Below, one piece after another: positions 1 through 64,000 of a DNA stretch of 64,000 nt. The notes beneath the pieces are model-generated. The model ran no database searches. It saw nothing but the letters and a program-made list of their open reading frames with translations, and was not told where the DNA came from. The stretch's first letter is position 1, and the number at the start of each line of letters is the position of its first letter. The translations under genes and the position numbers were made by a program. This stretch comes from Helicobacteraceae bacterium (GTDB lineage: Bacteria; Campylobacterota; Campylobacteria; Campylobacterales; Sulfurimonadaceae): contig WTBY01000017.1 of NCBI GenBank assembly GCA_013138865.1, forward strand, positions 62,001 through 126,000, written 5' to 3'.

Positions 1-1
1 A

Positions 2-1300
2 TCATATACAAATGTTGATGCAAATGGAACTATCTTTAATAAAGTACATTTTACTCAAGAGAGCATAGAGTATAAAATTGAAACAACTATACTTTGTGAT
101 GGTAGTATTGACGCTAAAGAGTATATAAAAACATCATCTGATCCTGATGTTTGGGCTTTAACAGGAACACAAAGTGTCGCAGTTGCTGGAACTTATGGAG
201 CTTTAAATATTAATGGAAGAATGATCGTTTCGTCTACACCAACAAATGATGCTACAAGTTATAGTATAGATATAGTTGACGATGAGGGCAATGTAGTTAG
301 AACTTCTGCGGGATCTTTTACCACCTTTGTACCAACAATAAAGAGTAATGATTATGGTGCTATGAGTGCATCTTCACAAGACAGTAGTGGCAACACACTT
401 TTTGCACAGACTGAACCAAATGGACAGACTAAACATACCATTACAGTCGGTAGTGTTATAACACAAGCAACTTCAAGACTTGAGGGTGCAACTACTCAAC
501 TTAGAGATAGCGGCATAACCACAAAACTTAACTCAATTGCGATTAATGCAGATGGAAGTGGCGAAACTATTGATATGAATGTTAGCGCACTTAGTAATGG
601 AAAAGCTGTACACTATTTAAAATATGGAACAAATGTAGTTCAGGCAACCTCAAATATAGTAGGTGCAAAGAGTATCATTTCAAGAGATGACTCAGCAAAA
701 CCTTATATGATGACATGGGTTTCACTACTTAATGATCTAAATCAAAAGGTAAATATTGAGGTAACTGCAAAAAGTGATGCAACGGCTATTCATAAAATGT
801 CTTTTACAGATGAGACAGCAACACAAAGAGTTATTCAAGCAAATTTTAGCTCAACTACAGTATCGACAATTATAAATACAGATGGCTCTATAGAGACTAA
901 TAGTAGCTTGTTAATTGGTGATGTTAATGTTACATATAAATCAGTTGCTACACTAGATGGTACTACTAGAAATTTTATCTATTATGAAGATCCATCAACA
1001 CTTGAAAATGTTACGACACGAATAGTTTCACAACTTAGAGGGGGCTCTACAACATTGGATAGTGTGGGAAATATGGAGACAAACATTACACTTGAATCAG
1101 ACTCAAATATAAAAGTGATAATTAATACTCTACCTAATGCAAAAAGCACTATAAAGTTTAATAACAACGGTGTAATACATAAAGTTCTATCTGATAATGT
1201 CTATTATGCAGCAGATACTAACCTAACACTTCAAGACAATGGTGATGGTCGAATAAAAGTTCAAGCCATAATACCACTAACTGAAAATATAAAGTTCTAG
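2..1300 (+). CDS. Repetitive surface-like protein, 5'-truncated
   Basis: The reading frame is open from the first bases of the window, so the start lies upstream; the ATG at 221 is only an internal Met. About 432 residues are visible. They are rich in Thr, Ser, Asn, Asp and Gly, have almost no Cys, and consist of short predicted beta strands with loosely repeated phrases such as TTRI-SQLRGGSTTL, ATSRLEGATTQL and ATSNIVGAKSI, about 70-90 residues apart. That suggests a beta-repeat extracellular or cell-surface protein. No enzymatic motif is visible. It ends eight bases before a lipoprotein gene and probably shares its transcript. Family and function are not recognised. Confidence 0.7.
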   Translation, partial: SYTNVDANGTIFNKVHFTQESIEYKIETTILCDGSIDAKEYIKTSSDPDVWALTGTQSVAVAGTYGALNINGRMIVSSTPTNDATSYSIDIVDDEGNVVRTSAGSFTTFVPTIKSNDYGAMSASSQDSSGNTLFAQTEPNGQTKHTITVGSVITQATSRLEGATTQLRDSGITTKLNSIAINADGSGETIDMNVSALSNGKAVHYLKYGTNVVQATSNIVGAKSIISRDDSAKPYMMTWVSLLNDLNQKVNIEVTAKSDATAIHKMSFTDETATQRVIQANFSSTTVSTIINTDGSIETNSSLLIGDVNVTYKSVATLDGTTRNFIYYEDPSTLENVTTRIVSQLRGGSTTLDSVGNMETNITLESDSNIKVIINTLPNAKSTIKFNNNGVIHKVLSDNVYYAADTNLTLQDNGDGRIKVQAIIPLTENIKF

Positions 1301-1308
1301 GAGATAAA

Positions 1309-1620
1309 ATGAAAAAGATATTTATAATAATAATTGCTTCTTTAACGATCTTACTTTCTGGATGTGGCACAAGTGGTACTTTTTCTGATGATGGTAGTGT
1401 TAGAGTTGATAACAGTGGAAATATTGTTGGTAGTAGTAGCGGTGGTGGTGGAGTTCCAAAAGTTAAAGTAACCATATCACTATGCGAAACATACACAACA
1501 GTTCAAACCTCAGACGCTGTTGTAAAAAATAGTGACTCAACAGTATTGAAAATAAACTCCTATTCTGATGGTATAAAAGAGATCTGTATAGTAAGTGGAA
1601 GTGCCTATATTTTAAGGTAA
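1309..1620 (+). CDS. Small putative lipoprotein
   Basis: This 103-residue protein opens with a lysine-led hydrophobic signal peptide ending in the lipobox LSGC, so Cys19 should be lipidated. The mature part starts with a Gly/Ser-rich linker that includes a run of four Gly, followed by a compact domain with two Cys (in SLCETY and KEICIV) that could form a disulfide in the periplasm. A GGAG ribosome site precedes the ATG. It lies directly behind the repetitive protein gene and is probably co-transcribed, which would fit a partner or anchor for that protein. No known family is recognised. Confidence 0.75.
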   Translation: MKKIFIIIIASLTILLSGCGTSGTFSDDGSVRVDNSGNIVGSSSGGGGVPKVKVTISLCETYTTVQTSDAVVKNSDSTVLKINSYSDGIKEICIVSGSAYILR

Positions 1621-1665
1621 AGTAAACTCACTCTTTAGCTGAAAGCTATGAGTAGAGTTTACTTT
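1619..1665. repeat. Nested palindrome (repeat family, locus 1)
   Basis: Arms AAAGTAAACTC and GAGTTTACTTT (11 bp, perfect) enclose an inner stem ACTC-t-TAGCT / AGCTA-t-GAGT. The hairpin begins at the lipoprotein stop codon and is followed by T-rich sequence, so it can act as a terminator. The outer arms recur at about 4.57-4.74 kb and in weaker form at 35.26 kb. The rest of the spacer to 1852 is AT-rich with no convincing gene. Confidence 0.6.
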
Positions 1666-1852
1666 ACTTTACTTTAATAGTACTCCTTAATAAGCTTTTT
1701 AGTATAATTATGAATCATATTCCTATTTTATTAGGTATATATTTTAAATTATCTACTTATATGTTCAGATAATATATTCTTACCTTCTAGCTCTTTAATT
1801 ATATTATCTGCTAATTTTTTAAATTTCAAGCTTCTACTATGAGGGATTGTAG

Positions 1853-3364
1853 TTATTTAATGGTAACTTTTTCCCACTCTTTGTAGTTGTGCCAAATACC
1901 ATTAATAGTAGGCTCTATCCGCTTAATTTTTTGATCGACTACTGTTATATCGTGTGGAATAAATAGAAAAAGATATGGTACTTCATCTACGATCTCTTTA
2001 AAGATCTCTTGCTGAAATGTAGCTATTTGTTCTCTTTTAATACTTGTTTGCATCTGCTCTATCAAGGTATCAACTTTTTTATTATGAAAACCTATGAAGT
2101 TAAAACCACCCACCTTATCGTTATCACTATGCCACAAAAGATATGGATCGGGAGAGAGTGAAAGCGACCAACCAAGAAGAACCGTTTCAAATTTTCTTGG
2201 AAATACAACTGTATTTAAAAACGCTTGCCACTCCATAATTTTAAGTGTTACTTTAACACCTATTTTTGAGAGTTGCTGTTGCATAATTTGTGCTGCATAT
2301 ACTCTAGTTGAATTTGAATTTGAAGTTGAGATCTCAAACTCTAAAGGGTTTAGCTTACTATATCCAGCTTCACTCAAAAGCTTTTTTGCTTTTAGTAAAT
2401 CTTTTTGTGGCACTTTAATGTTTTTATTAAACCCTGCACTACCGGGTAAAAAAGGACCACTACATTTTGAGGCATATTTAAAAAATAGTATATTCATTAA
2501 CTGATCACGATCAATTGCTAGAGATAGTGCTTGACGAACTCTTAAGTCTTTAAATTTTTCAAGACGCAGGTTAAAACCTAAATATGTATATGCATGAGCT
2601 ATTTTTTTTATTACCCTATATTTTAAAAAGAACTTTTCATCAACTTGTCGATCGAGCTGCATTGCAGTTAAATTTCCAACATCAATCCCACCATCTTTTA
2701 GCATTAAAAAACGTGTCATTGGATCTGCGATCACACTAAAAGTTATTTTATCTATTTTAGCTCTACCTTCAAAGTATTCATCGTTTGCGACTAGCTCTAT
2801 AGCTTTTGAGAACTCTAACTTTTTTAACTTATAAGCACCAGTTCCAACGGGAGCTTTGTTAAAAGATGAGCTCATAATATTCTTTTCTTTTTCTAAAATA
2901 TGCTTAGGTACGATCGAGCTCATCCAAGTCTCTAGAGCTTTAAAATAAGGCTCTTTGTAAGTGACTTTTACTCTGTATTTATCCAACACTTCAACATCTT
3001 TAACCATACGAAAAGATGAGCTATACGGAGTCACTACTTTAGGTGAAGTTATAAGCTCGTAAGTGAACTTTACATCTTTAGCACTAAAAGGTACTCCATC
3101 GTGCCACTTTACATTTTTTTTAAGAGTAAAAATCAGAGTTACATTGTTTTCAAAATAGTAACTTTCTGCCAAATCACCTATAATCTCTTTTCCATGCTTA
3201 TCATACTTTACTAAAGCATTAAAAAGAAAGTTAGTTATTTCACTACTAGCTGAGTCTGTTGCTAAAAGTGGGTTAAGTCTTGATGGGTTTGAAGAAATAG
3301 TTAAATTAAGTGTAGAGCTATAAAGCATAAATGTTAAAGAGATAATTATCATTATAAATTTCAT
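1853..3364 (-). CDS. Peptide/nickel-type ABC transporter substrate-binding protein
   Basis: This 503-residue protein has an N-terminal signal peptide and the pattern of the SBP_bac_5 (OppA/DppA/NikA) family: SSNPSRLNPLLATDSAS near the start, LKKNVKWHDGVPFSAKDVKF around residue 90, and a C-terminal domain carrying QIMQQQLSKIGVKV. Length matches the family. It should bind oligopeptides or a similar solute in the periplasm for an ABC importer. No permease or ATPase gene is adjacent, so it is an orphan here, possibly working with a distant transporter or a chemoreceptor. The substrate cannot be read from the sequence. Confidence 0.88.
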   Translation of the reverse strand: MKFIMIIISLTFMLYSSTLNLTISSNPSRLNPLLATDSASSEITNFLFNALVKYDKHGKEIIGDLAESYYFENNVTLIFTLKKNVKWHDGVPFSAKDVKFTYELITSPKVVTPYSSSFRMVKDVEVLDKYRVKVTYKEPYFKALETWMSSIVPKHILEKEKNIMSSSFNKAPVGTGAYKLKKLEFSKAIELVANDEYFEGRAKIDKITFSVIADPMTRFLMLKDGGIDVGNLTAMQLDRQVDEKFFLKYRVIKKIAHAYTYLGFNLRLEKFKDLRVRQALSLAIDRDQLMNILFFKYASKCSGPFLPGSAGFNKNIKVPQKDLLKAKKLLSEAGYSKLNPLEFEISTSNSNSTRVYAAQIMQQQLSKIGVKVTLKIMEWQAFLNTVVFPRKFETVLLGWSLSLSPDPYLLWHSDNDKVGGFNFIGFHNKKVDTLIEQMQTSIKREQIATFQQEIFKEIVDEVPYLFLFIPHDITVVDQKIKRIEPTINGIWHNYKEWEKVTIK

Positions 3365-3507
3365 ATTTGAATTTTAACATAAAATGTAGTGTTACATTTC
3401 AAAAGTTACACTACAACTACAATGATATTACAATTTATTATTGTTTAAGATTTTAACTCTATAATTAACTACTAAAATATAGTATTTTATGGAGTGAGAA
3501 CATAATT

Positions 3508-4578
3508 ATGAGTAATTTATCAGATCAGTATCAAAATATTGTTGATGCAACTACTATTGTCTCTAAAACTGATCTTAGTGGAAACATTACTTACGTAAAC
3601 TCAAAATTTCTCGAAATCTCTGGTTACAGCGAAGCTGAATTAATTGGACAACCTCATAATATAGTACGTGACCCTGCAATACCATCATCAGTTTTTAAAG
3701 AGATATGGTCAACCATAAAAGCTAAAAAAAGCTGGAGTGGTGTTGTTAGTAACTTAGCAAAAGACGGCTCAATTTATACTGTTGATGCATTTATATTTCC
3801 TGTTTTAGATAAGAATAATGAAATAGTAGAATATATATCTATTCGCCATGACATTACTGAAATGACTGAACTTCACAAAAAAATTTCAAGTCAAAATAGA
3901 TATGATACTGAGCAACAAATTGTTGCAAAAAGAAAACTAGATCTTGGAATAATTAACGACTGCAACAATGAAAATTCTAAAGTAATATACAGTGCCTCAG
4001 ATATATTAAGTGGTGACTTTTATTCGCTGTTTAAGCGTGCTGATGGCTCTATTTTTATATATATAATAGATGGACAAGGGCATGGTTTATCACCTGCTTT
4101 AACAGTTTTTGCTGTCTCTTCTATGATAAATCAAGTTATATACAGTACAAGTACACTAGATAAAATAGTTAATAAACTATATCCGATAGCAAAAACTTTT
4201 TTAGGTGATGAAGAACAACTCTCATATACAATGATTTTAATAAGTACAAATAGAAAAAATTTATCTTACTGTTCTGGAGGGGTCTACCCATTTTTAATAA
4301 AAAATGGTGAAGAGATTACTAAAGTAAAATCTAACAACACTCCTTTTATGAACTTTTCAGATACTCCAAATGTTGAACAAATAGACCTTGATAAATGGGA
4401 CTCAATTATGCTTTATAGTGATGGGTTAGTTGAAGAACAAGAGATAGATCTAAGTGACTTTACACCTGAAAAATTAATGAGAAACCCTACGCTAATAGAT
4501 GAAGCTAATAAAATAATAGAGTCACAACAACTTGAAGATGATATAACTCTCATATACTTAGAAGATCAAGCTAACTAA
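3508..4578 (+). CDS. PAS-domain PP2C-type (SpoIIE/RsbU-like) serine phosphatase
   Basis: Residues about 1-120 form a PAS domain of the Aer/energy-sensing kind (DLSGNITYVN, GYSEAELIGQPHNIVR, DITEMTEL). A short linker leads to a SpoIIE/RsbU phosphatase domain (about 150-350) with the metal-binding signature YIIDGQGHGLSPAL, MLYSDGLVEEQ and EDDITLIYLE. Cytosolic; no membrane segment. Such proteins dephosphorylate an anti-sigma-factor antagonist or a similar partner in response to the PAS ligand or redox state. No STAS or anti-sigma gene is next to it, so the partner is unknown. A palindrome starts within the stop codon region. Confidence 0.85.
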   Translation: MSNLSDQYQNIVDATTIVSKTDLSGNITYVNSKFLEISGYSEAELIGQPHNIVRDPAIPSSVFKEIWSTIKAKKSWSGVVSNLAKDGSIYTVDAFIFPVLDKNNEIVEYISIRHDITEMTELHKKISSQNRYDTEQQIVAKRKLDLGIINDCNNENSKVIYSASDILSGDFYSLFKRADGSIFIYIIDGQGHGLSPALTVFAVSSMINQVIYSTSTLDKIVNKLYPIAKTFLGDEEQLSYTMILISTNRKNLSYCSGGVYPFLIKNGEEITKVKSNNTPFMNFSDTPNVEQIDLDKWDSIMLYSDGLVEEQEIDLSDFTPEKLMRNPTLIDEANKIIESQQLEDDITLIYLEDQAN

Positions 4579-4742
4579 ACTCAATTGATAGCCAAAGGCT
4601 ACAATTAGAGTTTAGTTACTTCTGAAGAATGAAGAAGTTACCTATGTAGCTTTCTCTGCGAGGCTATAGTAACTTCATAATTTTTACAAAATTAGAAGTA
4701 AGTAAACTCTAGCACAAGCCAAAGGCTTTGCACTGAGTTTAG
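4573..4742. repeat. Cluster of three nested palindromes (repeat family, locus 2)
   Basis: Three hairpins fill the spacer between the phosphatase gene and metH, which converge. Unit A, 4573-4617: arms AACTAAACTC / GAGTTTAGTT around AGCC-aaa-GGCT. Unit B, 4634-4676: arms GAAGTTAC / GTAACTTC. Unit A', 4703-4741: arms TAAACTC / GAGTTTA around AAGCC-aaa-GGCTT. The arms match loci at 1.6 and 35.3 kb. The cluster probably terminates both flanking genes. Confidence 0.6.
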
Positions 4743-7700
4743 TTAATATTAAAGTAACTAGCTTCTTTATGATGAACTACAACTGCAACAGTTGACTGTT
4801 CTGGGTGTATCTGAAAAGTTTCACTTAGAGTTATTCCAAACTCTTCAGGTTTTAAAATATCGAAAAGCTCACGGTTAAGTTCTAGATCTGGACAAGCTGC
4901 ATAACCAAAACTGTAACGACTTCCTTGGTACCTACTCATACGAACATCTTTAAGGGTTGAACCTTCATTGTCTGAGATGTTAAGATCTAGTCTAATCTGT
5001 TTGTGTGCGATCTCGGCTAATGCTTCTGCTAACTCAACACTCAGACCATGAACAAGATAGTACTCTGCGTAGTTACCCTCGTCCATTAACTTCTTCTCAT
5101 ACTCTGCAAACTTATTACCTGCACTTACACAAGTTAGCGCTACTACATCGTCATCACTAAAGTAGTCACTAATAGCACGATGTGGCTGTTTACTTTGACG
5201 AGGAAAGTTAAAGGTAGTCTCACCCTCATCTGAATAGACTATAAGGTTATTGTCATTTGCTTTACACTTATAGTAACCATATATGATCGTAGGCTCAAAA
5301 AGTTTTTCGTCTAGGAATTGTGCTTTTAGTCTCTCGTAAGCAGGTTCAACTACATCTTCTAACTGTTTTGCGTAAGCCTCTTTTGACATACCTTTTGAGT
5401 TATATCCCCATCTCTGTTTATATAAGATCTTATGGTTAATCCACTCAAAAGCTAACTCTATGTTAAAGTCACCCTCTTGCATAACTCTTCTACCCCAAAA
5501 TGGAGCAGATGGAATTTTATGATCACGAGATGGCATTTTAAGTTCAGAGTGATGAGGAATAACTACCTCTTTCTTTTCTTTAGCCTCTATTTTTTCAACT
5601 CTCTCATGAAGTTCAAAATCAACATCTTGGACATTCTCAGCTTTTTCTATTCTACTCATAGAAGTTACACCATCAAAAGCATCTTTACAGTAAAAGATCG
5701 GACCATCATAAAAAGGACGACAATACTCGTCTATAAAGTTCTGTGTAAGAGCGGCTCCACCTAAAAGGACTGGTACATTTATACCCTCAGCTTTCATAGC
5801 TTCTAAGTTCTCTTTCATAACTTGAGTTGACTTAACAAGAAGTCCACTCATTCCAACAGCGTCAGCGTTGCACTCTTTTAAGCCTTTAGTAAACTCTTCT
5901 AGTGATACTTTGATCCCTAAGTTTTTAACTTTAAAACCGTTGTTACTCAAAATGATGTCAACTAAGTTTTTACCAACATCATGAACATCGCCTTTTACTG
6001 TTCCTATTACTAAAGTTGTCTCAGTTTTTTTCTCTTGTTTTGGTAAGAAAGGGTTTAAAAAATCAACAGTAAACTTCATAGTTTCAGCTGACTGTAGAAC
6101 GAAAGGAAGTTGCATTTGACCACTTCCAAAAAGCTCTCCGATCACTTTCATACCATCTATAAGGATCTCATTTACTATTTTTTCAGGTGCTATGCGTGTA
6201 CGAACGGCGTCAACAAGAGGGATTATTCTCTCTTTGTCTCCATCCATAAGAAGTTTCGCAATTTTTTGCTCATCACTCATAGCTTCATATTCTGCGTCAC
6301 TCTCAGTTGTATCGATCGCTTCTTTAGTGTCAAAGTGTTCTATAAACTCAAAAAGTGCTTCTCCATTAGGTTTTTTATTAAAGAGTAAGTTTTCACAAAT
6401 TTCTCGATCAACATCAGATATTTTAACCATTGGGATGATGTGTTTAACATTTATGATAACAGCGCTCAAACCAGCTTCTAAAGCATGGTGTAAAAAGACT
6501 GAGTTTAAAAATGGACGTGCATCTTTATCAAGTCCAAAAGATATGTTTGAAAGACCTAAAACTGCTCCAACTGCTGGGTATGTCTCTCTTAACTCTCGTA
6601 TAGCTTCGATCGTCTGTATAGCTGCGTCGCGATACTCTTCGTCTCCACTTCCAACTGTAAAAGTTAAAAGATCAAAAACTAAGTCTTCAGGTTTCAGACC
6701 ATGACGAGTTGTTGCAAGATCGTAAATTCTTTTTGCTATTGCGACTTTTTGATCTTTAGTTTTAGCCATACCAACTTCGTCGATCGTAAGACAGACAAGT
6801 GAAGCTCCATACTTTTTAGCAAGTTTACAGACCTCATCAAATTTCTCTTCTCCGTCTTCAAGGTTAACAGAGTTTATGATAGGTTTTCCACCGATCTGTT
6901 TTAGTGCCATCTCTAACGCTGGTAGTTGAGTTGAGTCTGGCATAAGTGGCAGAGAGATTTTTTGCGCATAAATAGCCATAACTGTTTGCATATCTTTAGT
7001 TTCGTCTCGTCCAGCAAAACCAACACTTAAGTCGATCACATGAGCACCAGCTCTAACTTGTTGTTGTGCAACAGAGAGAGTTCCCTCATAATTTTCAGCT
7101 AAAAGAAGTTCACGAAAAGCTTTTGAACCAGTTGCGTTTGAACGCTCTCCGATCAGAAGTGGTGCTGGATTTTGGTGTAGTGGAGTTGTTTGAAAAAGTG
7201 AAGCTAAAGAGCACTCTTGTGATCCGCTTGGAACTTTTGGCTCTATATTTTTAACATTTTCGTTAAGTGCTTTTATATGTTCTGGTGTAGTTCCACAACA
7301 GCCACCTAAAAAGCTAACTCCATCATACTCTAAAAAGCCTTTTTGAACCTCTGCAAACTCAACTGAGTCCATAGGGTAAAAACTTACTCCACCACGATTT
7401 TCAGGTAAACCAGCATTTGCATGAACACTTATAGGTTTGTGCCAAAACTCACTAAGTGTTTTTATATGTTTGTAGTACTGTTCAGGTCCAGTTCCACAGT
7501 TAAAACCTAAACTTAAAATGTCAAAAGGCTCTAAAATAGTTGCAATCGTTTCAGCATCAGTTCCTATAAGCATAGTTCCAGAAAGCTCGATCGTAACTGA
7601 AACCATGATTGGAACTTCTTTATTTCTCTCTTTTGACGCTGCTTCACAAGCATGAAGACACGCTTTGATCTGAAGTGGATCTTGTGCGGTTTCTAGTAAG

Positions 7701-8170
7701 AAAATATCTACACCACCATCGATCAGACCTAAAGCACATTTGTAGTAACCCTCAAACATTTCGTCATACTCAATATGTCCAAGTGAAGGTAGTTTTGTAC
7801 CAGGTCCGATCGAGCCTAAAACAAAACGAGGTTTTTCAGCTGTACTAAATTTATCACACTCTTTTTTTACAACTTCAGCACCTGCACGAGATAGTTCATA
7901 AGTTCGATCGCCTATGCCATAGTCATCTAAAACCCAGTCAAAAGATCCGAAAGTATTTGTTGTGATCAGATCTGCACCAGCATTTAAGTAGTCGTTAAAT
8001 ATCTCAGCCATAATGTCAGGAGCTGTTACATTCAGAAGTTCATTACACCCTTCTAAGCCTTCCCAAGCTGTTTCAGGAACAGTCTTATTTTGAAGTTGTG
8101 TACCCATAGCCCCGTCAATAATTAGCGGACGTTGTTTTATTATGTTTAAAAGTTGTTGTTTAATATTCAT
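4739..8170 (-). CDS. metH: Cobalamin-dependent methionine synthase
   Basis: The 1143-residue protein carries all MetH modules in order. A homocysteine methyltransferase domain has zinc ligands in GFNCGTGP (about 223) and GGCCGTTPEH (about 287). The 5-methyltetrahydrofolate (pterin) domain spans about 340-600. A B12 cap domain follows, then a B12-binding domain with GDVHDVGKN (about 728), whose His is the lower cobalt ligand. The C-terminal S-adenosylmethionine activation domain contains RYSFGYAACPDLE. It transfers the folate methyl group to homocysteine in the cytosol. Slightly shorter than the E. coli enzyme. The gene stands alone. No strong ribosome site and no recognisable cobalamin or SAM riboswitch appears in its 120-base upstream spacer. 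GATC sites are dense throughout (about 30 by eye). Confidence 0.98.
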   Translation of the reverse strand: MNIKQQLLNIIKQRPLIIDGAMGTQLQNKTVPETAWEGLEGCNELLNVTAPDIMAEIFNDYLNAGADLITTNTFGSFDWVLDDYGIGDRTYELSRAGAEVVKKECDKFSTAEKPRFVLGSIGPGTKLPSLGHIEYDEMFEGYYKCALGLIDGGVDIFLLETAQDPLQIKACLHACEAASKERNKEVPIMVSVTIELSGTMLIGTDAETIATILEPFDILSLGFNCGTGPEQYYKHIKTLSEFWHKPISVHANAGLPENRGGVSFYPMDSVEFAEVQKGFLEYDGVSFLGGCCGTTPEHIKALNENVKNIEPKVPSGSQECSLASLFQTTPLHQNPAPLLIGERSNATGSKAFRELLLAENYEGTLSVAQQQVRAGAHVIDLSVGFAGRDETKDMQTVMAIYAQKISLPLMPDSTQLPALEMALKQIGGKPIINSVNLEDGEEKFDEVCKLAKKYGASLVCLTIDEVGMAKTKDQKVAIAKRIYDLATTRHGLKPEDLVFDLLTFTVGSGDEEYRDAAIQTIEAIRELRETYPAVGAVLGLSNISFGLDKDARPFLNSVFLHHALEAGLSAVIINVKHIIPMVKISDVDREICENLLFNKKPNGEALFEFIEHFDTKEAIDTTESDAEYEAMSDEQKIAKLLMDGDKERIIPLVDAVRTRIAPEKIVNEILIDGMKVIGELFGSGQMQLPFVLQSAETMKFTVDFLNPFLPKQEKKTETTLVIGTVKGDVHDVGKNLVDIILSNNGFKVKNLGIKVSLEEFTKGLKECNADAVGMSGLLVKSTQVMKENLEAMKAEGINVPVLLGGAALTQNFIDEYCRPFYDGPIFYCKDAFDGVTSMSRIEKAENVQDVDFELHERVEKIEAKEKKEVVIPHHSELKMPSRDHKIPSAPFWGRRVMQEGDFNIELAFEWINHKILYKQRWGYNSKGMSKEAYAKQLEDVVEPAYERLKAQFLDEKLFEPTIIYGYYKCKANDNNLIVYSDEGETTFNFPRQSKQPHRAISDYFSDDDVVALTCVSAGNKFAEYEKKLMDEGNYAEYYLVHGLSVELAEALAEIAHKQIRLDLNISDNEGSTLKDVRMSRYQGSRYSFGYAACPDLELNRELFDILKPEEFGITLSETFQIHPEQSTVAVVVHHKEASYFNIN

Positions 8171-8290
8171 GTTGTTATTTTAGCAAAGTAAACTAAAATA
8201 CAAATAGCTATAAGTGTTTACAATATCATACTTCCATAAAGCTTTATTTTTTTATATTAATTTTTTACAATACTGATTGATTAATAATAT

Positions 8291-8893
8291 TCAATTTCTA
8301 TCAACAGCCTCTTGAATTCTTGTAAAATGAATTGATAATTTTAACAAAAACATATAAAATCCATAATTACTTAATGTAGCCATTTTACTCTCAGATTTCA
8401 ATGCTACTTCATAAAAGTAATCCCTATCAATGGATAATATATTTTCAAATAATACTATACTATCTTCTTGTATATTTGCACCCTTGGGAAGATAAAACAT
8501 ATTTGTTTTTTCTTGCTTTTTAATACTCTCAACTATACTCATAGTTCTTTCTGTATCAATACCTTTGCTTGTTAATAATTGTATAAATTTATCTAAACTA
8601 ATTAACGGAACATACGATACTTTTGGAAGAGTAGGTCTATCATTTTTAGGGTCAATATCACAACTATTAGAAACAACCATTACTTTTGCATTTTTAGAGC
8701 TTATATCAGGTAAATTAAAAAATGGTATTTCCATAACAATATCAGACTGTAATATACCGATATCAAATGTAAAATTAGATCCATATATTTTATTGATATT
8801 GTTAGGAAAATCTTTTAATTGCTCATATAATTCTTTTTGATTTTCAGGGGACAAATATTTTGGTAAATACTTTTCTATATCCTCTAATTTCAT
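8291..8893 (-). CDS. Uncharacterised protein, third gene of accessory cassette
   Basis: This 200-residue protein has no recognised family. A leading helical segment (about 1-35) is followed by QSDIVMEIPFFNLPD (about 49), then KVMVVSNSCDIDPKNDR (about 70) and VSYVPLISLDKF, then a region with YEVALKSESKMATLS. The D-I-V...PF and V-S-N-S-C-D-I motifs look like conserved cores of a small beta-rich domain; Cys78 lies in a possible active or metal site. Its ATG lies six bases after the stop of the preceding gene with no clear ribosome site, so it is probably translationally coupled. Contains the only GATC of the cassette. No function is assigned. Confidence 0.75.
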   Translation of the reverse strand: MKLEDIEKYLPKYLSPENQKELYEQLKDFPNNINKIYGSNFTFDIGILQSDIVMEIPFFNLPDISSKNAKVMVVSNSCDIDPKNDRPTLPKVSYVPLISLDKFIQLLTSKGIDTERTMSIVESIKKQEKTNMFYLPKGANIQEDSIVLFENILSIDRDYFYEVALKSESKMATLSNYGFYMFLLKLSIHFTRIQEAVDRN

Positions 8894-8899
8894 ATATTA

Positions 8900-9202
8900 T
8901 TAACTTAATAAGTCCATAATATTATCATTAATCAACTGTGCCACATCTGCATCTAGTGGTTGATTATTTTCTAATAATTTATTTGCAAATCCAATCATTG
9001 CTTCTATTTCTTCCAAATCAATATTGTCTTCATATGCGTAGTCACTATATGTTCCACTAATTATTCCAGTAGATATGTTTTGTGACGCACTTGTTAATGA
9101 TATATTTTCTGTAGCCAAGTTTAATCCACCTGAACCCATACTCACAAGTGCTGCCATTGATAAAGTAGCAGTAGTATTACTTATAAATGTTTTGTAGTCC
9201 AT
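8900..9202 (-). CDS. Small uncharacterised protein with hydrophobic segment, second gene of accessory cassette
   Basis: I place the start at 9202 (MDYKTFISNTTATLSM), giving 100 residues, because AGGA lies eight bases upstream and the ATG follows the TAA of the TIGR04255 gene by one base. An upstream in-frame ATG at 9226 lacks a ribosome site. Residues about 10-30 are hydrophobic and small (ATLSMAALVSMGSGGLNLA). The rest is acidic, with YAYEDNIDLEEIEAMIGFANKLLENN, written here in parts: YAYEDNIDLEEIEAM then IGFANKLLENN. No signal peptidase site is obvious. It could insert into or associate with membranes, but function is unknown. Confidence 0.7.
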   Translation of the reverse strand: MDYKTFISNTTATLSMAALVSMGSGGLNLATENISLTSASQNISTGIISGTYSDYAYEDNIDLEEIEAMIGFANKLLENNQPLDADVAQLINDNIMDLLS

Positions 9203-9203
9203 C

Positions 9204-9959
9204 TTATGTATCCTGATACTTTGCATTAAATTCTTTATTTACATATTCTTCTTTTAAAATATTGAAGAATTTATTTTTATTCAATAAGTGGCACTCGTTT
9301 AATATCTTTTTATAGTCATCTTCAAAATTTTCTACACTTTCCATATATGTATCTATATCGACAATAGAACCTTTTAATTGCTTATTATTAACTTTAAATG
9401 CAGAATTATTTGAAATAACAATATTATGATAAAATCCACTTTCTTGAAAGTTTCTTGAAAACTGTATCTTTTCATTCAAACCTAAATTTTCTTCTTCTTT
9501 TGAACTAACTTTATATTCTGTATTTTCAAATATATTTGACCCAAAAAAATCTGTATATCTAATAGCAAATCTTGTTACTCTATCAATTAAGGCACTTTCA
9601 AATATTTTAGAATAGATGCCTAAAATTTCTTCTTCTATGTATTCCGTCCAGCCTGGATATTCATTATGTTCAGTTTTATGAAATGCTATTGCTATTACCT
9701 TTGGACCAACTAAGATTTTTAAACTCTTAGATTCATCGTAAAATTCATAATGAGGTGCAAAGATTAAACTAGGGTCTCTATCTCTGATATCATTTGGAAT
9801 TTGAAGTACAGGTAATTTTTTAAACTTCTTATATTCTTTTGACAATAATGGATAGATAATACCAAAAACTGCCTCACCAGGGACAGAAGAAATAAATTTA
9901 ATTTCTACAACCGCAGACACTATTGGTGTTGGTTCAAGTTTTATTGGAATTTTTTGCAC
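9204..9959 (-). CDS. TIGR04255 family protein, first gene of accessory cassette
   Basis: The start is GTG at 9959, preceded by AAGGA at a good distance. The 251-residue protein shows the features I associate with the sporadically distributed TIGR04255 family: an N-terminal PTPIVSAVVEIKF, a central GPKVIAIAF, YPGWTEYIEEEI and RVTRFAIRYTDFFG. The biochemical role of that family is not established. It heads a tight three-gene operon (one-base and six-base gaps). The DNA of the whole operon nearly lacks GATC, unlike its neighbours, which suggests recent acquisition. Cytosolic, no membrane segment. Confidence 0.8.
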   Translation of the reverse strand: MQKIPIKLEPTPIVSAVVEIKFISSVPGEAVFGIIYPLLSKEYKKFKKLPVLQIPNDIRDRDPSLIFAPHYEFYDESKSLKILVGPKVIAIAFHKTEHNEYPGWTEYIEEEILGIYSKIFESALIDRVTRFAIRYTDFFGSNIFENTEYKVSSKEEENLGLNEKIQFSRNFQESGFYHNIVISNNSAFKVNNKQLKGSIVDIDTYMESVENFEDDYKKILNECHLLNKNKFFNILKEEYVNKEFNAKYQDT

Positions 9960-9977
9960 TTTTTATCCTTATTTTGT

Positions 9978-9983
9978 ATTATA
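9978..9983 (-). promoter_or_regulatory. -10 box of the accessory cassette promoter
   Basis: TATAAT on the minus strand lies 18 bases before the GTG of the TIGR04255 gene, with an AT-rich upstream stretch and no clear -35 box, as is usual for sigma70 promoters in this group. It would give a short leader with the AAGGA ribosome site. Confidence 0.5.
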
Positions 9984-10020
9984 CCTAATTTATTTACTAA
10001 TATATTCCCCATTTTAAAAT

Positions 10021-10323
10021 TTAGTTAAAACCTTTAAACTTCTTTGCTTCATCTTTTTTGGCTTCTTGTTCTACTTGAAGTTCATCTTTATAACTTTTTA
10101 CGCCTTTAAATAGTGCGCCAAAAGATCCAAAAATGCTACTTGGGTTTTTAGGTGGTGGTGGAGTTCCAAAGCGATCATCGCCTAGTAAGTAAGCTTTTCT
10201 ATATTTTCTAGGTATTTTTTCATGTACGACTAAGTAACTAACTTCTGCTTTTATACACTTGTCCATTAAGTTATACATCTTTAACCTTTTTTTCTCTGTT
10301 GAGACTTTTTTAGCAAATTTCAT
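10021..10323 (-). CDS. Hypothetical basic protein
   Basis: This 100-residue protein is strongly basic. It has a helical N-terminal half (KKVSTEKKRLKMYNLMDKC), a central KIPRKYRKAYLLGDDRFG, a proline run (TPPPPKNPSS) and a charged helical tail (KDELQVEQEAKKDEAKKFK). No signal peptide or known domain is recognised. It is divergent from addA with a 37-base gap that must contain both promoters. GATC appears in it (GCGATCATCG), so it looks like part of the host backbone rather than the adjacent cassette. Confidence 0.65.
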   Translation of the reverse strand: MKFAKKVSTEKKRLKMYNLMDKCIKAEVSYLVVHEKIPRKYRKAYLLGDDRFGTPPPPKNPSSIFGSFGALFKGVKSYKDELQVEQEAKKDEAKKFKGFN

Positions 10324-10348
10324 ACCTTTTTTTAACTCTCTTTTTTGA

Positions 10349-10354
10349 TATACT
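10349..10354 (+). promoter_or_regulatory. -10 box immediately before addA (leaderless candidate)
   Basis: TATACT is followed by exactly six bases (tctttt) and then the addA ATG. No Shine-Dalgarno sequence is present in between. A transcript starting at the usual distance would begin at or next to the A of ATG. Confidence 0.45.
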
Positions 10355-10360
10355 TCTTTT

Positions 10361-13081
10361 ATGTATAAAGATTTTCCTCATTTTTTAGCTTATGAAGCAA
10401 GTGCTGGTAGTGGCAAGACATTTAACCTTGTTGTTCGTTACTTAGCACTTCTTTTTATGGGTGTTGAAGCTAAAAAAATACTTACCCTTACTTTTACTAA
10501 CAAAGCTTCAAACGAGATGCAAGAGCGTATAGTTAAAACTCTTAAAACTTTGGACTCAAGAGATGAGTTAGCTGTAATTGCAAAACTTTGCAACATTAAA
10601 GAGAGTGAGCTTTTAGAAAAACGTGCAGATGTTTTAGAGAAGTTTTTAAGCTCAGAGACAAAAATAATGACAATTGACAAGTTCTTTGCACTTATTTTGA
10701 GAAAGTTTTCACTTCATTTAGGGCTTATGCCAAACTTTAACACTTATGAGTCTCAACACAAAATAAAACTTCTTTCACGCTTTTTAAATGAAGTTATGAT
10801 CGCAAATAAAGAAGAGTCACTTATAAACTTAACACTTATGGCAAAAGAGAGAGTTAGTGACATATTTTCACTTTTAGATGAGTTGTATTTAAAACAACAT
10901 GAGATGAGTGGTTTTGTTTACGAGAGCCGTGACTATATAAATTTTGAAAATAGTGCGATGAGTGAGTTAAATAGTTTAAGTACTATGGTTCATGCACATA
11001 AAGCTTCTTCTACAACTGCTAAAAATGGTGTAATTGCTAAAGACTTTAAAGAGCTATCAGCAAAGAGTTGGATCTCAAAAGAGAGTTTGAATTATAGAAC
11101 TTTTACTAAATGTTACTCGATCGAAATGGATCAACACTTACACGCTATTCAAGGTTTTATGGAACAAGCTTTCAAAGCAAAAGAGCAGAGTTTTTTCTAT
11201 GAAGTTAGCTCACTACTCTCTATTTATGAAAAGTCTAAAATGGCGATCGCAAAGAGTGACAATGAGTTAGGGTTTGATGACATAACAAACCTTACCTATA
11301 CACTTCTAAATAAAATGGAAGATAGTGAGTTTCTGTACTTTAGACTTGACGCTACGATCGATCATATTTTACTAGATGAGTTTCAAGACACAAGCATTAT
11401 TCAGTTTGATGTTTTAGCTCCGCTTGTAACTGAGATCCACTCTGGAGAAGGTGTAAAAAAAGATGGAAGTTTCTTTTTTGTTGGCGATGTTAAACAGTCT
11501 ATATACCGTTTTCGTGGCGGAGTAAGTGAACTATTTGGTGAAGTAGCACACTCTTATGATGTAAAGGTTGAGCCACTTGTCACTAACTACCGATCACAAC
11601 GCGCTGTTGTTGAGTTTGTAAATGATGTGTTCAGAGATAAAATAGCAAACTATAAAGATCAAGTTGTAAAACCAAAAGCTAAGAGTGGTTATGTTGAAGT
11701 TATTAGCTCAGATGAGCCTTTAGAGTCTACTTTAAAAACAGTACGCAAATTAATAGAGCTTGGCTCACCATTAGAGCAGATCGCTATTCTTTGTGCAACT
11801 AATGCAGATGGAGCTAGAGTTGAGCACATTTTAAAAGAGGCTGGTATTTTAGTTGTTACTGAGACAACTTCAAAACTTTTAGCACAACGTAATATAGTTG
11901 CGATCATAGAATACTTCAAATACTGTTATTTTGAAGAGCAGATCTACAAAGAGAACTTTTTTGCAATTTTAGAGAGAGAAGTAACTGATCTCGCAAAATT
12001 TAATGTAAACACCAACACTCTACTTAGTGCAACAAAATATGTAATCGAAAAATATGAGCTTTTTAGTGGTGACATAAACTACTTACGTTTTTTAAATACG
12101 ATCACTTCTTTTAAAGATATAGAGCAGTTTCTATATGAGAGCGATCGTGACTCAACAGCCTCTGCTCAACTTGAACTTAAAGGTGTAAGAGTTTTAACTA
12201 TTCATAAGTCAAAAGGTTTGGAGTTTAAAAATGTGATCGTAATGGATCGAACAACTCGTCCAAAACCAAGAAATGAGATGTTAATTTATGACTATGATGG
12301 AATAAAACTAAAAAATATTTACCTGCGTCAGAAGGGACGTGACACTTTAGACAGAGCCTACGAAGAAGCACTAAACAAAGAAAAAGAGTTAGTAGAAATT
12401 GATAATTTAAATGCGCTATATGTCGCATTTACAAGAGCTGAAAACTCACTTTTTGTGATCCAAAAGTCTAAAGAGTCTCAGTTTAAACTACTTGGCTTAA
12501 CACACAGTTCTCGTGGTGAGCTAGTTATAGAAAAAGAAGAGGCTATTTTACACTCTACACCTAACAAGTTAGAGTATGAGGCTATAAGCTATGGTGTTCA
12601 AAGTGAGATCATAAAAACAACCAATGAAGACGAGAAGGACTTAAGTGCGATCGAGTTTGGGTTAGCTCTTCACTACACACTAGAGATGATGAGTTTGTTT
12701 ACACTGCAAGCTCTCCATTCTGCACTAAAGAGTACACAAAACCGCTTTGGATCTTTTTTAGATGAGAAGAGTTTTAATGATCTTTTTACGAGAACTAGCC
12801 TGCTTATAGAAAATAAAGAGTTTCAAAACTTTGTAAGTAGCGGTAAAATTTACAAAGAGAGAGCTTTTACTATTAACAAAGAGTTGCGATATATAGACCT
12901 TATGATCGAAAAAGATGAGAATATAGTCATAATAGACTACAAGAGTTCAAAAAACTTTCATGATAAAAACTTAGCTCAAGTAAGTTTTTACAAAAGCTCT
13001 GTTGAGCATATAACTGGTAAAAAAGTTAGTGCTTATTTGTGCTATATTTTAAGTTCTAGCGTCAAGTTAGTTGAAGTATAG
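10361..13081 (+). CDS. addA: AddA/RecB-like helicase-nuclease subunit
   Basis: This 906-residue UvrD-superfamily helicase has Walker A ASAGSGKT at residues 13-20, TLTFTNKASNEM just after it, Walker B HILLDEFQDTS near 337, motif III FFVGDVKQSIYRFRGG near 375, LVTNYRSQ near 407, and VRVLTIHKSKGLEF near 608. The C-terminal PD-(D/E)XK nuclease core is IVIIDYKSS near 857. It should unwind and resect double-strand breaks with AddB. AddB is encoded about 27 kb away on the other strand, so the pair is not an operon, as is known for Helicobacter. Shorter than Bacillus AddA. Rich in GATC and CGATCG sites. Confidence 0.92.
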   Translation: MYKDFPHFLAYEASAGSGKTFNLVVRYLALLFMGVEAKKILTLTFTNKASNEMQERIVKTLKTLDSRDELAVIAKLCNIKESELLEKRADVLEKFLSSETKIMTIDKFFALILRKFSLHLGLMPNFNTYESQHKIKLLSRFLNEVMIANKEESLINLTLMAKERVSDIFSLLDELYLKQHEMSGFVYESRDYINFENSAMSELNSLSTMVHAHKASSTTAKNGVIAKDFKELSAKSWISKESLNYRTFTKCYSIEMDQHLHAIQGFMEQAFKAKEQSFFYEVSSLLSIYEKSKMAIAKSDNELGFDDITNLTYTLLNKMEDSEFLYFRLDATIDHILLDEFQDTSIIQFDVLAPLVTEIHSGEGVKKDGSFFFVGDVKQSIYRFRGGVSELFGEVAHSYDVKVEPLVTNYRSQRAVVEFVNDVFRDKIANYKDQVVKPKAKSGYVEVISSDEPLESTLKTVRKLIELGSPLEQIAILCATNADGARVEHILKEAGILVVTETTSKLLAQRNIVAIIEYFKYCYFEEQIYKENFFAILEREVTDLAKFNVNTNTLLSATKYVIEKYELFSGDINYLRFLNTITSFKDIEQFLYESDRDSTASAQLELKGVRVLTIHKSKGLEFKNVIVMDRTTRPKPRNEMLIYDYDGIKLKNIYLRQKGRDTLDRAYEEALNKEKELVEIDNLNALYVAFTRAENSLFVIQKSKESQFKLLGLTHSSRGELVIEKEEAILHSTPNKLEYEAISYGVQSEIIKTTNEDEKDLSAIEFGLALHYTLEMMSLFTLQALHSALKSTQNRFGSFLDEKSFNDLFTRTSLLIENKEFQNFVSSGKIYKERAFTINKELRYIDLMIEKDENIVIIDYKSSKNFHDKNLAQVSFYKSSVEHITGKKVSAYLCYILSSSVKLVEV

Positions 13082-13136
13082 TAATTTCTTTTTTCTATGA
13101 TATACTTGCAAAATTCTGTGTATTTAAGGGACATTA

Positions 13137-13283
13137 ATGGCTGTTGATAAAGCTTGTGATAACAAAAAATGTATGAAAAGTGAAGAGTGTGCTCGTTATG
13201 AAGCATTTTTAAATGGTGACCAAAACTATAAAACGTTCAAGGGTACTGAAGCTAAAGCTTGTGGTCAGTTTATAAAGAGTTAG
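13137..13283 (+). CDS. Small four-cysteine protein
   Basis: The 48-residue ORF starts MAVDKACDNKKC and has Cys at positions 7, 12, 18 and 42 (C-x4-C-x5-C-x23-C). An AAGGG ribosome site lies six bases before the ATG, and a TATACT-like box lies about 35 bases upstream. The conserved-looking Cys spacing suggests a small metal- or iron-sulfur-binding protein or a disulfide-stabilised one. There is no signal peptide, so it is likely cytosolic and metal-binding is favoured. It sits between addA and a convergent secreted protein. Family not recognised. Confidence 0.7.
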   Translation: MAVDKACDNKKCMKSEECARYEAFLNGDQNYKTFKGTEAKACGQFIKS

Positions 13284-13305
13284 TTTTTAACTACTTTATA
13301 AACTT

Positions 13306-13560
13306 CTAGTCATAAACATCATCCATATCCATGTCATCTACTTCTATGTCGGGGACTGAGTCTAGTGTATCTCTATTTACCTCAGCTGATTTAAAATCAT
13401 AATTGTGCGTTGAGTAAAAAATTTGCTCTTTTGCATACTTTTTCTCTTTATCCATCGCTTTTTTAAGCTCTATAGCTTCTCTTTTTTTCTGTTCAGAATC
13501 TTTAACATCAGTTGCTAAAAGTAGAGAGTTGAATATAAATATTAGTAGTATTAATTTCAT
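13306..13560 (-). CDS. Small secreted acidic protein
   Basis: This 84-residue protein begins with a signal peptide (MKLILLIFIFNSLLLATD) probably cleaved after residue 16-17. The mature part is a charged helix (KKREAIELKKAMDKEKKYAKE) ending in a very acidic tail DIEVDDMDMDDVYD, which could bind cations. A PerR-box-like palindrome lies 25-39 bases upstream of its ATG, so peroxide or iron control is possible. AAGG lies before the ATG. No family is recognised. Confidence 0.7.
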   Translation of the reverse strand: MKLILLIFIFNSLLLATDVKDSEQKKREAIELKKAMDKEKKYAKEQIFYSTHNYDFKSAEVNRDTLDSVPDIEVDDMDMDDVYD

Positions 13561-13584
13561 TTAGGTTCAACCTTTTTTATTTCA

Positions 13585-13599
13585 TTATAATTATTATAA
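13585..13599. promoter_or_regulatory. PerR-box-like operator
   Basis: TTATAATTATTATAA is a perfect 7-1-7 inverted repeat and equals the consensus known for the Bacillus PerR box. Its central 11 bases ATAATTATTAT are also the core of the palindrome between perR and the peroxidase gene at 28.66 kb. It lies just upstream of the secreted acidic protein gene (minus strand). AT richness makes single sites weak evidence; the shared core strengthens it. Confidence 0.5.
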
Positions 13600-13630
13600 A
13601 TTAAAATTAAGTTAAAAAACTAAACTATGT

Positions 13631-13696
13631 TTATACTCTAATACCTAAGTCTTTAAGAATATTTCTAATCATTAAACTTTTTTCTTGCTCGCTCAT
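13631..13696 (-). CDS. Possible 21-residue ORF
   Basis: MSEQEKSLMIRNILKDLGIRV reads from an ATG at 13696 preceded by AAAGGA eight bases upstream. The peptide looks like a charged amphipathic helix. It lies in the 309-base spacer between the secreted acidic protein and the chemoreceptor gene. Apart from this ORF and the operator at 13585, that spacer holds only very AT-rich sequence with a TATAAT-like box and GAGG before the chemoreceptor start. Whether the ORF is real is uncertain. Confidence 0.3.
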   Translation of the reverse strand: MSEQEKSLMIRNILKDLGIRV

Positions 13697-13869
13697 TTAC
13701 TAATCCTTTAGTTAAGTTAGTAAAATATTAACTAATATTTAAACTTTTAGTAAAAAATATTGCATTTTGTCATATTTTTAGTTATAAATAATAAATAATA
13801 AATAATAATTTAAAATTAAGTTTTAAAAGTATAGAATAAATAAATTATAATAAATAGTGAGGTATTTAA

Positions 13870-14937
13870 ATGTTTGGTAATAGTGCAAAAATTGCAGAAT
13901 TAGAGAGCAGTCATGCTAAGGAAATGGAAAAGTTAAGTCAAGAGAATGAAGATCTAAGAGCTAGAATAGCTCAATTAGAGACTCCAGTTGAAACTGTAGA
14001 CACACAAAAAGATGGTTTTGTTGATACTCTTTTAGCAAGTTATGAGAATGGTAACAAGTTCTTACAAACTACTGTTGACTCATCACTTCTTATGTTAGGT
14101 GATATTAACATCCTAAATGAGACAAATACAGAGCAGATGTTAGATGTTGAAAAAGAGACTTCTAGTATAGCTAACACAATAGATACTATTCAAGAACACT
14201 CAAATGCTCTAGGTAATGATGCTACTTCTTTAAATGATAGTGTTGTCTCTATTGCTGAAATTATTAACCTAATTAAAGATATCTCCGATCAGACTAACCT
14301 TTTAGCACTAAATGCTGCGATCGAAGCTGCTCGCGCAGGTGAGCATGGTCGTGGTTTTGCAGTTGTTGCGGACGAAGTAAGAAAACTAGCTGAGCGTACT
14401 CAAAAAGCTACACAAGAGATCGAGATTAACATCAATGGTCTTAAACAAAACTCTAACTCAATGATGGAAATTAGTACTACTTTCCAAGACGAGACAAGCA
14501 AAGTTATGGAAATTTTAGATATTTTCAATACAAACATTCAAAATGTTGTTTCCAACTCTAGTACTATTAAAGACAAAACTCAGTATGTTACTGACGAGCT
14601 TCAAGTAAATGTTGGTAAAATTGACCACATTGGTCTAAAAGTTCAAACTTATAAAGCACTTATAACAGGTACACAAGCTGACATCATTGATGAAAATAGT
14701 TGTAGATTTGGCAAGTGGTATTCGGATGCTGCTAGCACGTTCTTAAAAGGTAATTCTTCATTACCAGCTATTACTAAGCACCATACAAATGTTCACCAAG
14801 GCTTAAAAGAGTCTATATCACTAAATGAAGCTAGCAAATATAAAGAAGCATTAGCTCGTATTCGTGATGTTGAAGTTTCTAGTGAAGATGCTTTCTTAGA
14901 TCTATTTAGTGCTGTAAAAGCATCTCAAAGTAGTTAA
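13870..14937 (+). CDS. Soluble TlpD-like chemoreceptor with CZB zinc-binding domain
   Basis: The 355-residue protein has no membrane segment. Residues about 5-40 form a coiled coil, then a methyl-accepting signalling region with the hairpin tip [20 protein letters not shown] followed by [18 protein letters not shown] (about 140-178). The C-terminus is a chemoreceptor zinc-binding (CZB) domain: His near 252 (DHIGLK), CRFGKWY near 277, and His near 303 and 310. This layout is that of TlpD, a cytosolic receptor reported to sense oxidants and energy state. GAGG precedes the ATG. It is followed by a response regulator and a two-component pair, so the block looks like a sensory cluster. Confidence 0.9.
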
Positions 14938-14946
14938 TAACCTATA

Positions 14947-15672
14947 GTGCTAACAAATGCTAATCTTAGTAAAGTAGTTGAAACGACTCAGCATTTAAAA
15001 CTTCTCTATGTAGAAGATAACAAAGAAGCGAGGGAGTCAACACTCTTAATGCTTCAAAACTTTTTTGAAAATATAGTTACAGCTTCTAATGGAGCTGAAG
15101 CTCTTACTTTATACAAAAACCACTTCACTCAAACAAATAACTATTTTGACCTAGTTCTTAGTGATATTCAGATGCCGCAACTTGATGGTATAGGTCTAAG
15201 CAAAGCAATATATGAAATTAACAAAAATCAAAAAATAGTTATTGTCTCTGCTTATAGTGACAAAGAGTACCTAATAGAACTTATAAATATGGGAGTAGAT
15301 GGTTTTATGCAAAAACCTATCTCACTAGTTCAACTCTCAGATGTTATAAAAAATATTTCTCATTATTTTGAAAATTATGGTACACAACTAAATGATGGCT
15401 TTGTTTATAACCTCTCAAGTGGAATTCTTTTTAAAAATAGCAAAAAAGTAGAGCTACATAGTAGTGAAATAAAACTATTAGAACTTCTTTTTTCAGACAC
15501 TAACAAAAGCTTTTCGATGATCGATATTTTTAACCATATATTTTATGATAAACCTGAAAAAGAGTTTAGCTCAGACGCTATAAGAGCACTCATAAAAAGA
15601 GTAAGAGCAAAGCTACCTAAGAACTTAATACTAAATAGTAGAACTCTAGGCTATAGTATAAACATAGATTAA
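14947..15672 (+). CDS. OmpR-type response regulator
   Basis: The 241-residue protein has a receiver domain (LKLLYVEDNKEAR; phosphoacceptor Asp in LVLSDIQMPQLDG; Lys in MQKPIS) and a C-terminal winged-helix DNA-binding domain (VELHSSEIKLLELLF, AIRALIKRVRAKLP, TLGYSIN). The start is a GTG at 14947, nine bases after the chemoreceptor stop; no other start would keep the first receiver strand. It is 16 bases before the kinase gene and most likely its cognate regulator. The target genes are unknown. Confidence 0.87.
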   Translation: MLTNANLSKVVETTQHLKLLYVEDNKEARESTLLMLQNFFENIVTASNGAEALTLYKNHFTQTNNYFDLVLSDIQMPQLDGIGLSKAIYEINKNQKIVIVSAYSDKEYLIELINMGVDGFMQKPISLVQLSDVIKNISHYFENYGTQLNDGFVYNLSSGILFKNSKKVELHSSEIKLLELLFSDTNKSFSMIDIFNHIFYDKPEKEFSSDAIRALIKRVRAKLPKNLILNSRTLGYSINID

Positions 15673-15688
15673 TTTTATAGGTAGCAAT

Positions 15689-18217
15689 ATGTTAAAAATA
15701 TTTACTCTTTTACTCCTTTTAGTCATTACTACTCATGCTTCACAAAAATTAGAAAAAGTCTCTTTACAGCTTCAGTGGAAACATCAGTTTGAATTTGCTG
15801 GTTTTTATGCAGCTAAAGAGAAAGGCTTTTATAAAGATGTAGGACTTGATGTAGATTTCATAGAGTTCAACAACTCAACCAACATTACACAAATGGTCTT
15901 AGATGACAAAGCTCAGTACGGGATCTCTTACTCTTCGATCGTAGCAGACTACTTAAGTGGGAAACCTGTAGTTCTAATAGCAAACTTTTTCAAACAATCT
16001 CCTTTAATTCTTGTAGCTCAAGAGTATATTAAAACACCAGCTGATCTAAAAGGTAAAAAGGTAATGGGCGTACAAAATCAGGTCTCTAACATTACTATAC
16101 TTAACATGTTAAAAAAATTTAACATTAGCTCTGAAGACGTAGTAATTGCTCCTGCAACTTTTAGTATTGATGATTTTGCAGAAAAAAAATTAGATGCTAT
16201 GCGTATATATACAACAAATGAGCTCTATTATTTAAATAAAAAAAACATACCTTACAGAGTATTTCAACCGCTAATTTATGGATCTAAAGATTATGATTCT
16301 AACCTTTTTACTTCTAAAAAAGAGTTAAAAGAGCACCCTCAAAGAGTTGAAAACTTTAGAAATGCTTCTATAAAAGGGTGGGAGTATGCACTCTCTCATA
16401 AAGATGAAATTATAAAACTTATTCTAGAAAAGTACAACACTCAAAATAAATCTTATGATGCTCTCTCTTTTGAAGCAAGACAGGTTGAAGATATAGTTTT
16501 AGCTGATATTCATAAAGTTGGTAGTGTTGATAAGTTTAGAATTGCAACTATTGCTGACAATTTCATACACTCTAATTTGATAAAAATTAGCAAAGATATT
16601 GATTTAAATAAATTTATATACACAACACAATACGATCAATTAGAACTAACAAAAAAAGAGATCGCTTATTTAAACTCTAAAAATGAAATAACGATGTGTG
16701 TTGATCCCAATTGGATGCCATTAGAAAAGCTAGATAACGGTAAACATATAGGAATGAGTGCTGATTATTTTAAACTTTTTTCCAATCGCATAGGAGTACC
16801 TATTAAAGTAATTAATACTACTTCATGGGAAGAATCACTTAAGTTTTCGAAAGAGAAAAAGTGTGATATTTTATCTCTAGTAATGCCAACCAAAGAGAGA
16901 GAAAAGTATCTAAATTTCACAGCTCCTTATTTAAATATTCCACTAATTTTAGCGACAAAATTAAATGTTCCATTTTTAAATACGCTAGATACTCTAACTA
17001 CACAAAAAATCGGTATTACTAAGGGTTATGCTTTCATAGAAATTTTAAAACATAAATACCCTCTTTTAAATATAATTGAAGTTAAAAATATAAAAGATGG
17101 ACTTAGTAAAGTTAATAGTGGTGAACTCTTTGGTTATGTAGGTGCACTCTCCTCTGTTGGTTATGAGTTTCAACATGAGTTTACAGGTGAACTTAAAATT
17201 TCTGGAAAGTTCGATGAAAAATGGAAGCTAAGTATTGGTGTAAGAGATGATGACATTGATCTTTTAAATATTTTAAATAAAACAGTCAACTCTATAACAG
17301 ATGAACAGAGTCAAAATATTTTAAATAAGTGGGTCTCTATTAAATATGAAAAAGGTATTGACTACAAGTTAGTTAAACAACTTATAGCGTTATTTGTATT
17401 TATTTTATTGATAATTATTTTCTTTTTTATACGAGAGAGAAGATTAGCAAAAAAAATAGAACTTTTAAACAGTTCTTTAGAGCTTCAAGTTGCTCTACAA
17501 GTGAAAGAGATTCAAAAACAAAACGAACAACTTCTAAACCAGTCTCGACTAGCTCAAATGGGAGAGTTAATTAATATGATCGCACATCAGTGGCGACAAC
17601 CGTTAACCGCTATAAGTGCTAGAGTAAATAACCTTTTAGTAAAAGTAATTATGAAAAAAGAGGTAAAAGCAGAACTTTTACAACAAGAACTAGTCTACAT
17701 GGATGAGTATACTCAACACCTCTCAAAAACTATAAATGACTTTAGAGACTTCTTTAGTGAAGGTAAAAAAAGTGAACTTACTACTCTAAAAAATATAGTT
17801 GAAAAAACTCTTAACATAGTTCAACTATCTATAGAGAGTAAAAACATAAAGATCATACTCTCGTATAGTGATGATGTAGAATTTAAAACATTTACCAATG
17901 AAGTGAAGCAAGTTTTACTAAACATTATTAAAAATGCTGAAGATGCTCTTTTAGAAAAAGATATATTTAACCCAACAATAACAATTAATACACTACATAG
18001 AGACAATGTAAAAATTTTAATTATTAGCGACAATGCAGGTGGAATTGATGAAAGCATAATTGATCAAATATTTGAACCGTATTTCTCAACTAAAAAATCT
18101 AAAAATGGTACGGGTTTAGGTCTGTATATGTCAAAAATTATTATAGAAGATCACTGTGGTGGTAAACTGCGTGTTAGAAATATTAATAATGGTGCAGAGT
18201 TTAGTATAGAGTTATGA
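15689..18217 (+). CDS. Sensor histidine kinase with two periplasmic solute-binding domains
   Basis: The 842-residue protein starts with a signal peptide. Residues about 20-240 form an NMT1/THI5-type binding domain (VSLQLQWKHQFEFAGFYAAK, FIEFNNSTN). Residues about 335-545 form an SBP_bac_3 domain (EITMCVDPNWMPLEKL, LNFTAPYLNIPLILA). One membrane segment lies at 565-583. The kinase has MGELINMIAHQWRQPLTAIS (phospho-His near 630) and an ATPase with NIIKNAEDAL, ISDNAGGID and GTGLGLYMSKII. It should sense a periplasmic solute and phosphorylate one or both flanking receiver proteins. The ligand is unknown; NMT1-type domains bind pyrimidine precursors or small anions in other proteins. Confidence 0.9.
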   Translation: MLKIFTLLLLLVITTHASQKLEKVSLQLQWKHQFEFAGFYAAKEKGFYKDVGLDVDFIEFNNSTNITQMVLDDKAQYGISYSSIVADYLSGKPVVLIANFFKQSPLILVAQEYIKTPADLKGKKVMGVQNQVSNITILNMLKKFNISSEDVVIAPATFSIDDFAEKKLDAMRIYTTNELYYLNKKNIPYRVFQPLIYGSKDYDSNLFTSKKELKEHPQRVENFRNASIKGWEYALSHKDEIIKLILEKYNTQNKSYDALSFEARQVEDIVLADIHKVGSVDKFRIATIADNFIHSNLIKISKDIDLNKFIYTTQYDQLELTKKEIAYLNSKNEITMCVDPNWMPLEKLDNGKHIGMSADYFKLFSNRIGVPIKVINTTSWEESLKFSKEKKCDILSLVMPTKEREKYLNFTAPYLNIPLILATKLNVPFLNTLDTLTTQKIGITKGYAFIEILKHKYPLLNIIEVKNIKDGLSKVNSGELFGYVGALSSVGYEFQHEFTGELKISGKFDEKWKLSIGVRDDDIDLLNILNKTVNSITDEQSQNILNKWVSIKYEKGIDYKLVKQLIALFVFILLIIIFFFIRERRLAKKIELLNSSLELQVALQVKEIQKQNEQLLNQSRLAQMGELINMIAHQWRQPLTAISARVNNLLVKVIMKKEVKAELLQQELVYMDEYTQHLSKTINDFRDFFSEGKKSELTTLKNIVEKTLNIVQLSIESKNIKIILSYSDDVEFKTFTNEVKQVLLNIIKNAEDALLEKDIFNPTITINTLHRDNVKILIISDNAGGIDESIIDQIFEPYFSTKKSKNGTGLGLYMSKIIIEDHCGGKLRVRNINNGAEFSIEL

Positions 18218-18274
18218 CACACTCGTGACTCACTAAAGTGATACAATGATGTACATTACTTCAAAGGTCAGCAT

Positions 18275-18730
18275 ATGGAACTTGATACAGAAGAGTTAAG
18301 TATTTTTTCTAAAACACTTAATGTTTTATATATAGAAGACAATAAAATGGCAAGAGACTCTGTTTTAGTACTGTTAGATAACTTTTTTAATAAAATTGAT
18401 GTAGCTGTTGATGGTATTGATGGATACAACAGATATATAGAGTATTATAAAAAAAATGCCAAATGCTATGATCTTGTTATAAGCGATATAAATATGCCAA
18501 ACCTAAATGGAATAGAGATGTCAAAATTGATGTTAGATCAATGTGAACATCAGAATATTCTTATCATAACTGCATATAACGATAAAAATAGAATTGAAGA
18601 GTTAAAAGCAATAGGAATAACTCATTTTGTTTACAAACCTCTCCAATTAACAAAAATGATTACAACTCTTCAAAATATTTTAGCCGTTATTAAAGAAAAG
18701 AAAGTAAAAATCGCTAAACTTACAGTATGA
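18275..18730 (+). CDS. Single-domain response regulator
   Basis: The 151-residue protein is a receiver domain (LNVLYIEDNKMARDS, LVISDINMPNLNG, FVYKPLQL) with a short basic C-terminal helix and no output domain. It resembles the receiver of the OmpR-type protein upstream, so both may be fed by the kinase between them. Its stop codon overlaps the ackA start (ATGA), implying translational coupling to acetate kinase. GATACAAT upstream and AAAGG before the ATG suggest that it also has its own promoter. Confidence 0.83.
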   Translation: MELDTEELSIFSKTLNVLYIEDNKMARDSVLVLLDNFFNKIDVAVDGIDGYNRYIEYYKKNAKCYDLVISDINMPNLNGIEMSKLMLDQCEHQNILIITAYNDKNRIEELKAIGITHFVYKPLQLTKMITTLQNILAVIKEKKVKIAKLTV

Positions 18731-19836
18731 ATATTTTAGTTATAAATAGTGGAAGTTCTTCCATAAAGTATAAACTATTTTGTATGAAAAACTTAGAGTT
18801 ACTACAAGATGGCTTAATAGAAAAAATAGGTGAAGATAACTCGAGCATTAAAAGTCATCATGAAGCACTCTTAGGTATTTTTGAAAGTGTAAAAAACTTT
18901 GACTCTATTGCTCACCGTGTTGTTCATGGTGCAGAAGAGTTTGAAAGTGCTACAATCATTACTCCAAAAGTTATAGAGCTTATAGAAGAGCTTATTCCTC
19001 TAGCTCCATTACATAACCCTGCTAATCTTGATGGTATTAAAATTTCAAAAGAGTTATATCCAGAAGTTACACAAGTTGCAGTCTTTGACACAGCATTTCA
19101 TCAGAGTATGCCTAAACACTCATTTTTGTACGCACTTCCAACTAAACTATATGAACAGAGTAAAATAAGACGTTATGGGTTTCATGGAACTTCTCACTTT
19201 TATGTAGCAAAAGAGTGTGCCAAGTTTTTAAATGATGATCTTAAAAAGCTTAATTTAATAACTCTTCACTTGGGTAATGGTGCTTCTGCTTGTGCGATCG
19301 AGAATGGAGTTAGCGTTGATACTTCTATGGGCTTTACTCCTTTAGAGGGTCTTGTTATGGGAACTAGATCTGGCGATATAGACAGTGCGATCGTTTTTCA
19401 CTTAGTTAATACACTGGGTTATACTTTAGACGAAGTGGATAAGCTTTTAAATAAACAGAGTGGTCTTGTAGGCATTTGTGGAAGTAACGATGTACGCGAA
19501 ATATTAAACAGTTCCAACAGTTCATCAAAACTAGCTATAGATATAATGGCCTATAGAATAAAAAAATATATAGGCTCTTATATAGCTATTTTAGGAAGAG
19601 TTGATGCGATCATTTTTACAGGCGGGATCGGAGAAAATAGTGCAGTTATACGTTCAAAAGTTTTAGATGGACTAGACCTTGCTTTTAATATAGAAGAAGA
19701 TAGTGTTAAAAATGAAGAAAAGTTTGATAAAATTTCTCTTATAAGTAAAGATAGTTCAAAAATAAAACTGTTTGCGATCAAGACTAACGAAGAGTTAGAG
19801 ATTGCAAAACAAAGCTATGAGGTTATAAATGAATAA
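18727..19836 (+). CDS. ackA: Acetate kinase
   Basis: The 369-residue protein has the ASKHA kinase signatures of AckA: NILVINSGSSSIKYKLF at the start, AHRVVHGAEEF, VFDTAFHQSMPKHSFLYALP, RRYGFHGTSHFYV, LHLGNGASACAIENG, DTSMGFTPLEGLVMGTRSGD (written as two parts: DTSMGFTPLEGL and VMGTRSGD) and IIFTGGIGENSAVIR. It interconverts acetate plus ATP and acetyl phosphate. It is a little short for the family. No pta gene is adjacent. Its start overlaps the stop of the receiver-protein gene, and its 3' end overlaps gmhA by eight bases. Confidence 0.96.
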   Translation: MNILVINSGSSSIKYKLFCMKNLELLQDGLIEKIGEDNSSIKSHHEALLGIFESVKNFDSIAHRVVHGAEEFESATIITPKVIELIEELIPLAPLHNPANLDGIKISKELYPEVTQVAVFDTAFHQSMPKHSFLYALPTKLYEQSKIRRYGFHGTSHFYVAKECAKFLNDDLKKLNLITLHLGNGASACAIENGVSVDTSMGFTPLEGLVMGTRSGDIDSAIVFHLVNTLGYTLDEVDKLLNKQSGLVGICGSNDVREILNSSNSSSKLAIDIMAYRIKKYIGSYIAILGRVDAIIFTGGIGENSAVIRSKVLDGLDLAFNIEEDSVKNEEKFDKISLISKDSSKIKLFAIKTNEELEIAKQSYEVINE

Positions 19837-20422
19837 TTATATAAAAAAAGAGATAGAAAACTCTGCAAAAACAAAAATGAGTATATTAGAAGATGAAAAA
19901 CTTTTGGCTTCTATAGAAGAGGCAGCTAAAAAATGTGTTGCTATTTACAAGAGTGGTAAGAAAACTCTTATAGCAGGCAATGGTGGAAGTGCAGCAGACG
20001 CTCAACACTTTGCAGCAGAGCTTGTAGGTCGTTATGGCTTCGATCGCCCTTCACTTCCATCTTTAGCACTTACAACAGATACCTCTAACCTAACTGCGAT
20101 CGGTAATGATTACGGTTACGATCAGGTATTCTCTCGCCAGCTTGAAGGTATGGGAGCTGAGGGTGACCTTTTCATTGGGATCTCTACTTCTGGAAACTCA
20201 CAAAATATTTTAAATGCTTTTAGTTCGGCTAAGAAAAAAGGGATCACGACTGTTGCACTGACGGGACGTGATGGCGGAAAAATGGCAAATGTTGCAGATA
20301 TAACTCTAATAGTTCCATCAAACGATACTCCACGTATACAAGAGTCTCACCTTTTAATAGAGCATATTATTTGTGACATAATTGAAAAAGAAATTTTTGC
20401 TGAGTATATACCTAAAAAATAA
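19829..20422 (+). CDS. gmhA: Sedoheptulose-7-phosphate isomerase
   Basis: The 197-residue SIS-domain protein has TLIAGNGGSAADAQHFAAEL, VGRYGFDRPSLPSLALTTDT, DLFIGISTSGNSQNI and an RIQESHLLIEH motif, all typical of GmhA. It makes D-glycero-D-manno-heptose 7-phosphate, the first step of the ADP-heptose pathway for lipopolysaccharide inner core. It overlaps ackA and abuts gmhB, which takes the next-but-one step; hldE and hldD are not in the window. Confidence 0.96.
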   Translation: MNNYIKKEIENSAKTKMSILEDEKLLASIEEAAKKCVAIYKSGKKTLIAGNGGSAADAQHFAAELVGRYGFDRPSLPSLALTTDTSNLTAIGNDYGYDQVFSRQLEGMGAEGDLFIGISTSGNSQNILNAFSSAKKKGITTVALTGRDGGKMANVADITLIVPSNDTPRIQESHLLIEHIICDIIEKEIFAEYIPKK

Positions 20423-20946
20423 TGTCGCAACAAACTAAAGCACTCTTTTTAGATCGTGATGGTGTTATAAATAAAGAGATCAACTATCTTCACAAAATAG
20501 AAGATTTTATTTTTATAGATGGTATTTTTGAGCTTTGTAAAAAGTTTAAAACAGATGGCTATAAAATATTCGTAGTAACTAACCAGTCTGGAATTTGTAG
20601 AGAGTACTATAGTGAAGATGACTTTAGAACTCTCACAAAATGGATGGTTGAAGAGTTCAAAAAAAATAGTATTAAAATTGAAAAAGTTTACCACTGTCCA
20701 CATCACCCTAAATTTTCAGGTGAGTGTGAATGCAGAAAACCTAATGCTGGAATGTTACTACAAGCCGAAAAAGAGTTTAATATTGATCTTAAAAATTCTA
20801 TTATAATTGGTGACAAAGAGAGTGATATAGAGGCTGGTTTAAACGCTGGTCTAAGTAAGACTTATCTGTTTGATGAGTTTAAAAAAAGTAACTCTTCAAA
20901 AGCTACTAAAGTGATACATAGTTTAAAAGAGCTACTTAGTAAGTAA
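20422..20946 (+). CDS. gmhB: D,D-heptose 1,7-bisphosphate phosphatase
   Basis: The 174-residue HAD-superfamily phosphatase has FLDRDGVINKE with the nucleophile and acid/base Asp, FVVTNQSGI, the zinc-binding loop CPHHPKFSGECECRKP, and IIGDKESDIEAG. It removes the C1 phosphate from heptose bisphosphate in ADP-heptose synthesis. It shares a base with the gmhA stop and overlaps the convergent lon gene by 15 bases. Confidence 0.95.
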   Translation: MSQQTKALFLDRDGVINKEINYLHKIEDFIFIDGIFELCKKFKTDGYKIFVVTNQSGICREYYSEDDFRTLTKWMVEEFKKNSIKIEKVYHCPHHPKFSGECECRKPNAGMLLQAEKEFNIDLKNSIIIGDKESDIEAGLNAGLSKTYLFDEFKKSNSSKATKVIHSLKELLSK

Positions 20947-23355
20947 CATCTCTTTTAAAACTTCTTCTATTCTTTTAACTCCTAAGATCTCTACAGCATC
21001 TTTTACCTCATCCGGAATTTCATCTAAATCACGTTCATAGTTTTTTTGAGGTATAAGAACTTTTTTCATACCTGCTTTATGAGCAGCTATTAGTTTCTCT
21101 TTAAGTCCACCAATTGGAAGAACTTCACCAGTTAGTGAAACTTCTCCTGTCATAGCAATATTTGCACGAAGTGGAGTGTCACTTAAGATCGAGCTTATAA
21201 CACTAACCATGGCTATACCTGCACTTGGTCCATCTTTTGGTGTTGCACCATCTGGTACATGTACATGAAGATCGTAACGCTTATAAACTTCACTTTGGTC
21301 TACTTTAGTTTTTTCTTCTTTCTCTTTAAAAGTGTGAGGAATATTTTTTGTATCTATCTTTATTTTTCTGCTATCTATAAGAGTTTTAACAACAGAGAGA
21401 GCAATTCTTGTTGACTCTTTCATAACGTCTCCTAAAGAACCAGTGATCGTTAAAGTACCTTTACCGCGAATTTTAATTGCTTCTATTTTTAGAACATCTC
21501 CACCAACAGCAGTCCAAGCAAGACCATTTACGATCCCTATTTTTGCTATACCATCAGTTTTTTCAATCTCAAATACTGTTTTGTCTAAAAAGTCAGTTAG
21601 GTTTTTAAGTGATACAGTCACTTTATGAGTATCAGGATTTTCTAAAATCATTTTTGCACTTTTTCTAGCTATGTCTGCTATGCGACGACGTAAATTTCTA
21701 ACACCTGCTTCACGAGTAAACTTAGCTATAAGTTCAGTAAGAGCAGGTTTTAAAATACTTAACTCACTTTTAGCTAAAGCATGTTTTTTGATCTCTTGAG
21801 GAATTAAATAACGTTTTGCGATCTCAAACTTCTCTTGTGGTGTGTAAGAACTAACATGAATAAACTCCATCCTATCACGAAGAGCATGTGGAATGCGTCC
21901 CATATCATTTGCAGTTGCTATAAAAATAGCTTGTGAAAGATCCATATTAAAGTTTAGGTAATAATCACGAAATTCACTATTTTGTTCAGGATCTAAGATC
22001 TCTAAAAGTACAGAGGTAGGATCACCACGTTGTGACTGACCAACTTTGTCAATCTCATCAAGAACAATTACAGGGTTCATTTTTTTAGCATCTATAATAC
22101 CTTGAACCAAACGTCCAGGCATTGCACCTATGTAAGTACGGCGATGTCCACGAAGTTCATTTACATCTTCTAAACCACCAAGTGCGATGCGTACAAGTGG
22201 TCGTTTAAGCGCAGTTGCAATCGAATTAGCAAGTGAAGTTTTACCAACACCAGGAGGTCCTACAAAACATAAAATAGCACCACTATTAGTTTTCTCTTTA
22301 TGACCACGAAGCTCCATAAGCTCTTTGACTGAAAAATACTCACTAATACGCTCTTTTGGTTTATCTAGTGAAAAATGATCAGCATTTAACTGTTTTTCAA
22401 CATCTTGAATTTTAAGAGGTTTTTTTGCGATCTCACCAAAAGGAATATCTAAAACCCACTCTAAATAGTTTTGGATCATAGATGCGTCTGAGCTATCTTG
22501 GTGCATTCTTGCATAGCGGTTTAGTTGCTTATCGATCTCTTTAAAAGCATCTTCACTCATTTTACTTTTTTTAGCCTCAAGCTTATCTCTATACTCTTCG
22601 ATCTCTTCTTCTCGTTGAGCATCTACACCAAGCTCACGCTGGATCTGCTTCATCTGCTCTTTTAAGAAGTACTCTTTATTATGGTTCTCTATTTTGTTAT
22701 GTACTTTAGACTTGATCTCTTTTTGAAGTTTTGAAGCTTCGATCACTTCAACTATATGATCAATTAGAATAATATACTGATTTTCGATATTTTCTTCTAT
22801 AAAAAGTTCATAAGCTTTCTCTTTTTTAAGTTTAATAGAGCTACTTATAAGATCACTTATACGAGAGTATTCTGAGTTCTCTTCTATTGTTTTCAGAAGA
22901 TCTGGTGGGAAAAAGTTACTAACTTGTGAAAGAACACGAGCTTTTTCACGAATAACTTCTAAGAGTGCGTCCATTTTAAGAGAAGACGTATCTTTAATAT
23001 TTATAATGTCTACTACGGCACTTAAAAAACTACTCTCTTTAGTTGTAAGAATTCGTCCACGAGCTAAACCTTGAAAAAGAATTTTTACACGTCCGTCTGG
23101 AAGTGCTACTTTTCTCATGATCGAGCCTATAACTCCAGCATCATAAATATCTTCAAACTCACGAGCACCTTCATGTGAAGGACGTGTTTGAGCGATCAGT
23201 ACTAAAGAGTCATTTTCAACTGCAAACGCCGCTGCTTCTATATCTTTTTTATGCGTTAAAAAAATAGGCGCGATCATAAAAGGGTATAAGAAAATCTCAT
23301 CCTCAACAATAACAGGAATTTCATGAGGAAAAGTATTGTAATCAGTTAGTTGCAT
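20932..23355 (-). CDS. lon: ATP-dependent protease Lon
   Basis: The 807-residue protein has the LonA N-terminal substrate domain, a coiled-coil linker, an AAA+ module with FVGPPGVGKTSLANSIA near 367 and PVIVLDEIDKVG, and a Ser-Lys protease domain with PKDGPSAGIAM near 707 and LPIGGLKEKLIAAHKAG near 750. It degrades misfolded and regulatory proteins in the cytosol. It lies three bases after bamD, the order also seen in Campylobacter. No heat-shock operator was recognised in front of bamD. Confidence 0.98.
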   Translation of the reverse strand: MQLTDYNTFPHEIPVIVEDEIFLYPFMIAPIFLTHKKDIEAAAFAVENDSLVLIAQTRPSHEGAREFEDIYDAGVIGSIMRKVALPDGRVKILFQGLARGRILTTKESSFLSAVVDIINIKDTSSLKMDALLEVIREKARVLSQVSNFFPPDLLKTIEENSEYSRISDLISSSIKLKKEKAYELFIEENIENQYIILIDHIVEVIEASKLQKEIKSKVHNKIENHNKEYFLKEQMKQIQRELGVDAQREEEIEEYRDKLEAKKSKMSEDAFKEIDKQLNRYARMHQDSSDASMIQNYLEWVLDIPFGEIAKKPLKIQDVEKQLNADHFSLDKPKERISEYFSVKELMELRGHKEKTNSGAILCFVGPPGVGKTSLANSIATALKRPLVRIALGGLEDVNELRGHRRTYIGAMPGRLVQGIIDAKKMNPVIVLDEIDKVGQSQRGDPTSVLLEILDPEQNSEFRDYYLNFNMDLSQAIFIATANDMGRIPHALRDRMEFIHVSSYTPQEKFEIAKRYLIPQEIKKHALAKSELSILKPALTELIAKFTREAGVRNLRRRIADIARKSAKMILENPDTHKVTVSLKNLTDFLDKTVFEIEKTDGIAKIGIVNGLAWTAVGGDVLKIEAIKIRGKGTLTITGSLGDVMKESTRIALSVVKTLIDSRKIKIDTKNIPHTFKEKEEKTKVDQSEVYKRYDLHVHVPDGATPKDGPSAGIAMVSVISSILSDTPLRANIAMTGEVSLTGEVLPIGGLKEKLIAAHKAGMKKVLIPQKNYERDLDEIPDEVKDAVEILGVKRIEEVLKEMLLTK

Positions 23356-23357
23356 TT

Positions 23358-24128
23358 TTAGTTAACTCCACGTCTATTTATCTCTTCTGCTATGACGGTT
23401 GGTAAAATATTTTTAGAAGTATTTCCATCATTTTGAGCAATAACACTATGAGTATCAGGAATTAAAAAACCATACCAACTAGACTTGCCATCTCCCTCAA
23501 ACCACTCTTTGTACCAAGGAAGATCTGGTTTTTCAACTTTAGACCACTCGATCCAAGGCTGTGGCTCTATGCCTCTATAAAACTGTGCTGCAAAAGGTTT
23601 GTCCAATCTTTCATAAAGATCTGCGATCGATTCATTAAGTGAAGCATCTGCTAAATACAGACGTGTTACCATCGTGTCAACTACATAATAAAACATTGAG
23701 TTAGGGTAAGTTGCTTTAAATACTTCGCCATCTTTTATGGCTTCATTTATAAGACCTTGATCACGTCTTGGATTTGGAAGTGCCATATATTTAGATTTAA
23801 TTTTTAAAAACTCTGCATATTCACGTTGTGTCTCATCAGCAAAACGCTTTATATATTCATCTAAGAAATACTCACTCAAAATGTACTCTTCACTGTACAT
23901 ATGAGCTTGTGCAAGAACTAAAGTAGCACCAGGAAGAAGCGGTGAACCTATGTGTTCACTCTGAAGTGAGTTATAAAAACCATCTGCTTTTTCAAGATCA
24001 TTTTTTGCAATTGATTTTAACATACTCTCATACCAAAAAATAGCAGGTTTGTTATAGATCGCTAACTCTTTGTTAGAACAACCAACAAAAAAGAGTAGCA
24101 CAGCAGCTAATAATATTTTTTTAAACAT
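23358..24128 (-). CDS. bamD: Outer-membrane assembly lipoprotein BamD
   Basis: The 256-residue protein has a lipoprotein signal peptide with lipobox FVGC (Cys17), then TPR-like helical repeats (SMLKSIAKNDLEKADGFYNS, LAQAHMYSEEYILSEYFLDE, IADLYERLDKPFAAQFY). This is the BamD/YfiO pattern. It works with BamA at the periplasmic face of the outer membrane to insert beta-barrel proteins. It is upstream of lon and divergent from the pseudopilin operon. The C-terminal part after about residue 200 is less conserved. Confidence 0.85.
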   Translation of the reverse strand: MFKKILLAAVLLFFVGCSNKELAIYNKPAIFWYESMLKSIAKNDLEKADGFYNSLQSEHIGSPLLPGATLVLAQAHMYSEEYILSEYFLDEYIKRFADETQREYAEFLKIKSKYMALPNPRRDQGLINEAIKDGEVFKATYPNSMFYYVVDTMVTRLYLADASLNESIADLYERLDKPFAAQFYRGIEPQPWIEWSKVEKPDLPWYKEWFEGDGKSSWYGFLIPDTHSVIAQNDGNTSKNILPTVIAEEINRRGVN

Positions 24129-24202
24129 ATTTATATTCCATAAAAAAAGATTACTTATTTTATCTAAATCAAATTAATATAGTGTAAAAATGGAGTTAAT
24201 GC

Positions 24203-24208
24203 TATACT
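24203..24208 (+). promoter_or_regulatory. -10 box immediately before the pseudopilin operon (leaderless candidate)
   Basis: TATACT is followed by six bases (attgtt) and the ATG of the first pseudopilin gene. No ribosome site lies in front of this ATG, whereas the second gene has a strong AGGAGG. A normal start point would put +1 at the ATG. Confidence 0.45.
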
Positions 24209-24214
24209 ATTGTT

Positions 24215-24901
24215 ATGAAAAAGGCATTTACTCTTATAGAACTTATTTTTGCTATTGTCGTAATTTCGATCGCATTTATGGCTATACCATCCATGAATAG
24301 GGTTAGTTCTCAGAATGTGGAGAGCTCGCTTATTAGTGAAGCTTTGGTAGCTAGTGTTGCTAAAATTGATCAAATATTAACATTTAATTGGGATGAAAAT
24401 TCATCTTATGAGGGTGCTGAAAATACAACCTCTTACTCTAAAGTTTTAGATATTTCAAGTGCTGATAGTGAATTAGAAAGAGTTGCGGGTAGTAACTATA
24501 GAGTCGGTCATATTAGCAGTATGCTACATAGAAAATTTCACTCTAGCGAAGTTAACTCTACACAAACTCTAGGAGCTGAGAGTGACTTTGATGATATAGA
24601 TGACTTTATAGTCTCTAATCAAAATTTATTCGCAAGCGATGTTGTTGGAGCTGATGGCTATAAACAACACTACTTAATAGATATAGATGTAAGTTACATA
24701 AGTGATGCTGCAACTTACTCTGATCAAATTATTAACGACTTTAGCTTTAGTGATACAACACAAGTAAATCCAACTAATATGAAGATGATCACTATTACAA
24801 CTAAAAAAGAACAAGCCGATGGAAGTTACAGTGATGAGATAAAACTAAGAGCCTATAGCTCAAATATAGGCGAAATCGACTACTACAAGAGGAGGTATTA
24901 A
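24215..24901 (+). CDS. Type IV pilin/type II secretion-like pseudopilin
   Basis: The 228-residue protein begins MKKAFTLIELIFAIVVISIA, a class III signal peptide: short basic leader, cleavage before Phe5, Glu at mature position 5, then a hydrophobic helix. The rest is an acidic, mostly beta globular domain with no disulfide. It is inner-membrane anchored until assembled into a pilus-like fibre. First gene of a four-gene operon; its stop abuts the next start. No assembly ATPase or secretin gene is nearby, so it depends on machinery elsewhere. Confidence 0.88.
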   Translation: MKKAFTLIELIFAIVVISIAFMAIPSMNRVSSQNVESSLISEALVASVAKIDQILTFNWDENSSYEGAENTTSYSKVLDISSADSELERVAGSNYRVGHISSMLHRKFHSSEVNSTQTLGAESDFDDIDDFIVSNQNLFASDVVGADGYKQHYLIDIDVSYISDAATYSDQIINDFSFSDTTQVNPTNMKMITITTKKEQADGSYSDEIKLRAYSSNIGEIDYYKRRY

Positions 24902-25782
24902 TGAAAAAAAGTGCCTTTACAATGATCGAGCTTGTTTTTGTGATCGTGATCATGGGAATACTTTCAGTTTTTGGTGTTGAGATAGTACGTCAAATATATA
25001 ACTCTTATATTGGCGTAAAAATTTATAATGATCTTGAGTTTAAAAGTACCACTACAATAGAGCAGATCTCAAATAGACTTCAAAACCGTATTAAAGATTC
25101 TACAATTGTTAGAGATACAACTGATTCCAATCATAGTGGAAATTTTAATTCTATTCAAAATTCTAGTGGATCTGAGAATATGATAGAGTGGATTGGCGTT
25201 GATCGTGAGGGTTTTAACGGTACTTGGAATGGATCATGGAACCAACCAACATGGAGTGCTTTTATAGATGTTAATGATGGTAACACAACTACTCTTCACT
25301 CAAATGGAAGTGACACTACTAAAATAGACTCGATGATAGATTCACTCTCTAGCGGATCGACAACAATAAGTGATAGTGCTATATTTTTTATAGGAGCAAA
25401 TAGTGATATATTTAGTGACTATGGTTATGATGGAGTTGCAATAACTGATCAAAGTAGAGCCACACACCCTATAAAAGCAGGTTCTAGTTTAGATCTTTTT
25501 GAACCTGACGGTGGAGACTTTAGTGGTATTGATATTTATGAGTTTTATCAACTAGCTTGGAGTGCATATGCGATCAAACATAGTGATGGCAACCTAACTC
25601 TCTATTATAACTACCAACCTTGGGAGGGTGAAAAATATAGTGATGGTAGTAGCGCTACTCTTATGGAAAATGTAGACAGTTTTAGAGTTCAAGCCATAGG
25701 TGAAATGATAAAACTACAACTTTGCGTGCAAAGTGATCTTATAAGCACTTATTCTTTATGCAAAGAGAAGGCTATATTTTGA
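24901..25782 (+). CDS. Pseudopilin, second gene
   Basis: The 293-residue protein has the prepilin motif KKSAFTMIELVFVIVIMGIL (cleavage before Phe6, Glu at mature position 5). The long globular part carries FNGTWNGSWNQPTW and a C-terminal pair of Cys (LQLCVQSD and YSLCKEK). AGGAGG lies before the ATG. The size and Cys pair resemble larger minor pseudopilins (PilW/GspJ-like), but this is inference. The gene ends in TTGA, where its TGA overlaps the TTG start of the next gene. Confidence 0.87.
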   Translation: MKKSAFTMIELVFVIVIMGILSVFGVEIVRQIYNSYIGVKIYNDLEFKSTTTIEQISNRLQNRIKDSTIVRDTTDSNHSGNFNSIQNSSGSENMIEWIGVDREGFNGTWNGSWNQPTWSAFIDVNDGNTTTLHSNGSDTTKIDSMIDSLSSGSTTISDSAIFFIGANSDIFSDYGYDGVAITDQSRATHPIKAGSSLDLFEPDGGDFSGIDIYEFYQLAWSAYAIKHSDGNLTLYYNYQPWEGEKYSDGSSATLMENVDSFRVQAIGEMIKLQLCVQSDLISTYSLCKEKAIF

Positions 25783-26222
25783 GACGTTCAGGTTTTGCGA
25801 TGATCGCTGCGATCGTAGTTATAGTTTTGATCTCTATGATCGCAATGTTAATGGTTAGTTTAAGTACAAGAACTCTGAAAGAGGTTGAAAATACCTACTT
25901 ACTTGAACAAGCTCAACTACTAACGTATAGTGCAACAGAGTACACTCTCTTAGCTATCTCTGGTCATGATCGTAGTGGTGGAACTTGTGTAAATCAAATA
26001 AATTCACACTATCCAAATAGCATTAACCCTGTGTTTGATATAAACGTAACTATTAAATACATTGGATTAGGTAGTTTAGCTGGTTGTGAAGATTACATAA
26101 GCTCTATTCTTACAAGTGAGTCAAATGCAACTGTTTTAGTTGATGTTTATGTAAATACAAACGAAGCATTAGGACTGAATGAACAAGTTAGTTTTCATAG
26201 AAGAACACTACAAAAGCCATAA
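25779..26222 (+). CDS. PilX/GspK-like minor pseudopilin
   Basis: I place the start at the TTG at 25779, in a TTGA overlap with the preceding stop, because GAGAAGG lies seven bases upstream. This gives 147 residues opening MRRSGFAMIAAIVVIVLISM: a short basic leader, Gly-Phe cleavage site and hydrophobic helix, but no Glu at mature position 5. Lack of that Glu is typical of tip pseudopilins such as GspK. An ATG at 25758 would spoil the short leader. One Cys pair (GGTCVN and AGCEDY) may form a disulfide. Confidence 0.78.
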   Translation: MRRSGFAMIAAIVVIVLISMIAMLMVSLSTRTLKEVENTYLLEQAQLLTYSATEYTLLAISGHDRSGGTCVNQINSHYPNSINPVFDINVTIKYIGLGSLAGCEDYISSILTSESNATVLVDVYVNTNEALGLNEQVSFHRRTLQKP

Positions 26223-26251
26223 AAAAGTATACTTAACATAAAAGGTTATTT

Positions 26252-26713
26252 ATGAAAAAAATAGTTCTACTACTATTAGCAACACTGCTTTTAATAGCAC
26301 AAGAATATCCGTTTGATATGAGTAAATTAAAATTTTTCAATAAGAATGATGATATTTCTCGCCACAGCGGACCTGTTTCAAACCAAGTATGGATTAGCTC
26401 AAACACGCTAAACAATCAAGATCTAAAAGATCTTATTTTGTCAAAATATAATTTTAAAATTTATGGCTTTGACAAAATATTTGGTTGGTTGGTAGAGTTT
26501 AATGATAACGATATAGATCAGATGAAAATTATAGAGAGCTTTAAAATTAATAACAATATAAATGAGGTTATAAACAGGCTCTATCAAGGTAGCAACTCTA
26601 AACAGTTAATGCCAACAGATGATAATACAATAGATAACAATATAAGTTTTATGCCTATGAGCATACCAAATATGCAAAAAATATTTAATGTAGAAACAGT
26701 AGAACAAAAATAA
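26252..26713 (+). CDS. Secreted protein of the pseudopilin operon
   Basis: The 153-residue protein has a classical signal peptide (MKKIVLLLLATLLLIAQEYP) and no Cys. The mature domain contains VSNQVWISSNTLNNQDLK, FDKIFGWLVEFND and an Asn/Asp-rich tail. It lies 29 bases behind the minor pseudopilin gene and before a terminator-like hairpin, so it probably belongs to the same system as a periplasmic partner. No family is recognised. Confidence 0.65.
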   Translation: MKKIVLLLLATLLLIAQEYPFDMSKLKFFNKNDDISRHSGPVSNQVWISSNTLNNQDLKDLILSKYNFKIYGFDKIFGWLVEFNDNDIDQMKIIESFKINNNINEVINRLYQGSNSKQLMPTDDNTIDNNISFMPMSIPNMQKIFNVETVEQK

Positions 26714-26732
26714 TATTGCAATATGCAATATT
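26712..26732 (+). terminator. Hairpin at end of pseudopilin operon
   Basis: Inverted repeat AATATTGC / GCAATATT with a five-base loop, overlapping the stop codon end of the last gene and followed by TTAAA. The stem is short and AT-rich; termination is plausible rather than certain. Confidence 0.45.
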
Positions 26733-26786
26733 TTAAACTCTAAAATAGAAATTATCTTATAATTCTCTCAAATCAAGGAGAGTTAT

Positions 26787-27143
26787 ATGAATGTAGGAAA
26801 ATGTCCATATTGTGACGGCTCTGTTATTATGGAAAAAAAGTTAGTTCAGGGTAAAAGTACTAAAGTTTACTCTTGTGAAAATAGAAAAGTTATAACCGAA
26901 GATGGAGAACTATTTGAGCAAGTTGGAAGTTGTAGTTTTCGAATATGGGGTAATTCACTACTAAAGTATGGAAAACGTGGAATCGGTTTTAAAGAAGTTA
27001 GAGAACTTTTGCAAGATGGGACTATAGTTGTAACACTTCACTCAAAGCAAGGTTTTGAATATAAAAAGTACCTTATAACTCACGTTGAATACGGAGTTCA
27101 AGTACTTTTTTCAGATGAAGTTGAAGAGGATCTATCTGCTTAA
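26787..27143 (+). CDS. Zinc-ribbon protein related to topoisomerase I C-terminal repeats
   Basis: The 118-residue protein starts with KCPYCDGSVIMEKKL and continues KVYSCENRK...VGSCSFRIWGNSL, four Cys spaced like the zinc ribbons at the C-terminus of topoisomerase I. FKEVRELLQDGTIVVTL then matches the short motif that follows those ribbons. There is no topoisomerase catalytic domain. It may bind single-stranded DNA or RNA, but a role is not established. AAGGAG precedes the ATG. It converges with truD and overlaps it by 12 bases. Confidence 0.7.
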   Translation: MNVGKCPYCDGSVIMEKKLVQGKSTKVYSCENRKVITEDGELFEQVGSCSFRIWGNSLLKYGKRGIGFKEVRELLQDGTIVVTLHSKQGFEYKKYLITHVEYGVQVLFSDEVEEDLSA

Positions 27144-28205
27144 CTCATTTTTTGCTAAATACTCTAAAAGCGTAGTAGCGTACGCTCCACGTGGAAGTGT
27201 AAAAGATAGCTCATAAAGTTTTTCAGTTGGAACATATTTATGTCTGATCTGCTTTGGAAAGATCCAAGCAAGTCTGCGATCACCAGATGCATTAACAGTT
27301 TTGTCGTCATACTTCTCTTCAAAGCGCAGTGCATCTTCTTTCGATCGCCAAATTTTTCCACCACATAATAGTCCAGTAGGAAGAAGTTTTTGCTCTTTGT
27401 ACGGTTTTCTTATACTTTGAAGATCCGTTACATTGATCCATTTGGTAGTTTTCATATCTTGCATTATGTCACCATTTAAAACCTTAAAGCGTCCCGCTTG
27501 ATTTTGCAATAGCTCTATTTGTTCATCATTAAAATTGTAAAGTTTTTTTAATTCACTATTCTCTAATGTAACAAGGTCTTCACTTAGTTTAACACGCTCA
27601 ACTAACCAGTCATTAAAAAGGTAGCTTTGGTAAGAGCTTGTAAGAAGTTTTTGCATTTTTTTATCACGTAGAGTAATCTCTTCATGCGCAATATCACGAC
27701 ACTTCTCAAAACTATCGCTATCTTTTCCAAAACGCTGATAACCAAAATAGTTTGGCATACCATTACGCATTATCTCATTCATCATCTCTTCTATTATGTC
27801 AGCATTTTTTTGATTCACTTTTTCTAGTGTGATCGTAAATTTATTAGCTTTTAGATCACCTATCTTAATAGCATCTTTACTAAGGTAAGTCTCTAAAATT
27901 GACATTTGCGGATGTGAGAAACCGTTTAAACGTTTAGAAAACTTTAGTGGTAAAGAGATGTACTGAATAGTTTGTGCAGACTTATCTTTAAGACCTGCGT
28001 AACCTATACGTTGGCACTCAGTATAATCCTCCAATATATCCAACATCTCTATGGTAGATATGTTACGTTTTTGGATCTTTATTACAAGATGAGAGCCTTT
28101 TTCGCTCTCGACACTAGTTGTTAACTCTTCAACTTTAAAACTATCTCTATTTTGGTTAAATGAGAACTTTGCTGATGGATAATTGTTTGTATAATATCTT
28201 TTCAT
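27132..28205 (-). CDS. truD: tRNA pseudouridine(13) synthase TruD
   Basis: The 357-residue protein carries the catalytic Asp in GYAGLKDKSAQTIQY near residue 73, the TruD motif PNYFGYQRFGKDSD, LTSSYQSYLFNDWL and LLPTGLLCGGKIW. It converts U13 of glutamate tRNA to pseudouridine. It lies 18 bases after the perR gene on the same strand and may be read through from it. Confidence 0.93.
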   Translation of the reverse strand: MKRYYTNNYPSAKFSFNQNRDSFKVEELTTSVESEKGSHLVIKIQKRNISTIEMLDILEDYTECQRIGYAGLKDKSAQTIQYISLPLKFSKRLNGFSHPQMSILETYLSKDAIKIGDLKANKFTITLEKVNQKNADIIEEMMNEIMRNGMPNYFGYQRFGKDSDSFEKCRDIAHEEITLRDKKMQKLLTSSYQSYLFNDWLVERVKLSEDLVTLENSELKKLYNFNDEQIELLQNQAGRFKVLNGDIMQDMKTTKWINVTDLQSIRKPYKEQKLLPTGLLCGGKIWRSKEDALRFEEKYDDKTVNASGDRRLAWIFPKQIRHKYVPTEKLYELSFTLPRGAYATTLLEYLAKNELSR

Positions 28206-28223
28206 GTACGAAGTATATCTAAT

Positions 28224-28637
28224 TTACTTGCTACACTCAGGACATACTCCATTTAAAACTATTGCACTCTCATTTAAAGTAAAATTACTTATTTGCGAAG
28301 CGCTTCTAAGAAGCTCCTCTGTTTGAAGTTGAATATCTACTATTTTATTACATTTAGAACAGACTATATGAGAGTGTTGTGCTTTATTTAGTTCATAAAC
28401 ACTCTTTTGTTTAGGAATTTTTACCTCTTTTATAAAAACTCGCTCCAGCATAATTTTTATATTTTTATAAATAGTTGCAACTGAAATTGTTGGAAACTCT
28501 TGTGAGACTAAAAAATATAGTTCATCAACATTCATATGCCCATGTATATCTAAACAGTTAGCTATACATAACCTTTGTGGTGTAGCTTTTAAATTGTATT
28601 TTAATAAATTATTTTTTATTTCTAGAATATTTTTCAT
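28224..28637 (-). CDS. perR: Fur-family peroxide/iron regulator, PerR-like
   Basis: The likely start is the ATG at 28637 (MKNILEIKNN), giving 137 residues; a GTG 15 bases upstream lies inside the promoter -10 box. The winged-helix part has LKATPQRLCIANCL and FPTISVATIYKNIKIML; the metal-binding part has QHSHIVCSKCNKIVDI and GVCPECSK, the two CxxC pairs of the structural zinc site. Its gene is divergent from a cytochrome c peroxidase-desulforubrerythrin operon, with a 21-bp palindrome between. That context favours PerR over Fur. It would repress both sides until peroxide oxidises its iron site. Confidence 0.87.
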   Translation of the reverse strand: MKNILEIKNNLLKYNLKATPQRLCIANCLDIHGHMNVDELYFLVSQEFPTISVATIYKNIKIMLERVFIKEVKIPKQKSVYELNKAQHSHIVCSKCNKIVDIQLQTEELLRSASQISNFTLNESAIVLNGVCPECSK

Positions 28638-28643
28638 ATTGGT

Positions 28644-28649
28644 ATTATA
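28644..28649 (-). promoter_or_regulatory. -10 box immediately before perR (leaderless candidate)
   Basis: On the minus strand TGTATAAT gives an extended -10 box, followed by six bases (accaat) and the perR ATG. No ribosome site is present. The operator at 28661-28681 would then lie across the -35 region, fitting autorepression. Confidence 0.5.
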
Positions 28650-28660
28650 CACTAATTATT

Positions 28661-28681
28661 AAAGGATAATTATTATCCTTT
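28661..28681. promoter_or_regulatory. PerR operator between perR and the peroxidase gene
   Basis: A perfect palindrome with 10-bp arms AAAGGATAAT and ATTATCCTTT around one T. The core ATAATTATTAT is shared with the site at 13585. It lies 24 bases upstream of the perR start and 47 bases upstream of the peroxidase start, covering the -35 region of both. A second small inverted repeat (AGTAGA-tt-TCTACT, 28683-28696) follows directly. Confidence 0.75.
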
Positions 28682-28727
28682 AAGTAGATTTCTACTAAAA
28701 TACTAAACTTAAAATAAAAGGTCATAT

Positions 28728-29741
28728 ATGAAAATATTAACGCTAGCCGCATTAAGCGCAACTATCTTAATGGCATCTCCATTAATCAAACAAGCAACCG
28801 ATGCTGGACTAAAACCAATCCCTGCCGATCCAATTGAGTTATTAAAACTTATTGATAATCCTGCTAACCCTATTACTTACAAAAAAGCAGAACTAGGAAA
28901 AAAATTATTTTTTGATCCACGTCTTTCAAAAAGTAATTTAATTAGCTGTAATACTTGTCACAACTTAGCAACAGGTGGCGATGATGGTGTAAGTGCTGCG
29001 ATCGGTCATGGTTGGACTGCAAACCCTCACCATTTAAACTCTCCTACAGTATATAATGCAGTATTTTTCTCATCACAATTTTGGGATGGTCGTGATCCTC
29101 ACTTAGAAAAACAAGCACAAGGTCCTATACAAGCAGGTCCTGAGATGGCATCTACAAAAGATCATGTAGTAAATACAGTAACTTCAATGCCTGCTTATGT
29201 TGAAGAGTTTAAAAAAGCATATGGTAAATATGTAAAAATTAATTTTGAAAAAGTAACAGATACTATTGCACTTTTTGAGCGTACACTTGTAACTCCATCT
29301 GCTTACGATAAATTTTTAAATGGAAATGATTCAGCACTTAACAGTGAAGAGAAAAAAGGTCTTAAAACTTTTATAGATAAAGGTTGTGCAACTTGTCATA
29401 CAGGTATAGCTCTTGGTGGTGATATGAATGCATTCCAAGTAACAGCTAAGTATAAATTTGCAGACGTTGGTGACTTTAAAGGTGATGAAAATTCACTTGT
29501 TAAAGTACCTACACTTCGTAACATTACTGAAACAGCTCCATATTTTCATAATGGTGCAATTTGGAGTCTAAAAGATGCTATAATCGAAATGGGAAGAATT
29601 CAGTTAGGACAAGAGATTAGCGAAGAAGAAGCTAAATCAATTGAAACATTTTTTGGTGCTTTAAATGGTAAAAAACCAGAGGTTAAATACCCTCAACTAC
29701 CAGTTCGCTCAGCGACAACACCAAAACCAAATATGAACTAA
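28728..29741 (+). CDS. ccpA: Di-haem cytochrome c peroxidase
   Basis: The 337-residue protein has a signal peptide and two haem-binding motifs, SCNTCHNL near residue 73 and GCATCHTG near 221. Also typical of bacterial CcpA/MauG-type peroxidases are KKLFFDPRLSKSNLISCNTC (one unit from the first haem), NSPTVYNAVFFSSQFWDGRD (second signature) and VPTLRNITETAPYFHNG. It reduces hydrogen peroxide in the periplasm with electrons from cytochrome c. AAAGG lies before the ATG. It is divergent from perR with the operator in between, and 13 bases before the desulforubrerythrin gene. Confidence 0.96.
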   Translation: MKILTLAALSATILMASPLIKQATDAGLKPIPADPIELLKLIDNPANPITYKKAELGKKLFFDPRLSKSNLISCNTCHNLATGGDDGVSAAIGHGWTANPHHLNSPTVYNAVFFSSQFWDGRDPHLEKQAQGPIQAGPEMASTKDHVVNTVTSMPAYVEEFKKAYGKYVKINFEKVTDTIALFERTLVTPSAYDKFLNGNDSALNSEEKKGLKTFIDKGCATCHTGIALGGDMNAFQVTAKYKFADVGDFKGDENSLVKVPTLRNITETAPYFHNGAIWSLKDAIIEMGRIQLGQEISEEEAKSIETFFGALNGKKPEVKYPQLPVRSATTPKPNMN

Positions 29742-29754
29742 ATAAGGATCTAAA

Positions 29755-30414
29755 ATGAGACAGTACGAAACTTTTAAATGTAATAAGTGTGGGAATATAG
29801 TAGAAGTACAAAATGTTGGTGGAGGAACTCTTAGCTGTTGTGGTGAAGATATGAACATGATTACTGAGAACTTAACAGTTGTTAATTTATTAAAAGCATT
29901 TGCTGGTGAGTCTCAGGCTAGAAACAAATATGAATACTTCGCAAAAGTTGCACAAAAAGAGGGCTATAGAGCTATCGCTGCACACTTTCAAAGAGCTGCA
30001 AACAACGAGAGAAAACATGCAAAGATGGAGTTAGCTCTTGCTAATAAAATTACTTCAAACTCAGACAATGAGTTTGGAAATACTATTGAAAACTTAAAAG
30101 CTGCAATGGCTGGTGAGAACTATGAACAAGTAACAATGTACCCAGACTTCGCAGCAATTGCAAAAGAAGATGGAAACAATGAAGCTGCTCGTCTGTTTAA
30201 AGCCATAGGTAAAGTAGAAGTTGAACATGAAAAAATGTACAAAAAACTACTTGAACGCTTAGAGAGTGGAAAAGAGTTTGTTAGTGATGATGAAGATGAA
30301 GCTTGGATCTGCGAAGAGTGTGGACATATTCACTATGGTAAAAAAGCACTAGATGTTTGTCCAGTATGTAAACATCCACAAGCATTCCAATCACGCCTAA
30401 ATGACTTTAAATAG
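29755..30414 (+). CDS. rbr: Desulforubrerythrin (three-domain rubrerythrin)
   Basis: The 219-residue protein has three metal domains. The N-terminus is desulforedoxin-like (FKCNKCGNIVEVQN...LSCCGEDM). The middle is the rubrerythrin di-iron four-helix bundle (AGESQARNKYEYFAKVA, NERKHAKMELAL, KVEVEHEKMYKKLL). The C-terminus is a rubredoxin (WICEECGHIHYG, DVCPVCKHP). The same order is known from the C. jejuni protein called desulforubrerythrin or Rrc. It detoxifies peroxide in the cytosol. It follows the peroxidase gene and probably shares PerR control. Confidence 0.93.
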   Translation: MRQYETFKCNKCGNIVEVQNVGGGTLSCCGEDMNMITENLTVVNLLKAFAGESQARNKYEYFAKVAQKEGYRAIAAHFQRAANNERKHAKMELALANKITSNSDNEFGNTIENLKAAMAGENYEQVTMYPDFAAIAKEDGNNEAARLFKAIGKVEVEHEKMYKKLLERLESGKEFVSDDEDEAWICEECGHIHYGKKALDVCPVCKHPQAFQSRLNDFK

Positions 30415-31929
30415 GTGTTAAATAGTATAATTCTTACAACACTTAACGCCCGTTTCACGCATAGTGCGATCGGGCTTAGGTACTTATATGCAAATCTGCA
30501 TGAACTACAACAAAACAGCCAAATTTTAGAATTTAATATAAACGACAACGTAAATGATATAGCTGAAAAACTTTTAGAAAAAAAACCTAAAATTATAGGT
30601 ATTGGTGTCTATATTTGGAATGCTTTACAAGTAGCGGAGTTAGTTGAGATCATAAAGATGATTTCACCTGATACTGTTATAGTTTTAGGTGGACCTGAGG
30701 TTAGCTACGAGCCATTTCGAGTAAATTTTGACAAAGCTGATTTTATAGTTCAAGGTGAAGGTGAAACTCAATTTTATGAACTTTGTAAAAATATTTTAGA
30801 AGAAAAAGAGATTGAGCAGAGAGTATTAAAAGCAAAACTACAAGATATAACTTCACTCAAACTACCTTATGAGTTCTACAACGATCAAGATATACAACAC
30901 CGCTACATTTATGTTGAAGCGAGTCGTGGTTGTCCATTTAAGTGCGAGTTTTGTCTTAGTTCAATTGACGAGAAAGTTCGCTATTTTGACTTAGACCTTA
31001 TTTTAGAAGAGTATGAGAAGTTATGGCAAAAAGGTGTAAGAGCTTTTAAATTTATCGATCGAACTTTTAATCTGAATATGCGTTATGCGATCGCAATACT
31101 TGACTTTTTTCTCTCTAAAGATGAAGAGTACTTTTTACACTTTGAAGTTATACCTGACTCCTTTCCTTCAACTATAAAAGAGAAATTAAAACTATTTAAA
31201 CCTGCTTCACTTCAACTAGAAATAGGAATACAAACTCTAAACGAAGATGTTGCACATAAAATAAATAGGCCACTAAATATGGCTAAAATAGAGCAAAATA
31301 TTAAATTTTTAGAAGAGCATACAAATGCACATATGCACTTAGATCTTATTATAGGTCTGCCAAGTGAGAGCATTGAGAGCTTTGGAGCTAATTTGAATAA
31401 GCTGGTCTCAATGAGCAGTTGTGAAATACAGTTGGGAGTTCTCAAAAAACTCTCTGGAACCAGCCTCAGTAGACATGACATAGAGTATGAGATGAAATAC
31501 TCAAGCCTACCACCGTATGAAATTTTACAAAATAGCCAAATAAGTTATCTGCAAATGCAAAAACTAAAACGCTTTACAAGATTTTGGGATCTACTTTATA
31601 ATAGTGGAAACTTTAAAAACTCTATAAAACTTTTATGGGCCAATAAAGATATCTACAGAGGTTTTTACAACTTTAGCGAATGGATATATATTCAAACAGA
31701 TTCAACTTGGAAAATTTCTCTTGATCGTCTAGCAGAGCTTCTTTATAACTATTTAACAGAAGAGTTAAGTAGCGATCATGTCAGTAGTGCTAAAACAATT
31801 TTCGATGATATTATGAAGCATGGTGGAAGAAAAGTTCCTAAGTTTTTAAAGCCATTTAGATTTGAGCATGAAAATCATGCAACAGCTAATAAAAAGTTAT
31901 TAAAAAGACAAAGTGCTAGAGCAGAATAA
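30415..31929 (+). CDS. B12-binding-domain radical SAM protein
   Basis: The 504-residue protein starts at a GTG directly after the preceding TAG. The first 140 residues are a cobalamin-binding-like Rossmann domain (IILTTLNARFTHSAIGLRYL, GIGVYIWNALQVAELV, VLGGPEVSY). A radical SAM domain follows with EASRGCPFKCEFCLSS near residue 172, whose three Cys bind the [4Fe-4S] cluster, then LQLEIGIQTLN and DLIIGLPSES. The C-terminal part looks like DUF4080. The substrate is unknown; related proteins are methyltransferases or methylthiotransferases. The B12 loop lacks the classic DxHxxG, so B12 may bind base-off without a His ligand, or not at all. Confidence 0.88.
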   Translation: MLNSIILTTLNARFTHSAIGLRYLYANLHELQQNSQILEFNINDNVNDIAEKLLEKKPKIIGIGVYIWNALQVAELVEIIKMISPDTVIVLGGPEVSYEPFRVNFDKADFIVQGEGETQFYELCKNILEEKEIEQRVLKAKLQDITSLKLPYEFYNDQDIQHRYIYVEASRGCPFKCEFCLSSIDEKVRYFDLDLILEEYEKLWQKGVRAFKFIDRTFNLNMRYAIAILDFFLSKDEEYFLHFEVIPDSFPSTIKEKLKLFKPASLQLEIGIQTLNEDVAHKINRPLNMAKIEQNIKFLEEHTNAHMHLDLIIGLPSESIESFGANLNKLVSMSSCEIQLGVLKKLSGTSLSRHDIEYEMKYSSLPPYEILQNSQISYLQMQKLKRFTRFWDLLYNSGNFKNSIKLLWANKDIYRGFYNFSEWIYIQTDSTWKISLDRLAELLYNYLTEELSSDHVSSAKTIFDDIMKHGGRKVPKFLKPFRFEHENHATANKKLLKRQSARAE

Positions 31930-31940
31930 CTAACTAATTT

Positions 31941-31957
31941 TTGGCATATATATTGCT
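31941..31957 (+). promoter_or_regulatory. Sigma54 (RpoN) promoter
   Basis: TTGGCATATATATTGCT has GG and GC exactly 11 bases apart (GG at 31943-31944, GC at 31955-31956), as sigma54 requires, and matches the consensus TGGCA-N6-TTGCT. Transcription would begin near 31968, 16 bases before the ATG of the helical protein, leaving its AAAGGA ribosome site in the mRNA. Confidence 0.75.
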
Positions 31958-31983
31958 CTACTCCTTTAATAAAAGGAAATAAT

Positions 31984-32676
31984 ATGCAAATTGTAACAAA
32001 TACAACACCTTTTCAAACAAATAAATTTACTAACCCTTATGATGAGATCATAGCCAAACAAACTAAACCAGATAACGATATTCAAAGAAATGAGACTCAT
32101 ATTCAAGACAGTGTAGTAATTTCAAAAGAAGCACTATCTCACTCAAGAAGAGATGACCTATATAAAGAGATAGACGATATTTTTAAGACCTCATTAAATG
32201 AAAATGAGTTTTCAAAGATGCAAGAGCTTTATAAAACCATAGATAAAGAGTTTGCTAATGAACTTCATGGTGCTAAAGAGAACAATAAAATTGACAGCCT
32301 TTTAGGTGACTTAGATGCTATTTTAGAAAAAGCAGAGTCTAAGATGAGTGGATCACAAATGTCACTTCTTAACTCTTTACAAGCTGAATTAGATACACTA
32401 ACACAGAAAGAAGATGCTAAAACATTAAATCAAGAGCATGATGAACTTCTTTACTCTACGCTAGATGCAAAAGAGAAAAAAGAGATTGATGGTTTAAATA
32501 ACTCTATTAAAGAGATCTTTAATGGTAGTGAACTCTCCGTTGAAAAAAGAGATGAAGTTGAAAAACTATTTAGTTCATTAGATGACATTTTAAATACCTC
32601 TTACTCTAGACTGAGTCAAGAAGATCAACAAACAATAGATACTCTTGATCGTGAAATAGACTCTTTGAATCTTTAA
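31984..32676 (+). CDS. Acidic helical-repeat protein under a sigma54 promoter
   Basis: The 230-residue protein has a polar N-terminal 50 residues containing IQDSVVISKEALSHS, reminiscent of the N-termini of small flagellar regulators and rod/hook proteins. Then come several related helical units: LYKEIDDIFKTSLNENEFSKM, given as LYKEIDDIF-KTSL; LGDLDAILEKAESKMS; LNNSIKEIFNGSELSVE; LFSSLDDILNTSYSRLS. Each joins a D/E-rich helix with I-F/L to an S/E loop. There are no Cys, membrane segments or signal peptide. The sigma54 promoter and the known sigma54 control of mid-class flagellar genes in this phylum suggest a flagellar role. Family not recognised. Confidence 0.7.
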   Translation: MQIVTNTTPFQTNKFTNPYDEIIAKQTKPDNDIQRNETHIQDSVVISKEALSHSRRDDLYKEIDDIFKTSLNENEFSKMQELYKTIDKEFANELHGAKENNKIDSLLGDLDAILEKAESKMSGSQMSLLNSLQAELDTLTQKEDAKTLNQEHDELLYSTLDAKEKKEIDGLNNSIKEIFNGSELSVEKRDEVEKLFSSLDDILNTSYSRLSQEDQQTIDTLDREIDSLNL

Positions 32677-32690
32677 AAAGGATACAATAA

Positions 32691-33047
32691 ATGAATAAAA
32701 TTACTATATGGCATAACCCACGCTGTTCTAAATCACGTGAAGCGAAAGCTATACTTGATGATACAAAACATGAAGTAGAAGTAGTAGAGTATTTAAAAGA
32801 TACATTTAGTTGTGATGAATTAATTCATATTATGGAACTACTTGGCGTTACTGATATTAGGGATATGCTACGCAAAAAAGAGAGTGAATATACAGAGTTT
32901 GATCTTGCTAATAGCGGTTTGACTCAAAACGAGATTATTAATATGGTTATTGCTAACCCTAAGTTACTAGAGAGACCAATAATTATTAAAGGTGACAGAG
33001 CTGTGATCGCTCGACCAATGGAAAATTTAACAGACTTACTTAAGTAA
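32691..33047 (+). CDS. ArsC-family thioredoxin-fold protein (arsenate reductase-like)
   Basis: The 118-residue protein has the ArsC active-site loop WHNPRCSKSREA with Cys12, then VVEYLKDTF, LLGVTDIRDMLRKKESEY and NPKLLERPIIIKGDRAVIARP, which includes the family's RP-I motif. It belongs to the glutaredoxin-dependent ArsC/YfgD group. No other arsenic gene is near, so a true arsenate reductase is not certain and a general redox role is possible. AAAGGA lies before the ATG. It and the convergent desaturase gene are only five bases apart. Confidence 0.85.
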   Translation: MNKITIWHNPRCSKSREAKAILDDTKHEVEVVEYLKDTFSCDELIHIMELLGVTDIRDMLRKKESEYTEFDLANSGLTQNEIINMVIANPKLLERPIIIKGDRAVIARPMENLTDLLK

Positions 33048-33052
33048 GTGTG

Positions 33053-34222
33053 TTAAATTCCATCTACACGAAGAAGTTTAGTTTTTCCTACCATTAAATC
33101 TGCTGTCATTTTTATACGTTTAAATACACTCTCTTGACGATACTCTAAGTTATGCTTAGCGCAAACTTCTTTTACGATCGGCTGCATAGCTTGGTATTGT
33201 GAAAGTGGAAGTTTAGGAAAAAGATGGTGTTCTACTTGGTAGTTTAGGAAACCATGTGCAAAATCAATTAGGTCTGAACCTGTATTATAGTTAACACTTC
33301 CCATAATTTGACGTAAATAGAACTCACCTTGTGACTTATGAGGTTCACTAAACTGGTAAATATCTTCTGCAGAGTGATTTGGTACAATCACTAAAAAAGA
33401 CCATGCGTTAGCTATTAAATCTGCTATTAAAATAATTAGAAATGCACTCCATACAGCTTCTAAACCTAATGGTAAGAATAGAAATGGAAGAACTATAAAG
33501 TTAACTATTCCGTAAGGAAGATAGTACTCAGTCCATAAAATATAACCATTTTTAGTAAATACACTTATATTATAGGTAGTTACCTCTGGCTCTTTTCTTT
33601 TTCTACGCTCTTTATTTTCTAAAATTCTTAAAGTATTTGGCGCATAATAAGTTATTTTCCATACTGCTGAGAATAACCATACAAATGCATATTTAAGAAA
33701 CATAGGAATTTTCGCTTGCGCTAACCAAACCATATTTTTTTCTACATTATCTGGATCATCTACTTCACCTAAGTGATAGTGGTGCATAATGTTATGCTCA
33801 TACTCCCAAGCTTCTGGTTTAATCCAGTCCAACCAGTGTATATATCTATTTATACCACCTTTTGCGTAACCTTTTTGAGTATATTTTTCAGGTATATTGG
33901 GAACTTTATCATACGCACCATGTAAAATAGGGTGAGAGACGTTTGCCCATCTTCCAACATTTCCAACGCCTATTAAAATAGCAGCGATCAGTGCAGGTAG
34001 CCAAAACTTAAACCCCATAAGACCTGATGTTGCCTCAACTGCAGTAACCGTAAAAATAAGAAAGAAACCCAAATATGTAGCTATTGAACTCCATCTTTCC
34101 ATCTTTAATACATGATTAAAATCTTCTTGCGTTGGCGCGCCTATCTTTTCTGTTATAGCTTCTATATCTATTTGAAGTTGTTCTTTGTTTACATCTTCAT
34201 ATTTAGCGTATGTATGTGACAA
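33053..34222 (-). CDS. Membrane fatty acid desaturase
   Basis: The 389-residue protein has three histidine boxes: HPILH near residue 99, HNIMHHYH near 144 and QVEHHLFPKLP near 330. It also has four or more hydrophobic segments. The last box with Gln is typical of the front-end/DesA-type group. It would insert a double bond into acyl chains of membrane lipids using oxygen and electrons from ferredoxin or cytochrome b5-like donors. The start is TTG at 34222 with AAGGA six bases upstream. It stands alone, convergent with the ArsC-like gene. Confidence 0.87.
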   Translation of the reverse strand: MSHTYAKYEDVNKEQLQIDIEAITEKIGAPTQEDFNHVLKMERWSSIATYLGFFLIFTVTAVEATSGLMGFKFWLPALIAAILIGVGNVGRWANVSHPILHGAYDKVPNIPEKYTQKGYAKGGINRYIHWLDWIKPEAWEYEHNIMHHYHLGEVDDPDNVEKNMVWLAQAKIPMFLKYAFVWLFSAVWKITYYAPNTLRILENKERRKRKEPEVTTYNISVFTKNGYILWTEYYLPYGIVNFIVLPFLFLPLGLEAVWSAFLIILIADLIANAWSFLVIVPNHSAEDIYQFSEPHKSQGEFYLRQIMGSVNYNTGSDLIDFAHGFLNYQVEHHLFPKLPLSQYQAMQPIVKEVCAKHNLEYRQESVFKRIKMTADLMVGKTKLLRVDGI

Positions 34223-34346
34223 TATTTTTCCTTAATGTACAAATTATATTTGTTATTTTTATATATTATATTTGCAATTATAGTAGACTATATTTATAAA
34301 AACATTTATTTAAGTAAAAATATTTGGAAAAAGTTAAGATTGTTAC

Positions 34347-34393
34347 AGTTAAGCTTAAAAGTAACTTTATCTAAGCTACTTTTAAGCTTAACT
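34347..34393 (+). promoter_or_regulatory. Long inverted repeat in the rplM leader
   Basis: Perfect 17-bp arms, AGTTAAGCTTAAAAGTA (34347-34363) and TACTTTTAAGCTTAACT (34377-34393), with a 13-base loop, end 41 bases before the rplM ATG. As RNA this makes a strong hairpin, a candidate for ribosomal-protein feedback or attenuation. No T-run follows, so a simple terminator is less likely. The rest of the 212-base spacer is AT-rich. Confidence 0.6.
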
Positions 34394-34434
34394 AACTATA
34401 CTGCCATCACTAATTAAATAAAAGGACAATTACG

Positions 34435-34857
34435 ATGAAATTTACAAAAATCGCAACTGCTGAGCAGATTGAACGTAAATGGGTTTTAATAGATGCAGAA
34501 GGTAAAACTTTTGGTCGTATTATTACTGAAGTAGCAACTATACTTCGTGGAAAAAACAAACCATGTTTTACTCCAAATATTGACTGTGGAGACTTTGTAG
34601 TAATTGTTAATGCTACTAAAGCAGTTTTTAAAGGTGCTGGTAAAATTGCTAATAAAGAGTATTTTTCACATTCAGGTTACTTCGGTAGTACTAAAAGTGT
34701 TAAAATGATGGACTTATTAGAAAATAATCCTGAGAAACTATTCAAACTAGCTACTCGTGGTATGCTTCCAAAGACAACTCTTGGTCGTCATATGCTTAAA
34801 AAATTAAAAATATATGCAGGTGCTGAGCATCCTCACACTGCACAACTTAGTAAGTAA
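34435..34857 (+). CDS. rplM: 50S ribosomal protein L13
   Basis: The 140-residue protein shows L13 motifs: RKWVLIDAEGKTFGRIITEV, LRGKNKPCFTPNIDCGDFVV, the YFSHSGYFG segment and RGMLPKTTLGRHMLKKLKIY followed by GAEHPH. It is an early-assembling part of the large subunit. It is ten bases upstream of rpsI, the usual pairing. AAAGGA lies nine bases before the ATG. A long inverted repeat lies in its leader. Confidence 0.99.
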   Translation: MKFTKIATAEQIERKWVLIDAEGKTFGRIITEVATILRGKNKPCFTPNIDCGDFVVIVNATKAVFKGAGKIANKEYFSHSGYFGSTKSVKMMDLLENNPEKLFKLATRGMLPKTTLGRHMLKKLKIYAGAEHPHTAQLSK

Positions 34858-34866
34858 GGATAACTG

Positions 34867-35256
34867 ATGGCAAAAATATATGCAACAGGTAAAAGAAAAG
34901 CTTCTATCGCTAAAGTTTGGTTAACTCCAGGTACTGGTACAATCACAATCAATGGTCTTTCATTAGATGCATGGTTAGGTGGACTTGAAGCTAAAAAGCT
35001 TCGTGTTAAACAACCATTAGCTCTAACTAAACAAGACACTGCAGTTGATATTGTAGCTTCTACTTTAGGTGGTGGTTTTGGTGGTCAAGCTGATGCACTA
35101 CGTCATGGTATCTCTAAAGCTCTAGTTGAGTTTGATGAGAGTTTAAGAGCTGTTCTTAAGCCTTACGGTATGCTAACTCGTGATTCACGTGTTGTTGAGC
35201 GTAAGAAACCAGGTAGAAGAAAAGCTCGTCGTTCACCTCAGTTCTCAAAACGTTAA
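34867..35256 (+). CDS. rpsI: 30S ribosomal protein S9
   Basis: The 129-residue protein matches S9: [45 protein letters not shown]-like [19 protein letters not shown] and the C-terminal RRSPQFSKR whose basic tail contacts tRNA in the P site. It is co-transcribed with rplM; AAGGA lies before the ATG. A chain of three hairpins follows the stop. Confidence 0.99.
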
Positions 35257-35262
35257 TAAGTC

Positions 35263-35365
35263 AAACTCAATTAGTAGCCAATGGCTACAATTATAGTTTA
35301 CTTAACTTCCAATCTTTGATTGTGAAGTTACCTTCATCTTTACTCTTTCGCTTTTGCGATCGAGT
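35263..35365. repeat. Chain of three hairpins (repeat family, locus 3)
   Basis: First hairpin 35263-35299: AAACT...TAGCC-aat-GGCTA...AGTTT, close to unit A of the 4.6-kb cluster. Second 35304-35329: AACTTC-CAATC-ttt-GATTG-t-GAAGTT. Third 35342-35365: ACTC...CGC-tttt-GCG...GAGT. The rest of the 331-base spacer to the GAF gene shows no gene up to the palindrome at 35555. The chain probably terminates rplM-rpsI. Confidence 0.6.
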
Positions 35366-35554
35366 AGGTTTTAAATCTTCTTTTATCTCAAAACTTCTTA
35401 AATTCTTAAAAACTATTATTGTTATAACAAAATTATTAAAAATCTAATGGGCTAATAAGTTTAGATTTGCTTTTTGAGAGCCTACTTTGATGTTTCTGTC
35501 GAGTGTCTAAGGGTGAATATCGTGTCGTCTTTTTTGAGTTAATGAAAAATTTAC

Positions 35555-35579
35555 ATTATCATAATTAATTTATGATAAT
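35555..35579. promoter_or_regulatory. Palindromic operator over the GAF-gene promoter
   Basis: Perfect 10-bp arms ATTATCATAA and TTATGATAAT with a five-base spacer. The right arm contains the likely -10 box (GATAAT), eight bases before the GAF-gene ATG. A dimeric repressor binding here would block that promoter. The binding protein is unknown. Confidence 0.5.
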
Positions 35580-35587
35580 ATTAGAGC

Positions 35588-36079
35588 ATGACTTATACAC
35601 AAAAACTTATAGAAGTTGAAAAACTAAAAGATTATTTAAAAAGTTGTTCTACTGAATGTACAGATATTTATGAAGTGCTAACAACTTCTGCTAGAGATAT
35701 TTCTAGCTCAGAGCGCGCATCAATTTACTTTTACAATAAAGAGAATAACTCACTTGAAACATATATAGCTCAAGGACTCTCTATTAAAATTCAAGTACAT
35801 GCAAATGAAAGCTTAGCTGGACTTTGTGCTACTTCCAAAAAACCCGTATTAGAAAATGATGTTGATGTCTCTTCTCATTTTAACTCTAGTGTTGATCTTG
35901 AGAATGGATTTGTAACTATTAATACCTTATGTATACCTATTCTAGATTTTCATGATAATATTTTAGGAGTTTTGCAAGTTTTAAATAAACTTCCAGATGG
36001 TTATAGTGAAACAGATGAAGAAATTATAGTAGATATTGCTAACTCAGTTGCTGAGTTTATAGCTAGAACTTCAAAATAG
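35588..36079 (+). CDS. GAF-domain protein
   Basis: The 163-residue protein is nearly all one GAF domain: LKSCSTECTDIYEVLTTSAR, SERASIYFYNKENNSLET, ESLAGLCATSKKPVLENDV, INTLCIPILDFHDNILGVLQ and VLNKLPDGYSETDEE. There is no output domain, so it probably senses a small ligand and acts through a partner. It is a single-gene unit with a palindromic operator in its promoter and a bidirectional terminator shared with rplT. Partner unknown. Confidence 0.83.
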   Translation: MTYTQKLIEVEKLKDYLKSCSTECTDIYEVLTTSARDISSSERASIYFYNKENNSLETYIAQGLSIKIQVHANESLAGLCATSKKPVLENDVDVSSHFNSSVDLENGFVTINTLCIPILDFHDNILGVLQVLNKLPDGYSETDEEIIVDIANSVAEFIARTSK

Positions 36080-36096
36080 TGATACTATTTTAAAAG

Positions 36097-36122
36097 TTTA
36101 ATAGGACAAGAGTCCTATTAAA
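36097..36122. terminator. Bidirectional terminator between the GAF gene and rplT
   Basis: Perfect 11-bp stem TTTAATAGGAC / GTCCTATTAAA with a four-base loop lies between convergent genes, directly against the rplT stop. The A- and T-rich flanks give U-rich tails in both directions. Confidence 0.75.
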
Positions 36123-36476
36123 TTAAAGTGCTGCTTTTGCTTGTGTAACGATGCTAGCAAATGCTGTTGCATCATTCATAGCTAAATCAGCTAAAATTTT
36201 ACGATCTAATTCAATTCCGGCTTTATTTAAACCATTCATGAATACAGAGTAGCTCATGCCATTTAAACGACAAGCTGCATTAATACGGATGATCCATAAT
36301 TTACGGAACTCACGTTTTTTCTGCTTACGATCACGGTATGCGTATACCATACTGTGTTCAATTTGTTCTTTCGCTTTACGGAAGTGTTTTCTACGACCTT
36401 GGAAGAAACCTTTTGCTTGTTTTAATACTTTCTTGTGTCTTCTTCTACGAACGACACCAGTTTTTACTCTTGGCAT
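36123..36476 (-). CDS. rplT: 50S ribosomal protein L20
   Basis: The 117-residue protein has the L20 pattern: [57 protein letters not shown] and [13 protein letters not shown]. It is an assembly-initiating large-subunit protein and in other bacteria represses its own operon. Last gene of thrS-infC-rpmI-rplT. Confidence 0.99.
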
Positions 36477-36576
36477 TTTTTTCCTTTTCTTTACCGTTTT
36501 ACTTTAAAAGTTTACGGTGTCACTTTGTGACTTGCCCATATATTAGTATGGGGAATTTTAAATTAACTTAGTTTTA

Positions 36577-36768
36577 CTAGTTAATCATCGCTTTTATATT
36601 CTTTGCATCCGCTTTAGACACAACTTTAGACGTATTTTGATCACGTCTTTGTCCTGCATCTTGTTTTGTTAAGATGTGTGAACGAAACGCTGTTCCACGC
36701 TTGATTGAACCATTTTTCTTAACTTTAAAACGCTTAACTGCGCCTTTAACTGATTTCATTTTTGGCAT
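36577..36768 (-). CDS. rpmI: 50S ribosomal protein L35
   Basis: The 63-residue protein matches L35: [35 protein letters not shown] and [21 protein letters not shown] lies before the ATG. It is separated from infC by 125 bases with a hairpin and from rplT by 100 bases, the usual order. Confidence 0.98.
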
Positions 36769-36854
36769 AAACTGACTCCTCTCGTAAAAATTAGGAACCG
36801 AATTATAGCTTAATAATAGAAAAAAAACAATAGTATGTTTTTTTGAAATTGAGG

Positions 36855-36881
36855 AGTCTAAATAAGCAAGTTATTTAGACT
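36855..36881 (-). promoter_or_regulatory. Hairpin in the infC-rpmI spacer
   Basis: Perfect 11-bp arms AGTCTAAATAA and TTATTTAGACT with a five-base loop lie 13 bases after the infC stop. No U-run follows on the minus strand, so it is more likely a regulatory or partial-attenuation structure than a full terminator. In E. coli this spacer is where L20 acts; whether that holds here is inference. Confidence 0.45.
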
Positions 36882-36893
36882 ATTTTTGAGGGG

Positions 36894-37430
36894 TTATTTT
36901 TTTAAAACTTCTTTTTTGATAGGTAAAACCATCATGTTATAGTAACGTCCTTCAAAACGAGGAGACTTATCCATAACACCAACGTCTTCAACCATTGGCC
37001 ATACACGTAAAAGAACTTCACGCCCAGCTTCAGGATGAGCCATTTCACGTCCTCTTAAGAATACACGGAACTTAACATGTTTTCCAGCTTCTAAAAACTC
37101 ACGTGCATGTTTAATTTTATAGCTAATATCGTTATCAGCAATTTTAACAGATAGTTTGATCTCTTTTATTTCGATCTTAACTTGATTTTTCTTCTGCTCT
37201 TTTTTCTTCTTCTCTTCTTGATATTTAAACTTACCATAGTCCATAATCTTTGCAACTGGTGGTTTAGCATCTGGAGACATAAGAACTAAATCTAAATTTA
37301 ACTCATTCGCTTTTGTCATAGCATCATCAAATGAAACTACACCTAATGGCTCTGCGCCATCAACTAAACATCTTAATTCATCCGCACGGATGTCGTCATT
37401 CATTATTACGCTATCTTTTCTTTTGCTCAA
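36894..37430 (-). CDS. infC: Translation initiation factor IF-3
   Basis: The 178-residue protein has IF-3 N-domain [40 protein letters not shown] and C-domain [18 protein letters not shown]. The start is a TTG at 37430 that overlaps the thrS stop (TTGA), with GAGG about seven bases upstream. An internal ATG at codon 10 (MNDDIR) has no ribosome site but would still give a full domain. A non-AUG start is known for infC in E. coli, where IF-3 limits its own synthesis. Confidence 0.97.
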
Positions 37431-39235
37431 AAATTTACCTCATTTATTTTTTGTTGAATGTATTCTAAGAATTCACTCTCACTTTTATTATATTGCTCTC
37501 TTGTTCTACGATCACGAACTGCGATCGTTTTGTTAGCAACTTCCTCGTCACCCAAAATAATTAACATAGGAGTTCTAGCTTTTTCAGCAGTTCTAATACG
37601 TTTATTTAGTGACTCATTCTTATCGTATATAGCAAAATCTGCTCCAAGATCGATAAGTTTTGCAGCTAATTCCTTAGCATACTCATGGTGAGCTTCGGCA
37701 ATAGGTACGATCGCAACTTGCGTTGGAGCTATAAACATTGGAAATTCACCAGCATAATGTTCTGTTAATATACCAATAAAACGCTCAAATGAACCTAAAA
37801 TTGCTCTATGAATCATAACTGGAGCTAATTTATCATTATCTTCAGTGTTGTACTCTAGCTCAAAACGCTCAGGAAGATTGAAGTCTAACTGAATAGTTCC
37901 ACACTGCCACTCACGTCCGATCGCATCCGTGATCTTAATATCAATTTTTGGACCATAAAAAGCTCCACCACCCTCATCTATTCCATAAGGTAGGTTGTTT
38001 TTATCCATTGCATTTTTAAGAGCTTGTGTTGAGATATCCCAAACTTCATCGTTTCCAACAGCTTTTTCAGGTTTAGTTGAAACCATCATAGTGTAGTTAA
38101 ACTCAAAAGTTGACATAATTTTATCAACAAAATCGACAACTTCTATAATCTGCTCTTCAATCTGATCAGGACGACAGAAAATGTGTGCATCATCTTGAGT
38201 AAACTCACGAACTCGAAAAAGTCCATGAAGTGCACCAGCCATTTCATGACGATGAACAACTCCATACTCAAAATATTTAAGCGGTAGATCGCGATAAGAG
38301 TGAAGATCATCTTCATAAACTTTAATATGACCAACACAGTTCATAGGTTTTACGCCATACTCTTGCTCGTCAATTTCAGTAAAATACATATTTTCACCGT
38401 AGTTTTGATAGTGCCCACTTGTTTGCCACAGAGATGACTTTAGAATCTCTGGACCACGAACTGGTTCATAACCACGTTTTCTATGTGCTTTATAAAGAAG
38501 TTGCTCTAAACGGCTTCTAAGTCTTGCTCCATTTGGTAACCAGATCGGAAGTCCTGCTCCAACCTCTTCACGAAATGTAAAAAGCTTCATCTCATTACCA
38601 ATTTTTCTATGATCACGTTTTTCAGCTTGAACTATCATCTCTAAGTGAGCTTTTAAGCTCTCTTTGTCAGCAAATGCAATCCCGTAAATACGAGTTAGCA
38701 TCTCATTCTTAGAGTCACCACCAAGGTATGCCCCAGCAATTTTTGTAAGTTTAAAAAAGCGTAACATCTTAGTATTAGGTAGGTGTGGACCACGACATAG
38801 ATCTTCAAAGTTTCCTTGCTTATATATAGAAACTGTGTTTGAAGGTATACGCTCCATAACTGCTAACTTTAAATAATCATCTGCGAACTTAGCTTTAGCT
38901 TCATCCATTGTGATCTCATACTTTGTGATCTCGTCTTTTTTCTTAGCAAGAGATAGCATTTTTTTCTCTATAACTTTTAGATCCGCTTCACCTAATGACT
39001 CATTAATTTTAAAGTCATAGTAAAAACCCTCTTTTACAGTTGGTCCTACATAGAAAAGTGCTTCTGGGTGTAACTCTTTGATCGCTTGTGCCATTAAATG
39101 TGCACAGGAGTGACGAATTATGTCAAGTGATTCAGGTGAGTTATCATAACCTATCTCCTCTCCAGTAACACCTAACTCTTTAGCTGTTTGAAGATCAATA
39201 ATTTCATCATTATGCTTTATCGCAATTGGTTCCAT
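37427..39235 (-). CDS. thrS: Threonyl-tRNA synthetase
   Basis: The 602-residue class II synthetase has a TGS-like start, the editing-domain [11 protein letters not shown] near residue 42, and the catalytic core: [10 protein letters not shown]-type zinc site, [20 protein letters not shown] plus [33 protein letters not shown] and [20 protein letters not shown]. The C-terminal anticodon domain is present. It heads the infC-rpmI-rplT operon. AGGAA precedes the ATG. It is somewhat shorter than E. coli ThrRS in the N-terminus. Confidence 0.98.
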
Positions 39236-39240
39236 ACTCT

Positions 39241-39307
39241 TTTATATTCCTAATATAATTAAAATTTTGCTATATTACCTAAATTATACTTTGAAACGAG
39301 AATCAGA
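39241..39307. promoter_or_regulatory. Divergent promoters for thrS and cca
   Basis: The 72-base spacer holds TATACT on the plus strand 18 bases before the cca ATG, and overlapping TATAAT on the minus strand facing thrS. Both are AT-rich without clear -35 boxes. AGGAA lies before the thrS start. No T-box or other riboswitch is visible. Confidence 0.5.
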
Positions 39308-40420
39308 ATGATTAAAATACCTAATATAGTAAATAAAGTTGCAGTACATCTAAATAAGTTTAATTTTGATACTGTTATTGTTGGTGGATATATTCGAGAT
39401 CAGCTACTAGGATTTGACTCAAAAGATATTGATATAGAGGTTTACAATGTAAGCTCTTTCAATGAACTAAAAAAAAGTCTAAGCATATTTGGCGATATAA
39501 ATGAAGTGGGTAAAAAATTTGGTGTTTTAAAACTAAAGATAGGTGAACTTGATCTAGATTTTTCACTACCTAGAACTGAAAGAAAAGTCGGTCTAACGCA
39601 CAGTGAATTTGAGGTTACTACTCACACAAAAATAACATTTAAAGAGGCTTCTAAAAGACGTGACTTTACCATAAACTCTATGGGGTATAACATAATTACT
39701 AAAGAGTTTTTAGATCCATTTAATGGTAATGCTGACCTTCAGAGTAAGAGTTTAAAGTATGTAAATGAAAATACATTCAAAGAGGATCCTCTACGTATTT
39801 TAAGAGCAATGCAATTTTGTGCTAGGTTTGATTTTGTATGCGATAGCAAACTTATGGATACTTGTAAAACTATGGTAGAAGATGGTGAGCTAAAACACAT
39901 TTCAAAAGAACGTATATTTTTAGAGTTTGAAAAACTATTTTTAAAAGCTTCTAAGCCATCTATAGGTATTGAAATATTACGAGATATGAATGGGTTTGAT
40001 CACTTTAGTGAACTTAAAACTTTAAGTAAAAGTGAGCTAAACAGATCTTTAAAAACTTTAGATGAACTATGTAGTTACAAGAGTGATGATAAACTTTTCT
40101 TAATGTTTACTATGCTCTCTTATGAACTAAAAAATATTCAATTAATCAACTCTTTTTTAAATCATTTTGTCGATGGTAAAAAGTTATATAAAAAAGTAAG
40201 TAAAAATATTACTTTCTATAAAGAACTAAACTCTTTGGAGCTTTTAGTAAATAGACCAAAACCTTTTATTCAAGGAAGAGATCTTATAGCAGTTGGTATG
40301 AAGCCATCAGAAGAATTTGCTGTATTTCTAGATAAACTCTATATTAAACAGCTAAAAGGTGAGTTTAATACAAAAGAAGAAGCTATTAAATATTTATCTT
40401 CTCTTCAACTTAGCAATTAA
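39308..40420 (+). CDS. cca: CCA tRNA nucleotidyltransferase / poly(A) polymerase family
   Basis: The 370-residue protein has the nucleotidyltransferase signatures VIVGGYIRDQLLGFDSKDID (around 24-43), with catalytic Asp in DIDIE, then FDSLP-like LDFSLPRTERK, KRRDFTINSMGYN and DPLRILRAMQFCARF. These match the class II CCA-adding and PcnB family. It most likely adds CCA to tRNA 3' ends. It is divergent from thrS and converges with addB, overlapping it by four bases. Confidence 0.9.
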   Translation: MIKIPNIVNKVAVHLNKFNFDTVIVGGYIRDQLLGFDSKDIDIEVYNVSSFNELKKSLSIFGDINEVGKKFGVLKLKIGELDLDFSLPRTERKVGLTHSEFEVTTHTKITFKEASKRRDFTINSMGYNIITKEFLDPFNGNADLQSKSLKYVNENTFKEDPLRILRAMQFCARFDFVCDSKLMDTCKTMVEDGELKHISKERIFLEFEKLFLKASKPSIGIEILRDMNGFDHFSELKTLSKSELNRSLKTLDELCSYKSDDKLFLMFTMLSYELKNIQLINSFLNHFVDGKKLYKKVSKNITFYKELNSLELLVNRPKPFIQGRDLIAVGMKPSEEFAVFLDKLYIKQLKGEFNTKEEAIKYLSSLQLSN

Positions 40421-42753
40421 AATGCTCTTTGACAAAGATACGTAAACTCACAAAAAGAGCAACTATTTAAATCTTCACATTTTGACCATTTAAATATTTT
40501 AGTCTGGCTTAACTCATTTAAATGCTTTTGGAGTCTCTCTAGTTTTAGTTCAAAGAACTCTTCATTTATTACTCTTCCACTACGAAGATCATAAAAAGAG
40601 ACACTATTAACTTTAGCTAAAGTAGAAGCAAGTAAATAGTAAAACTCTAATTGAAAGTCAGTTGCATCTTCAACCTTTTTTTCACTATAAAGAGTGAAAT
40701 TTCCACTCTTGTAATCAAGTATTTCTAAAGTATCATTTTTAATATCAATACGATCTATGTTACCAAAAAGATCCATCTCTTGAAACTTACATTTAAGTGA
40801 TTTTTCACAATGAAGCACTTTAGCACCGCTACTAAAACGCTCAATCTCATTTGCAAAAAATGGTGTAAGTCTTTTTGCCCATAAATGTACTTGAAATCTT
40901 TCTAATGGGTTATTTGCACTTTGTGCCTCTAACTCTTTTAAAACTTCATAACGCAGATCTTCTACACTACTGAATGACTCTTTTTTAGTATATACATTTT
41001 GAAGTGCTAAGTGCAGTGTATTACCTACTTGCCACTCATCTGGTATATCTTTTAACATTTCATGATCATGAAGTTTCTTAATATACTTATAGTAATATTT
41101 TCGTTTACAAGTTAGGTATATTTTAAGTGCTGACGCAGAGAGAGGACGTGAACTGAAATCGTACTCACTTTCAATCTCTTCACTTAAGTATTTTTTTTGC
41201 TCTGAAGCGGTTAATAAAATATTTGAGTATTCACTTTCATCTTCTACTTTCGTGTAAATAAGTGAAAGTTGCGAAATAAACCTTGAGGCCCTCTTTTGGC
41301 TAGACTCTACAAAAGAGATTGCAACGCGATCAGACCTTGAAAATAGTAAATAGTAGTAGTGTTTTTGTAAATTTGCTCGATCGTCTAATGTAGGTAAAGA
41401 AGCTTTGTAGCGAATATCCGAATTTAAGAACATATCTTTATCACTTTTACGTGGAACTATATCTTCATTAAAATCTACGATCACTATGGCTTTATATTTA
41501 ATTGATCGTGTCTCCAAAAGGCCTATAACAGAAATTTCACCACCTCTTACATCATCACAAGCTCGCATCGCTACTCTATTTAAGAATAGATGTATTAACG
41601 ACTTTGTAGTAGCGCTGTTTAAAATTATAAATATATGTTTAAACCTAAATAGCTCTTGTTTTAGTATACCCTGTACTTCATTTGATGGTTCATCATTTAT
41701 AAAACTCTCTATCAGTTCTTTAAAAGCTATTTCATCTATTACTTTTAAATAACTTTTTTTTAAAAGTTCATAATTTTCACTCATATATCTTTTAGCTCTA
41801 TCTCTATTTTGAACAGTTGAATTCTCTTCAACGTCACAGAATGCTCTTAGTTGTTGATATACAAATGACTCTCTTAATGATATACCCATAGCAAAGTTAA
41901 AGTTATTTTCAGTGTCAAACTCTCTTAAAAAAGCAGTTATACTCTCATCAGGAACTACTATGGCTATATCTTTAGGCTCTATACCATCTTTTATAAACTG
42001 ATATACTTTTTGTTTTATAAAAGCTATTTGTAGAACTCTTTCACTAAATGAGACTACTTCTATATTTTCATTAATATTTAATTTTTTCTCATTTATAAGT
42101 ATCTTTTTTTCTAAATCTATTTCGTACTCATAATTTAGTTTAAATTCACTCTCTTCAACTTTTAATTTTTCAACTAACTTAGTGTTATATTTACTTGTTG
42201 AAAAGTGTATTTTTACTTTTACTAATGAGCTACACTCTTTTAAAATTTTTAACTCGAAGTTTGTTAAATAACCATCAAGCTCTAAATTAATCTTCTCTAA
42301 TGAACTAATATATTCATTATTTAGCTTATACTTTTTAGGTATGAAAATTGGATCAATAACTTTTTTTTCATCAAGTAGTGTGTTGTATCTATTGTATAGC
42401 TCTATTAATATATCAATATGTTCACTGTACTGTGCATATGTGTCAGCTAAATTAAGTGACTCTATTTCAACTAACTCACCACTTAGCTCTTCAAAAAATT
42501 TAAAAATATAGTTAGAATTTTGCATAAAAGTAAAGAAATTACGCTCTATATTTAATAAAGCAAATCCATCAAAATCTGAAGCTTCTAAAAGTAGTTGAAT
42601 TCTACTCTCAGCATCAACCTTACTGAAACCATCAACTACAATAGCTCGTTGCAGAAACTCACTCATAGTTATTAATTGTGGAAGAAATTTATTTTCGTCT
42701 TGAAGTTCTAAAACTCTAAAGCGTATTGCTCTAGATGTTGGAAGTATTGTCAT
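40417..42753 (-). CDS. addB: AddB-like helicase-nuclease subunit
   Basis: The 778-residue protein has a degenerate N-terminal helicase part (no Walker A; MTILPTSRAIRFR at the start) and a C-terminal PD-(D/E)XK nuclease: YLTCKRKYYYKYIKK near 547, DTLEILDYKSGNF near 679 and SCSFCEFTYLCQ near 764. The Cys of LTCKRK plus C-x2-C-x5-C form the iron-sulfur site known from AddB. It should pair with AddA for break resection. The gene lies ten bases behind fixH at the end of the cbb3 oxidase locus, as I recall for C. jejuni. AT content is high and CGATCG sites fewer than in addA. Confidence 0.88.
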   Translation of the reverse strand: MTILPTSRAIRFRVLELQDENKFLPQLITMSEFLQRAIVVDGFSKVDAESRIQLLLEASDFDGFALLNIERNFFTFMQNSNYIFKFFEELSGELVEIESLNLADTYAQYSEHIDILIELYNRYNTLLDEKKVIDPIFIPKKYKLNNEYISSLEKINLELDGYLTNFELKILKECSSLVKVKIHFSTSKYNTKLVEKLKVEESEFKLNYEYEIDLEKKILINEKKLNINENIEVVSFSERVLQIAFIKQKVYQFIKDGIEPKDIAIVVPDESITAFLREFDTENNFNFAMGISLRESFVYQQLRAFCDVEENSTVQNRDRAKRYMSENYELLKKSYLKVIDEIAFKELIESFINDEPSNEVQGILKQELFRFKHIFIILNSATTKSLIHLFLNRVAMRACDDVRGGEISVIGLLETRSIKYKAIVIVDFNEDIVPRKSDKDMFLNSDIRYKASLPTLDDRANLQKHYYYLLFSRSDRVAISFVESSQKRASRFISQLSLIYTKVEDESEYSNILLTASEQKKYLSEEIESEYDFSSRPLSASALKIYLTCKRKYYYKYIKKLHDHEMLKDIPDEWQVGNTLHLALQNVYTKKESFSSVEDLRYEVLKELEAQSANNPLERFQVHLWAKRLTPFFANEIERFSSGAKVLHCEKSLKCKFQEMDLFGNIDRIDIKNDTLEILDYKSGNFTLYSEKKVEDATDFQLEFYYLLASTLAKVNSVSFYDLRSGRVINEEFFELKLERLQKHLNELSQTKIFKWSKCEDLNSCSFCEFTYLCQRAF

Positions 42754-42762
42754 GTTAAAAGA

Positions 42763-43272
42763 CTAAAATCTTTTAATCTTATTGTTTCTAGTGTCTACTT
42801 TTAAAAAGTAGTGTAGAGTTGCTTTATTCGCTGATATAACTGCTGATATATCCCATCTACCCTCAAGTGGTAACTCTACTCTCTTAAATGTGTAAATACC
42901 ATTCTCAACTGTTGGTTTAGCTAAAATAATATCATTTTTATCATTATCAGGTCTAGTGAGCTTTACTTCTAAGTTTGCATCATTAAATGATCTACCGTCT
43001 TTAGTTGTTATTTTGTAAATAAGTACAGTATTATCTTTTTTAAAAGATTGAGTTTTATATTTAACATCATATAGTTTGTTAAATGCAATTTCACTCATTA
43101 AAATTTTGTTTACATCACGATCGGCGTCATGATAGTTACGATTATATACATCACTTAGTTCTACTGGGTGTTGAAGCGCAAAGTAGATCGTATAAGCACA
43201 TGCGAACACTACACTTACTATAGATATCCCTATAGCATAAGGCCAAAATGTTTTTTTACTACTCTTGTTCAT
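42763..43272 (-). CDS. FixH-family membrane protein
   Basis: The true start is most likely the ATG at 43272 (MNKSSKKTFWPYAIG) with AAGG eight bases upstream, giving 169 residues. Longer in-frame versions would run back through the preceding gene. One membrane segment (about 10-30) is followed by a periplasmic domain: HPVELSDVYNRNYHDADRDV, ITTKDGRSFNDANLEVKLTR and VELPLEGRWDISAVIS. This is the FixH/CcoH-type pattern, linked to cbb3 oxidase assembly or copper delivery. Overlaps the upstream gene by 14 bases. Confidence 0.78.
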   Translation of the reverse strand: MNKSSKKTFWPYAIGISIVSVVFACAYTIYFALQHPVELSDVYNRNYHDADRDVNKILMSEIAFNKLYDVKYKTQSFKKDNTVLIYKITTKDGRSFNDANLEVKLTRPDNDKNDIILAKPTVENGIYTFKRVELPLEGRWDISAVISANKATLHYFLKVDTRNNKIKRF

Positions 43273-43954
43273 TTTTTTTACCTTTTTTTTGAAATTTTCC
43301 ACGTATATATTTAAATAAGAATAGAAGAAGAATACTATAAAATACAACTCTTAAAATATTAATCATTATTTGATTTATATTCTCTGGTACACTCTCTAAT
43401 TCAATACCTTTGCTAGTTGCAATTTGAGATGCTAGGTCTAAATAACCATTATACATAGCAGCTTGATATTTTTTTACTATTTCAGTACCTTTAGCTCTTT
43501 GAGCTATAAGAGGGATTATACTTCCACCGCTATTACTAAGTGCCTCTTTTACATCGTCAAAACTTTTCGTAAAAATGATTGCAGTCATTAGTGCTGACGC
43601 CATTGATGTATGTGGACTTAAAATTTGTGCTTTATTAAAATCATTATATAGTTCCGTTGGTCTGGCTATGATTTCTATTTTTTTATCTAACTCAACCATA
43701 GTTAAAAGTACTGCTGGTTGCTTAAGATCTTTCATTACCTCTTTTTCATAATCACTAACAGTCTGCCCAGCTTTAAGCTCTCTTGTCATAATCATATAAA
43801 GATGAATACCAGTTTTTTCAAATAACTCTTGACCAACTATTTCAACATCAGCACTGAAAATTTCATTTTTAGCTACATCATCTTTATATAAATAAGCTGC
43901 ATTCAGTGTGAGTGTGAAAAATAGTGTAAGAAGAAATATGTAATTAAGTCTCAT
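43259..43954 (-). CDS. TPM-like membrane protein of the cbb3 locus
   Basis: The 231-residue protein has a signal peptide (cleavage after LTLNA), an extracytoplasmic domain with VEIVGQELFEKTGIHLYMIM and PAVLLTMVELDKKIEIIARP that resembles TPM domains, and one C-terminal membrane segment (about 200-218) with a basic tail. It probably sits in the inner membrane facing the periplasm. The gene lies between the cco genes and fixH, where C. jejuni also has uncharacterised periplasmic proteins. The role in oxidase assembly is inferred from position only. Confidence 0.6.
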   Translation of the reverse strand: MRLNYIFLLTLFFTLTLNAAYLYKDDVAKNEIFSADVEIVGQELFEKTGIHLYMIMTRELKAGQTVSDYEKEVMKDLKQPAVLLTMVELDKKIEIIARPTELYNDFNKAQILSPHTSMASALMTAIIFTKSFDDVKEALSNSGGSIIPLIAQRAKGTEIVKKYQAAMYNGYLDLASQIATSKGIELESVPENINQIMINILRVVFYSILLLFLFKYIRGKFQKKGKKNEQE

Positions 43955-44100
43955 TAAGTTGTTCCAATTCGTTAAATTTTATATCTATATTAAGTAAATA
44001 TAACTTAAGTGAATGATAAATATTTTGTATTGTATGTAAATATGACTTAAAATAAGTAGAATAGTTTGAAGTTGTTAAAAAAATAGTTTTTTGAAGTAAC

Positions 44101-44124
44101 TTTTAGAGGGTAAACCCTCTAAAA
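44101..44124 (-). terminator. Hairpin after the cco genes
   Basis: TTTTAGAGGGT / ACCCTCTAAAA with a two-base loop (11-bp stem, GC-rich core) lies 13 bases after the stop of the 31-residue ORF. It is a good stop or processing site separating ccoNOQP from the genes downstream. The tail on the minus strand is not a clean U-run. Confidence 0.6.
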
Positions 44125-44136
44125 AAATTGTTAACC

Positions 44137-44232
44137 TTACCCTATGTAAAGGTGGTTAGCAGTTAATACTGACCATAATGTAATTGCAGCACAAACAACT
44201 AGTGTAAGTGTAATAATCTGATTCATATTCAT
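44137..44232 (-). CDS. 31-residue single-span membrane protein in the cbb3 operon
   Basis: MNMNQIITLTLVVCAA then ITLWSVLTANHLYIG reads from an ATG nine bases after the DUF4006 gene. Its ribosome site AAGGA overlaps that gene's stop codon, and a hairpin follows its own stop. About 20 hydrophobic residues form one membrane helix. Position and size recall CcoM, the tiny extra subunit known from Pseudomonas cbb3 oxidase, but no sequence relation can be claimed. It is too short for most gene finders. Confidence 0.7.
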   Translation of the reverse strand: MNMNQIITLTLVVCAAITLWSVLTANHLYIG

Positions 44233-44241
44233 TATATGTCC

Positions 44242-44457
44242 TTATTGACCGACAACAACACGATGCGCAGCATTTTTCGTGCTGATCATCTTGATTGAAG
44301 TCTCATCTTTAATTTCGTAAAAATTCTGAGCATTAGCTTGTTGAACACCTAATCCCCATACAGTTAAGCCAGCCACAATACTTAGTAATAAAACAGTTGC
44401 TATAAGCATACCTGTAATACCACTTAGTGCGAAAATACTTCTGCTATCACTTTCCAT
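44242..44457 (-). CDS. DUF4006-like small membrane protein
   Basis: The 71-residue protein has one membrane helix (about 15-36, MLIATVLLLSIVAGLTVWGL) and a short polar C-terminus facing one side. I recognise it as the small DUF4006 protein that follows ccoP in Campylobacter. The start overlaps the ccoP stop (TAATG). It is probably an accessory or structural part of the oxidase; this is from position. Confidence 0.75.
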   Translation of the reverse strand: MESDSRSIFALSGITGMLIATVLLLSIVAGLTVWGLGVQQANAQNFYEIKDETSIKMISTKNAAHRVVVGQ

Positions 44458-45371
44458 TAGTTAGCTCCTTTACTAATATTTACAATATAAGTTTCTACAG
44501 CTAATTTTTGAGTAGCATTTAGAGAGTGCTCAAATGATGGCATTATTCCAATTCCACCTTTTTTACCGTGATCTAATACTTTACCAATTAACATAGGTGT
44601 AAATACTTTAATATTAGGTGCCATTCCACCCATACCAGATCCATCAGAACCATGACATGAAGCACAAGCCATTTCATAAGCAGCTCTACCTTTATTACTA
44701 GTCATTCCACCAGCAACAAAGTCAGCAATTTCAGTAACATCTTTACCTTGAGCCATACCAGCAGGCATTACGCCCATTGGGTAACCGCCAAGCTTACTAG
44801 AACCGTTATTAATAGCGAATTCTACAGCTTTAGCATCTAAACGATGGTTAAGATCAGCAGCTTTACCACCAATACCATCAGCTTCTAGACCATGACATAC
44901 TTTACAGTTTGCAATAAATACAGACTCACCCATAGCATTTAACTGCTCAGGATCATTCTTAATATTTTCAAACTTAGCTTCATATTTACTATTATGTTCA
45001 GTTACAGCTTCATTATACTCACCAATTTGAGAGTATGCATTAACTGGATAACCAACTAAGAAATACCAAATTGCCCAAATAGTAGAACCTAAAAAGATAA
45101 TAGCCCAACCCATAGGCAACTCATTTTTATACTCACCAATGCCGTCCCAAGTCTCATCTGCTAGTGTACCACTAGCAGTTTCTTCTTGCATTTGACGAAC
45201 ATATCCAATTACAACATATACAGTTACTAGAACTAAAACTACTGCACCTGCAACAGCTAGTTGATTTACGATATCACCACCTAGTCCGCCTTTAGTAAGA
45301 CCAACAGCAAGATATGTAAAACCTAGCATTGCGGCAGTAATAATAATACCCCAAAGTACTAATTTATTCAT
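44457..45371 (-). CDS. ccoP: cbb3 oxidase di-haem subunit CcoP
   Basis: The 304-residue protein has membrane segments near 5-25, 36-57 and 92-112, and two periplasmic c-type haem sites: ANCKVCHGLEADG near 159 and MACASCHGSDGSG near 239, with Met ligands in GGYPMGVMPAG and GIMPSFEH. It passes electrons from soluble cytochrome c to CcoO and CcoN. GGAGGT precedes the ATG, which overlaps the ccoQ stop (ATGA). Confidence 0.97.
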   Translation of the reverse strand: MNKLVLWGIIITAAMLGFTYLAVGLTKGGLGGDIVNQLAVAGAVVLVLVTVYVVIGYVRQMQEETASGTLADETWDGIGEYKNELPMGWAIIFLGSTIWAIWYFLVGYPVNAYSQIGEYNEAVTEHNSKYEAKFENIKNDPEQLNAMGESVFIANCKVCHGLEADGIGGKAADLNHRLDAKAVEFAINNGSSKLGGYPMGVMPAGMAQGKDVTEIADFVAGGMTSNKGRAAYEMACASCHGSDGSGMGGMAPNIKVFTPMLIGKVLDHGKKGGIGIMPSFEHSLNATQKLAVETYIVNISKGAN

Positions 45372-45571
45372 TGTACCTCCCTTTTTTCATTCTTCTCGAT
45401 CGGCGTAGCCGAAATATCATCGTCTAGTGCGATATTTGAATACTCTTCGTAATCAATGCCAGCATTACTTTTTCTTCTAGTATATAAATGATAGATGTAC
45501 GCATAAAGTACAACTACCAAGAATCCTGTTAAGAAAAAATAACCATAGGCTTGAAGTGTAGCAATATCCAC
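45368..45571 (-). CDS. ccoQ: cbb3 oxidase subunit CcoQ
   Basis: The 67-residue protein has one membrane helix (YGYFFLTGFLVVVLYAYIYH) and a charged cytosolic tail, the standard CcoQ layout. The start is GTG at 45571 with AAAGG seven bases upstream. It sits between ccoO and ccoP and is thought to stabilise CcoP in the complex. Confidence 0.9.
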   Translation of the reverse strand: MDIATLQAYGYFFLTGFLVVVLYAYIYHLYTRRKSNAGIDYEEYSNIALDDDISATPIEKNEKREVQ

Positions 45572-45584
45572 AAAACTACCTTTA

Positions 45585-46277
45585 CTATTTTAAACTATTC
45601 ATGTAAGCGATAATAGCAACAATTTCAGGAATCTGACCATTGTTAACCATCTCTTTTACATTTTTATCATTCATATCTGCTACAACTAATTTTGCTTCAG
45701 CTAATGCTGATGCGTGTGCACCTGATAATGAATCAGCAAGTTTTACTACCTCTTTAGAACCATCTTTCATAGGAAGTGGTTTGTTATAAGGTACAGCAAA
45801 TACATTTTTAACTGTTATTTGCTCTGCATAAGCAGTGTCAATATCAGCTAAATTAGTAAACATCCATCTGTAAGCAGGCATGATAGAACCAGGTACAACA
45901 CCAGCAGGATCTTTCATGTGGTTTTCGTGCCAGTCAGTTGTACGGTAGTTACCTACACGCATAAGGTCTGGACCAGTACGTTTTGAACCCCAAAGAAAAG
46001 GACGATCATAAGCATACTCACCACTCATTGAGTAGTGACCATAACGATCAGTTTCAGCTTTAAAAGGACGAACTAGTTGTGAATGACAAGCATTACAACT
46101 ATTTTTAATATATACATGACGACCAGCCAACTCTAGAGTTGAGTACGGTTTCGTACCAACTGTAGGTTGTGATTGTTGTGCAAAGTTTGGAAGTATTTCT
46201 ACTAAACCAGCGAATGCAATTGTTAAGAATACCGCAACTGCAAAGAAGAACGGATTTTTTTCTAACCAATGAAACAT
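45585..46277 (-). CDS. ccoO: cbb3 oxidase mono-haem subunit CcoO
   Basis: The 230-residue protein has one N-terminal membrane anchor (PFFFAVAVFLTIAFAGLVEI) and one haem c site NSCNACHSQLV near residue 61, followed by RTGPDLMRVGNYRTTDWHE and PGSIMPAYRWM carrying the Met ligand. It transfers electrons from CcoP to CcoN at the periplasmic face. AGGGGG lies before the ATG; 18 bases after ccoN. Confidence 0.97.
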   Translation of the reverse strand: MFHWLEKNPFFFAVAVFLTIAFAGLVEILPNFAQQSQPTVGTKPYSTLELAGRHVYIKNSCNACHSQLVRPFKAETDRYGHYSMSGEYAYDRPFLWGSKRTGPDLMRVGNYRTTDWHENHMKDPAGVVPGSIMPAYRWMFTNLADIDTAYAEQITVKNVFAVPYNKPLPMKDGSKEVVKLADSLSGAHASALAEAKLVVADMNDKNVKEMVNNGQIPEIVAIIAYMNSLK

Positions 46278-46295
46278 AATTATAATCCCCCTTAA

Positions 46296-47777
46296 TTACG
46301 CGCCCATAGGCGTAGCGTTTTGTAACTCTGACTCATCTACTCTTTCAGAAGAAGTCATTGTTTTAAACATATTGTATGCGAAAATAAACATACCAACTAA
46401 GTATAAAGTACCACCAACCGCACGAATAGTGTAGTAAGGGTGAAGAACAGTTACTGTATCAATGAATGAGTAAGCTAAGTTACCAAATTCATCGTGAGCA
46501 CGCCACATCATACCTTGAGTTATACCAGCAATCCACATAGATGTAAAATAAAGAATTACACCTAAAGTTTGGATCCAGAATTGAGTATTCATTAAAGATT
46601 TAGAGTAAATCTTACGTTTGAACACACGTGGAGCCATATGGAAAAGTGCAGCCATAATCATGAATGCAACCCAACCAAGAACACCATCATGAACATGACC
46701 AACAATCCAGTCAGTAAAATGCGCTAGAGCATTTACAGATTTAATCGCTTGAATTGGACCTTCAAGAGTTGAGAATAGGTAGAAAGTAGAAGCAAGAATC
46801 ATGAACTTAATCAGTGGAGACTCAGCAACTTGTTGCCACTCACCCTTCATTGTCAGAAGCATATTTATAGCAGAACCCCAAGACGGAAGAATTAGAACTA
46901 TTGAGAAAACTGATCCCATAGTTTGCATCCAGTCAGGAACTGTAGAGAAAAGAAGGTGATGACCACCAGCCCATATATAAACGAACATTAAACCCCAGAA
47001 TGAAAGAATAGATAGTTTATATGAATAAACTGCTTGTCCTGACTCTTTTGGTAAAAAGTAGTAGATCATTGCAACAATAGGAACAGTAAAACCAAATGCA
47101 ACAGCATTATGACCATACCACCATTGAACAATTGCATCATTTGTACCAGAGTACATTGACACAGAGTGATACCATGCGCCAATTCCATCTGATGCAAAAT
47201 AAGTAGGAATTGCTAAGTTGTTAAATATGTAAAGCATAGCTATACCAAGGAACGTAGCAATATAGTACCAGATAGAGATATATAGTGATTTTTCACGGCG
47301 AATACCGATTAAACCAAATAGACCCATACCCCAAATAACCCAGATAATTACAATTGCAATATCAATAGGCCACTCAAACTCTGCATACTCTTTTGATGTA
47401 GTGATACCCATTAACAGTGAACCAACTATTAAAACAACACCTACCATATATAATGTGAAGTGAAGTTTTCCTAAAAACATTAAAAATGGTGATTCAGCCA
47501 TAGATACTTTAAGAACTCTTTGTCCTACATAATACCAAGTTGCCCAAATACCACTTAATGTGAAACCAAAAATAACTGCATCTGTGTGCAGTGGACGTAA
47601 ACGAGAAAAGTTAGTATACTCAGCCAAGCCTTCGCCTAACATAGTATTAACAGCAGGGAAAGCCATTTCCCACGCTAGAATAACACCAACAAGCATTCCA
47701 ACAATTCCTAAAACGATAGTTGAATACATAAACAACTTCGCTATAGTATAATCATACTCTAATGGACGATCTTCCAT
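46296..47777 (-). CDS. ccoN: cbb3 oxidase catalytic subunit CcoN
   Basis: I place the start at the ATG at 47777 (MEDRPLEYDYTIAK), 493 residues, because AAGGAGG lies six bases upstream; the eight codons before it cover that ribosome site. The haem-copper oxidase core shows about 12 membrane helices, with histidines in RPLHTDAVIFGF, WWYGHNAVAF, WAGGHHLLFS and DWIVGHVHDGVLGW. It reduces oxygen at the haem b3-CuB centre with high affinity and pumps protons. First gene of the ccoNOQP operon. Confidence 0.97.
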   Translation of the reverse strand: MEDRPLEYDYTIAKLFMYSTIVLGIVGMLVGVILAWEMAFPAVNTMLGEGLAEYTNFSRLRPLHTDAVIFGFTLSGIWATWYYVGQRVLKVSMAESPFLMFLGKLHFTLYMVGVVLIVGSLLMGITTSKEYAEFEWPIDIAIVIIWVIWGMGLFGLIGIRREKSLYISIWYYIATFLGIAMLYIFNNLAIPTYFASDGIGAWYHSVSMYSGTNDAIVQWWYGHNAVAFGFTVPIVAMIYYFLPKESGQAVYSYKLSILSFWGLMFVYIWAGGHHLLFSTVPDWMQTMGSVFSIVLILPSWGSAINMLLTMKGEWQQVAESPLIKFMILASTFYLFSTLEGPIQAIKSVNALAHFTDWIVGHVHDGVLGWVAFMIMAALFHMAPRVFKRKIYSKSLMNTQFWIQTLGVILYFTSMWIAGITQGMMWRAHDEFGNLAYSFIDTVTVLHPYYTIRAVGGTLYLVGMFIFAYNMFKTMTSSERVDESELQNATPMGA

Positions 47778-47894
47778 ATAAAGCCTCCTTAAAAGATTCA
47801 AAGTATAAAAGTTCTAATTCAAAATTAGACCAATAAACTATGCAATATTAACTATTGATACATTTAAAAGGACTTAAAGTATTAAAATGTTGTT

Positions 47895-47906
47895 ACTAAT
47901 ATTAGT
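47895..47906. promoter_or_regulatory. Palindrome upstream of the cbb3 operon
   Basis: ACTAATATTAGT is a perfect 12-bp palindrome in the 228-base spacer before ccoN. A weaker TAGTT-gt-AACTA repeat lies near 47968. Either could be an operator for oxygen or redox control, but no known FNR or CRP-type site is seen. The rest of the spacer is AT-rich. Confidence 0.3.
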
Positions 47907-48005
47907 TTACATAATTATATTAAGGATAAATTAATAAATATGTGAATAAATGAAACAATTATTAGTTGTAACTATTATTTTATAGTAATAAGTTTTCACT
48001 AAATA

Positions 48006-48734
48006 TTACGTACAACACGCTTTTCTCTCCATAATTTCTGTTTTAGGTGTATTAAATATAACAAACTGTTTATATGCTTTCATAATTGTCCAAGCTCCAT
48101 ACACTATAACTGTAATGGCTGCAAGGTTTATAAATATTTTACGTAATGAAGTTGAACTAAATATACCTACTATATAGGCAAATGTAAAAAGTGAAGGTAT
48201 TGTAAATATACCAAATATTCCCATTACGATCGCACCATACAAAACTGACTCTGTTGTAGTTGCAGTAACAAGCATTGTGTAAACAAGGCCACAAGGTATT
48301 AGTCCATTTAAAAAACCTAGAATAAAAAAGCTAGATAGTGTTGCAGTAGCTATTTGTGCATTAAATATTTTTTTGAACCATGCCATTTTTGCAATTGGGT
48401 ACTCTATGGAGTTTAAAAATTTTAGTTTACCTGCAAATGAGAGACCCATAAGGATCATTAAAAGACCGGCAAAACCAAACATTATTGCACGACTAAGTGG
48501 AGTTATATCCCAAAGTGAGCCAAAATAACCAAATAGTGCCCCTAAAAGCATATATGCTACTACTCTTCCGATATTATAAAGTCCATGATAGAGAGCTTGT
48601 TGTGTTCTTGTAAGTTCAGGTGAAATTTTTGAGGCCGTGTAGGTAACAATAAAGCCTCCACACATACCAATACAATGACCAATAGATCCAAGTAGTGCGA
48701 AAGTTATAATAGCGGCTAGTTCTATATTTTCCAA
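48006..48734 (-). CDS. SafE/DsbD-like membrane protein, probable cbb3 maturation factor
   Basis: The 242-residue protein has about six membrane helices with the paired motif SIGHCIGMCGGFIVTY (about 16-31) and FLNGLIPCGLVYTML (about 143-157), typical of the TauE/SafE-DsbD-like group found beside cbb3 oxidase genes. The C-terminus ends in KACCT. The Cys and Met suggest copper or electron transfer across the membrane. The start is TTG at 48734 with AAAGG six bases upstream. It precedes the cco operon on the same strand, 229 bases away, likely with its own promoter. Confidence 0.8.
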   Translation of the reverse strand: MENIELAAIITFALLGSIGHCIGMCGGFIVTYTASKISPELTRTQQALYHGLYNIGRVVAYMLLGALFGYFGSLWDITPLSRAIMFGFAGLLMILMGLSFAGKLKFLNSIEYPIAKMAWFKKIFNAQIATATLSSFFILGFLNGLIPCGLVYTMLVTATTTESVLYGAIVMGIFGIFTIPSLFTFAYIVGIFSSTSLRKIFINLAAITVIVYGAWTIMKAYKQFVIFNTPKTEIMERKACCT

Positions 48735-48785
48735 AAATTACCTTTTAATAATACAAAATAATAGCAACTAAGTGTTAAATATGTG

Positions 48786-49925
48786 TTAAGTTCTATTCTC
48801 TTTCATAACATTTATGAATTCACCAAAGATATAGGCACTCTCTTTAGGTCCTGGAGATGCTTCTGGATGATGCTGTACTGAGAAAATTGGTTCATCTTTG
48901 TATTTTAAGCCCTCAATCGTATTATCAAAAAGGTTAGTATGTGTTACGTCAGCTATCTCTGTAATACTATCTGGTACATTATAGTTATGATTTTGTGCTG
49001 TAATCTCAACTGTACCTGTTTTAGCATTTTTAACAGGATGATTTCCTCCATGATGACCAAATTTTAATTTAAAAGTATCATAACCATGGGAGATAGATAG
49101 TAGTTGATGTCCTAAGCAGATACCAAACATAGGAATTTTAGCAGCTATTAGTTTTTTTATCTGCTCTTGTTCTTTTTTAAGAACAAGTGGATCACCTGGA
49201 CCATTTGAAAGAAATACTCCATCAATATACTTAGCTTTATAATCTTCTATTAATTTTTCAGCATCAAAATTATTAGGAATTACATCAACACTCATGCCGG
49301 CATCTACTAGTTCATTTAAAATATTACGTTTAACACCAAAGTCAATTGCGACTATTCTAACTTTAACTTTTGGTGGCTCTTTGTACATAAAGTTTACTGA
49401 GTCATAATTAGCACTTTTGTGTTTATACTTCTCTTTTGTACTTACTTCTTCTATATAGTTAATATCTTCTATACGAGGTGAGCTTTCAAGTATTTTCTTT
49501 AACTCGTCTTTATCACTGATTTGTGTCGAAGCTACCATCATCATGGCACCTTCATCACGTATCATTTTAGTTAAATAGCGTGTATCAATATCACAAATAC
49601 CAATTACGCCATGAGCAAGTAAAAAGTTTTCTAATGATGTGTCAGCTCTAAAGTTAGAAAATTCATCTTGATATTTACGTACGATCACACCTTTAGTAAA
49701 TGCACCCATACTCTCCATATCTTCATCATTAACACCTACATTACCAATCTCTGGCATAGTAAAAGTTACAAATTGTCCTGCATAAGAAGGATCAGAAATA
49801 ATCTCTTGATAACCACTCATTGAAGTGTTAAAAACTATCTCGCCTACTGATGTAGTGTCAGCACCAAAGCTATTTGCTTCCATGAAAGTACCATTTTCAA
49901 GATAAATCCAAACTTTTTTACTCAT
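48786..49925 (-). CDS. carA: Carbamoyl phosphate synthase small subunit
   Basis: The 379-residue protein has the CarA N-domain (GEIVFNTSMSGYQEIISDPS) and a class I glutamine amidotransferase domain with VFLSNGPGDP, the catalytic Cys in MFGICLGHQLLSISHG near 268, and PIFSVQHHPEASPGP. It supplies ammonia from glutamine to CarB for pyrimidine and arginine synthesis. Its start overlaps the DUF507 stop (TAATG). carB is not in the window. Confidence 0.98.
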   Translation of the reverse strand: MSKKVWIYLENGTFMEANSFGADTTSVGEIVFNTSMSGYQEIISDPSYAGQFVTFTMPEIGNVGVNDEDMESMGAFTKGVIVRKYQDEFSNFRADTSLENFLLAHGVIGICDIDTRYLTKMIRDEGAMMMVASTQISDKDELKKILESSPRIEDINYIEEVSTKEKYKHKSANYDSVNFMYKEPPKVKVRIVAIDFGVKRNILNELVDAGMSVDVIPNNFDAEKLIEDYKAKYIDGVFLSNGPGDPLVLKKEQEQIKKLIAAKIPMFGICLGHQLLSISHGYDTFKLKFGHHGGNHPVKNAKTGTVEITAQNHNYNVPDSITEIADVTHTNLFDNTIEGLKYKDEPIFSVQHHPEASPGPKESAYIFGEFINVMKENRT

Positions 49926-50476
49926 TAGACCATACCTCTTTTAAGCAGTTCTTCTTTGTATAGTTTTTCATGAAGAATACTATAATCATCTGTTCCAGGA
50001 ATCAGATCACGTTTATATGTTTTAATTTTCTCGTAAACTGCATTTTCTATCTCTGCTGTATCAGCTATAAATGAAGTTATAGAATCATAAATAATATTTT
50101 TTACACGATTTTCACTTACATCATAGTGAAGAAGATCTTCTTCATAAAGTGAGTCTAGAATTTTATGTGAAATATCTGAAAAACGATCTTCATAAGATAA
50201 AATAACACCAAACTCTGGTGCTATTTTACGTTTTATCATAAAGAAAAGTTGACGCTCATCAGCTAAGTAAAACTCTATTTCGTCTTCATTATCATCAATA
50301 ACTTCGTGAACTCTATTCTCTAAAGCAATCTCTTGTTTAATATTCTCTGCTAATATTTTTTCTGCTTCGTGAGCTATAGGCTCTAAGCCCTGAGTCATAG
50401 TCACTAATGGACTTCTATTTAAGTCTACTGCTACTTTTGTTGAAATATGTGGTACATGAGAAAGTGAAATTTTCAT
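49925..50476 (-). CDS. DUF507 family protein
   Basis: The 183-residue protein begins MKISLSHVPHISTKVAVDLN and is highly charged and helical, with two similar halves (HEAEKILAENIKQEIALENR; SHKILDSLYEEDLLHYDVSE). This is the DUF507 pattern. No enzymatic motif, signal peptide or membrane segment. It lies between motE and carA as in C. jejuni; the reason is unknown. Confidence 0.82.
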   Translation of the reverse strand: MKISLSHVPHISTKVAVDLNRSPLVTMTQGLEPIAHEAEKILAENIKQEIALENRVHEVIDDNEDEIEFYLADERQLFFMIKRKIAPEFGVILSYEDRFSDISHKILDSLYEEDLLHYDVSENRVKNIIYDSITSFIADTAEIENAVYEKIKTYKRDLIPGTDDYSILHEKLYKEELLKRGMV

Positions 50477-50543
50477 AATATTTAATTGCCTCTTTGTTAT
50501 AAAGTTAAAAATTTAATCATTATACTAAAAAGAAGCTAATGTT

Positions 50544-51086
50544 TTAATTAGTTGAGGAGAGATCACCTAATAAAACGGTTATAATTGAAGCTTTTTTTGC
50601 AGGCATTTTACTTAAAATTTTACCTACTGTTTTTGGTTTTAGTATTTTTAAGATCATAACAGCCTCTTGTGGCTTCATATCTGAAAGTATTCCTGCTGCT
50701 GAAGCTGCTTTCATTTTTGCATAAGTTTGAGAAACTTTACTCATTTTAGTCTCTTTAAGATCTTTAAGTGCTTTCTCATTTTTTGCAAGCATAATTTTTG
50801 TATTTTCCTCTTTTTGGCTTACCTCTTTCAGTTTTGCATCAACACTTTTCTCTTTTTCTACTAAAATTGTCTCTTTTCTTTTTAGCATCTCATCTGTTGC
50901 AACTTTTAGCGCATTTAGTGCTTGTTTTGCCTCATCAATACGTTCTAATTCTAAAACAAGTTCACTCTTACGCTCTTCAAATATTTTAGTACACTCATAT
51001 AGTCTTGTTGGCTCTTTTAGAGTTGGTGCGACTTCTTGAGCATATAAACCAAATGATATAAAAATTATTAAAATTAAATTTTTCAT
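50544..51086 (-). CDS. motE: MotE-like flagellar motor protein
   Basis: The 180-residue protein has a signal peptide or N-terminal anchor (LILIIFISFGLYAQ), a coiled coil (about 35-115) and a C-terminal domain with LSDMKPQEAVMILKILKPKT plus VGKILSKMPAKKASIITVLL, resembling the MgtE-N/FliG-like fold. This fits MotE, a periplasmic partner of the motor known in this phylum. Its start overlaps the FliJ-like gene (ATGA), which supports a flagellar role. FliJ and MotE here share an operon with purA. Confidence 0.75.
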   Translation of the reverse strand: MKNLILIIFISFGLYAQEVAPTLKEPTRLYECTKIFEERKSELVLELERIDEAKQALNALKVATDEMLKRKETILVEKEKSVDAKLKEVSQKEENTKIMLAKNEKALKDLKETKMSKVSQTYAKMKAASAAGILSDMKPQEAVMILKILKPKTVGKILSKMPAKKASIITVLLGDLSSTN

Positions 51087-51507
51087 GATGCCCTTTTTTT
51101 CTTCATAAAACTCATTAGTGCTACTTCATCTAAATCTTTTGCTTCTAGAATAGCAATCTCTTTTAGTCTCTCTTTGATCTGCTCTGACTCTAAATAGTTA
51201 AATTTTTCATAATCAAGTGAAGTGAATTTCAAATTTTCTTTAAATTGAGTAACTTGTTGTGAAGCAAACTCTACCCATTTTTGTTTAGCTTTTATAGTCT
51301 CTCTTTGAGCACTCATAAGCATATTAGAAACTGCAAATTCTGAGATGCTACCACTTTGTGGTGCTTCTTGTTTTAATAGGTCGTCTCTTGCTATTTGTAA
51401 CTCATTTTGAGCTTTTTTTAAGTTCACATTTGCTTCTGCAAGTGCAGTTTCAGCCTCTTTTAACTTGTCTTTTTTAAGTTTAACAAGAGGCGTGAACTTT
51501 GTCTTCA

Positions 51508-51508
<1 letters not shown>
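51083..51508 (-). CDS. fliJ: FliJ-like flagellar export protein
   Basis: The 141-residue protein is almost entirely coiled coil (VKLKKDKLKEAETALAEANV, KKAQNELQIARDDLL, SAQRETIKAKQKWVEFASQQ), the form of FliJ, which links the export ATPase FliI to FlhA. FliJ proteins are poorly conserved, so the call leans on structure, size and the neighbouring motE. Its start overlaps the purA stop (TAATG). Confidence 0.7.
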
Positions 51509-52758
<1,250 letters not shown>

Positions 52759-52768
52759 CTATAAATCC

Positions 52769-53623
52769 TTATTTATCTAATTCTATTAATTTTTCTATTA
52801 GTGCATCTACATAGATTGCAAAACCAACCGACTTAGACTCTTCGCTCTTATAGCGTCCACCACGAGCAAACACTTCATTTTGATCAATAATTCTAAAATA
52901 AAGTTCATCATAGTACAACATTTGAGCATAATAAAGAGGAGCGATCGCTACATTTTTATACTCAATAGCACTGCATAACTCTTTTATTTTCTCTAACTCA
53001 ACTTTGATCGCATCTGGAACAATCTCGATCACACTGTCTATGTCTTCTATATTGTGCAGATAAACTAGTTTTTCCAACCACTCTATTTTAAGAGAGAGCA
53101 TTTTTTCTATATTTATATGTTTAAAGTCATCTAATGTTAAATCACAAAGTGTTGTAATTATCTTTGGTATATTAATATTACTTATTTGTAAAAGTGGCTC
53201 TAAATCAAGCTCTTTCATAATCTCTAAACTTTGATCTAACACGCAAGAGAGTTTTTCTTCATCTATATATTCAGCGCCAACTTGATACTGCTCTATAGAT
53301 GGGTATTTAAATACAGGTTGAACATAGAACCACTTTTTGTGTGTTGTATTACGTCCTAATCTTTTGTTTATAATACGGACAACATCGATCGTAGAGTCAG
53401 CACGTAGGCTCATATTATGATTTTGAACATCGTTAACACGAATTAGCTCTCGCTCATCTGCTATACTTCGGTGCTGATGATATGAAAAAAGTGGAGTAAC
53501 AATCTCTTCAAAACCACCCTCACTTAAAACATCACTTGCAACGTTTTCTATAAAGCGTTTTTTCTTTGCACTTTCACCAAAGTATAATTTACTTGACTCT
53601 GGAATTTCATGTTCAAAAATCAC
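52769..53623 (-). CDS. hisZ: HisZ-like ATP phosphoribosyltransferase regulatory subunit
   Basis: The 284-residue protein resembles the catalytic core of histidyl-tRNA synthetase without the anticodon domain: EEIVTPLFSYHQH, LRADSTIDVVRIINKRLG, KKWFYVQPVFKYPS, and a motif-3-like VFARGGRYKSEESKSVGFAI. This matches HisZ, which activates the short HisG in the first step of histidine synthesis. The start is GTG at 53623 overlapping the preceding TAG (TAGTG). hisG is not in the window. Confidence 0.85.
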   Translation of the reverse strand: MIFEHEIPESSKLYFGESAKKKRFIENVASDVLSEGGFEEIVTPLFSYHQHRSIADERELIRVNDVQNHNMSLRADSTIDVVRIINKRLGRNTTHKKWFYVQPVFKYPSIEQYQVGAEYIDEEKLSCVLDQSLEIMKELDLEPLLQISNINIPKIITTLCDLTLDDFKHINIEKMLSLKIEWLEKLVYLHNIEDIDSVIEIVPDAIKVELEKIKELCSAIEYKNVAIAPLYYAQMLYYDELYFRIIDQNEVFARGGRYKSEESKSVGFAIYVDALIEKLIELDK

Positions 53624-54729
53624 TATTTTAGTCCAAAAAATATTTTATTATATGTTTGGCTTGCAAGACCACTGTAAGCTCTTACGCCTAGTTTATCTAA
53701 ACATAACTCAACTGCATTCACAACCCAGATCGATTCATAAGTAGGAATCAATCCCATTTGGTTAATTCTGAATATTTTACCTTTTAGATGATCTTGACCA
53801 CCTGCAACATTTACACCATACTCCGTTTTAAGTAGGTTTCTTATCTCACTTGCTTTCTCATCATCGATCGTAGTCATAGACTCAGCTGGGGAAGTTGGAT
53901 ATATATGCAGTCCGATAGTACTTAGTGCTGTGCGGGTTGCTTTAGCTCTTAAAGCAGTCTCATCATAAAGAGCGTCTAGACCATTAACTTCTATCTGTTC
54001 TAAAATAGCTTCAAGACCTATTATTAAAGTAGTTGCTGCGGTATAAGCTGTAGTGTTTTTCTTTTGAGATTTAATCTCACTTGCAAGGTTTAAATAGTAA
54101 CCTTTACCACTTCCAATTTTTTCGATCGCCGCACTGCTTAGACCTAAAATTGCAAGTCCAGGAGGTAACATAAGTGCTTTTTGGCTACCTGCTATTAGAC
54201 AGTCAATGTTACTTACATCAATTCTCTCAACTCCAACAGCAGTAATTCCATCAGCAATAATCATAATATTTGGGTTAACTTTTTTAACAGCCTCAGCAAT
54301 CTGCTCAACTGGGTGACGAAGTCCACCTGCTGACTCACTAATCTGTATTGCTATCGCATCAATGTCACTATCTTTTTTAATAGCTTCTAAAACATCTTCA
54401 ACACTTGTTGGAGTATTCCACTCATACTTAAGTTCAACATTTTTTATATTATGTGCTATTGCTATTTTGCCAAAACGCTCACCAAATTTACCTGCATTAA
54501 TAGAGAGTAATTTTTCACTTGTTAAGTTAGTAACAGCAGCTTCCATAGCCCCTGTTCCTGAACTACTTAGCATTATTACTTCATCAGTTTTAAATAGTTT
54601 AAAAAGCAGTTTTCTACTGTTTGCAAAAATTGCTTCAAACTCTGGTGTTCGGTGATGTATAGTTTCATCAGCCATAGCATTACGAACGTTTTGTGGGACA
54701 GGAGTCGGTCCTGGTGTAAAAAGTAACAT
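53623..54729 (-). CDS. Class V aminotransferase (serine/alanine-glyoxylate type)
   Basis: The 368-residue PLP enzyme has LFTPGPTPVPQNVRNAMADE, MLSSSGTGAMEAAVTNL, QISESAGGLRHPVEQIA, IIADGITAVGVERIDVS and the PLP lysine in GSQKALMLPPGLAIL near 183. This is the serine-pyruvate/alanine-glyoxylate family, which also includes proteins once called hydrogenase subunit. The substrate pair cannot be told apart by eye. It precedes hisZ and purA and may be co-transcribed with them. Confidence 0.88.
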   Translation of the reverse strand: MLLFTPGPTPVPQNVRNAMADETIHHRTPEFEAIFANSRKLLFKLFKTDEVIMLSSSGTGAMEAAVTNLTSEKLLSINAGKFGERFGKIAIAHNIKNVELKYEWNTPTSVEDVLEAIKKDSDIDAIAIQISESAGGLRHPVEQIAEAVKKVNPNIMIIADGITAVGVERIDVSNIDCLIAGSQKALMLPPGLAILGLSSAAIEKIGSGKGYYLNLASEIKSQKKNTTAYTAATTLIIGLEAILEQIEVNGLDALYDETALRAKATRTALSTIGLHIYPTSPAESMTTIDDEKASEIRNLLKTEYGVNVAGGQDHLKGKIFRINQMGLIPTYESIWVVNAVELCLDKLGVRAYSGLASQTYNKIFFGLK

Positions 54730-54783
54730 CTATTATTTTCCTTCAACTATATGGCTTTTGCCATACAGTTGCAAATTTTATTT

Positions 54784-55173
54784 TTAGTCTTCTTCTTCGA
54801 GTAGACCGATATTTTCGATCGCATCTCTTACTACTGCTTCTTTAAATGGTTTAACAAGGTAACCATTTACACCTTTTTTAATCATCTTTACAACTTGAAG
54901 TTTTGCACCTTCTGTTGTTGCCATAATGATTTTAGTTTCTTTAAAACGAAGGTCTGCACGAATTGCATCAACAACTTGTTCACCATTCATTTTGGGCATA
55001 TTCCAATCAAGTAAAACTAGATCAACACTAGGTACTGAATTCATTTTCTCCATTGCTACCAAGCCATCTTCTGCTTCTAGCAAAGTCAACTCATCAGCTG
55101 GGTAAAATTCTCCCATAAAACCTGTAAGCATACGTCTAATTATTTTACTATCATCTACTATTAAAATAGTCAT
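54784..55173 (-). CDS. CheY-like response regulator
   Basis: The 129-residue protein is one receiver domain: TILIVDDSKIIRRMLTGFMG, phosphoacceptor Asp in LVLLDWNMPKMNGEQVV, MATTEGAK and GYLVKPFKEAVVRDAI. It has the CheY-type length and could act on the flagellar switch or as a phosphate sink. AGGAATA lies before the ATG. It is 54 bases upstream of the aminotransferase gene on the same strand. Confidence 0.85.
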   Translation of the reverse strand: MTILIVDDSKIIRRMLTGFMGEFYPADELTLLEAEDGLVAMEKMNSVPSVDLVLLDWNMPKMNGEQVVDAIRADLRFKETKIIMATTEGAKLQVVKMIKKGVNGYLVKPFKEAVVRDAIENIGLLEEED

Positions 55174-55243
55174 TATATATTCCTAATTGCATTAAAATTG
55201 TCTAATAATACAAGATAGTTGCTTCTTTTCAAATTAAATACTA

Positions 55244-55259
55244 TGGAATAACATTTGCT
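55244..55259 (+). promoter_or_regulatory. Sigma54 (RpoN) promoter
   Basis: TGGAATAACATTTGCT has GG (55245-55246) and GC (55257-55258) at the correct 11-base spacing and fits the Campylobacter-type form GGAA-N6-TTGCT. Transcription would start near 55270, about 30 bases before the 29-residue ORF with its AAAGGAG ribosome site. Confidence 0.75.
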
Positions 55260-55298
55260 AGTACTAAAATGTGCTACAACATATTTAAAGGAGAAGCT

Positions 55299-55388
55299 AT
55301 GTCAGTTAGACAGATTTCATCAAGACTAACTTTACTGCTTGAGCGTTTCGAAGATTCTTTATATAGACTGAGCCGTAGAGTTTTATAA
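55299..55388 (+). CDS. 29-residue basic amphipathic protein under a sigma54 promoter
   Basis: [17 protein letters not shown] followed by [12 protein letters not shown] reads from an ATG with AAAGGAG seven bases upstream and a sigma54 promoter about 40 bases upstream. The peptide has Arg at regular spacing and Leu on one face, so it should be an amphipathic helix. No known family comes to mind. Since sigma54 in this phylum mainly serves flagellar genes, a flagellar or motility-linked role is possible. It converges with rdgB, overlapping six bases. Confidence 0.65.
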
Positions 55389-55976
55389 CTGAACGGATTC
55401 AATAATCACTTTTGCTAAGGACAGCGCTTTAGAGCGGTGTGACAGCTTTGACTTGATGTTAGCATCAAGCTCAGCCACCGTTTTATTATAACCAGAAGGA
55501 ATGAACATAGGGTCATAACCAAAACCCTTTTCTCCTCTTGTTTCATTAATTACATCTCCATACATCCAACCATGAACTGAATACTCTTTTTCTTTATAAA
55601 TAATTGCGATCGCAGCTGTATAGTGTGCTGGAGTTGAGATTACTCCCATATCTTTAACACTTTTAATTAATTTATATAAATTATCTTTATCACTGGCACC
55701 CGCACCTGCATAACGCGCACTGTAGATCCCAGGTTCACCTTTTAAAATATCGACACTTATTCCGCTATCATCAGCAATTACAATAGCTTCTTTATCGCCT
55801 AGTGCTTTATAAACAGCTCTTGCTTTTAGTAGTGCGTTGTCTTTAAATGTGTGAGCATCTTCTACGATCTCAAACTCTTCTATTAACTCACTATATGGAA
55901 CAACTTCATACTCACTCCAAAGCTCTTTAATCTCTTTTACCTTACCCTTGTTTGATGTTGCTAGTATTATTTTCAT
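55383..55976 (-). CDS. rdgB: Non-canonical purine NTP pyrophosphatase (RdgB/HAM1)
   Basis: The 197-residue protein has [17 protein letters not shown] at the start, the metal-binding [20 protein letters not shown] plus [27 protein letters not shown] followed by PMFIP, and SHRSKAL. It hydrolyses dITP, ITP and XTP and so keeps deaminated purines out of nucleic acids. Full length for the family. Confidence 0.98.
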
Positions 55977-56062
55977 AATTTTTCCGTTACTTAATTTTAT
56001 AAAGTTATTTTATCTTAAAAAACTAAGAGTATTATTCAATTATTATAAAAAAAGGTATCTTA

Positions 56063-57370
56063 ATGTTTAAAAAAGTTCTTCCTCTCTCTGCGATACTTTC
56101 GCTTCGTTTTTTGGGTCTATTTTTAGTTCTGCCACTTCTCTCTGTTTATGCTCTAACTCTTGATGGTGCAACTCCGCTAATAGTAGGTGTGATAGTAGGT
56201 GGTTATGCTCTTACGCAAGCAATATTTCAGATCCCTTTTGGATCTTTAAGTGATCGCATAGGTCGTAAACCGACACTACTTTTTGGTCTTATTATTTTTA
56301 TAATAGGTTCTCTTATATGTGCAATTTCAACTGATATTTACATGTTGATGTTTGGTCGTTTCTTGCAAGGTGCAGGTGCTATAGGTAGTGTTATTACTGC
56401 TATGATTAGTGATTTAGTTGAAGAGAAGATCCGTGCAAAAGCTATGGCTATTATGGGTGGAACTATAGCACTTAGTTTTGCTTTGGCTATGGGTTTTGGT
56501 CCATTTTTAGGATCAGAGTATGGAGTAAATACACTCTTTTACATAGCCGCTGGACTTGGTGTTTTTTCTATTATTCTTCTTTTTACTAAAGTACCTACAC
56601 CACCAAGAATTACTCACAAATATAATAATAAAACAACAACTAAAGAGATCTTATCTGATAAAAATTTGCTATTTTTATGTTTTACAGGTGCTCTTCAAAA
56701 AGGTCTTATGAGTGCAACATTTGTGGCTATTCCTATGATTTTACTTCATACTTATGAAATGCCTACAAGCCAAATGTGGACTGTTTACCTTCCAGCTATG
56801 GTGCTTGGTCTTATAGCGATGGGTCCAGCTGCAGTAATTGGTGAGAAGAAAAATAATCCTAAACTAATTTTTACACTCTCTATTATATTTTTTATTACAG
56901 CATTTGTTCTATTTGCGATCTCTACAACTACAACAATATTCACAATAGCAGTTGTTAGCTTTTTCATAGGTTTTAATATGATGGAGCCACTTTTACAGTC
57001 TATGATCTCAAAGTTTGCAAAAGTACACCAAAAAGGTAAAGCGTTAGGAATTGCTAACACATTTGCTTATGTTGGAACTTTTATAGGGGCTACTCTAGCA
57101 GGTGTTCTTTTAGGCGATGGTAACAAAGAGACACTAGGGATAACATTTGGTGTTATATCTGTTATATGGTTACTTTGGACACTTAAAATGAGTAACCCTA
57201 CTCGTCATTCTCATGTTTATGCTCCGATCGCAGATGTAGACCAAGCTAAGTTAGATGCATTAGAGAGTGAGTTTATAAAAGAGTGGTACATTAATGAAAA
57301 CGAACAGTTAGTAATCATTAAGTATGAGAGTGAAAATATAAGTGAAGAAGAGGTATTAGCTAAAATATAA
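56063..57370 (+). CDS. MFS transporter with cytosolic C-terminal domain
   Basis: The 435-residue protein has about 12 membrane helices and the MFS motif A GSLSDRIGRKPTLL near residue 60, then FGRFLQGAGAIGSVI. The last 60 residues (PIADVDQAKLDALESEFIKE, ENEQLVIIKYES) form an extra cytosolic domain, as in YajR-type exporters. It likely exports a drug or metabolite; the substrate is unknown. Single gene with an AAAGG site, ending in a short hairpin. Confidence 0.86.
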   Translation: MFKKVLPLSAILSLRFLGLFLVLPLLSVYALTLDGATPLIVGVIVGGYALTQAIFQIPFGSLSDRIGRKPTLLFGLIIFIIGSLICAISTDIYMLMFGRFLQGAGAIGSVITAMISDLVEEKIRAKAMAIMGGTIALSFALAMGFGPFLGSEYGVNTLFYIAAGLGVFSIILLFTKVPTPPRITHKYNNKTTTKEILSDKNLLFLCFTGALQKGLMSATFVAIPMILLHTYEMPTSQMWTVYLPAMVLGLIAMGPAAVIGEKKNNPKLIFTLSIIFFITAFVLFAISTTTTIFTIAVVSFFIGFNMMEPLLQSMISKFAKVHQKGKALGIANTFAYVGTFIGATLAGVLLGDGNKETLGITFGVISVIWLLWTLKMSNPTRHSHVYAPIADVDQAKLDALESEFIKEWYINENEQLVIIKYESENISEEEVLAKI

Positions 57371-57384
57371 CCTCTTCTTAGAGG
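57371..57384. terminator. Short hairpin between convergent genes
   Basis: CCTCT-tctt-AGAGG followed by CTTT lies in the 16-base gap between the MFS and GGDEF genes. A weak bidirectional terminator. Confidence 0.45.
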
Positions 57385-57386
57385 CT

Positions 57387-58244
57387 TTAAGATACTGTAG
57401 TTATTTGATCTCGTCCACTATTTTTTGAGTGATATAGTGCATTGTCTACTTGTTTAAGTATTGACTTTACGTCACAACCACTCGATAGTGATGAGTGAAA
57501 GAGTCCACCACTTATTGTTTTTTTGAACTCTATTTTACCTATTTTAAAAAGTTTTTCTTTAACTATATTTCTTATTTTATCGGCAACTTTTTTAGCATTA
57601 TTAAGATCTACCTGATTTAAAAGTAGAACAAACTCTTCACCACCAACTCTAAATACTGAGTCATTTGATCTTACATGAGTTCCTAAAATTTGAGAAATTT
57701 CCTTTAAGACAACATCTCCAACATCATGCCCATATGTATCATTCACATCTTTAAAATAGTCTAGATCTAACATTATTACCGCAAACTCTACCTCTTGCAC
57801 CGAAGAACGCTTTATTGCAACCTCAATCTCTTCTTCAAGGTTAGTTCTATTTTTCAGACCTGTTAATGGATCGTGAAAAGCCAAGGTCTGTAATGCACTA
57901 TTCTCTTCTAACATTTTAGCTTTTTCATTTTTTAACTCTAAAATATGTCGTACCATAGGTTGAAATATAAAAATGATCTCTAAAAGAAGTATAATAAGTG
58001 TTGCAATCCATGCTATTAGCTCTGTACTTTGAGCATCTAATAATTTTTTGGTAGCTTCTATGAGTAGTTGTTTTGTATGGGGACTATTTTGTGACATGCT
58101 TTGTGCAATATTAACTTTTTGTATTGCTTCATCAATGGTTGTGTTAAGTGAGTAAAAAACAGTTGTTGCCAAGTAGGCAATAAATGCCATAGCAAGAACA
58201 TAACGTGACGCAAGATTAGACTGTAATTTTTCTCTATTATTCAT
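57387..58244 (-). CDS. Membrane-bound GGDEF diguanylate cyclase
   Basis: The start is most likely ATG at 58244 (MNNREK) with TAGGAG seven bases upstream; 285 residues. Two membrane helices (about 15-35 and 75-97) flank a short periplasmic helix region, and after a coiled coil comes a GGDEF domain with HDPLTGLKNRTNLEEEI, VIMLDLDYFKDVNDTYGHD and the active site FRVGGEEFVLLL near 205. It should make cyclic di-GMP. No clear inhibitory RxxD motif was spotted. It follows a receiver-protein gene on the same strand, which may control it. Confidence 0.9.
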   Translation of the reverse strand: MNNREKLQSNLASRYVLAMAFIAYLATTVFYSLNTTIDEAIQKVNIAQSMSQNSPHTKQLLIEATKKLLDAQSTELIAWIATLIILLLEIIFIFQPMVRHILELKNEKAKMLEENSALQTLAFHDPLTGLKNRTNLEEEIEVAIKRSSVQEVEFAVIMLDLDYFKDVNDTYGHDVGDVVLKEISQILGTHVRSNDSVFRVGGEEFVLLLNQVDLNNAKKVADKIRNIVKEKLFKIGKIEFKKTISGGLFHSSLSSGCDVKSILKQVDNALYHSKNSGRDQITTVS

Positions 58245-58269
58245 CAAGCAACTCCTAAAAATAGTTTTT

Positions 58270-58632
58270 TTAAACTATAAATTTATCTACAACATTTTTA
58301 AGTAGATCTATATTTATAGGCTTTGATATGTAGTCATCAAAACCATGTTCTAGCATCTGCTCTTTATCACCCTTTATAGCTAGAGCAGTGACGGCAATAA
58401 CAGGATTTTTAAAGGCTCTTTTTTCACGCAGTTCAATATAAAGTTCATAACCATTCATTGTAGGCATATCTATATCTGAAAGAACTAAATCAAAAGAGTC
58501 TAGATCGGAGCGCTGAAGTGTTTCAACTGCTCCATCTTCAACTTCAATTTCCATCTGCGGATATAAAAGTTCTAACATATCTGTTAAAACCATTTGATTA
58601 AATTCATTATCTTCTACTATTAAAACTCTCAT
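58270..58632 (-). CDS. Single-domain response regulator
   Basis: The 120-residue protein is a receiver domain: MRVLIVEDNEFNQMVLTDML, Asp in LVLSDIDMPTMNGYELY, AVTALAIKGDKEQML and DDYISKPINIDLL. The sequence resembles receivers of hybrid kinases rather than CheY. It lies 25 bases before the GGDEF gene and could be a regulator of it. The cognate kinase is not nearby. Confidence 0.85.
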   Translation of the reverse strand: MRVLIVEDNEFNQMVLTDMLELLYPQMEIEVEDGAVETLQRSDLDSFDLVLSDIDMPTMNGYELYIELREKRAFKNPVIAVTALAIKGDKEQMLEHGFDDYISKPINIDLLKNVVDKFIV

Positions 58633-58673
58633 GTATTCCTCTTCTTAGTTAAATTCTACCATAAGTTGGATTA

Positions 58674-59747
58674 TTATTTATAGTAATTAACTACACTATC
58701 CATTTTAGACCCCATATTGAGCAATACCATATCAGCAACAACAAGTGCTACCATCGCTTCACAAACTATACTACCACGTATTGCTACACATGGATCGTGG
58801 CGACCTTTCAGTGAAAAGTCACGCTCTTCATTAGTTGTAGTAACAGTTTTTTGACTTATAAAAATAGATGGTGTAGGCTTAAAATATACATTTAAGTTAA
58901 GATCATCACCATTACTAATTCCACCCAAAATTCCGCCTGAGTGGTTACTTAAAAAACCTTCTTTATTAATTTGATCATTGTTTTGTGAGCCTTTAAGTGA
59001 AGAGCTACCAAAGCCCTCTCCAATCTCGATCGCTTTTACTGCATTTATGCCCATCATTGCATCTGCTAATGTGGAGTCTAACTTATAGTATAGTGGTTCA
59101 CCTAAACCTATAGGCATATTACTAACTCTAACACTTACAACACCACCAACACTATCGTGTGCCTCTTTAGCTCGTAATATTGCCTCTTTTTGCGCCTCTT
59201 CTACATTTTTATCTAGTGAACGTGTCTCACTAGTTTTAGCATTTTCAAAGTCACACTCATTTGACTCTATTCCATCAATAGACTTTATACCACTCTGAAC
59301 TTTAATACCTAACTCTTGCAACATAAGCTTTGCGATCGAGCCTGCAGCAACACGAGCAGCAGTCTCACGAGCAGAACTACGTCCACCTCCACGATAATCA
59401 CGAATTCCATATTTATGGAAATATGTAAAATCAGCATGAGCAGGACGAAAAACATCTTTTATATCCGTATAGTCTTTGCTCTTTTGATTAGTATTAAAAA
59501 TAACCATTGCAATCGGAGTTCCCGTACTTTTCCCCTCAAATGTACCTGAGAGAATCTCCACTTTATCATCCTCTTTTCTAGCAGTTTCTAGTCTGCTTTT
59601 TCCAGGTTTTCTGCGGTCAAGTTCACTCTGTATAAACTCTTCATCAATAAGGAGTCCAGCAGGAACACCATCAACAACACAACCTATCGCTTTTCCATGT
59701 GATTCACCAAAGGTAGTAAAGTTAAACTTAATTCCAAACTTATTCAT
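58674..59747 (-). CDS. aroC: Chorismate synthase
   Basis: The start is probably ATG at 59747 ([10 protein letters not shown]), with AAAGG six bases upstream; a GTG two codons earlier is less likely. The 357-residue protein has [57 protein letters not shown] followed by GGRSSARET, and [14 protein letters not shown]. It makes chorismate, using reduced FMN as cofactor, at the end of the shikimate pathway. It overlaps the rnc stop. Confidence 0.99.
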
Positions 59748-60423
59748 TTTCACCCTTTTTAAGTTTTTCTAGTGCTATAAAAGCTGATTTTTGTTGTGCA
59801 TCTTTTTTACTTTTTCCGATCGCAGAAGCATAATTATCATTTTGTATAAATAGAGCAATCTCAAACTCTTTTTTATGATCAGGTCCACTAGTTCCCACTA
59901 ATTTGTACTCAGGTATAACACCAAAACGTGCTTGTGTTATCTCTTGTAGAGTGGTTTTGTAGTCTTTACAAAGTGTCTCTACTGATATATCTGTATAGTT
60001 TTTCTCTATCATCATTAAGACTATCTCTTCAAGTCTTTTAAGGCCTGCTTCTAGGTAAATTGCACCCATTACAGCTTCAAATGCATTTGAAAGAAGTGAA
60101 CTTTTTTCTCTTCCTCCATTGTTGTCTTCTGCATTAGAGAGGAATATAAATTCGCCTAAATTCAGATGAATTGCCATGATTGTAAAACCACCCTCATTTA
60201 CAAGAGCAGCTCTCATTTTAGATAGTTTACCCTCATCATATTTAGGAAATTTTTTAAATAGATACTCTCCTACGATCAGGTCGAGTACCGCGTCTCCCAA
60301 GAATTCAAGACGCTCATTATTGTAGGGTTTTTTACAGCTTTTGTGTGTTAACGCTTCAATAATAAGCTCTTTATTTTCAAACTTATAGCCTAAATCTTTT
60401 TCTAAAAGATCAAAATTTTTCAT
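59740..60423 (-). CDS. rnc: Ribonuclease III
   Basis: The 227-residue protein has the RNase III signature [20 protein letters not shown] with the catalytic acidic residues, a second acidic cluster in [16 protein letters not shown], and a C-terminal double-stranded-RNA binding domain ([40 protein letters not shown]). It cuts structured rRNA precursors and other duplex RNA. Start overlaps the rnhA stop (TAATG). Confidence 0.99.
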
Positions 60424-60857
60424 TACTTTAACTCTCCACTCTTAAATTTTTCTGCAACATCACGTGCTATTTTATCACATCTTTCATTCTCTTCATGTCC
60501 ATCATGTCCTCTAACCCAAGTTCCTATAACTTTATGATCTTTCGATACTTCTATATAGTCACGCCATAGATCAACATTCTTAACCTTTTTAAAGTCTCGT
60601 TTTATCCAACCTGATAACCACTCATTTATCCCTTTTGTCACATAAGAGCTGTCACTTATGATCTCAACTTCACATGGCTCTTTGAGAGCACGTAAACCCT
60701 CGATCGCACCTAATAGTTCCATCCTATTATTAGTAGTATGAGGATCACCGCCACTCAGTTCTCTCTCTTTATCACCAAAACGTAAGATAACTCCATAACC
60801 ACCAGGGCCTGGGTTTCCTAAAGCACTGCCATCACTGAAAAGATAGATTTTTTTCAA
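60423..60857 (-). CDS. rnhA: Ribonuclease HI
   Basis: The 144-residue protein has the four catalytic acidic residues in [46 protein letters not shown] and [13 protein letters not shown], plus WVRGHDGH. It removes RNA from RNA-DNA hybrids. The start is TTG at 60857 with AAAGGA five bases upstream, inside the end of the TPR gene. Confidence 0.97.
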
Positions 60858-61866
60858 AATGATCCTTTGTTAAATATAGCTGTGGTTTTAAAGAGTCAAT
60901 GTTGTGACAGTATGGACAACGACCATAACTAAAAGCTAAACTCTCTTTGCACTCATTACAAGTGTACTCAAACATAAGTGTTGCACTTTTTATATTTGAG
61001 CGTTTTAAATGTATAAGTAAGTCAAACTCAAATACGCTACTCTTCTCAGCAAGCTCTACATAGCCCTTAGCGCTGTAAAGTTCGCGTAAATATCCATTTT
61101 CACTAATAATTTCGCTATTTAGTTTAGACTCATCTAACATAAATAGAGTATCAATAATATCTTCACACTTACTTAGGTCTAGGTTTTGCCAAGCGGTACT
61201 GCTATCATGTAAAAATAGAAACTCAAAAATTAAATGGGTGTGTAGTTTATCTTTTTTATAGATATCAACTAACTTCTTCACTTTTTGTGCTGTTTCTAAA
61301 GTTTGATCATTAATAATAAGCATACATTTAATATAACTTTTTTGTGCAGTTACCTCTACTTTAAGCTCTTCAAGTGGCTCAATAACTTCTAAAGCTTTTG
61401 AGTATAGTTTAAGTTGTTCATAAATTAATAGAAGATATTTTAGCACATCTGGTGAGCGCGGGGACTCTTTTAAAATAATCAAAAAAAGTTTTTTAGCTCT
61501 CTCTAAAAACCCTGCTTTAAAATAAGTTTTTGCAAGTGCAAATGTGATTTCAAGTCTTACAGAACTTACTGTACAACGTTCTATTAAAAGTTTATATACT
61601 TGTATACTTTTTTTATACTCAGAACTTTGTAAATACGCCTCAGCCAAAATAAGAAGCGATTTTTGAGAAATATTTTTAGTAATTTCTTCAAATTCTTCAT
61701 CATTAACTGAGTGAAACTTACTTATGAATTTACTTAACTTCTTATGATCCTCATAGCGTTTGAATCTTCCCCACCAATAACTTAAAAAAGAGATAAAAAA
61801 GATTATTAAAAAAAATATAATGATACCAAAAAGTGGATCGCGAAACTCTATAAAAAAACTATTCAT
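60832..61866 (-). CDS. LapB-like TPR protein with rubredoxin-type zinc finger
   Basis: The 344-residue protein has an N-terminal membrane helix (GIIIFFLIIFFISFLSYWWG), TPR-like helical repeats (LILAEAYLQSSEYKKSIQVY, FALAKTYFKAGFLERAKKLF, LLIYEQLKLYSKALEVIEPL) and a C-terminal metal site FEYTCNECKESL...GRCPYCHNI. The order matches LapB/YciM, which controls lipopolysaccharide synthesis through LpxC turnover in Enterobacteria. Whether this protein does so here is unknown. It heads the rnhA-rnc-aroC operon, an order also seen in Campylobacter. Confidence 0.75.
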   Translation of the reverse strand: MNSFFIEFRDPLFGIIIFFLIIFFISFLSYWWGRFKRYEDHKKLSKFISKFHSVNDEEFEEITKNISQKSLLILAEAYLQSSEYKKSIQVYKLLIERCTVSSVRLEITFALAKTYFKAGFLERAKKLFLIILKESPRSPDVLKYLLLIYEQLKLYSKALEVIEPLEELKVEVTAQKSYIKCMLIINDQTLETAQKVKKLVDIYKKDKLHTHLIFEFLFLHDSSTAWQNLDLSKCEDIIDTLFMLDESKLNSEIISENGYLRELYSAKGYVELAEKSSVFEFDLLIHLKRSNIKSATLMFEYTCNECKESLAFSYGRCPYCHNIDSLKPQLYLTKDHFEKNLSFQ

Positions 61867-62028
61867 ACTTCCCCTTTTTTATATTAGTGGATTATATCTA
61901 AATAGTCATGAATATTTAAATATATATTAAAATATTATAATAGTTATAAGTTATATCGTAGATTTTATTGACTTATATTGTTTCTTGGAGTAAGATGTCA
62001 TAATAAAATTATGTTATAGGACTATACA

Positions 62029-63456
62029 ATGAGTACTAAACCTTTAGATAAAAAAACACCTTGGCGATATAATCGCTATGTTGCTTACGCTGTAATTACA
62101 GCTGTTGCTCTTATTTTACCATGGATTGTTGTAGATGGTAATCACTTCTTTTTACTATCATTTGACAAACTAAAACTTGAGCTTGCATTCGTATCTTTTG
62201 ATATGCAAGAGATGTACCTGATGCCTTTCTTGCTTATGATCATGTTTCTTGGTATTTTTGGTATTACAGTATTTGGTGGAAGAATGTTTTGTGGATGGAT
62301 GTGTCCTCAAACGATTTTTCGTGTTATATACCGTGACTTAATAGAGACTAAACTTTTAGGTCTTCGTAAACGTATAACTAACAAGCAAAAAGAGCCAGAC
62401 TACTCAATTCCTGGAAATAAACTTAAACGTGTTGTAGCAATTTTAATTTGGACATTTTTGGCTTTTGTAGCTGCATCGGATCTTATGTGGTTTTTTGTTC
62501 CACCTGAAGATTTTTTACTCTATTTACAAAACCCAGCTGAGCACACTATTCTTTTTGGTACAGTTTTTTTTATTGTTCTATTTTTAGTATATGATATCAT
62601 TTTTCTTAAAGAAGATTACTGTGTTTATGTTTGTCCTTATTCACGTATACAGTCTGTTTTATATGATGAAGATACTATTATGGCTATCTACGATCCACAT
62701 CGTGGTGGTAAAATCTATAATGAAGATAAAGATAAAGTACTTACTAATCAAAAAGAAATTTTAGCTGCAAATGAAAACAATGAGTGTACATCATGTGAAA
62801 GCTGTGTAACTATCTGTCCTACTCATATAGATATACGTAATGGACTACAACTTGAGTGTATTAACTGTTTAGAGTGTGTTGATGCTTGTACAAAAGTTAT
62901 GGGTAAATTAGGAAAACCATCTCTTGTTAAATGGTCAAGCGATCGTGAGACTGTTCACCTTAATGGTAAAACTAGATATATGCGTCCTAAAATTATAGGC
63001 TACTTATCTATCATATTGATTTTAATAGGTATAACTATTTGGATGGGTGGTAAAAAAGAGCATATGCTACTAAATATAAACAAAGAGACTCGTCTATACA
63101 GTATAAAACATAGTGATGATAACATACGTGTAAAAAATGCTTATACATTCTTACTACAAAATACTTTAGATGAAGAACATAGATATTACTTTGATGTAAT
63201 AACAGCACCTGAGTATGAAGGTAAAATTAAAATTTCACGTCCTACAAAAGCATTTTTGGCTAAACCTGATATTAAAAAGAAGACAGTAGTTGTACTTTAT
63301 ACAGATGATTTATTAGTTAAGAATACACAAGATGACACTATTATACCTATTACAATTCGTGCTTACGCTATTGATGATAAAGTGAATATTGTTGTAGATA
63401 GAGAAGCAACTTTTACATTCCCAAGACATGACATCTTAATAAAAGATGCTAAATAA
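62029..63456 (+). CDS. ccoG: cbb3 oxidase accessory protein CcoG (FixG, RdxA)
   Basis: The 475-residue protein has membrane helices near 18-38, 62-88, 135-155, 178-198 and 322-342. It has the motif GGRMFCGWMCPQTIFR near 83, EDYCVYVCPYSRIQSVLYDE near 198, and two 4Cys clusters NECTSCESCVTICPTHIDI and LECINCLECVDACTK near 245-285 for two [4Fe-4S] centres. A C-terminal Ig-like domain follows. It reduces copper for insertion into the CuB site of CcoN. It stands about 14 kb from ccoNOQP with its own leader, and ends in a strong hairpin. Confidence 0.95.
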   Translation: MSTKPLDKKTPWRYNRYVAYAVITAVALILPWIVVDGNHFFLLSFDKLKLELAFVSFDMQEMYLMPFLLMIMFLGIFGITVFGGRMFCGWMCPQTIFRVIYRDLIETKLLGLRKRITNKQKEPDYSIPGNKLKRVVAILIWTFLAFVAASDLMWFFVPPEDFLLYLQNPAEHTILFGTVFFIVLFLVYDIIFLKEDYCVYVCPYSRIQSVLYDEDTIMAIYDPHRGGKIYNEDKDKVLTNQKEILAANENNECTSCESCVTICPTHIDIRNGLQLECINCLECVDACTKVMGKLGKPSLVKWSSDRETVHLNGKTRYMRPKIIGYLSIILILIGITIWMGGKKEHMLLNINKETRLYSIKHSDDNIRVKNAYTFLLQNTLDEEHRYYFDVITAPEYEGKIKISRPTKAFLAKPDIKKKTVVVLYTDDLLVKNTQDDTIIPITIRAYAIDDKVNIVVDREATFTFPRHDILIKDAK

Positions 63457-63461
63457 TACCC

Positions 63462-63489
63462 CTATGCAGAGATTAAAATCTCTGCATAG
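63462..63489 (+). terminator. Strong hairpin after ccoG
   Basis: CTATGCAGAGAT / ATCTCTGCATAG, a perfect 12-bp stem with a four-base loop, begins five bases after the ccoG stop and is followed by CCTCTTT. Confidence 0.75.
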
Positions 63490-63824
63490 CCTCTTTATCT
63501 ACTCCATTTCATAAAATATTACAAAAATAGAACAACTTAGTGCTCTAGTTGAGAAAATAAGCAATTAGTTACGAGTACCCCTAATTTAGTTCTCAATAGA
63601 GAGCTATAAATAGTGAAAAAGCTCTTAATAATAGAGCTTTTAAGCTAAATTGCTTAAAAAATGCTTATTTAGTTGCATTAATAGATATAAACAGTTATAA
63701 TGACTACGATGAAAGATGAGGTTCTAAACCATCTTTAGTGTGTAAAGCTCTACAAGACAAGAAGACTCCCCAAACTGATTCCATTTCGTTATGAAGTGTA
63801 TTTTATTCATATAAAGGTATGAAA
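63490..63824 (+). promoter_or_regulatory. Region before the cold-shock gene: terminator-like hairpin, promoter and structured leader
   Basis: No ORF is seen here. AAAAGCTCT / AGAGCTTTT (63617-63625 and 63633-63641) forms a terminator-like hairpin that could end a small RNA starting near 63.5 kb. TATAAT at 63696-63701 would start the cold-shock mRNA near 63708, giving a leader of about 117 bases with the hairpin AAAGATG / CATCTTT (63712-63718 and 63730-63736). Long structured leaders are known for cspA-type genes. Confidence 0.5.
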
Positions 63825-64000
63825 ATGGCAGAATTATTAAACGGAACTATTAAATGGTTCAATGAAGAAAAAGGTTATGGATTTATCCAACAAGATAACG
63901 GAGGAGCAGATTTATTTGTTCATTTCCGTCAAGTTAACAGAACTGGTGCTGGACGTGTAGCATTTGAAGAAGGTCAAAAAGTGACTTTCGAAGTTGGCGA
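63825..64000 (+). CDS. Cold-shock protein, 3'-truncated by the window
   Basis: The visible 58 residues start [20 protein letters not shown] and include the RNA-binding motifs KGYGFI and DLFVHF of CspA-type cold-shock domains. The protein should be about 70 residues long and act as an RNA chaperone. The start is the ATG at 63825 with AAAGG seven bases upstream; an ATG two codons earlier is too close to that site. The end lies beyond the window. Confidence 0.95.

What the first reader, a model, noticed from the sequence alone, without database searches (positions are those of the whole stretch)
8281..9960. Three-gene GATC-depleted cassette led by a TIGR04255 protein: candidate undescribed defence or conflict system
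Seen: three tightly spaced genes (one- and six-base gaps) share one promoter, sit between metH and addA, and contain a single GATC in about 1,680 bases and no CGATCG. metH next door has about 30 GATC in 3,430 bases. That composition break suggests recent transfer. Known: TIGR04255 proteins occur sporadically and have no established role. Inference: a TIGR04255 protein, a small hydrophobic-segment protein and an unknown Cys-containing protein, co-inherited beside a recombination nuclease gene, have the profile of a mobile defence, toxin-antitoxin or effector module.
Basis: partly seen in the sequence, partly recalled or inferred. Interest (0 to 1): 0.72.

Follow-up and report, generated by a model that had tools for sequence, protein, structure and literature searches.

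The report
Three-gene mobile toxin cassette, swappable effector
Between two housekeeping genes of a Campylobacterota bacterium sits a three-gene cassette that travels as a unit between bacterial phyla, phages and plasmids, and whose last gene, a probable RNA-attacking toxin, is exchanged for unrelated toxin types in sister cassettes, which makes it a likely undescribed phage-defence or toxin-antitoxin system.

Summary
In detail: three adjacent minus-strand genes (gaps of 1 and 6 bases), the lowest G+C of the window, one GATC, no CGATCG. GATC alone is weak evidence, because a ribosomal-protein stretch is equally poor in it. What carries the case is comparative. The third protein (C) occurs in 0 of 59 relatives, yet 126 database loci (at least 8 phyla, prophages) encode it, plus isolated phages and a small circle. 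In 105 of 113 unique cases with enough upstream DNA, the TIGR04255 protein (A) stands before it, with a small protein (B) between. In P2-like Pseudomonas phage Dobby the trio abuts the portal gene, the published anti-phage hotspot of P2-like phages. C is predicted with high confidence to have the MazF toxin fold, but lacks the canonical catalytic residues and has its own invariant set. Most TIGR04255 loci in two surveys head the same layout, with C replaced by HEPN, PIN, NlpC-like or unknown proteins; the A tree shows repeated swaps. Best reading: a modular three-part toxin system (A constant regulator or sensor, B antitoxin/adaptor, C effector), probably anti-phage. Toxicity and defence are untested; A's fold and the exact logic remain open.

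The parts
9204..9959 (-). gene A: TIGR04255 family protein, 251 aa; constant component of the cassette
   Evidence: NCBIfam TIGR04255 7.4e-31, 107.9 bits; PHROG 5464; AlphaFold model pLDDT 94.4, pTM 0.90; no confident PDB fold match
8900..9202 (-). gene B: 100-aa protein, hydrophobic stretch near the N-terminus, conserved C-terminal motif F...L....D......N..DLL; proposed antitoxin/adaptor
   Evidence: homologues in the same place in phages and genomes; hydrophobic N-terminal segment in 73% of 100 unique B against 23% of flanking genes
8291..8893 (-). gene C: 200-aa MazF-fold protein with invariant Q49, D51, N76-x-C78-D79, P136, K185, R192 (R86 and R199 nearly invariant); proposed toxin/effector
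   Evidence: PHROG 4575 3.5e-45; 64-sequence alignment; model pLDDT 93.6; Foldseek: leading matches MazF/MoxT toxins, probability 1.00, E from 1.7e-4, TM about 0.7 on the target
9978..9983 (-). TATAAT, -10-like element before A (consensus match only)
   Evidence: sequence
9966..9970 (-). AAGGA, probable ribosome-binding site of A
   Evidence: sequence

Best explanation
The three genes are one horizontally moving cassette, A-B-C, of a modular toxin system that most likely works by abortive infection (phage exclusion). C is the effector: a MazF-fold protein that probably attacks RNA and stops growth when free. B is the small partner made just before it, probably the antitoxin or adaptor that holds C in check, with a hydrophobic N-terminal stretch and a C-terminal motif as its two contact sites. 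A (TIGR04255) is the constant part: it probably binds B, keeps the B-C complex inactive, and loses or changes that hold when a phage product appears. That is the logic of toxin-antitoxin-chaperone systems such as CmdTAC, carried out by an unrelated protein. Shown here: gene layout, co-inheritance, mobility, folds of C and A as high-confidence models, effector swapping. Inferred: toxicity of C, neutralisation by B, sensing by A, protection against phage.
For: Fixed order: in 105 of 113 unique C loci with at least 1150 nt upstream, A lies upstream, in 104 of them within 500 nt, mostly 280-370 nt, the room of B; B was also found by profile in most. The A and C distance matrices agree (r = 0.74, 0 of 2000 permutations reach it), though shared host ancestry contributes. 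Mobility: C absent from 59 relatives; TIGR04255 in only 12 of 397 Campylobacterota and 35 of 369 genomes of the class of an Aggregatibacter genome; C in 46 loci of predicted viral contigs, the trio in phages Dobby and VW-6S and a 15-kb Phocaeicola circle. Position: next to the portal gene in P2-like phage Dobby, matching the anti-phage hotspot gpA-gpQ of PMC9122126; next to the CI repressor in VW-6S; just upstream of terminase genes in L006/L007. Toxin side: C has the MazF fold; sister cassettes carry HEPN (PDB HEPN protein 4.9e-7; PADLOC HEPN 4.4e-5) and PIN (1.4e-8) proteins in C's place. Swaps: 11 effector changes on the A tree where 6 is the least possible; an A next to HEPN and an A next to MazF-type C are supported sisters (96/82). 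Antitoxin side: B is replaced by HTH proteins in one sister type (HTH_3 5.7e-7 in L230, weaker in four others).
Against: No experiment. The MazF relation of C is structural only: no Pfam match, profile comparison with PemK 2%, and by comparison with known MazF sequences (from knowledge) the catalytic Arg and Thr/Ser positions are not conserved, so RNase activity is uncertain. A shows no SecB relation (0.3%; no SecB among the 50 PDB matches listed); its weak matches are TBP-like and others, so a chaperone role is a guess. PADLOC has no significant model for A or C. Pfam families near the chromosomal copies include integrases and restriction genes but also many ordinary genes, and I had no control set. 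B could be a membrane or exported protein, and its hydrophobic stretch is absent or weak in several sister types. Some TIGR04255 loci were ambiguous in layout (L215, L220, L229, L233).
Confidence: 0.5

Rival explanations
1. Sensor-effector defence without an antitoxin: A recognises a phage product and switches on C directly, B being a membrane-anchored part of the effector (C docks on B at the membrane).
For: B has an N-terminal hydrophobic stretch in 73% of 100 unique proteins; sister effectors include an NlpC/P60-looking protein (by eye, no family match), which need not be an RNase.
Against: The B gene sits directly before a MazF-, HEPN- or PIN-type protein, the usual antitoxin-toxin arrangement; B is an HTH protein in one sister type, which points to the cytoplasm; the hydrophobic stretch is short (15-residue windows).
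Confidence: 0.2
2. Selfish addiction module: a three-part toxin-antitoxin cassette that stabilises prophages and plasmids, with no role in phage exclusion.
For: Carriage on phages and a small circle, toxin-like folds; nothing here separates addiction from defence.
Against: Placement in the P2-like hotspot reported to be rich in anti-phage systems and beside a CI repressor; a copy standing alone among core genes in this genome; the extra constant gene A is not needed for plain addiction.
Confidence: 0.2
3. A is a TBP-like transcription regulator of a stress-response operon whose C is a catalytically dead MazF-fold binding protein; no conflict role.
For: Weak Foldseek matches of A to TBP and viral TBP-like proteins; canonical MazF catalytic positions not conserved in C.
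Against: Sporadic, phage-borne distribution across phyla and swapping of C for HEPN and PIN proteins fit a conflict system, not a housekeeping response; TM-scores of the TBP matches are about 0.2-0.3.
Confidence: 0.07

Closest known systems
Toxin-antitoxin-chaperone (TAC) systems, e.g. CmdTAC (PMC11618068) and M. tuberculosis TAC (PMC5105189)
   Same: Three genes; according to these papers a conserved type of chaperone with toxin and antitoxin families that vary, several toxins being endoribonucleases; CmdTAC is anti-phage.
   Different: The constant part is TIGR04255, not SecB-like; B's hydrophobic stretch is N-terminal, whereas the chaperone-addiction sequence is C-terminal; here A comes first and the toxin last. 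The function is not tested here.
MazEF/PemK type II toxin-antitoxin modules (PF02452)
   Same: C has the MazF fold and is preceded by a small partner gene.
   Different: No PemK profile match, canonical catalytic positions not conserved, N-terminal helices added, a nearly constant third gene A.
Three-gene P2-hotspot system active against P1 in Rousset et al. 2022 (PMC9122126; called Rst_3HP in defence databases, from memory)
   Same: Three genes without clear domains, in the same kind of P2-like hotspot where the Dobby trio lies.
   Different: Its sequences could not be examined. No PADLOC model matches our A or C significantly, and one blastn test of a Pasteurellaceae trio found nothing in E. 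coli genomes. Identity is not excluded.
HEPN-based toxin and defence modules (HEPN superfamily, PMC3710099)
   Same: Sister cassettes carry HEPN-type proteins in C's place.
   Different: Here they are linked to TIGR04255 and a B gene; the window's own C is not HEPN.

Membership tests
TIGR04255 protein family | NCBIfam model score above its curated cut-off | tested here: met
   107.9 bits against 30, residues 8-241 on model 2-249 of 252
MazF/PemK toxins (PF02452) | Pfam PemK_toxin match | tested here: not met
   0 families for C at E up to 1; profile-profile 2%
MazF/PemK toxins (PF02452) | SH3-like MazF fold | tested here: met
   Foldseek of a pLDDT 93.6 model: the 31 best matches are all MazF-type toxins, probability 1.00, TM on target 0.61-0.75
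MazF/PemK toxins (PF02452) | catalytic Arg (RPVL) and Thr/Ser positions | tested here: not met
   positions judged by aligning the RPVLxxxN and xxAIT strands by eye: variable in C; invariant residues lie elsewhere
MazF/PemK toxins (PF02452) | endoribonuclease activity and growth arrest | not testable with these tools
   needs expression
Toxin-antitoxin-chaperone systems | SecB-like chaperone | tested here: not met
   A against SecB profile 0.3%; no SecB among the 50 listed PDB fold matches
Toxin-antitoxin-chaperone systems | antitoxin with C-terminal chaperone-addiction sequence | tested here: not met
   B's hydrophobic stretch is N-terminal, median start about residue 13
Toxin-antitoxin-chaperone systems | chaperone-dependent neutralisation of the toxin | not testable with these tools
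   needs co-expression
Known anti-phage systems in PADLOC-DB 2.0.0 | match of A, B or C to a defence model | tested here: not met
   none for the window trio at E up to 1; only stray hits near 1e-3 in one or two of 72 A and 64 C homologues
Rst_3HP (Rousset et al. 2022) | homology to the three tested proteins | not tested
   accessions are in a supplement that could not be opened; whether PADLOC 2.0.0 holds its models was not verified

The most novel reading that the evidence does not exclude
TIGR04255 is the constant core of an undescribed superfamily of three-part phage-defence systems: one conserved regulator licenses unrelated toxins (MazF-fold, HEPN, PIN, peptidase-like and unknown types) through an exchangeable adaptor, and the MazF-fold effectors form a new family with its own active site (Gln-x-Asp and Asn-x-Cys-Asp).
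Probability: 0.4. Interest if true: 0.85.

Novelty: new variant of a known kind. Interest (0 to 1): 0.7.

Why it matters
TIGR04255 proteins are widespread but sporadic, and no paper in the searched library names them. If the reading holds, they get a role: the common part of a three-gene conflict system with interchangeable effectors, comparable in logic to toxin-antitoxin-chaperone defence but built on a different protein. It would add a MazF-fold effector family with a new invariant residue set, and it makes clear predictions that can be tested with a handful of plasmids.

Tried and rejected
GATC depletion as proof of transfer: another stretch of the window is equally low. Empty-site comparison at metH-addA: the two genes are not neighbours in 29 relatives within 1.5 kb and the 100-aa neighbour gene is an orphan among 60 genomes, so insertion boundaries cannot be drawn. 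Direct repeats or tRNA at the borders: none convincing. A as a SecB chaperone: rejected by profile and fold. C as an ordinary PemK family member: rejected by Pfam and profile. Defence-island enrichment from Pfam of 226 flanking genes: restriction, integrase, resolvase and TniB families occur, but there is no control, so I do not lean on it. E. coli copies: one distant blastn query, no match. Whole-genome composition statistics were not possible.

Full report
1. Observation. A TATAAT and an AAGGA precede A. One GATC and no CGATCG lie in 8281-9960, against 30 GATC in metH. Across the window the mean per 1680 bases is 9.2, and 1 is the minimum, but the ribosomal-protein stretch at 34001-35900 also has one. 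The trio's own base composition predicts about four. The G+C of 0.267 is the lowest of the window. So the composition break is real, but only suggestive of transfer.

2. What the proteins are. A is a clear TIGR04255 member (107.9 bits, cut-off 30) and matches PHROG 5464; C matches PHROG 4575 at 3.5e-45; both PHROGs are of unknown function. Pfam and PADLOC give nothing usable for the three. AlphaFold models from alignments of 64 C and 72 A sequences are of high confidence (pLDDT 93.6 and 94.4). The leading PDB matches of C are all MazF-type mRNA interferases (probability 1.00, E from 1.7e-4, TM about 0.7 on the target). C adds N-terminal helices (about residues 1-45). Sequence profiles do not link C to PemK (2%), although the one aligned stretch puts C's ILSN on the PemK strand RPALIIS. 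The MazF catalytic Arg and Thr/Ser (known from the literature, placed here by eye on the aligned strands) are not conserved; instead Q49, D51, N76, C78, D79, P136, K185 and R192 are invariant in 64 sequences. A has no confident relative in the PDB; the best are weak TBP-, AdoMetDC- and Rep-like matches with TM about 0.3, and viral models again include TBP-like proteins. B has an N-terminal hydrophobic stretch (73% of 100 unique B reach the threshold against 23% of 226 flanking genes) and a conserved C-terminal motif.

3. The trio is a unit. C occurs in only one of 60 genomes compared, the genome itself. Elsewhere, a scan of 84,980 species genomes with the C alignment gave 87 relatives, of which 80 loci were kept, and IMG/VR gave 46 loci. 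In 105 of 113 unique C with at least 1150 nt of upstream sequence, A lies upstream, in 104 of them within 500 nt, leaving room for B. Of the eight exceptions, at least five (L033, L050, L061, L071, L074) carry an unrecognised protein of 209-295 aa in A's place. A and C distances correlate (r = 0.74, 0 of 2000 permutations); common host descent contributes to this figure. Record titles include Campylobacterota, Bacteroidota, Verrucomicrobiota, Desulfobacterota, Pseudomonadota, Hydrogenedentota, Riflebacteria, Cloacimonadota and Ignavibacteria members.

4. It travels on phages. Dobby, a P2-like (Peduoviridae) Pseudomonas phage, carries A-B-C directly beside its portal gene. Rousset et al. (PMC9122126) describe the region between gpA and the portal gene gpQ of E. 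coli P2-like phages as a hotspot of anti-phage systems. In VW-6S the trio follows the CI repressor. In L006 and L007 it lies just upstream of terminase genes. A 15-kb Phocaeicola circle with an integrase-like gene and a relaxase-like gene (my reading of the open frames) carries it too.

5. Effector swapping. TIGR04255 is found in 12 of 397 Campylobacterota genomes and 35 of 369 genomes of the class of an Aggregatibacter genome. Reading the neighbours shows the three-gene layout in the great majority, with different third genes: the MazF-type C (L140, L231, L235, L238); diverged TCDI/CDL proteins (the set L138, L239, L236: 96.8% by profile comparison to C; and a type with an HTH-containing B, linked to that set at 85% and to C itself only at 13%); HEPN proteins; a PIN protein (1.4e-8); an NlpC/P60-looking protein (by eye only); and a type with a WDGY-containing B and an unknown C. 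Four loci were ambiguous (L215, L220, L229, L233). On the A tree the effector types need 11 changes where 6 is the least; shuffled labels need 31. Supported close relatives carry different effectors: L237 (HEPN) with L238 (MazF-type), 96/82; L010 (HEPN) with the window's group, 99/97. So A stays while B and C change.

6. How it most likely works. Shown: unit structure, mobility, predicted fold of C, effector swapping. Inferred: C, like the HEPN and PIN proteins found in its place, is a toxin that probably acts on RNA; B, made just before it, is the cognate antitoxin or adaptor; A is the common regulator. The closest worked-out logic is CmdTAC (PMC11618068): a phage capsid protein titrates the chaperone, the antitoxin is degraded, the toxin is freed. 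Chaperone-addiction sequences can be moved between antitoxin families (PMC5105189), which would explain how one kind of A can serve many B-C pairs. But A is not SecB-like and B's hydrophobic stretch is N-terminal, so this is not a TAC system by membership; it may work like one.

7. Novelty. No paper in the library names TIGR04255, and targeted searches for a modular system of this make-up returned nothing relevant; subscription papers and preprints are largely outside that library. The three-gene anti-P1 system in Rousset et al. could be a relative and was not comparable. I therefore call it a new variant of a known kind (three-part toxin-antitoxin-like defence), not categorically new.

Noticed in passing
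window 1-64000: CGATCG is strongly over-represented (50 copies against 5.1 expected from base frequencies, 29.9 by a maximal-order Markov estimate).
   Followed up: partly
window 10021-10323 (minus): A 100-aa gene between the trio and addA has no match in 59 relatives and no family; an orphan that may have come with the cassette or be lineage-specific.
   Followed up: partly
window 34001-35900: A second GATC-poor stretch (1 in 1680 bases) with near-average G+C, over ribosomal-protein genes.
   Followed up: no
G000 (8 places): The host genome holds eight ordinary PemK-family matches besides this cassette.
   Followed up: no
L144-L148, L223-L226, L240-L244: A sister cassette type with a WDGY-containing B and an unknown C; no family known for the proteins tested.
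   Followed up: no
L011 (675-3495): A TIGR04255 cassette with an NlpC/P60-looking third gene lies beside a Vsr-like endonuclease gene (by eye) in a relative (G029) that carries two different TIGR04255 cassettes.
   Followed up: no
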